A DNA stretch of 21,845 nt from a virus. Positions 1 to 21,845 of this stretch are shown in pieces. Location: positions 1 through 21,845 of IMG/VR virus record IMGVR_UViG_3300046011_002023; one strand, written 5' to 3'. The notes under the pieces were generated by a model. The model was not told where the DNA came from, made no database searches, and worked only from the letters and a program-made list of their open reading frames with translations. How positions within the stretch are numbered: the stretch's first letter is position 1; each line of letters starts with the position of its first letter. A program made the translations under genes and the position numbers.

Positions 1-2
1 GG

Positions 3-794
3 GATAACCCTCACTGCGATAGGGGTCTGCTGACCAACCATCTCAAAGAGGCACAACGCCGCAATGCAGGGGTCATCGTAAACGGTGACTTTTTTTGTTT
101 GATGCAAGGCAAAGGCGACCCACGGCGGAGCAAGGAGGACATCCGAGAGGAACACAACAACGCACGCTATTTGGATTCCATTGTGAACACCGCCGTGGAA
201 TGGTTTGCGCCTTACGCCAAGAACCTGCTCCTGCTTGGATATGGAAACCACGAAACCTCCATAATACACCACCAAGAAACCGACATTTTGCAACGCTTCG
301 CAAGCACCCTGAACTACGCCACAGGGTCAGCAGTCGAAGTTGGCGGCTACGGCGGCACGCTGGACATCAGGGTAAACCACGACCCTCTGCGGTCCAAGAA
401 CTTCGTCGTGCATTACTACCACGGCGCAGGAGGCGGAGGCCCAGTCACCAAGGGTGTGATTCAAGACCAGCGGATGCTCGCAAGCACCGAAGGCTATGAC
501 TTGACTTGGATGGGCCATGTCCATGAACTATACTACCACCAAAATATCATCCACCGCTATGACCGCGCGACCAAGACCCTCATTCAAAAGCCTGTTCACC
601 AACTGCGTACTGCGACGTATAAGGAGGAATGGGATGGCGGGTACATGGGCTTTCACACTGAACGAGGCCGAGGCCCGAAGCCTCTGGGAGGCTATTGGAT
701 GAAACTCGAAACGAGCAGGAACTCAAGCAAGGACAACAACGGCCCTGAGGTGCAAGTCCACGCAACCTTCACCCCTGCGGATAGGTTGTACTGA
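3..794 (+). CDS. Metallophosphoesterase, 5'-truncated by window edge
   Basis: The frame is open from the first complete codon, so the gene begins before the window; only about 263 residues are visible. Calcineurin-like metallophosphoesterase motifs appear in order: NGDFF near nt 81-95 (the GD box), YGNHE at 240-254 (the GNHE box) and GHVH at 513-524 (the GHxH box), with a further His-rich stretch VVHYYHG near 405-425. These supply the His, Asp and Asn ligands of a two-metal centre that hydrolyses phosphomono- or diesters. Phage members are often found near replication or nucleotide-metabolism genes; the substrate cannot be read from sequence. It is the last gene of an upstream plus-strand operon and is convergent with the endolysin operon. 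The fold is well supported, the biological role is not. Confidence 0.8.
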   Translation, partial: DNPHCDRGLLTNHLKEAQRRNAGVIVNGDFFCLMQGKGDPRRSKEDIREEHNNARYLDSIVNTAVEWFAPYAKNLLLLGYGNHETSIIHHQETDILQRFASTLNYATGSAVEVGGYGGTLDIRVNHDPLRSKNFVVHYYHGAGGGGPVTKGVIQDQRMLASTEGYDLTWMGHVHELYYHQNIIHRYDRATKTLIQKPVHQLRTATYKEEWDGGYMGFHTERGRGPKPLGGYWMKLETSRNSSKDNNGPEVQVHATFTPADRLY

Positions 795-796
795 CC

Positions 797-847
797 TGTA
801 CGAAGAAATCGTACAACTGTCCAGTTTTTACTAAAATAAATTGGACA
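797..847 (+). terminator. Two consecutive stem-loops after the metallophosphoesterase gene
   Basis: Stem one is TGTACGA/TCGTACA (797-803 and 809-815), a perfect 7-bp stem with loop AGAAA, starting 3 nt after the stop codon. Stem two pairs 818-827 with 838-847 (TGTCCAGTTT with AAATTGGACA, one G-U pair). Neither has a long T-tract, so this is only a probable terminator region for the upstream operon, or mRNA 3'-end structure. The gap 795-1016 contains no gene that I can support. Confidence 0.4.
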
Positions 848-901
848 TTCGGGGAATCAATTCTCCATTATACCCCCCAAAAGAGAGATTATTTCCCATA
901 A

Positions 902-930
902 GTAGCGGATTCCGCTACCTTTCGCAAAGG
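902..930. repeat. Two abutting palindromes in the convergent gap
   Basis: GTAGCGGA-T-TCCGCTAC (902-918) is a perfect 8-bp inverted repeat around a single T. It runs directly into CCTTT-CGC-AAAGG (918-930). A very short spacer suits a dimeric protein-binding site as well as an RNA hairpin. The position between two convergent operons fits a terminator zone, but a binding or packaging site cannot be excluded. Confidence 0.45.
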
Positions 931-989
931 ATTAATTTGCATGAATTTTGCCGAATTATCCCTGCAAACCCCTCGAAATCGATGGGCTT

Positions 990-1007
990 TGCATGACAAA
1001 CCATGCA
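990..1007. repeat. Inverted repeat just downstream of the endolysin stop codon
   Basis: TGCATG (990-995) and CATGCA (1002-1007) form a 6-bp stem with a 6-nt loop, about 10 nt beyond the 3' end of the minus-strand endolysin gene. It may protect or terminate the endolysin mRNA; there is no U-tract. Confidence 0.3.
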
Positions 1008-1016
1008 TTAAGGCCG

Positions 1017-1460
1017 TTAATTGCCATTAATGGTGGGTTTATCATTCTTTGCCCCTGCAGTTATGTAGAGATAGCCGTACTCTTTTTCTGCGCTGAATCG
1101 AGGGCAGTCCTTGGTCACCCCTGCGAAATCCCGATGGCCGCAGATGCGAGCCTTGGGGTACTTCTGAAGCCAACCGAGCAACACCGCCGCAATCGCTTGC
1201 CTCTGCTGGATAGAACGGTCATCCTCGTCCTTGCCGCCGATATAGCTGACGTGCAGGCTTGTTGTGTTGTGGCCCTGCACGCCGTTGGTAATGGCGGAAT
1301 CGGGTGCCAGTTGTACGATATTTCCGTTCGACTCAATTATCTTATGATACCCTACGGACTTCCAGCCAAGGGCTTCCTTCCAATATCTACGGATGGATGC
1401 GATGGTGGTATTCTTCGGGGTGGCCGTGCAATGCACAACAAGGTGGGTGATGGTTCTCAT
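1017..1460 (-). CDS. N-acetylmuramoyl-L-alanine amidase (endolysin, T7-lysozyme/PGRP type)
   Basis: The 147-residue protein is a complete Amidase_2 domain that cleaves the bond between N-acetylmuramic acid and L-alanine in peptidoglycan at lysis. Zn ligands and catalytic residues match the T7 lysozyme pattern: H10 in VVHCTAT, Y38 in GYH, H109 in GHRD, and K117 and C119 in KDCPRF. Length and residue order fit the T7 lysozyme class, which also inhibits phage RNA polymerase in T7; that second role is not implied here. It has no signal peptide or membrane segment, so release would need a holin, and no clear holin lies beside it. Its start overlaps the upstream gene by ATGA at 1457-1460, indicating translational coupling on the minus strand. 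It is the only lysis gene recognised in the window. Confidence 0.9.
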   Translation of the reverse strand: MRTITHLVVHCTATPKNTTIASIRRYWKEALGWKSVGYHKIIESNGNIVQLAPDSAITNGVQGHNTTSLHVSYIGGKDEDDRSIQQRQAIAAVLLGWLQKYPKARICGHRDFAGVTKDCPRFSAEKEYGYLYITAGAKNDKPTINGN

Positions 1461-1708
1461 TCTTCGGGGTTAAGGAGGGGATAGTAGTCAATCGTGTGGG
1501 GGTCATCGTTGGGCAGTCCTGACGCATGGACTTCCTTGACGTTGTGCCATTGGGTCATCTTCGGGTCGTAGCCCAGCAGTTCGCAAGCCCTGCGATACTC
1601 GCACAGGGCCACGTTGTTCTGCTCCAATTCTAGGTTGGATATGGATATCATCAGCCGCTCTAAGGCATTCGTGAGGGCTTTTGCGGGTCGAGTGGAGTGG
1701 TAGGTCAT
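1457..1708 (-). CDS. Hypothetical protein, 83 aa, first gene of the endolysin operon
   Basis: The small soluble protein has a predicted helical N-terminal half (residues about 8-45, AKALTNALERLMISISNLELEQ) and the motif CEYRRACELLGYDP, then a polar tail ending PLLNPEE. No membrane segment is seen, so it is not an obvious holin or spanin. The ATGA overlap with the endolysin gene and a shared promoter suggest a role in lysis or in the same expression window. No family is recognised. The ATG at 1708 lies 12 nt from a TAnnTTTG box (see 1713-1720), which supports this start. Confidence 0.7.
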   Translation of the reverse strand: MTYHSTRPAKALTNALERLMISISNLELEQNNVALCEYRRACELLGYDPKMTQWHNVKEVHASGLPNDDPHTIDYYPLLNPEE

Positions 1709-1712
1709 GGCG

Positions 1713-1720
1713 CAAAATTA
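1713..1720 (-). promoter_or_regulatory. -7 box TAATTTTG for the endolysin operon
   Basis: Read on the minus strand, TAATTTTG is a perfect match to the Bacteroidota -7 consensus TAnnTTTG. Only GCGCC or less separates it from the ATG at 1708, so the transcript would be leaderless or nearly so. No clear -33 TTG element is seen at the usual distance. Confidence 0.5.
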
Positions 1721-1826
1721 ACGCTATTTATGCCGAAAATTGGGAATGATTGGGAATTGGGGAATAGGCCCATAAAAAAAAATAAAAAAAATTTGACGCA
1801 AGAGGTCGCAAAAAGGAAAACGGTTG

Positions 1827-1834
1827 TATCTTTG
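1827..1834 (+). promoter_or_regulatory. -7 box TATCTTTG for the early operon
   Basis: TATCTTTG matches TAnnTTTG exactly and lies 39 nt before the ATG at 1866. Upstream is a long A-tract region (about 1773-1791) followed by TTTGACG at 1792, but TTTG to box spacing is about 31 nt, longer than the usual 19-21, so the -33 element is uncertain. With the divergent box at 1713-1720 this makes 1709-1865 a bidirectional promoter region. Confidence 0.55.
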
Positions 1835-1865
1835 ACCTACAAACCAACCACTAAACCTAAAAACC

Positions 1866-2057
1866 ATGAACAACCAAGCCACCGAAATCTTCCGCATCAA
1901 CGACAAGCAATGGGATTATGCTGACTACCGCCTAAGCGTTATCGCAGTTTTTGGCTACATGTTTGCTAATAAACTCAAGCAAGTAGGTGAAACCCTAAGC
2001 ATTGAAAACGGAGTAAAAGTTTGGACAATTGATGTAGCACCTCAATCAGCCAACTAA
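1866..2057 (+). CDS. Hypothetical small protein, 63 aa
   Basis: This starts MNNQATEIF after an A/C-rich leader (CTAAACCTAAAAACC), the typical start context of this phage. The middle (residues about 24-36, SVIAVFGYMFANKL) is mildly hydrophobic but too short and polar-flanked for a confident membrane call. It is the first gene after the bidirectional promoter. The leader and first four codons are nearly repeated at the next gene (2116). No family is recognised. Confidence 0.6.
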   Translation: MNNQATEIFRINDKQWDYADYRLSVIAVFGYMFANKLKQVGETLSIENGVKVWTIDVAPQSAN

Positions 2058-2069
2058 CTCAACCGAGGG

Positions 2070-2094
2070 GTGCGACTCGCCAACGCACATTTTT
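2070..2094 (+). terminator. Weak stem-loop with T-run between two small genes
   Basis: GTGCG (2070-2074) and CGCAC (2084-2088) form a 5-bp stem followed by ATTTTT. An overlapping alternative CGAG/CTCG pairing exists. It could attenuate transcription between 1866-2057 and the genes downstream. Confidence 0.3.
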
Positions 2095-2115
2095 AATCTC
2101 CTAAACCCCAAAACC

Positions 2116-2235
2116 ATGAACAACCAAACCAAAGCCAAACTCGAAGCAGCCCTTGTTACGGGCTACATCATGCTCACGACCTGCCTCGGCATCATCGTAT
2201 TCGGCAGATTCATCTTCGCACTCCTAACCAACTAA
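2116..2235 (+). CDS. Small single-pass membrane peptide, 39 aa
   Basis: The ORF runs from the ATG at 2116 (leader CTAAACCCCAAAACC) to the TAA at 2233-2235. It begins MNNQTKAKLEAALVTG and then has a hydrophobic stretch (about residues 13-37, rich in I, L, V, F, G) ending LLTN: one transmembrane helix with a basic N-terminus. The leader plus MNNQ start duplicates that of the preceding gene, which supports real translation. Function is unknown; a regulatory membrane peptide or a small lysis/superinfection factor are possibilities. Confidence 0.6.
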   Translation: MNNQTKAKLEAALVTGYIMLTTCLGIIVFGRFIFALLTN

Positions 2236-2246
2236 ACCCCAAAACC

Positions 2247-2813
2247 ATGCACAAGTTCAAAACCACCAACATCAAAGGCAAGGATTACGTCGAAGTAAAC
2301 CAACGCCTCCTCTACTTCCGCTCCGAACAAGCCTACACAGGTTGGAGCATCGAATCGGAACTCGTTGACCTGCAACCCGACCGTTGCTGCATTCGTGCCG
2401 TAATCCGTGACGCAGAAGGCCGCATCCGAGCAACAGGCCATGCCCATGAGGACCGCACCTCGTCCATGATAAACAAAACGTCCTACGTCGAGAACTGCGA
2501 AACCTCTGCCTTCGGTCGCTGCTTAGCCGCTCTTGGAATTGGAATTGAAACGAGCATCGCAAGTGCCAACGAGGTGCAGATGGCTATTGCCCAGCAGGCC
2601 AATCTTGACGACCTCACCGACCGCCTTGGCTTGGTTTCGACTTACTCCGACCTTGACATGGCAACGCTCAAGGCTGACTTCATTAAGTTGGTCGAGCAAC
2701 TCCCCGAAGACCAGCGGTTCAAGTACTCCGACCATAAGGGCATGACCCCAGCTCGTTACGAGAAAGGCATCAAATTCCTCCAAGACCAAATCGCTAAACT
2801 CAAGAAGCCATGA
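2247..2813 (+). CDS. Probable ERF/Rad52-like single-strand annealing protein
   Basis: The 188-residue protein has the core seen in phage ERF-type recombinases: a beta-rich N-terminal half (VEVNQRLLYFRSEQ, CCIRAVIRDAEGRIRATGHA) followed by the signature YVENCETSAFGRCLAALGIGI at about residues 80-100, where ERF-like proteins carry ETSAxGRAL-LGxG. Such proteins anneal complementary single strands in phage recombination. The C-terminal 60 residues (LTDRLGL to QIAKLKKP) are helical and charged. Context fits: an SSB-like protein, nucleases and a helicase follow. The gene overlaps the next by ATGA (2810-2813). Assignment rests on the signature and context. Confidence 0.55.
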   Translation: MHKFKTTNIKGKDYVEVNQRLLYFRSEQAYTGWSIESELVDLQPDRCCIRAVIRDAEGRIRATGHAHEDRTSSMINKTSYVENCETSAFGRCLAALGIGIETSIASANEVQMAIAQQANLDDLTDRLGLVSTYSDLDMATLKADFIKLVEQLPEDQRFKYSDHKGMTPARYEKGIKFLQDQIAKLKKP

Positions 2814-3046
2814 CACTACTCGAAAAATGCAATGCCGATGTATTCAAGGCAATCATCGACATTAAAGCCGAGCATCCCGAAATGGGGCAAGCCATCATCA
2901 ATCTACTCCAAAAACACGAGTACTGGTGGCAGATGAGCGGCAACGAAATCCTCTCCCTCGCCATGCCCATGCGTGACATTTGGGATAGGAAAATATTCAC
3001 CTTCCACCTTCTTTTTGAATCACAAGAAAAAACCGTAATGCCATGA
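2810..3046 (+). CDS. Hypothetical protein, 78 aa
   Basis: This is a mostly helical small protein (MTLLEKCNADVFKAIIDIKAEHPEMGQAIINLLQ) with an aromatic YWWQM segment near residue 39. It overlaps both the annealing-protein gene (ATGA at 2810) and the next gene (ATGA at 3043), so it is translated within the recombination cluster. No membrane segment, catalytic motif or family is recognised. An accessory role in recombination is inferred only from position. Confidence 0.65.
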   Translation: MTLLEKCNADVFKAIIDIKAEHPEMGQAIINLLQKHEYWWQMSGNEILSLAMPMRDIWDRKIFTFHLLFESQEKTVMP

Positions 3047-3489
3047 ACCAAGAACTCGTTTCAATCCCCAAGTCGGATATCAGCAAGGCTGACATCTCCG
3101 CAATCGCCACTGGCCTCATCCTTCGCATTGAAGAAGGAGAGGTCAACCCAGTCGCCGCTCACGTTCGCCTCAAAGCCATCATCAAGGCACTTGAGCAAGT
3201 CCTACGGTCAACCGAGCAAATCGTGTGGGATGAGGCCGAATTGAACGGCAGAACCTTCTCCGCCTTCGGTGCTGACATCCAACTCAAGGAGGGTGCAATG
3301 ACCCCTGACTACACAGTCGACAAGGAATGGGCGAACCTCAACTCCATGATAAAGGGCCGTGAAGAACTGCTGAAGACAGCATTTCGCAATGCCGGGAAGA
3401 TGACCGTCATCGATGAGGCAACTGGCGAGGTCGTTCCTGTATGTCCAGCCAAGGGAACCAAGCCGTCCATTGCAGTAACGTTTCGTTGA
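3043..3489 (+). CDS. Hypothetical protein, 148 aa, recombination cluster
   Basis: The N-terminal half is helical (ISAIATGLILRIEEGEVNPVAAHVRLKAIIKALEQVL), followed by FGADIQLKEGA and a C-terminal beta-like end VVPVCPAKGTKPSIAVTFR. The layout resembles phage early proteins of the Gp157 type that accompany recombinases (helical region then a short beta segment), but I cannot assign it to that family by eye. It is translationally coupled to the upstream gene (ATGA at 3043) and lies 10 nt before the winged-helix gene. Confidence 0.65.
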   Translation: MNQELVSIPKSDISKADISAIATGLILRIEEGEVNPVAAHVRLKAIIKALEQVLRSTEQIVWDEAELNGRTFSAFGADIQLKEGAMTPDYTVDKEWANLNSMIKGREELLKTAFRNAGKMTVIDEATGEVVPVCPAKGTKPSIAVTFR

Positions 3490-3499
3490 AGCCACCGAT

Positions 3500-3769
3500 A
3501 TGAGACCAGCACCCCCCAAGAAAAGACCCGGCGTACAAATTGTCGGCAGGGTCGCAGGAGTGAACGCCGCAATGCTGCTACTCGAAAAGCCCTACAGGGC
3601 CACGGAATTGGCCGAAGCCCTTGGCATCCATATCCGCATCATGTATCGCATCCTCAACGACCTAAGAGCCACGGGCCACCTATATTCGCACCGCTGCCAT
3701 TACTGGTTCGACCCGAAGAAAAACAACGACTTACAACACCTAATTCCAATCAAAGACCCAAACCTTTAA
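3500..3769 (+). CDS. Winged-helix DNA-binding protein, 89 aa
   Basis: Residues about 24-70 (AMLLLEKPYRATELAEALGIHIRIMYRILNDLRATGHLYSHRCHYWF) read as a helix-turn-helix with recognition helix IRIMYRILNDLRA and a beta wing ending HYWF, as in small MarR/ArsR-like or restriction-control-like domains. It is preceded by a basic N-terminus (RPAPPKKRPG). It may regulate early transcription or act in replication. The start at 3500 lies 10 nt after the previous stop, with no strong alternative. Confidence 0.6.
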   Translation: MRPAPPKKRPGVQIVGRVAGVNAAMLLLEKPYRATELAEALGIHIRIMYRILNDLRATGHLYSHRCHYWFDPKKNNDLQHLIPIKDPNL

Positions 3770-3779
3770 CCCCAAACCC

Positions 3780-4028
3780 ATGAGCAACTACACACCACAA
3801 CCCAACACCTTCAGCCTGTTCGCCAACGACAAGGGCGACAACCCGAAACGCCCTGACTACCGTGGGGAACTAATTATGCCCGATGGCACCAAGATGCGCC
3901 TCTCCGCATGGGTGCGACAATCAACCAAGTCAGGCAAGAATTTCCTATCAGGAACGGTAGAACCCATACAGGAGCAGCAAGCCAGCGGCGAGAGTTTTGC
4001 ACCCCAAGACGGTGATATGCCATTCTAA
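3780..4028 (+). CDS. SSB-like protein with acidic DGDMPF tail, 82 aa
   Basis: A short beta-rich core (YRGELIMPDGTKMRLSAWVRQSTKSGKNFLSGTVEPI, residues about 28-65) looks like a small OB-fold or DUF736-like sheet. A flexible linker (EQQASGESFAPQ) leads to the C-terminus DGDMPF, close to the bacterial SSB tip DDDIPF that docks replication and repair partners. It sits between the recombinase cluster and the replication module. The protein is about half the length of a typical SSB, so this could be a mini-SSB or a protein mimicking the SSB tail. Binding of single-stranded DNA is inferred. It begins after the leader AACCCCAAACCC, the standard start context here. Confidence 0.5.
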   Translation: MSNYTPQPNTFSLFANDKGDNPKRPDYRGELIMPDGTKMRLSAWVRQSTKSGKNFLSGTVEPIQEQQASGESFAPQDGDMPF

Positions 4029-4031
4029 TCG

Positions 4032-4039
4032 TATATTTG
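4032..4039 (+). promoter_or_regulatory. -7 box TATATTTG upstream of structured RNA
   Basis: This is an exact TAnnTTTG match just after the SSB-like gene stop. A transcript starting about 4-7 nt downstream would run through the RNA structures at 4058-4134 and meet the terminator about 100 nt from the box. No convincing -33 element was found. Confidence 0.5.
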
Positions 4040-4043
4040 TGCG

Positions 4044-4143
4044 TCAGTCCGTGTGTAATTGAGGCCACATGGTACTACCGATAAAGGGTCATGCTTGAAC
4101 CCCTACCCTCGGCTGCCTCAATCAGTCGGGGGTATTTTTTTTT
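4044..4143 (+). ncRNA. Short structured leader RNA or sRNA ending in an intrinsic terminator
   Basis: The predicted transcript is about 95-100 nt. ATTGAGG at 4058-4064 is exactly complementary to the whole 7-nt loop CCTCAAT (4116-4122) of the terminator hairpin. The RNA can therefore form a pseudoknot or loop-tail interaction, or an alternative ATTGAGGC/GCCTCAAT helix that eats into the terminator closing pair. A small GGGT/ACCC hairpin (4086-4089 with 4099-4102) lies between. No promoter is seen between the terminator and the ATG at 4164, so the downstream methyltransferase gene may depend on read-through. It matches no RNA family I can name. Confidence 0.5.
4104..4143 (+). terminator. Strong intrinsic terminator
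   Basis: The stem TACCCTCGGCTG (4104-4115) pairs over 12 bp with CAGTCGGGGGTA (4123-4134), including two G-U pairs, with loop CCTCAAT, followed by nine T (4135-4143). It ends 20 nt before the start codon of the methyltransferase gene. Confidence 0.85.
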
Positions 4144-4163
4144 AACCACATAACCAATCAACC

Positions 4164-5462
4164 ATGCAAAAACTCAACATCAACCCCGAACTCCAATCAC
4201 TGATACCTCCGCTAACCTCGTTAGAATATCAGCAACTAACCAACAACATTCTATCGGAAGGCATCCGTGAAGCTATCCTGACTTGGGATGGAACAATTGT
4301 GGATGGACACAACCGCTATTCCATTGCACAGGAATTTGGCATACCATTTACAACCAAGGCGATGCAATTTACCGACCTTAATGAGTGCAAGGAGTGGATG
4401 ATTCTTAACCAGTTTGGCAGGCGTAACCTGCAAGCATTTCAACGCAGCGTCTTGGCTTTGGAATTGGAGCAAGTAATTAGAGATAAGGCCAAGGCAAATC
4501 AAGGCACAAGAATAGACATTCCGCAGAAATCTGCGGAAAGTTACAAGCCTATTGAAACAAGAAAAGAACTTGCTAAGATTGCCAACGTCAGCCATGACAC
4601 CATCGCCAAGGTCAAGGTTCTTCAAGCCAAGGCTACCGATGATGTTAAGCAGCAACTACGCACTGGCGAGGTCAGTATTAACCAAGCATATCAGGAGATT
4701 AAAAAGCAGGAGAAAGCAGAAATATTACAAAATCGTAAAAGCCGAGAAATAATTGAAGCCAATAAACAGGAGGAAATAACAGAAAAATTTAATGTTCAAT
4801 TTGGTCAAGTATGGATTCTTGGAAAGCACACATTAACCTGTGCAAGTGCATACGATTTTCTTAAGAATGAAGCGACCGCTATTATCACCGACCCACCTTA
4901 TGGCATTGACTATAATCCCGACTGGAAGAAGTGGGATGGAACCGAAAGCGATTTTAAAAAGATAGAAGGAGATGCCGAGGAATTTGACCCAAGGCCGTTT
5001 TTAAATCGAGATACGGTTGTTTTATTTGGGGCCAATTATTTCACAAGACACTTGCCCACAGGTGGATGGCTTTGCTGGGATAAGCGTTTAAAAGACGAAC
5101 TTGACGACATGATTGGAAGCCCATTTGAACTTGCATGGTTCAAGAGTGCGGCAACAAAAAAGTCCTCAATTATGGTAAGGGTTCTGCATGGCGGCGTTGT
5201 TAACGCTGATAGCATTCACGGTAATAACCAGAAAAGGTTTCATCCAACACAAAAACCAATCGTGTTAATGGAGGAAATAATCAAGAAAACAACCAAAGAA
5301 AAAGAAACGATATGCGACCCGTTTTGTGGCTCTGGGACAACCTTACTTGCAGCGGAAAACACGGGAAGAACTTGCATTGCTTATGAAGTTGACCCAGCCT
5401 ATTGCAATATCATCCTATCACGATTCCAGGAACTTACAAAAATAACGCCATGGTTGGTATAG
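4164..5462 (+). CDS. ParB-like domain fused to beta-class DNA methyltransferase
   Basis: The 432-residue protein has two parts. Residues 1-110 are ParB/Srx-like, with the IVDGHNRY box near residues 47-54 and the NQFGRRNL segment near 83-90. A helical region with an HTH-like stretch (RKELAKIANVSHDTIAKVKVL, about 133-153) follows. From about residue 215 comes an amino-methyltransferase: motif IV DPPYG at 243-247 comes before motif I DPFCGSGTT at 385-393, the beta-class order, predicting N6-adenine or N4-cytosine methylation. The C-terminal part and the next gene are much AT-richer than the phage average. The gene overlaps the nuclease-like gene by 13 nt. Roles could be modification against host restriction or the M half of a restriction-modification pair. 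Confidence 0.85.
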   Translation: MQKLNINPELQSLIPPLTSLEYQQLTNNILSEGIREAILTWDGTIVDGHNRYSIAQEFGIPFTTKAMQFTDLNECKEWMILNQFGRRNLQAFQRSVLALELEQVIRDKAKANQGTRIDIPQKSAESYKPIETRKELAKIANVSHDTIAKVKVLQAKATDDVKQQLRTGEVSINQAYQEIKKQEKAEILQNRKSREIIEANKQEEITEKFNVQFGQVWILGKHTLTCASAYDFLKNEATAIITDPPYGIDYNPDWKKWDGTESDFKKIEGDAEEFDPRPFLNRDTVVLFGANYFTRHLPTGGWLCWDKRLKDELDDMIGSPFELAWFKSAATKKSSIMVRVLHGGVVNADSIHGNNQKRFHPTQKPIVLMEEIIKKTTKEKETICDPFCGSGTTLLAAENTGRTCIAYEVDPAYCNIILSRFQELTKITPWLV

Positions 5463-5977
5463 AAAGGATTAAAATAATTGATGTAAACGATTATTTAAAA
5501 GAAAGAAGCGATAAAGCGGGTAAATATATTCAGTTAATTAATAATATTTACAGGGAAATTCTGCCTCTTGCTGATGGTGAAAAAACGACGGAAGTGAGTC
5601 GTGATGAATTAAAAGGCAGGTATGATGCCACCGAAGGCATTGACATGATTTTAACCCTTAAGGACGGTAGCAGATTGACGCTCCAAGAAAAATGCCTTTT
5701 TAAAGGCTTTCATACTGTAACCTTTGAAACCGAAAAAAGGTCAGGAAAAAAGGGGGCATGGTACTATTGCACATCGCAACTTTATTTCTGCGGCGAAGCT
5801 AGCAATGGGGAAATAATAAGTTATGTACTATTGGATTTGTTGCAGTTAAAAATTTATTCAAATAAGCATGAATTACCGTGGAGGCATAGAAAAGGAATAG
5901 AGCGAAGTCAAGAATCGTTTATGTTTATGAAATTTAGCGAAATCCCCGAAGATTGCGTAATTGCAAGAAAATTATGA
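5450..5977 (+). CDS. Probable PD-(D/E)XK nuclease beside the methyltransferase, 175 aa
   Basis: I chose the ATG at 5450, inside the end of the methyltransferase gene, over an upstream TTG. A PD-(D/E)XK-like core is readable: an N-terminal helix (KAGKYIQLINNIYREIL), then D65 in GIDMIL, a beta hairpin (KDGSRLTL) and Q79-E80-K81, followed by an amphipathic stretch and aromatic beta strands (GAWYYCTSQLYFCG). This D-x13-QxK spacing occurs in restriction and repair nucleases. Hand-counted GC is about 28% at 5461-5520, against more than 50% in DnaB, the same low level as the end of the methyltransferase gene, so the two were probably acquired together. A Type II-like restriction enzyme is the leading idea; a DNA-repair or Holliday-junction nuclease is the alternative. 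Confidence 0.5.
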   Translation: MVGIERIKIIDVNDYLKERSDKAGKYIQLINNIYREILPLADGEKTTEVSRDELKGRYDATEGIDMILTLKDGSRLTLQEKCLFKGFHTVTFETEKRSGKKGAWYYCTSQLYFCGEASNGEIISYVLLDLLQLKIYSNKHELPWRHRKGIERSQESFMFMKFSEIPEDCVIARKL

Positions 5978-6681
5978 GACCCATACCATGGTTCAAGTTC
6001 TGCCCAGCCGATTGGATGATGGGCAGAATCTCACGGCAACCCGCCGAGGTGCAGGTGGCCTTTATCCGACTTTGTTGCGTCTATTGGAACGCCGAGTGCG
6101 AGATGTCATCCGAACACGCAGAGTTGGAAGCTGATGGGCATCTTCAACGGCTCCTCGCCACTCGTCTTGTTGAAACCAACGGAACGTCCGTGTTTATTAA
6201 ATTCCTTGACATTCAATGGGAAGACGCAAACCTGCACCGCACCAAGATGTCCGAAGCAGGCAAAAGAAGTGCCGAAAGGAGGTCAACCAAGGTTGAAGAA
6301 AATTTAACTAAGGTTGAACCTACGTTGAACTTACCTTCAACCTACGTTGAACCTGTGTTCAATAGAGAAGAGAAGAGGAGAGAAGAGAAGAGGGAGAAGA
6401 AAGATTGTGTGCTTTTTGATTCCTTTTGGAGTGCCTATCCCCGCAAGACCTCCAAGCAATCCGCATCCAAAGCCTTCGCCAAGCTATCGGATGAAAACCA
6501 GCAGAAGGCCATCGACAACATCACCCGCCTATATGCCAATACGGAGGTGCAGTTCGTTCCCCATGCCGCAACCTACCTAAACCAAGCCCGCTGGGAAGAC
6601 GAGGCCATCGTCCGAACCAATACCTTTGCAAGACCACTACTAAACCAATCCGAAGATGCAGACCTACCACGCTACCGCTGA
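5974..6681 (+). CDS. Replication initiator or helicase-loader-like protein (DUF1376/DnaD-like layout)
   Basis: The start ATG at 5974 overlaps the nuclease stop (ATGA), giving 235 residues. The N-terminus (WFKFCPADWMMGRISRQPAEVQVAFIRLCCVYWN) matches the DUF1376-type winged-helix domain of phage replication proteins. A variable charged linker (residues about 95-145, KVEENLTKVEPTL then EEKRREEKREKK) follows. The C-terminus (FDSFWSAYPRKTSKQSASKAFAKL to TYLNQARWEDE) is the typical YPRK/WEDE module of phage primosome proteins that load DnaB. The DnaB gene follows and overlaps by 26 nt, which fits a loader. The linker DNA contains iteron-like repeats. Confidence 0.75.
   Translation: MRPIPWFKFCPADWMMGRISRQPAEVQVAFIRLCCVYWNAECEMSSEHAELEADGHLQRLLATRLVETNGTSVFIKFLDIQWEDANLHRTKMSEAGKRSAERRSTKVEENLTKVEPTLNLPSTYVEPVFNREEKRREEKREKKDCVLFDSFWSAYPRKTSKQSASKAFAKLSDENQQKAIDNITRLYANTEVQFVPHAATYLNQARWEDEAIVRTNTFARPLLNQSEDADLPRYR
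6282..6402 (+). repeat. Iteron-like GTTGAA repeats and polypurine tract inside the initiator gene
   Basis: GTTGAA occurs at 6292, 6313, 6324 and 6346 and inverted (TTCAAC) at 6336. A 14-bp direct repeat AACCTACGTTGAAC is perfect at 6317-6330 and 6339-6352, a 22-bp period. A polypurine tract (about 6363-6404, AGAGAAGAGAAGAGG-like) follows directly. Repeats beside a strand-biased tract inside the initiator gene resemble the lambda O gene origin. They could instead reflect repeat expansion in a low-complexity linker. Confidence 0.4.
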
Positions 6682-7942
6682 ACGCAGGCTTTTGTCCTGC
6701 CTGATGGATGCCTTCATTGACCGAGCATCCTTCCTCATGCAAATCCCTGAACGCCTGTTCACAGGAAACAACGTGTTCATCTACCGAGCCATCGAAGCCC
6801 TGCACCGAGCAGAGCGACCCGTGGACTTGGTTACCATCCACCAATACCTCGTTGAAAACAATCAAGCCTTTGTAACCCTCGACCTTGGATTCTTTGCCGA
6901 TGGGATTACTATCACCTCGGACTGGAAGACCTACGCCGCTGACCTGAACCAAGCGTGGAAGGCAAGGGAGGAGCAGCAAATCATGGACGACCTTGCGGCT
7001 GACCGTGATATTCCAAGAGCCTTCGCCCGCTTCCAAGCCATGCAGGCCGTGGAAACCAATGCTTCCGAAACCACTGCCCACGAACTCGCCAAGGAGTACC
7101 TGCTGAACATGAACGAGGTGAGGGAGGGCAGACGCAAGGATTCGGTTTACCCCACCTTCATCAGCCCGCTTGACCGTATGCTCACAGGATTTAAGCCATC
7201 CGAGTTCGTTTTGCTGGGCGGTCGCCCTGCGATGGGTAAGACCTTGCTTGCCCTGCAAATAGCCATGAACCAAGCGATGGCTGACATTCCTGTGGTCTTC
7301 TTTACGATGGAAATGAGTGCTGACCAATTAAGCCAACGGATGCTTTCTAACCTTGCGGAGATGGATGGGTCGCACTTCCTCAACCCCACCGAGCGAATCA
7401 CCTCCGACCAATTTCTCGACTTGGGGAAAAAGGCTGACCTCCTTAAGTCAAAGCCGCTGTATATCGTTGACCTGCACCAAGCCAACCTCGACCGCATTGA
7501 AGGCGAAATCGCCAAACTCAAAACCAAGTACGGCGTTTGCGGATTTTATCTCGACTACCTGCAACTCATCGAGCCAACCAAGATGGACAAGCCGAAACCT
7601 AAAATCGAGCAGATGACCAACATCAGCAAAACGCTTAAGACCATCTGCAAGAGGCAGAAGGTGTTCGGGGTTGTGGTGTCATCCCTATCACGTGCAACCG
7701 AGGGCAGGGCAGACCACAGGCCCATCATGTCCGACCTTCGGGAAACAGGGCAACTTGAGTTTGATGCTGACAAAATTGCTTTTGTTTATCGACCCTACGA
7801 GCATGACAAGAGCAAGGAGGCTGACCTGATGGAAGTCATTGTCCGAAAGAATCGCAACGGTTCACTCGGCACGGCAGACATCCAGTGCCACCTTCCCTTC
7901 ACCAAAGCCAACGAGTTCCCACCCAATAGAATTGATTTATGA
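6656..7942 (+). CDS. dnaB: DnaB-type replicative DNA helicase
   Basis: The 428-residue protein has the DnaB layout: an N-terminal helical domain (ERRLLSCLMD to LHRAERPVDLVTIHQYL), a linker, and a RecA-like ATPase domain from about residue 165. Walker A GRPAMGKT lies at about 189-196, the following FFTMEMS helix carries the catalytic Glu region, Walker B is FYLDYLQLIEP, and the DNA-binding/arginine-finger region reads SSLSRATEGRADHRPIMSDLRETGQLEFDADKIAFVYRP. It unwinds the phage replication fork as a hexamer. The SSLSR segment replaces the more usual SQLSR. No primase (zinc-finger/TOPRIM) domain is fused or adjacent, so host DnaG is presumably used. It overlaps the loader-like gene upstream and the VRR-NUC gene (ATGATG) downstream. 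Confidence 0.93.
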   Translation: MQTYHATAERRLLSCLMDAFIDRASFLMQIPERLFTGNNVFIYRAIEALHRAERPVDLVTIHQYLVENNQAFVTLDLGFFADGITITSDWKTYAADLNQAWKAREEQQIMDDLAADRDIPRAFARFQAMQAVETNASETTAHELAKEYLLNMNEVREGRRKDSVYPTFISPLDRMLTGFKPSEFVLLGGRPAMGKTLLALQIAMNQAMADIPVVFFTMEMSADQLSQRMLSNLAEMDGSHFLNPTERITSDQFLDLGKKADLLKSKPLYIVDLHQANLDRIEGEIAKLKTKYGVCGFYLDYLQLIEPTKMDKPKPKIEQMTNISKTLKTICKRQKVFGVVVSSLSRATEGRADHRPIMSDLRETGQLEFDADKIAFVYRPYEHDKSKEADLMEVIVRKNRNGSLGTADIQCHLPFTKANEFPPNRIDL

Positions 7943-8268
7943 TGGAAGAGTACAACCTCCAAGCCGCTTGCGTCAAGTTGTTCGCAATGCTCCGACCCAA
8001 CGAGCAGGGGCGGCTATTCCTGAACCTCAACAATCCTCGCTCCCGCTCCAACGGTTACTTCCTTAAAGGTATCGGGCTGACGGCTGGCGTTGCTGACATG
8101 ACCTACCTATCCCCCAAGGGTGCGGTGTTCCTTGAGTTCAAGGCACCCAAGGGCAAGCAATCCCTATCGCAAAAGTGGTGGCAGGGGGTCGTAGAGGCAG
8201 TTGGCTACAGGTATGTAGTCATCCGAAGCCTTGAGGATTTCCAACGGATGTTGGATGAATGTTCCTAA
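7939..8268 (+). CDS. VRR-NUC domain nuclease
   Basis: The 109-residue protein is a stand-alone VRR-NUC fold. D53 in GVADMTYLSPKGAVFLEFKAPKGKQS, E66-F-K68 and Q74 give the D-x12-ExK PD-(D/E)XK-family active site, followed by the helix QKWWQGVVEAVGYRYVVIRSLEDF typical of the family. Phage stand-alone members cleave branched DNA such as Holliday junctions. Translation is coupled to dnaB (start ATG at 7939 over the TGA at 7940). A second ATG at 7942 is equally possible. Confidence 0.85.
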   Translation: MMEEYNLQAACVKLFAMLRPNEQGRLFLNLNNPRSRSNGYFLKGIGLTAGVADMTYLSPKGAVFLEFKAPKGKQSLSQKWWQGVVEAVGYRYVVIRSLEDFQRMLDECS

Positions 8269-8284
8269 TTTGTGTATATCTTCG
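8251..8284 (+). promoter_or_regulatory. Possible promoter TTG-N23-TATCTTCG
   Basis: TTG at 8251-8253 and TATCTTCG at 8277-8284 (one mismatch to TAnnTTTG) are spaced by 23 nt, near the Bacteroidota range. It overlaps the end of the VRR-NUC gene and precedes a standard phage leader (CTAAACCCCTAACCC-ATGAAA) that now runs into the integron-like insert. Confidence 0.4.
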
Positions 8285-8318
8285 CATTACTAAACCCCTA
8301 ACCCATGAAACATATGGC

Positions 8319-8373
8319 ACATAACGTTTTGCGTATAAAAAATCGTTTTAATGTTTTTTATACGCTGTTAGCT
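8319..8373. repeat. attC-like site 1
   Basis: ACATAAC (8319-8325; consensus RYYYAAC with one mismatch) and GTTAGCT (8367-8373; consensus GTTRRRY with one mismatch) flank a perfect 12-bp inverted repeat GCGTATAAAAAA (8331-8342) and TTTTTTATACGC (8354-8365). Total length of 55 bp matches short integron attC sites. It would be the recombination site at the left edge of cassette 1, with the crossover between G8367 and T8368. Confidence 0.55.
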
Positions 8374-8728
8374 TTAGGTTTTTAAGATTTTAAACAAAAT
8401 ATATTATGAAAACAGAAGAACAAAAACCAATGGTATTTTGTGGTGTAATAAATATGGATGGCACACCTGCAAAAATGACCGAAGAAGAAAAGGAACGATT
8501 TGTTAAAATGTGTAGCAATAATGGTCAATATAATGCGGTTTTTTGTGAGGATAATTCAATTCCTAAAGCAATGGAAAATCTTGCTAAAATTTTAAAAACT
8601 TGAAGCTAACGGTCGGGTATTGCCGAAGGCAGGGATTTGAAAGACAAAAGTTTCAACCTTGCACAAATGCCCAATAGAATTACAAATGATTAATTAACCG
8701 AGAATGCCCTGCTTTTGGCAATACCTTG
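8368..8728 (+). mobile_element. Integron-like gene cassette 1
   Basis: The unit runs from the TT of GTTAGCT (8368) to the G of GTTAGGT (8728), 361 bp, and holds one ORF and its own attC-like site. As expected for an excisable cassette, its first bases TTAGCT are the exact reverse complement of AGCTAA at the start of its attC (8604-8609), so the circular form would rebuild a symmetric R''/R' pair. It is AT-rich (hand count about 32% GC at 8521-8580) against a roughly 50% phage background. Confidence 0.6.
8406..8603 (+). CDS. Hypothetical cassette-borne protein, 65 aa
   Basis: This small soluble acidic/basic protein (MKTEEQKPMVFCGVINMDGTPAKMTEEEKERFVKMC then NAVFCEDNSIPKAMENLAKIL) has two Cys and a helical middle. 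The stop codon abuts the attC-like site directly (TGA at 8601-8603, AGCTAAC from 8604), the tight packing typical of integron cassettes. An upstream AT-rich stretch (8380-8400) may carry a promoter. No family is recognised. Codon composition is clearly AT-richer than the neighbouring phage genes, pointing to a bacterial cassette source. Confidence 0.6.
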   Translation: MKTEEQKPMVFCGVINMDGTPAKMTEEEKERFVKMCSNNGQYNAVFCEDNSIPKAMENLAKILKT

Positions 8729-8734
8729 TTAGGT
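8604..8734. repeat. attC-like site 2 (long, 131 bp)
   Basis: It starts AGCTAAC (8604-8610) and ends GTTAGGT (8728-8734), a perfect GTTRRRY. Between them are two arms, GGTATTGCCGAAGGCAGGG (8616-8634) and CCCTGCTTTTGGCAATACC (8707-8725), which pair over 19 positions when G-T pairs are allowed. A 72-nt variable central loop separates the arms and contains a smaller TGAAA/TTTCA stem. Length is like Vibrio-type repeats. Confidence 0.6.
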
Positions 8735-8987
8735 GCAGTGCTTCTCACAAACTCAAATAAAATGTCAGATTTCAAAGTAGGTTGCTCACCTTTAACGAGT
8801 AAGATTTTTGCAGGTAAAGTTCTTAAAAATGGAACTTGGGGAAATGTAAAACACGATGTTACCGATACTGCTGTTGGTGCAGTTGCTCAACATTTATTAC
8901 AACTGGATGAAAGAATGGAATTTCAATACAGAGGTAAAACTTATGAGTTAAAGGTTGTAGAGGTGTCGTCATAGCATTGCACCTAAC
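8729..8987 (+). mobile_element. Integron-like gene cassette 2, attC truncated
   Basis: It begins TTAGGTGCAGTGC, and the reverse complement recurs after its ORF (GCATTGCACCTAAC at 8974-8987 against GTTAGGTGCAGTGC at 8728-8741, 13 of 14 matching). ACCTAAC is a perfect RYYYAAC box. No partner arm or GTTRRRY follows: after TCG the sequence returns to a phage-style leader, so this cassette has lost most of its attC and should be stuck. Confidence 0.5.
8762..8974 (+). CDS. DUF7446-like small protein, 70 aa, cassette-borne
   Basis: I chose the ATG at 8762 over an in-frame TTG that falls inside the attC-like site. The sequence MSDFKVGCSPLTSKIFAGKVLKNGTWG followed by KHDVTDTAVGAVAQHLL and a C-terminal beta end (FQYRGKTYELKVVEV) resembles small proteins annotated DUF7446 in phages and bacteria; this is from memory and not searched. 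Function is unknown. Its stop lies 6 nt before the ACCTAAC box. Composition is AT-rich like cassette 1. Small conserved single-domain genes like this are common integron cassette cargo. Confidence 0.6.
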   Translation: MSDFKVGCSPLTSKIFAGKVLKNGTWGNVKHDVTDTAVGAVAQHLLQLDERMEFQYRGKTYELKVVEVSS

Positions 8988-9024
8988 TCGCATATTTGTC
9001 CAACCCCCACCAAACCCTAAACCC

Positions 9025-9228
9025 ATGAAACGATTTTTAGTATTTGCTGGTGATGCCTATTACCCCAATGGTGGTATGGATGATTTTCAGGAGGACTTTG
9101 ACACCTTGGAAGAGGCAAGAAGTTTTCAAGAAAAAATCAAAGAAGAGTTTAAATCTATATGGAAGGACAGCTGGAAGGATTTCAAATGGACTGCTATTTG
9201 GGATTCGGAAACACGAACCTATGTGTAA
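9025..9228 (+). CDS. Hypothetical protein, 67 aa
   Basis: I chose the ATG at 9025, preceded by the standard leader (CAAACCCTAAACCC); an in-frame upstream extension to 8977 would run through the cassette junction. The protein (MKRFLVFAGDAYYPNGGMDDF then DTLEEARSFQEKIKEEF then WTAIWDSETRTYV) is a compact alpha/beta domain with N-terminal strand, GG turn, helix and a terminal strand. Similar small proteins occur in Bacteroidota genomes and phages, with no known function. It is the first phage gene after the integron-like insert, and its leader closely resembles the orphan leader at 8291-8304 on the other side. Confidence 0.65.
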   Translation: MKRFLVFAGDAYYPNGGMDDFQEDFDTLEEARSFQEKIKEEFKSIWKDSWKDFKWTAIWDSETRTYV

Positions 9229-9270
9229 AGACCATTTCGTTGACACCACCAAAATGATAAACCCAACCCC

Positions 9271-9423
9271 ATGAAACCAACCCCCACCGATTTCCGCCGC
9301 TGGCAAATCCACATCCGCAAGGAGTGTGTGAACTGCTCCAAGCCCGACCATGCCGAAACCATCAAGCCGTGGTCCGTCAACTGGACCCTGCTGGGCCGTG
9401 TCCTTCAAGCCAAGAAAGCCTAA
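9271..9423 (+). CDS. Hypothetical protein, 50 aa, single CxxC
   Basis: The ORF runs from the ATG at 9271 (leader TAAACCCAACCCC) to the TAA at 9421-9423. It begins MKPTPTDFRRWQIHIRKECVNC and ends in a basic tail (GRVLQAKKA). ECVNC gives one CxxC, with a possible C/H pair (CSKPDH) nearby, suggesting at most a degenerate zinc knuckle. It lies 3 nt before the next gene. No family is recognised; the GC-rich codon use matches the phage background. Confidence 0.5.
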   Translation: MKPTPTDFRRWQIHIRKECVNCSKPDHAETIKPWSVNWTLLGRVLQAKKA

Positions 9424-9426
9424 GCC

Positions 9427-9621
9427 ATGGAATGGACACGCCTTACCCCGAACACCATGCCCGACTTTATGGAGGAGGTATTCATCGCCCTGCTCGATGG
9501 CAACTACGCCGTGGCATGGCTTAGGGATAACCCGACACCAACATTCACCAACATCCACGGCGATGTATGGTGGGTGCATGAAGTTACTCATTGGATGTAC
9601 CCAACCCCCCCGAAGCCATGA
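9427..9621 (+). CDS. DUF551-like small protein, 64 aa
   Basis: A short beta-rich protein ends VWWVHEVTHWMYPTPPKP. The VTHWMP-x-P-x-PP ending is the hallmark of the DUF551 family common in phages, here with Y in place of the usual P after M. The middle (GNYAVAWLRDN) also fits the family's first strands. Function of the family is unknown. It is translationally coupled to the next gene (ATGA at 9618-9621). Confidence 0.6.
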   Translation: MEWTRLTPNTMPDFMEEVFIALLDGNYAVAWLRDNPTPTFTNIHGDVWWVHEVTHWMYPTPPKP

Positions 9622-9944
9622 CCACCAGCGTAATTCACCACATGGTGCAGGAAGTAGCCAAAATCTTCAACACCACGCCAAGTGCTATCTGCTCGGCCAA
9701 TCGCAGGCGGGAGAACGTGCTTGCCCGCAACATCGTCACCGACATCGCCTACAACGACTTCCTATTCAAATACCACGAAATCGGGGTAGTTATCGGGCGA
9801 ACTCATTCCACGCTCATCAAAAACAAAAAATCCTACGAGCAGGACATGATTGCGATGCCTGAAATAAAGTACATCCGCAGACAAGTTTTACACAATGCGC
9901 AGGATTACCTGCTACATCTTTACGGAGGCTATATTTCTAATTAA
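9618..9944 (+). CDS. DnaA domain IV-like DNA-binding protein, 108 aa
   Basis: I chose the ATG at 9618 (ATGA overlap) over one at 9591. The sequence VAKIFNTTPSAICSANRRRENVLARNIVTDIAY followed by FKYHEIGVVIGRTHSTLIKNKKSYE mirrors DnaA domain IV: the basic-loop RRREN..ARNI equals the RRRxxVxARQ helix, and IGRTHSTLI equals the GRDHSTV signature that contacts the DnaA box. There is no AAA+ part. It may bind DnaA-box-like sites in host or phage DNA and thus modulate host initiation or phage replication and transcription. The C-terminal tail (IKYIRRQVLHNAQDYLLHLY) is helical. It ends just before the second structured RNA. Confidence 0.7.
   Translation: MTTSVIHHMVQEVAKIFNTTPSAICSANRRRENVLARNIVTDIAYNDFLFKYHEIGVVIGRTHSTLIKNKKSYEQDMIAMPEIKYIRRQVLHNAQDYLLHLYGGYISN
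9930..9937 (+). promoter_or_regulatory. -7-like box TATATTTC before the second structured RNA
   Basis: This is a 7 of 8 match to TAnnTTTG and nearly identical to the box at 4032-4039. It sits at the 3' end of the DnaA-like gene. A start about 4-7 nt later would give a transcript of about 92-96 nt ending at the terminator T-run. Confidence 0.35.
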
Positions 9945-10036
9945 GTGCTACTTAGGTAGTCGGTCAGCACCCCGATAATCGGCAAATCCGTGAGATTCGG
10001 ATGGGGGGGTGCTTCAGTGCATCCCCCTTTTTTTTT
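9945..10036 (+). ncRNA. Second structured RNA with competing helices and terminator
   Basis: In order there are GTGCT/AGCAC (9945-9949 with 9966-9970), CCGA/TCGG (9972-9975 with 9979-9982), ATCCG/CGGAT (9986-9990 with 9998-10002) and the terminator. AGCACCCC (9966-9973) is also exactly complementary to GGGGTGCT (10006-10013), the 5' arm of the terminator. Three mutually exclusive pairings are therefore possible, the layout of an attenuator. It shares CCGATAA with the RNA at 4044-4143. No known family is recognised. Confidence 0.5.
10004..10036 (+). terminator. Intrinsic terminator before the sigma-like gene
   Basis: A 9-bp stem GGGGGGTGC (10004-10012) pairs with GCATCCCCC (10019-10027, one G-U pair), loop TTCAGT, followed by nine T (10028-10036). 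It insulates the early region from the gene at 10051, whose own -7 box starts 4 nt later. Confidence 0.85.
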
Positions 10037-10039
10037 GCA

Positions 10040-10047
10040 TACCTTTG
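10040..10047 (+). promoter_or_regulatory. -7 box TACCTTTG, near-leaderless start of the sigma-like gene
   Basis: This exact TAnnTTTG match is separated from the ATG at 10051 by only CGT. Transcription starting a few bases downstream would begin at or beside the start codon. No -33 TTG is seen. Confidence 0.5.
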
Positions 10048-10050
10048 CGT

Positions 10051-10608
10051 ATGGCATCAGCGGAGCAGATTATCCTCGACCTCTACCGAAGCGGCGAAAT
10101 TCGCAAGGCTTGCCTGACCATCACTGGCGGCGACCCGCTTTGGCGGGATTTGGAACAGGAATGCGTCCTTATCCTACTAGAGAAAGACCCCGACAAAATC
10201 CTGCAAATCCATGGGCAGGGTTACTTCAAGTTCTATGTTGTCAGGCTACTGCTGAATCTCTACCGAGGCAAGAATAATCAGTTTGCCCAAAAGTACCGCC
10301 ACCACGACACCACCGAGGAAATAGACCCCAATGCCGATATGACCCATGAAGAGTACAGTTCCCTTGTGGACGATATGTGGGCGATAGCCGAAACGGAGAT
10401 GGATTCTTGGGCCAAGGAGGGAGCATTCCCCTACGACAAGGAACTGCTAAAACTCCACATGGCCACGGGGAATATGAAGAAACTAAGCCGTGAAACGGGC
10501 ATTCCCTACCGCTCGGTGATATATTCCATCGAGCAAGCCAAGGCCAAAATCAAAGCAGCAATCCTTAAAACCCATGGACGTACTGATATTCCCGCTCCTC
10601 GTCAGTAG
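10051..10608 (+). CDS. Sigma-70-like transcription factor, 185 aa
   Basis: I chose the ATG at 10051 because an upstream start at 10009 would lie inside the terminator hairpin. Residues about 25-75 (DPLWRDLEQECVLILLEKDP then YFKFYVVRLLLNLYRGKNN) resemble sigma region 2 (DLxQEVxLxLLE). Residues about 130-165 (LLKLHMATGNMKKLSRETGIPYRSVIYSIEQAKAKIKAAI) are a region-4-like helix-turn-helix. Such phage proteins redirect host RNA polymerase or act as late activators. It heads the block that leads into terminase and tail genes, consistent with control of late genes. Region 2 residues for -10 recognition are not conserved enough to predict a specificity. Confidence 0.6.
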   Translation: MASAEQIILDLYRSGEIRKACLTITGGDPLWRDLEQECVLILLEKDPDKILQIHGQGYFKFYVVRLLLNLYRGKNNQFAQKYRHHDTTEEIDPNADMTHEEYSSLVDDMWAIAETEMDSWAKEGAFPYDKELLKLHMATGNMKKLSRETGIPYRSVIYSIEQAKAKIKAAILKTHGRTDIPAPRQ

Positions 10609-10825
10609 CCTTGCCGCTCTTGCCATTGCCGAGTACCACGTCCTGCCCGCTTGGTGGTATCGCACTTGGCTCGGCAGGCACAAGCCGTTCAGCTGCATCA
10701 CCTGCCTATCGTTTTGGCTTGGGGCTTCACTCACCCTGCTGACCTGCGACTGGATGCTTGCGCCTGTGTACGGTCTTGCCTCGGCAGGGCTTACCGTTGT
10801 CATCCTGCAACTGACCAACCGATGA
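10574..10825 (+). CDS. Small membrane protein with CxxC, DUF1360-like, 83 aa
   Basis: Three hydrophobic stretches are visible: residues 3-22 (VLIFPLLVSSLAALAIAEYH), 40-58 (CITCLSFWLGASLTLLTC) and 62-80 (LAPVYGLASAGLTVVILQL). SCITCLSFW matches the C-x-x-C-x-x-FW pattern I associate with DUF1360-type membrane proteins. It overlaps the sigma-like gene by 35 nt and the methyltransferase by ATGA. Function is unknown; a holin-like or envelope-modifying role is possible but unsupported by position, as the endolysin is far away on the other strand. Confidence 0.65.
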   Translation: MDVLIFPLLVSSLAALAIAEYHVLPAWWYRTWLGRHKPFSCITCLSFWLGASLTLLTCDWMLAPVYGLASAGLTVVILQLTNR

Positions 10826-12120
10826 CCTACCAACTGCATCACGGCGACTGCCTTGAGGTATTGCGGTCCATGCCTGATTGCAGCGTGGATTCAATCGTTA
10901 CCGACCCGCCATATGGCTTGTCCTTCATGGGCAAGAAGTGGGACTACGATGTGCCAAGCGTTGATGTATGGGTGGAGTGCCTTCGGGTCTTGAAGCCTGG
11001 GGGTCATCTGCTGGCCTTTGCGGGGACGAGGACGCAGCACCGCATGGCGGTAAGGATTGAGGATGCAGGCTTTGAGATTCGGGATATGATTGCGTGGGTG
11101 TACGGGTCGGGATTCCCGAAGTCGCTGGATGTGAGCAAGGCGATTGATAAAAACAACGGAGAGGTTGGTAGGCTTTTGCGATTTACCGAATGGATGCGAA
11201 CCACAGGGTTAACATCTAAACAAATTGACCAAGCGACAGGAACCAATATGGGCGGCCACTATTTAACGGCCAAAAGTCAGCCAGCAATACCAACAAGAAA
11301 ACTTTGGGAAAAGTTGCGGCCTTTGTGCGGTCAGGTTCCTGAATGGGTTGATGACTTAGTTGAACGCATTGAAGCCGAGCGGAAGGTGGTTGGGCAGAAA
11401 ATAATAAACGGTGAAGAAGGAACGGCTGGAGGATATAAAAACGGTATAGCCTCAATACAAGGGGCAAACATTTCTATAAATCGCTCAATAGACATCACAA
11501 TAGCCGCCACCCCCGAAGCAAAGCAATGGCAAGGCTGGGGGACTGCACTCAAACCAGCACTTGAACCGATTACGGTGGCTCGAAAGCCCTTGATTGGCAC
11601 GGTAGCCGAGAACGTCCTGCAACACGGGACGGGAGCGATTAATGTGGATAGGTGTAGGGTGGGGGAACGAGAAAAGGAACAATTTACGGGCATAAAAAAC
11701 GGAAGCATAAATGCTTATGGGGATTATTTTTATCCAAAAGGCGAAAAGGCACTACCCGCTGGCCGCTGGCCCGCCAACTTCATCCACGATGGGAGCGAGG
11801 AAGCCACCGACCTGCTCAAAGATTCGGCCCGCTTCTTCTACTGCGCCAAAGCAAGCAAAGCGGATAGAGGCGAAAACCACCACCCAACCGTCAAGCCCAC
11901 CGACCTCATGCGTTACCTCTGCCGACTTGTAACCCCACCCAACGGAATCGTCCTCGACCCATTCATGGGTTCAGGCTCAACAGGCAAGGCGGCGATGCTG
12001 GAAGGCTTTGCGTTTGTCGGGATAGAACGGGAGGCTGAGTACATCGCTATATCCGAGAAACGCATTCAGGCACGCTCCAAACAAGTACAGGAGCAACCAA
12101 AGCAACTGACCCTTCTATGA
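10822..12120 (+). CDS. Beta-class DNA methyltransferase (second in window)
   Basis: The start ATG at 10822 (ATGA overlap) gives 432 residues; an upstream extension of the frame is not needed. Motif IV DPPYG is at residues 28-32, and motif I DPFMGSGST near 379-387, preceded by HHPTVKPTDLMRYL: the beta-class N6A/N4C architecture. FAGTRTQHRMAVRIEDAGFEIRDMIAWVYGSGFPKS is a common segment of phage DNA methyltransferases. The target-recognition region (about residues 110-310) is long, AT-richer in places and includes an HTH-like stretch (GLTSKQIDQATGTNMGGHYL). It probably protects phage DNA from restriction or tags it. Target sequence cannot be read. Confidence 0.88.
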   Translation: MTYQLHHGDCLEVLRSMPDCSVDSIVTDPPYGLSFMGKKWDYDVPSVDVWVECLRVLKPGGHLLAFAGTRTQHRMAVRIEDAGFEIRDMIAWVYGSGFPKSLDVSKAIDKNNGEVGRLLRFTEWMRTTGLTSKQIDQATGTNMGGHYLTAKSQPAIPTRKLWEKLRPLCGQVPEWVDDLVERIEAERKVVGQKIINGEEGTAGGYKNGIASIQGANISINRSIDITIAATPEAKQWQGWGTALKPALEPITVARKPLIGTVAENVLQHGTGAINVDRCRVGEREKEQFTGIKNGSINAYGDYFYPKGEKALPAGRWPANFIHDGSEEATDLLKDSARFFYCAKASKADRGENHHPTVKPTDLMRYLCRLVTPPNGIVLDPFMGSGSTGKAAMLEGFAFVGIEREAEYIAISEKRIQARSKQVQEQPKQLTLL

Positions 12121-12386
12121 CCCAAGACGAATACCTGTTGGCTCAAAAGCATCGCCATTACTGGGAGCAATACCAAGCTCACCTGTATATGAGGCTATCC
12201 CCCGAAGCGGTTGGCGACCTGCAAACCATCCTTGTAGCACACGGCCGACCGAACACGAATTGGTGGTGCGCGGACTGCGTAAAATCTGCCCTCTCCTACA
12301 TTTACGAACAGGCGGACCTGTTTCTCGAAGTCAATCAAAACACCATAACATACCCACTGAATGTCAACCCCCAAGGCGAAGGATGA
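12117..12386 (+). CDS. Hypothetical protein, 89 aa
   Basis: It is coupled to the methyltransferase by ATGA (12117-12120). The N-terminus is helical (DEYLLAQKHRHYWEQYQAHLYMRL), followed by a WWCADCVKSALSYIYEQADLF segment with one CxxC. It has no other metal-binding partner and no known family. The next gene overlaps by 26 nt. It may belong with packaging functions downstream, but that is positional inference only. Confidence 0.65.
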   Translation: MTQDEYLLAQKHRHYWEQYQAHLYMRLSPEAVGDLQTILVAHGRPNTNWWCADCVKSALSYIYEQADLFLEVNQNTITYPLNVNPQGEG

Positions 12387-12549
12387 CGAAGCCCAAGTGC
12401 AGGCTCGGATGGACTCGCTGATGATGGTCATTACGACCCTGTGCGACTGCATCGGAGCGGTGGACGATTCCAATGCCCCCAACGCATTTGCGGTAAAGAT
12501 GAAGATAGTGGACAAGATTGACGAACTGATTGATAAAATCGAATACTGA
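12361..12549 (+). CDS. Hypothetical helical protein, 62 aa
   Basis: An acidic, probably coiled-coil small protein: KDDEAQVQARMDSLMMVITTLCDCIGAV then AFAVKMKIVDKIDELIDKIEY. It overlaps the gene before (26 nt) and touches the terminase small subunit (TGATG at 12547-12551). It may be a terminase or head-associated accessory factor by position. No family is recognised. Confidence 0.6.
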   Translation: MSTPKAKDDEAQVQARMDSLMMVITTLCDCIGAVDDSNAPNAFAVKMKIVDKIDELIDKIEY

Positions 12550-12971
12550 TGGGAACCAGCAAGGGACACGGCAAGTACATTGAAACCCCCGAAAAGATGT
12601 GGGAGTATTTTGAGGCATACCGGGCAGAGGTCAAGAACAACCCAAGGACCAAGACCGTATTTCCCGGCAAGGATGCTATCCCCCAGTACGAACCCTTAGA
12701 GCGACCGCTGACCTTGGAAGGCTTTGAGAACTGGTGTGCGGATGCAGGTATCGTTCAGGACTTAGGGGATTATTTTGGGAACACAAAGGGCAACTACTCC
12801 GAGTATTCAGCCATCTGTTCACGCATAAGGCGGACCATTCGTCAAGACCAAATCGAGGGAGGCATGGTCGGTCAGTACAACCCATCCATCACTCAACGCT
12901 TGAACAACCTTGTGGAACGCCAAGAGAACACGGTCCACATCGAGCAACCCCTATTCCCCGACAATGACTGA
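12549..12971 (+). CDS. terS: Terminase small subunit
   Basis: The 140-residue protein lies directly before the large terminase. The sequence has MWEYFEAYRAEVKNNP, then LTLEGFENWC (helix-turn-helix-like start), a middle part with SAICSRIRRTIRQDQIEGGMVGQYNPSITQRLNNLVE, and a charged tail. The RQDQIEGGMVGQYNPSITQRLNNL segment is characteristic of P22 gp3-like and related small terminases that recognise the packaging site and form rings. Stop and next start overlap (TGATG-type, 12969-12973). Confidence 0.8.
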   Translation: MGTSKGHGKYIETPEKMWEYFEAYRAEVKNNPRTKTVFPGKDAIPQYEPLERPLTLEGFENWCADAGIVQDLGDYFGNTKGNYSEYSAICSRIRRTIRQDQIEGGMVGQYNPSITQRLNNLVERQENTVHIEQPLFPDND

Positions 12972-14167
12972 TGCCGTTAAAAGAGCAAGAGAAGTTCATC
13001 CGAACCACGGCCGTAAATAAGGTCCGTGAGTTAAAGCGGTTCGTCAAAGGGGTACAAGGCGGTTCCAGTGCGTCCAAGACGTACTCCATCCTTGCCGTTG
13101 AAATCGACTATTGCACGAAGAATCCCTACACGGAAACGAGCGTTGTAGCCGAATCCATCCCACACCTCAAGCGTGGGGCCATGAGGGACTTCATGAAGAT
13201 AATGACCGTTACAGGGCGGTTCAATGCTGCCCGATGGAACGCCACCGACTTTCGGTACAAGTTCGCTAACGGCTCTTACATCGAGTTCTTTTCGGCTGAC
13301 GATGATTCCAAGTTAAGGGGTGCAAGGAGGGACAGGCTCTACATGAACGAGGCGAACAACCTATCCTTCCACGCTTACACGGAATTGGCTGCACGAACCA
13401 AGCAATCGGTCATCCTTGACTGGAACCCGGTCAATGGGTTTTGGTTTCACTCCGAACTGATGCACGATGAGGACGTGGACTTCCTTATTCTAACCTACAA
13501 GGACAACGAAGCCTGCCCCAAGAGTGCGAGGGACTTCATCGAGAAAGCGAGGCTCAAGGCCGAAACTTCGGAGTATTGGGCAAACTGGTACAAGGTCTAC
13601 GGCCTCGGTCAGGTCGGGACGCTTCAGGGTGCGATATACGAGGACTTTGAGGTCGTGGAGGGTATAGATGTCAGCCGAGCGAAATTCGTCGCCTTGGGGC
13701 TTGACTGGGGGTTCAGCAACGACCCTACGGCCTTGGTCGCTATCTACCGCCAAGGGGACTGCCTGCTGATTCAAGAACTGCTCTACGCTACGGGCCTCAC
13801 GAACCAAGACATCGCAGACAAGTTGCGGTCGCTCGGCATCACAAGGGCTTGGGAAATCGTGGCGGATTCAGCCGAACCCAAGAGCATTGAAGAAATCTAT
13901 CGGTTAGGTTTCAACATCAAGCCGGCGGAGAAAGGCCCCGATTCGGTCAGGAACGGCATTGACATCCTGAAACGCTACAAGTTGCAGGTTACCAAGGATA
14001 GCACCAACCTCATCAAAGAACTACGGTCCTATACTTGGGCGACCGACAAGGAGGGCAAAAACACAGGGGTCCCGATTGACTCGTTCAACCACGCCTGCGA
14101 TGCTATGCGATATGTGGCTCTCAACAAGTTGAGGGTAAGCAATTCGGGAAAGTATGTTGTGGTGTAA
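12971..14167 (+). CDS. terL: Terminase large subunit
   Basis: The 398-residue ATPase-nuclease powers DNA packaging into the prohead. An atypical Walker A is VQGGSSASKT at residues 28-37, the PBSX/SPP1-like type. Walker B plus catalytic Glu is RLYMNEAN near 120-127, followed by the coupling segment ILDWNPVNGFWFH. The RNase-H-like nuclease domain shows its acidic residues in LGLDWGFSNDPTALV (about 238-252), VADSAEPKSI (about 297-306) and SFNHACDAMRYV near the C-terminus. It is full length for the family. The stop codon TAA overlaps the TAACTTTA box of the next operon. Confidence 0.95.
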   Translation: MPLKEQEKFIRTTAVNKVRELKRFVKGVQGGSSASKTYSILAVEIDYCTKNPYTETSVVAESIPHLKRGAMRDFMKIMTVTGRFNAARWNATDFRYKFANGSYIEFFSADDDSKLRGARRDRLYMNEANNLSFHAYTELAARTKQSVILDWNPVNGFWFHSELMHDEDVDFLILTYKDNEACPKSARDFIEKARLKAETSEYWANWYKVYGLGQVGTLQGAIYEDFEVVEGIDVSRAKFVALGLDWGFSNDPTALVAIYRQGDCLLIQELLYATGLTNQDIADKLRSLGITRAWEIVADSAEPKSIEEIYRLGFNIKPAEKGPDSVRNGIDILKRYKLQVTKDSTNLIKELRSYTWATDKEGKNTGVPIDSFNHACDAMRYVALNKLRVSNSGKYVVV

Positions 14168-14172
14168 CTTTA
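14165..14172 (+). promoter_or_regulatory. -7-like box TAACTTTA
   Basis: TAACTTTA then CCGCC then ATG. The same geometry recurs at 16823-16830 (TACATTTA, CCCAC, ATG). The box overlaps the terL stop codon and may start a late transcript that is nearly leaderless. Confidence 0.4.
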
Positions 14173-14177
14173 CCGCC

Positions 14178-14267
14178 ATGAACCTCGAATCCTTCCTTGA
14201 TTTGCTTTTGATTTTTGGCAGATTCGCTCTCTTATTGGTCTTGCTTTTTGCAATCGCTTCGCTATGA
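14178..14267 (+). CDS. Tiny membrane peptide, 29 aa
   Basis: It runs from the ATG at 14178 to the TGA at 14265-14267, ATGA-coupled to the next gene. Sequence MNLESFLDLLLIFGRFALLL then hydrophobic to the end is one transmembrane helix with an acidic N-terminus. A promoter-like box sits 13 nt before the ATG. It may be a real regulatory or holin-like peptide, or a leader ORF whose translation feeds the glycosyltransferase gene. Confidence 0.45.
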   Translation: MNLESFLDLLLIFGRFALLLVLLFAIASL

Positions 14268-14923
14268 AACTCATCCACTACTATCACATCTATTGCGGAG
14301 GCGGCGGCCAATGGCAACTTATCGTGAACCAACACATGATGGCCCTGTGCAACTACGGACTGATTGAGCAACTAGACGAGATTCGGGTCGGCATCGTTGG
14401 TCCACCAGAGCAGAGGAAGGCGGTCAAGGAAATACTTGACAATTCCCTGATAAAAGACAAGGTAAAGGTTGTCGTTACTCGTACCAACGCTTGGGAGCAG
14501 GCCACCCTGACCGAGATGTACAAGGCAAGCCAAACTGAGGATGCGGCGTACCTGTACGCTCATACCAAGGGCAGTTCCGACCCATCCCTCATCAACCAAC
14601 TTTGGTGCAGGTCGATGATTTTCTTCAACGTGGTTGCATGGGAGCGGTGTCTTGCAGAACTGGAGAACGCGGATGCGGTTGGAGCCTATTGGCTGACCAA
14701 GGAGGAGTTCCCCCAAATTGCAGACCACAACAACCCCGATGGCTACCCCTATTTCGCTGGCACGTTCTGGTGGGCCAAGTCATCGCATATCCGCAAGCTC
14801 GGCGAACCCGTGAGAGAACACCGCTGGCAGGCCGAGCATTGGATAGGCAAGGCCGAGGGGATGACCGTGTACAATTCCTGCAAGGGGTGGCCTGCACCCG
14901 ATAAGTTTATCATTACGTTTTAG
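14264..14923 (+). CDS. Glycosyltransferase-like protein, 219 aa
   Basis: The N-terminus MKLIHYYHIYCGGGGQW is followed by IRVGIVGPPEQRKAV, then AAYLYAHTKGSSDPSLINQLWCRSM and YPYFAGTFWWAKSSHIRKLG. The HTKG ... W-R-M ... FAGTFWW pattern is that of a glycosyltransferase family common in phages and capsule loci. A sugar acceptor is not predictable. It starts a three-gene group with a SAM methyltransferase and a GT-A enzyme between terminase and tail genes, suggesting virion or cell-surface glycan modification. No membrane segment is seen. Confidence 0.7.
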   Translation: MKLIHYYHIYCGGGGQWQLIVNQHMMALCNYGLIEQLDEIRVGIVGPPEQRKAVKEILDNSLIKDKVKVVVTRTNAWEQATLTEMYKASQTEDAAYLYAHTKGSSDPSLINQLWCRSMIFFNVVAWERCLAELENADAVGAYWLTKEEFPQIADHNNPDGYPYFAGTFWWAKSSHIRKLGEPVREHRWQAEHWIGKAEGMTVYNSCKGWPAPDKFIITF

Positions 14924-14925
14924 TC

Positions 14926-15414
14926 ATGTACCATTTACTTCCAACCGACCGACCCATAAAGGGCATTGAAATTGGCTTATGTCAAGGCCACAATTCCGTG
15001 CGAATGCTTAACCGACTGCCAAACCTACACCTGACCGCCATTGACCCGTTTGAGGGTTATGAGGATTGGGGTGGATATGTGAGTTCCGAAATCCTGCAAG
15101 GCAGAGAGGTCACGGCATTGCGAGCATTGGAATCGTTTTCCGAAAGGTTTACTTTTATTAAGCGATATTCCGATGCAGCCCTTGAACTGCTACCCGATGA
15201 AGCGTTTGACTTTGTGTACGTTGATGGCGACCATTCCTACAAATGGGCCTTGCACGATATGACCAACTACTGGAACAAGGTCAAGTCGGGCGGTGTGCTT
15301 TGCGGACATGACCGTTCCCTTTCGGGAGTGGCCCAAGCCCTTGCCGAGTTCGGAAAAGGCTTTACCCCAAGCGAAGAACCACAAGGCGATTCTTGGTACA
15401 TTGTTAAACCATGA
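14926..15414 (+). CDS. Class I SAM-dependent methyltransferase (Methyltransf_24-like), 162 aa
   Basis: Motif I is IKGIEIGLCQGHNSVRML (residues about 11-28), where the usual GxGxG reads IGLCQG. An acidic residue ends strand 2 (LTAIDPFEGY), and FDFVYVDGDHSYKWALHDMTNYWNKVKSGGVLCGHD (about 115-150) is the Methyltransf_24 core. These enzymes methylate sugars or small molecules rather than DNA. It is sandwiched between two glycosyltransferases, so O-methylation of a glycan is likely. It is ATGA-coupled to the next gene (15411-15414). Confidence 0.75.
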   Translation: MYHLLPTDRPIKGIEIGLCQGHNSVRMLNRLPNLHLTAIDPFEGYEDWGGYVSSEILQGREVTALRALESFSERFTFIKRYSDAALELLPDEAFDFVYVDGDHSYKWALHDMTNYWNKVKSGGVLCGHDRSLSGVAQALAEFGKGFTPSEEPQGDSWYIVKP

Positions 15415-16061
15415 AAATCCCCGTCATCATCAACAACCGCAACCTGCTGACTTGGCCCAAGGCGATGGTCAGGGATTTGAGCAAGTGGGAGGGGATTGGT
15501 GACATCTACATCGTGGACAACGGTTCAACATACGAGCCGCTCTTGGACTGGTACGCAACAAAGCCCTGCGAGGTTATTTCCTTGGGCGAGAATGCAGGTC
15601 ATCAAGCGCCATGGCTTTGCGGATTGGTGGAGCGTCTTGGCTCGCCAATGTACGCCGTGACCGACCCCGACCTCGACCTTTCCAAGACCAGCAGGCAGAC
15701 CATCGTCAAGTGCGTTGAGTGGTTGCAGATGTTTCCGACTGTGGGCAAGGTTGGTCTATCCTTACGCTGGGATGACGTGCCACCACGGTCATCGTATTAC
15801 ACCCACGTCAACACCTACGAGGCTAATCGTCAGCAAGGGTCAAGGATAGTCAATGCGGCCAAGATTGACGTGCCTATCGACACCACGTTTGCGGTGTACA
15901 ACAGGCAGGACTACTTCATTGGAGGCGTTTCGCTCTTGGAATCCGCAAGGCATATTCCTTGGTACTATTCCGAAAAAGAACGCAAGGCTGACAAGGAGTT
16001 CAGTCAGTACCTTGCATCGGCATCGGCGGCATCGTCTTACAAAACCTTCCTAAACCTATGA
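15411..16061 (+). CDS. GT-A fold glycosyltransferase (family 2-like), 216 aa
   Basis: IPVIINNRNLLTWPKAMVRDL is followed by IYIVDNGSTYEPLLDWY (strand plus DNGS nucleotide-sugar binding site), then ENAGHQAPW and the DxD-type metal motif TDPDLDL near residue 86. The C-terminal part carries YYTHVNTYEANRQ and an acceptor-side FAVYNRQDYFIGGV. It belongs to the glycan-modification group with the two genes before it. The C-terminal ASASAASSYKTFLNL is low-complexity. It is coupled to the tail chaperone gene by ATGA (16058-16061). Confidence 0.75.
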   Translation: MKIPVIINNRNLLTWPKAMVRDLSKWEGIGDIYIVDNGSTYEPLLDWYATKPCEVISLGENAGHQAPWLCGLVERLGSPMYAVTDPDLDLSKTSRQTIVKCVEWLQMFPTVGKVGLSLRWDDVPPRSSYYTHVNTYEANRQQGSRIVNAAKIDVPIDTTFAVYNRQDYFIGGVSLLESARHIPWYYSEKERKADKEFSQYLASASAASSYKTFLNL

Positions 16062-16624
16062 AACTCCAAGACCTCACCATCGACCAATTCCAGCGCATTG
16101 CCGCTTTGGAATTATCCCCTGCCCTGAACGATGCAGACAAGCGATTGGGCGTGGTTGCGATTGTGGAGGGAGTGGAGGTCGCTATGGTCAGGGATATGCC
16201 AGCCACGGCACTCACAAAGCGTTACAAGGCTATCGTCAAGGAATGGAACGAACTGCCTGCATTGGCTTACAAGCGTAAGTTCAAGGCAGGTGGCAAGTGG
16301 TGGATTCCCACGGTGTTCACGGATGAGTTAACCGCAGGGCAGCTCATCGACCTGATGGATATGAACACCACGGACGAGCGCCAACTGGTGCAGAATCTTC
16401 ACCGCATCATGGCAACGCTGTGCAGGGAAGCAGGGTTCATGGGTTGGTTCCCGAAGAAGTACGATGGGGCAGGCCATGCCGATAGGGCCGAACTGCTCAA
16501 AACCAACGCCAAGGTCGGCGATGTTTGGGGGGTGGTCAGTTTTTTTTTGCTAAGTTCCGAAAGCTACTTGAAAATTTTGAGCGACTATTCCAAGCACCTG
16601 ACGAAGGTGGCGAAGGGCCTGTAA
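16058..16624 (+). CDS. Tail assembly chaperone, short form (G-like), 188 aa
   Basis: An unframeshifted ORF of 188 residues. MKLQDLTIDQFQRIAALELS then RYKAIVKEWNELPALAYKRKF and LTAGQLIDLMDMNTTDERQLVQNLHRIMATLC resemble tail assembly chaperones of Bacteroidota phages. These bind the tape-measure protein before tail tube polymerisation. A nine-T run at 16540-16548 near its end and an open -1 frame beyond it give the longer GT-like product. The gene is placed upstream of the tail genes, as in lambda G/GT. Confidence 0.65.
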   Translation: MKLQDLTIDQFQRIAALELSPALNDADKRLGVVAIVEGVEVAMVRDMPATALTKRYKAIVKEWNELPALAYKRKFKAGGKWWIPTVFTDELTAGQLIDLMDMNTTDERQLVQNLHRIMATLCREAGFMGWFPKKYDGAGHADRAELLKTNAKVGDVWGVVSFFLLSSESYLKILSDYSKHLTKVAKGL

Positions 16625-16803
16625 CGAACCCCCTCGCAGGCTACGGTTGGCTGATGGTCGTGTGGAGGATGGCCAACAAGGATGTCCTGAAGTTCGATGC
16701 CATCTTTGCGATGAAGGCGGTGGAGTTCTTGAACTATGCCCTGCTGATTCACGACATTTTGGAGGCGGAGAGGATGGAAGCGGAGAGGGCGAGGCGTAGG
16801 TAG
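16058..16803 (+). CDS. Tail assembly chaperone frameshift product (GT-like), about 248 aa
   Basis: In the zero frame the codons at the run are AGT TTT TTT TTG. A -1 slip on T TTT TTT (or T TTT TTG) enters a frame reading FFFAKFRKLLENFERLFQAPDEGG and onward to WRMANKDVLKFDAIFAMKAVEFLNYALLIHDILEAERMEAERARRR, ending at 16803. The extension has no good start of its own near the overlap and looks like a T domain (charged helical tail, W-x-MANKDVLKF). I saw no strong downstream pseudoknot. An independent start at the ATG at 16652 is the alternative. Confidence 0.55.
16540..16548 (+). promoter_or_regulatory. Slippery nine-T run for -1 frameshift
   Basis: Nine consecutive T follow CAG. Both T-TTT-TTT and T-TTT-TTG re-pairing allow a -1 slip, placing translation in the frame that stays open to 16803. 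Confidence 0.55.
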
Positions 16804-16822
16804 GACACTATCAGGCGCAGGG

Positions 16823-16830
16823 TACATTTA
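16823..16830 (+). promoter_or_regulatory. -7-like box TACATTTA
   Basis: TACATTTA then CCCAC then ATG (16836), the same spacing as at 14165. It lies in the short gap after the chaperone extension and may head the tail operon. Confidence 0.4.
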
Positions 16831-16835
16831 CCCAC

Positions 16836-17483
16836 ATGGAAACAACCATCCTTGCGAATGGCAAGCCCGTAGGTAAGTTCGGCAGCGGTTCGATGAAGGG
16901 CGTCGACCAAACCGCTTTGGAGGGCATTGGTTCAGTCGCCGGCCCCAAAGGTGGAGGCAAGTCGCCAACCTATGACGTGCTGGTCAAGTGGATTGAACGG
17001 GTCATTGAACTTGCGAAGAAGAACCTCGAAGCAGCCAACGCAAACGCAGGGGGAACGCTATCGGCATCCATCGCACCCGAAGACATCGAACTTTCCGCAA
17101 AGCAAATCGTCGTGGCTATCATGGCTAACCCCTATTGGAAGTACGTTGACCAAGGGGTGCGAGGCAAAACGTCAAGTGCAAAGGCTCCGAGGTCGCCATT
17201 CCAATACAGGGACAAGTTCCCACCTGCCCAAGCAATGGCCGACTGGATTGCCAACAAGGGTATTCCCGTTGTGCCGACCTATTCCCGTGAACTCAAGCGG
17301 ATGCGGACCAAGCAGGAGCAGGGATTGGTCGATGGCAGGTCGGTCGCTTACTGGGTATTCCAGCGAGGCACACGGGCCACGAACTTCATGTCTAACGCCC
17401 TATCCCCCGAAATGATAGACGTTTTGGTGAACACAATCGCTGAAACCCTTGGCAAATCGGTAAGCGTAGCAACTAAACTATAA
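16836..17483 (+). CDS. Probable neck or tail-completion protein (HK97 gp10-like), 215 aa
   Basis: A basic, glycine-rich N-terminus (KFGSGSMKGVDQTALEGIGSVAGPKGGGK) is followed by VLVKWIERVIELAKKNL, ANPYWKYVDQGVRGK, FQYRDKFPPAQAMADWIANKGIP and AYWVFQRGTRATNFMSNAL then DVLVNTIAETLGKS. The Y-V-x-x-G...FPP...W pattern with a C-terminal N-F-x-x-x-A-L ending occurs in phage head-tail joining and minor tail proteins. Position between tail chaperone and large tail proteins fits tail completion or neck. Homology is guessed from pattern and position. Confidence 0.45.
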   Translation: METTILANGKPVGKFGSGSMKGVDQTALEGIGSVAGPKGGGKSPTYDVLVKWIERVIELAKKNLEAANANAGGTLSASIAPEDIELSAKQIVVAIMANPYWKYVDQGVRGKTSSAKAPRSPFQYRDKFPPAQAMADWIANKGIPVVPTYSRELKRMRTKQEQGLVDGRSVAYWVFQRGTRATNFMSNALSPEMIDVLVNTIAETLGKSVSVATKL

Positions 17484-17485
17484 CA

Positions 17486-18769
17486 ATGGCAATATCAGTC
17501 TTATCGGGGTCACCGCAAGCAGCGACCCCTGTTTACAACAAGATGCTCTTTAAGGTGAGTGGCTCGCTTACCAGTGGCACGAATTACCGCTACGTCTGCG
17601 ATGTCAAAGACGCAGCAGGAACGACCACGCTGGCACGGCTCAAGTGCGACAAACTGCCGACGACTAACTACGGTTTCTTTGACGTGAGCAGGGTCGTGGA
17701 AACGCTTATCGCACCGCAAGCACCATCGACTGGCGAGCGTGGTCAGTTCTATGACCATGCTGGATTTTATTCGGGGTATCGCTTGGACTTTACGCAAGAG
17801 TACGGCTCAACGCCTGTGGTAACTGGTGCCGTTACAACGGTCAGCGGAAACATCGCCTTTGCAGGCAACTTGGAGGTCTTGGAATATACGGATTGGCTAA
17901 AAACGGTTGGAGTTGGGCAGTTATATCCATTCTATTTCAACGCAACGCCATCAAGCATCAAGGCATTGACAACCACCGCCGATGCGACCACATTTGTGAC
18001 AAGTGGATTTGCGCAGGCTGACGTGGCCAAGGCGTTGAAAGATACGCTTAACGTGGTAACGCCAAATCAAGCTGGGTGGGTTGCAATAGCAAGTCCAATT
18101 GGAGATTATTGGACGGAGTGCAGAATTCAATACTGGAATGCAGATGGCTCAAGCATTCGGAATTATTACATCAACAACACAACAACTTCGGGAACGACTA
18201 ACAACATCATTAGGTTTCCGTCAGGGCCAAGGAATATAAAAACGATTTTAGCTGCTCAGGCTTCGGATTCTTTTGCTGGCTCACACTTATTTCCAACCGC
18301 AGAAGGCGCAGGATATTCCGTGCATTTTGAGAGAAGCGGCGCAATGAGCGAGCCAATGTTCTATCGCATCGGCCCATGCCAGCGATTTAACTCCATACCC
18401 GTCCACTTCATCAACAAGTTTGGAGGGATAGACACCTATGCCTTCACTATGAAGAACCGCAAGCGAGCGAATGTGCAGCGGGATATTTACGGGTACAATA
18501 CGGACGTTTATGCTACCCTCACCTATGACAAGGTTTGGGCAGGGTCATTTGACTACGTCTATGCACTCAACTCCGATTGGCTCACCGATGCGGAAAGCGA
18601 GTGGCTCATTGAGTTGGTTCGCTCCGGGCAGGTGTGGTTGGAATTGGATGGCCAACTCGTGGAAGCGGTGGTCAACGCCAACCAGTATCAGTTTGTAACC
18701 CGTAGGAACGACCAGCTCCAGCAGTTGCAGTTGGAAGTTGCCATCGCATACAAGAACAACATCCTATGA
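17486..18769 (+). CDS. Tail or baseplate structural protein, 427 aa
   Basis: This beta-rich structural protein has N-terminal strands (VYNKMLFKVSGSLTSGTNYRYVCDVKDAAGTTTLARLKCD) and a C-terminal half with MFYRIGPCQRFNSIPVHFINKFGGIDTYAFTMKNRKRANVQRD and AESEWLIELVRSGQVWLELDGQLVEAVVN, a layout seen in Bacteroidota phage tail proteins. The middle (residues about 130-285) is richer in Thr, Asn and Ser and AT-richer (hand count about 38-42% GC at 18121-18240, 53% at 18421-18480), suggesting a swapped domain. No enzymatic motif is seen. It is ATGA-coupled to the next tail gene. Confidence 0.55.
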   Translation: MAISVLSGSPQAATPVYNKMLFKVSGSLTSGTNYRYVCDVKDAAGTTTLARLKCDKLPTTNYGFFDVSRVVETLIAPQAPSTGERGQFYDHAGFYSGYRLDFTQEYGSTPVVTGAVTTVSGNIAFAGNLEVLEYTDWLKTVGVGQLYPFYFNATPSSIKALTTTADATTFVTSGFAQADVAKALKDTLNVVTPNQAGWVAIASPIGDYWTECRIQYWNADGSSIRNYYINNTTTSGTTNNIIRFPSGPRNIKTILAAQASDSFAGSHLFPTAEGAGYSVHFERSGAMSEPMFYRIGPCQRFNSIPVHFINKFGGIDTYAFTMKNRKRANVQRDIYGYNTDVYATLTYDKVWAGSFDYVYALNSDWLTDAESEWLIELVRSGQVWLELDGQLVEAVVNANQYQFVTRRNDQLQQLQLEVAIAYKNNIL

Positions 18770-21036
18770 GCGTCACCCTGATTGCGTACCCGCTTAACGA
18801 TAGCAATACCGAGGTTCCCTATGTCTTGGACACGATGGGCGGCACGGACGTTGCCATCACCTACAGCATCAGCGACATTGAGGATGTGACCAAGCGCAGG
18901 GGGTCGTTCAGCAAGACCATCACCCTGCCGAACACTCCGACCAACGAGCGATGCTTTGGCTTTGCCTACAACATCCAGTCCTTCGTGGGTGGCTTCACGC
19001 CGAACAAGAAGATAAGGGCGGCGATGTGGGAGGATGGCGTGCAGGTGTTCAGCGGAGTGCTGCAACTGCTATCGATGGCCAAGACAAGGGGCAAAGTCAC
19101 CTACGAGGTTGGCCTGTTCACGGATGACGTGGGATTATACCAAGCCATCGAGGGGAATCTTCTTGTGAACACGGCAGGTGTTACTGGCATGAACCACACG
19201 CCAACGAGTGGCCACGTCAGCGGAACTTGGACGGCAAGCGGTGCGGCATCGAGTGGTTACGTCTATGGGGTCATAGATGCGGCGGGATTCACGGACATGA
19301 TGAACCTTGACGGTGGTGGATGGTTTCAAGCGGCATGGTGGCAGTTAGGGCCAAGCATCTACGTCAAGAAGATGGTTGACTTAATCTTTAGTCAAGCGGG
19401 ATACAGGTACTCCAGCAACTTCTTCAACTCGGCAACTTTTGGTAAGTTGGTGCTGCCCTATGCGGCAGGCACGATGCCTGTCAACCTTTCGGGGAGCAAC
19501 ATCTTTGCGCAAAGCACAGGAAATACTGCAAATTTTTCCGAATTGGTAGAACAAAAGGTTTCCTTTCCAAAGGACACTCCTGCGCCCTATTATGACAATA
19601 GTGGATATTGGGTCGCATCGTCAAGCACTTTTGTTGCCCCTTCGGTTGATACTCGCTGGAATGTTCGGGTGTCATTTACTCTAAGTGGTTCAGTTGTATC
19701 CGACAACAATAACATTTGCAGAATGGCAATTCGCAATCCTGCATCAGGAGGGAATTTTGCTACTGCTATAAATTTTAGTTTGAAAAAAAATGTAGTATCG
19801 GTTATAGATTTTAATAATGTCACAATACCTGCATTTTCTAACGCCAATATACAGTTTTTGGTTGAATGGGATGGTATAGGTGGTTTCACGCAAAACTTTA
19901 CAATCCTATCAGGCGCAACCATACAATGGACTTGCCTTGAAAATCCAAGCAGTATCGGAACACTCGATATGCGGACCGCTCTGCCTGCTGACGTAAAGCA
20001 AGGCGACCTCCTGCAAGATTTGCAGAAGATGTTCAATTTGCATATCATGGCGGATGCTCAAGACCCAAAACTCTTGTACATCGAGCCTTGGGTGGACTTC
20101 TACGCTTCGGGCGTGGTGGACTGGTCGCAGAAAGCGGATGAGAACGCAGAGCAAATCCTGACCAACGGCGACCCGAACGCAAGCACCAACTTAATCTTTA
20201 AGTACAAGGACATGGGCGATTACCTGTCCAAGACGTACAAACAGTCCTATCCGCTCGCCAAGGAAGGCTACGGCGGCAAACTATTCCCAACGCAGAACTT
20301 CTACGGCAAGGGGGATAAGATTGTTGAAACATCCTGCGGTACGCTTATACCTGCATCGTTTACTACCGACAAGATTGTAGGTCGTACTTGGGATATTGAC
20401 GGCACGCTTGCAAGCGGCACGGTCAAAAAATTACAAACAGGTTATCGCTTGGCGCAATACAACTTGGTTGAAGGACAAACCGAATGGGCTTATCAATATG
20501 GAGTAAGTTCTACTGTTAGCGGCAATGTATCGGTAGGTGTCGGCATTCTTCGGATGCCATTCGTCAGCCACATCGACAACCCCTACGCCCCGACCTTTGA
20601 CCTTGCGTTTGAGATTCCTCGCTTGGTGTACTACAACGCCGTGAACGCAAGTGGCAGCACCATCAACTACACCAACAACAACCTGTTCAACAAGTATTGG
20701 AAGAACTACGTAAACGAAACGGTGAGCAAGGAAGCCTTGCAGTTGGAATTGACCATGATGCTCTCCAGCGTGGACATCTACCAGTTGGACTTCCGTAAGC
20801 CGATTTATTACGGCGGCATCCGATGGCGGTTGTTGGAGATTCGTGACTACCTCGTTGGGCAGATGAAGCCGTGCAGGGTAACGTTACGCCGCATCCTGAA
20901 CCTTGCGGAGTTCGTGCCTGTGACTGACGTGCCGATTTACAGTAACCCTGAATTTTTGTACAACGGGCCGATTACCAGCGACCCATCCGACCCGAACTAC
21001 GAACCACCTGTAAACCCTGAACTACCCTCCGAATAA
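18766..21036 (+). CDS. Large tail protein with a low-GC insert, 756 aa
   Basis: The N-terminal region (DVTKRRGSFSKTITLPNTPTNERCFGFAYNIQSF then KIRAAMWEDGVQVFSGVLQLLS) is a conserved feature of Bacteroidota phage tail/baseplate proteins. A central part (residues about 245-400, beta-rich, Ser/Thr/Asn-rich) is strikingly AT-rich (hand count about 28-32% GC at 19741-19860 against 50% at 20041-20100). It looks like a jelly-roll or carbohydrate-binding domain inserted between DLIFSQAGYRYSSNFF and LPADVKQGDLLQDLQKMFNLHI. The C-terminus returns to the conserved part (GGIRWRLLEIRDYLVGQMKPCRVTLRRIL) and ends in a Pro/Asp-rich tail. The insert is the likely receptor-facing part. The stop overlaps the tape-measure start. 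Confidence 0.6.
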   Translation: MSVTLIAYPLNDSNTEVPYVLDTMGGTDVAITYSISDIEDVTKRRGSFSKTITLPNTPTNERCFGFAYNIQSFVGGFTPNKKIRAAMWEDGVQVFSGVLQLLSMAKTRGKVTYEVGLFTDDVGLYQAIEGNLLVNTAGVTGMNHTPTSGHVSGTWTASGAASSGYVYGVIDAAGFTDMMNLDGGGWFQAAWWQLGPSIYVKKMVDLIFSQAGYRYSSNFFNSATFGKLVLPYAAGTMPVNLSGSNIFAQSTGNTANFSELVEQKVSFPKDTPAPYYDNSGYWVASSSTFVAPSVDTRWNVRVSFTLSGSVVSDNNNICRMAIRNPASGGNFATAINFSLKKNVVSVIDFNNVTIPAFSNANIQFLVEWDGIGGFTQNFTILSGATIQWTCLENPSSIGTLDMRTALPADVKQGDLLQDLQKMFNLHIMADAQDPKLLYIEPWVDFYASGVVDWSQKADENAEQILTNGDPNASTNLIFKYKDMGDYLSKTYKQSYPLAKEGYGGKLFPTQNFYGKGDKIVETSCGTLIPASFTTDKIVGRTWDIDGTLASGTVKKLQTGYRLAQYNLVEGQTEWAYQYGVSSTVSGNVSVGVGILRMPFVSHIDNPYAPTFDLAFEIPRLVYYNAVNASGSTINYTNNNLFNKYWKNYVNETVSKEALQLELTMMLSSVDIYQLDFRKPIYYGGIRWRLLEIRDYLVGQMKPCRVTLRRILNLAEFVPVTDVPIYSNPEFLYNGPITSDPSDPNYEPPVNPELPSE

Positions 21037-21845
21037 TGGCAGACGTAACTAAAGAGATTGCACTTGAGGTAAGCCTCAAGGATAGCACCAGCGCAGGAAC
21101 GCAAAGCGCAAAGCAACGCTTGCGTGAAATGCAGAAGGAATTGATTGCCATGGCCGAAGCAGGCCAACAGGGAACCGATGCGTTCAAGCGATTAGAACGG
21201 GCGGCAGGAGAATTAAGGGATGAGATTGGCGATGTCAATCAGCGAATCAAGAACCTCGCATCCGACACCAAAACCATTGACGCTTTTGTTGGAGCGGTGC
21301 AGGGTATAACCGCAGGCTTCCAAATCGCCCAAGGTGCTGCCGCTTTGTTCGGCGATGAGAACGAGGATTTGCAGAAGGCGATGCTCAAGGTGCAGGGAGC
21401 CATGGCCCTTGCCAACGGTGTTCAGCAGGTGGCTAACCTCTTGCAGAAGGAATCGGCGGTCATGATGGGAATCAACACGGCAGCGACCAAGTTGTATGCC
21501 GTGGCCGTAGGTACGGCAACTGGAGCAATGCGAGCGTTTAGGATTGCCCTTGCAGCAACAGGCATCGGTGCGATTGTTGTAGTTCTCGGACTTGCTGCCG
21601 AGGCGATGGGGTTATTCTCAACCAAGACCGAAGACGCTGCCGATTCGCAGAAGGATTTGAAACGCTCGCTTGAGGACACCGCTGGAACGCTGGAATACTA
21701 TGAGCGTAAACTCAAGGCCAATGGTGCAACCGAGGCAGACCTTGCAAAACTCCGCAGGCAGACGCTGGTGAACGAGAAGGCTGAACTCGACCGCAAGTTG
21801 CAGGAAGATGTGGCTCGGTATGGTGTTAAGAATGACAGATACCAG
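21036..21845 (+). CDS. Tail tape-measure protein, N-terminal part (cut by window edge)
   Basis: The frame is open from the ATG at 21036 to the last base (270 codons) with no stop. It begins MADVTKEIALEVSLKDSTSAG and then has long helices (AKQRLREMQKELIAMAEAGQQGTDAFKRLERAAGELRDEIGDVNQRIKNL). The segments FVGAVQGITAGFQIAQGAAALFG, DLQKAMLKVQGAMALANGVQQVANLL and the hydrophobic ALAATGIGAIVVVLGLAAEAMGLF are the classic tape-measure pattern of coiled coil plus hydrophobic segments. It sets tail length and is ejected with DNA. It overlaps the previous stop (TAATG). Confidence 0.85.
   Translation, partial: MADVTKEIALEVSLKDSTSAGTQSAKQRLREMQKELIAMAEAGQQGTDAFKRLERAAGELRDEIGDVNQRIKNLASDTKTIDAFVGAVQGITAGFQIAQGAAALFGDENEDLQKAMLKVQGAMALANGVQQVANLLQKESAVMMGINTAATKLYAVAVGTATGAMRAFRIALAATGIGAIVVVLGLAAEAMGLFSTKTEDAADSQKDLKRSLEDTAGTLEYYERKLKANGATEADLAKLRRQTLVNEKAELDRKLQEDVARYGVKNDRYQ

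Follow-up and report, generated by a model that had tools for sequence, protein, structure and literature searches.

An integron-like gene-cassette array in a phage and its probable place in a phage- and plasmid-borne system distinct from IntI integrons

The stretch of DNA analysed here (the window) is a 21,845-base IMG/VR virus record carrying DnaB and terminase genes. Our best explanation, which as a whole we consider probable from its sequence and that of its relatives, is that positions 8322-8987 are a two-cassette array in the early region of the phage, inserted at an attI-like half-site, TAAC|TCGCATATTTGTC, and that the window is part of an integron-like system which is carried by phages and plasmids and differs from the IntI integrons. 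The closest relatives of the window terminase are those of Flavobacterium phages (46.9% identity), and the window phage probably infects Bacteroidota.

When the whole 21.8 kb was scanned for TAAC...GTTA hairpins, exactly two sites scored at least 8, attC1 (12) and attC2 (14), while 200 dinucleotide shuffles of the 900-nt region gave a mean of 0.035 hits of at least 8 and none at 12. Our own scan thus placed both hairpins, the only two in the window, far above background, and the central observation of an earlier note on this DNA, that two ORFs are accompanied by attC-type sites, holds. Inverted repeats are present in both sites (I10, 8331-8342/8354-8365; I2, 8616-8634/8707-8725). The boxes are of attC type, as that note had read them, but the cores are TAAC/GTTA and GTTAGCT is not a strict GTTRRRY; the right-hand box (8984-8987) is also present, but it is more than a truncated attC, being the junction with a recurrent constant site. 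The self-complementary cassette ends had been described correctly: in both cassettes the ends are complementary over about ten bases, and the cassette-end repeats measure 26 nt at 88% (I1) and 15 nt at 93% (I7). An Rfam scan of the region returned nothing at the gathering threshold, and standard promoter and terminator scans of the region gave no match. The coordinates are collected in Table 1.

Table 1. Features of the array and its surroundings in the window.
Feature	Positions	Strand	Remarks
VRR-NUC/Holliday-resolvase-like gene	7939..8268	+	Left flank of the hotspot, conserved; phrog_824, 1e-16
Intergenic TTTGTGTATATCTTCGCATTAC	8269..8290	+	Conserved; sole sequence separating the flanking genes in empty relatives
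Putative remnant of an earlier cassette end	8305..8325	+	Leader ATGAAACAT running into ATGGCACATAAC
attC1, short class, 49 nt	8322..8370	- (canonical polarity)	Hairpin scan; loop CGTTTTAATG on the gene strand
Cassette 1	8325..8609	.	Putative crossover to crossover on the gene strand, assuming TAA^C; end complementarity
ORF1, 65 aa	8406..8603	+	Without family match
attC2, long class	8607..8731	-	125-nt core, spacers of 5 nt and 2 nt, inner stem of about 16 positions
Cassette 2	8610..8986	.	Putative crossover to crossover on the gene strand; end complementarity
ORF2, 70 aa, DUF7446 (PF24233)	8762..8974	+	Phage gene family, also found without attC sites
R box ATTGCACCTAAC	8976..8987	+	Closes cassette 2 on its 3' side; position 7 outside TAAC is a conserved T
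attI-like docking site TAAC|TCGCATATTTGTC	8984..9000	-	Constant half-site ending the array
Accessory phage gene	9025..9228	+	Next after the docking site; phrog_1411, 1.5e-13
Right-flank gene of the hotspot	9271..9423	+	Conserved; comparison with relatives

Relatives of ORF1 were found in the same phage only. ORF2 also occurs in other phages beside other attC neighbours, and a search of bacterial genomes gave it a single match, on a contig in a Polynucleobacter MAG (L096). That contig looks like phage DNA, its DUF7446 gene lying among helicase and replication-type genes. ORF2 relatives as ordinary genes lacking the flanking sites, which the earlier note had named as counting against it, do exist in three phage sequences (L010, L012, L013), but the closer relatives have attC; it seems from the former that a phage gene became a cassette. 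In L009, at about 2435-2520, a sequence that by eye resembles tRNA-Leu follows an attC-like site behind a DUF7446 cassette.

The gene to the left of the array also matches phrog_5702 (Holliday junction resolvase, 4e-5) and, weakly, Pfam VRR_NUC (0.056), and is common to about 80 relatives at a DNA identity of about 82-100%. Among these, 35 loci are empty, with the VRR-NUC-like gene followed by 21-23 nt resembling TTGTGTATATCTTTGACC and then by the counterpart of the window gene at 9271. The remaining relatives, the window included, carry assorted small genes between the same flanks, which marks the locus as an accessory-gene hotspot. The conserved intergenic sequence resembles a Bacteroidota -7 element. 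The comparison with insert-free phages proposed in the earlier note shows only those 21-23 nt between the flanking genes, and together with the occurrence of ORF2 beside other attC sites it supports the reading of integron-type cassettes in a phage. Two further contigs of the same phage (L002, L003) carry an array identical to that of the window. At its left edge, the remnant reading is based on the sequence ...TTAATGGCACATAAC|TCGTTTATTTGTCC at the same hotspot in L087.

The docking site recurs in dozens of phages carrying different cassettes: both the window and relatives that carry other genes have a captured ORF ending in xxxTAAC and, after it, TCG[CT][AT]TATTTGTC. The stop of the upstream ORF lies a median of 13 bases before this core. 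When collections were scanned without requiring TAAC it still adjoined the core in nearly all matches, and the exceptions (L220, L221, L222) look like unrelated matches. One and the same gene can stand at a dock in one phage yet precede an attC in a second (window ORF2 versus L004, L005, L006 and L009; L182 versus L194), or be found at different docks (L210/L166, L166/L190, L177/L212), and the end GGTTGCGTATAAC, common to L073 and L039, leads into the dock in one of them and into an attC and more cassettes in the other. A whole-record search of a 219-kb phage record gave 17 docking cores and 0 for the reversed control. In this contig (IMGVR_UViG_3300042540_001822; L163/L194/L166/L168/L188) the cores cluster at 26.5-39 kb and 67-70 kb, 16 of the 17 lie on one strand and several have cassettes; no tyrosine recombinase was found in it. 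Searches of isolate phages and plasmids gave no convincing match to the docking site.

These junctions bear on the possibility that the cassettes were built elsewhere by such a system, arrived via homologous or illegitimate recombination between similar phages and are immobile here. The left edge, read as a deletion remnant (8305-8325), would fit such a history, as would the identical arrays in L002 and L003 and the fact that no recombinase was found in cis. However, independent phages have their junctions precisely at the TAAC core and the same gene occurs with different junctions, so that we hold this history to be rather unlikely; it is compatible with our best explanation.

The attC1 site belongs to a class that extends across viruses. 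The pattern TAACA-N-CATTAAAACG-N-CGTTA, derived from it, was found in at least 120 IMG/VR stretches, and the reversed pattern had zero matches in 33 whole records. A good stem, by a score that allows one unpaired base beside the loop, was present in 111 of the 144 distinct sites. Arrays reach up to 13 sites; 181 of the 218 units delimited are unique, shared units have different neighbours, and the exact 49-nt attC1 of the window stands beside other genes in four other contigs (L226, L260, L309, L337).

Cassette genes in this class run against the canonical orientation of attC. Of 25 bona fide attC sites, which lie close to IntI genes in genomes of the bacterial order to which a Polynucleobacter MAG belongs, 24 have a C immediately ahead of the GTT core, and this base served as our polarity marker. 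Both window sites carry the marker on the minus strand and the ORFs lie on the plus strand, so the ORFs are antisense to canonical attC polarity; flanking ORFs at the 111 related sites are likewise antisense, by 97:9 and 80:10. Read on the minus strand, the array opens with the attI-like half and continues with two cassettes, both carrying their own attC, which is the layout of an integron with its genes reversed. The earlier note had suggested folding the bottom strands; as single-stranded DNA, the gene strand folds somewhat better than its complement at both window sites.

A tyrosine recombinase is encoded by 12 of the 50 records with this attC class, and 38 show none of this kind. All 12 match the IntI model below its cut-off and, with a single exception, have an attC no more than about 2 kb away; terminase matches were obtained in five recombinase-bearing records, one of them below the family cut-off. 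The 11 distinct sequences (265-277 aa) have a TAAC|TA site 40-71 nt before the start codon and mostly an attC upstream. Their best family is NF040815 (XerA/integron integrase), at 178-198 bits below a cut-off of 220; the IntI model TIGR02249 gave 143-167 bits against a cut-off of 265, and the XerC/D models also scored below NF040815. The closest solved chain is the XerC-like 4a8e, ahead of IntI4. Among six aligned members the catalytic R, K, H, R, H and Y are invariant. The spacing from the K motif to HxLRH is 53-59 aa, compared with 63-70 in Xer and 100-105 in IntI proteins, and hence the IntI-specific insertion is absent. In a tree with IntI and Xer proteins of one bacterial order, a narrow sampling, the phage proteins group apart in a clade of their own (100/97). 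The same cassette type in at least 120 stretches, some with their own recombinase, suggests that phages have a version of their own of the gene-capture machinery familiar from bacterial integrons.

An attI-like site adjoins the recombinase gene in 11 cases from related phages, and the window has the docking half-site only. The docking site resembles these recombinase-adjacent sites weakly, falling in the top 1-4% of TAAC sites by a weight matrix trained on the 11 sites, one of which (L347) was wrongly placed; the likeness is no more than suggestive. Upstream of the recombinase gene in L345, directly before the attI-like site and inverted in orientation relative to attC, lies a perfect hairpin, GTTATGGCA-TCGTTTTAATG-TGCCATAAC, with the attC loop. 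Burkholderiales integrons yielded too few attI sites that could be placed for a comparison. The window and the searched records of its family, which may be fragments, gave no tyrosine recombinase; since none was seen there, the enzyme probably acts on the window phage in trans.

A host integron integrase was the mover proposed in the earlier note. A canonical host IntI that captured ordinary cassettes into a secondary site of the phage, giving the kind of CALIN described by Qi et al. 2023 (PMC9892861), would fit the attC geometry and the GTT cores. That paper describes 17 phage CALINs, Polaribacter phage P12002L among them, which qualifies the earlier statement that cassettes are rarely reported in phages. 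It also reports recombination with attI1 via IntI1 for five out of six attC sites of phages, one of them from P12002L, and IntI1 in E. coli recombined one of the two P12002L attC sites, so canonical IntI could also act here; a P12002L stretch is 84% identical to the window attC1 region, and the P12002L site belongs to the attC1 class. Against this stand the consistently antisense cassette ORFs, an insertion point that is one conserved sequence in many phages, and the non-IntI recombinase adjoining many such arrays. An IntI above the 265-bit cut-off was found neither in the window nor in 13 related viral or phage records nor in the 50 attC-bearing records. Since these phage records gave no IntI above cut-off, and since the enzyme beside the arrays is XerA-like and lacks the IntI insertion, a host IntI is not supported as the mover and we think it quite unlikely. 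The accessible text of PMC9892861 gives cassette polarity only as divergent directions, and no such phage recombinase, polarity rule or recurrent docking site was found in it.

The sites of the class conserve pairing. In an alignment of 32 differing sites, standard pairs fill 93.4% of the pair cells (31-49% in slid controls), both partners have changed in 11 of the 12 inner pairs, and double-change cells number 129 compared with 41 after shuffling. Across 183 cassettes the first three positions adjoining TAAC/GTTA are paired within the cassette in 84%, against 35% with the ends shuffled, and the ends are complementary within cassettes, far less across a site. The hairpin has the paired outer R boxes and the inner L stem of attC. 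Its arms pair without a consistent bulge that would provide extrahelical bases on the recombined strand; what they do conserve is a T.G at outer position 7. Counting outward from TAAC, the seventh base, which played no part in the site search, is T in 183 of 183 cassettes and usually faces G. Docks have this T in 39 of 48 distinct contexts, which include some chance matches, against a background of 31%. The T.G wobble on the gene strand corresponds to an A.C mismatch on the other strand and could serve strand choice.

That the sites are unrelated structural repeats, whether terminators, a MITE family or a conserved 3'-UTR motif ending phage operons, is highly improbable: the docking core does follow ORF stops (median 13 nt) and precede leader sequences, and the attC hairpins do lie between genes, but the region has no terminator-like match, the stems covary rather than share sequence, the ends match within cassettes and much less across a site, and the genes beside the sites hardly repeat (181 singleton units). 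The terminator or MITE reading was dropped on the covariation and the cassette-end complementarity; the units are diverse and do not form the uniform transposon or MITE family that the earlier note had weighed against itself.

Two cultured phages, Polaribacter phage Freya and Cellulophaga phage Ingeline, have annotated integrases that are homologous to the recombinase (38-41% identity). In Freya, an attC-like site and a cassette whose ends are complementary lie just upstream; in Ingeline, a TAAC box and attC-like sites are found upstream. In a Flagellimonas plasmid, xerA comes after two cassettes that obey the same end rule, one with erm(F) and one with a dihydrofolate-reductase-family gene. 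There (Flagellimonas marinaquae NZ_CP092416, L374 5576-6960), the erm(F) cassette lies between an attC-like site and TAAC|TACTGGATATCC, which sits just before xerA, and the dihydrofolate-reductase-family cassette adjoins. On a Chryseobacterium plasmid (L370), attC-like repeats lie on the downstream side of a recombinase homologue; there a 142-nt attC-like repeat, CAACGGCCAGCTCGGC...GCCGAGCTGGCCGTTA, is present in three near-identical copies (7925-8066, 10020-10161, 12401-12542). The Acinetobacter baylyi plasmid pJAT2044 (L375 2967-4988) carries beside tet(X3) a TnpF-type recombinase with 46% identity to the phage recombinase across 223 residues, which may derive from the same kind of system. 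Among 119 cassette proteins most were unmatched; 11 matched N6/N4 DNA methylases, two MT-A70, one Mom and one NinG, and such cargo would fit a role in evading host restriction.

Under our best explanation, recombination could proceed as follows. The attC would fold on the gene-coding strand, and the XerA-like tyrosine recombinase would bind the 12-bp R boxes (roughly ATTRNNNNTAAC and a partner starting GTTA), cut at TAA^C and join a circular cassette to the docking site. The cassette gene would thereby enter along phage transcription, 3' to existing genes, and would be expressed from an upstream phage promoter. For the window phage the recombinase would come in trans, from a co-infecting phage or the host. 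What the sequences show directly are the sites with their polarity and recurrence, the ends of the cassettes, the dock, and the link to a recombinase in other phages; the cleavage point, the enzyme that serves this phage, the choice of strand and the expression are inferred.

We are evenly divided on the wider claim that Bacteroidota phages and plasmids run a second, non-IntI integron system, in which a XerA-like enzyme without the IntI insertion acts on docks that can be scattered, hairpin attCs are chosen by the T.G mismatch rather than by extrahelical bases, cassettes are sense to phage transcription downstream of existing genes, and phages lacking a recombinase use the enzyme in trans. If true, phages own a widespread gene-capture system that goes beyond the occasional carriage of bacterial cassettes, and an enzyme without the IntI insertion, acting on hairpins without clear extrahelical bases, offers a natural comparison for the origin of integrons from Xer. 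The cultured phages Freya and Ingeline are directly testable cases, and the erm(F) cassette of the same build on a Bacteroidota plasmid suggests relevance to the mobility of resistance genes.

The proposed system shares with the integron (IntI/attI/attC) cassettes of one small gene and a hairpin attC each, end complementarity, tandem arrays, an attI-like constant site and a tyrosine recombinase adjoining attI. It differs from it in being phage-borne, in its XerA-like enzyme below the IntI cut-off and without the IntI insertion, in ORFs antisense to attC polarity, in the conserved T.G at outer-stem position 7 in place of clear extrahelical bases, and in docking sites that can be multiple and far from any recombinase. 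The phage CALINs, in the accessible text of PMC9892861, likewise combine attC sites and cassettes in phages, with the same attC class in P12002L, but are reported there with neither a recombinase of the phage kind nor a recurrent docking site. XerA, XerC and XerD are close by best family (NF040815) and nearest solved chain (4a8e), whereas the phage enzyme stands beside hairpin-site cassette arrays, has a shorter spacing and forms its own clade. Finally, in the pdif modules of Acinetobacter (PMC7399989), resistance genes are likewise thought to be moved as modules by Xer-type recombination, but their flanking sites are dif-like and double-stranded, in contrast to the hairpin attC sites of the phage cassettes.
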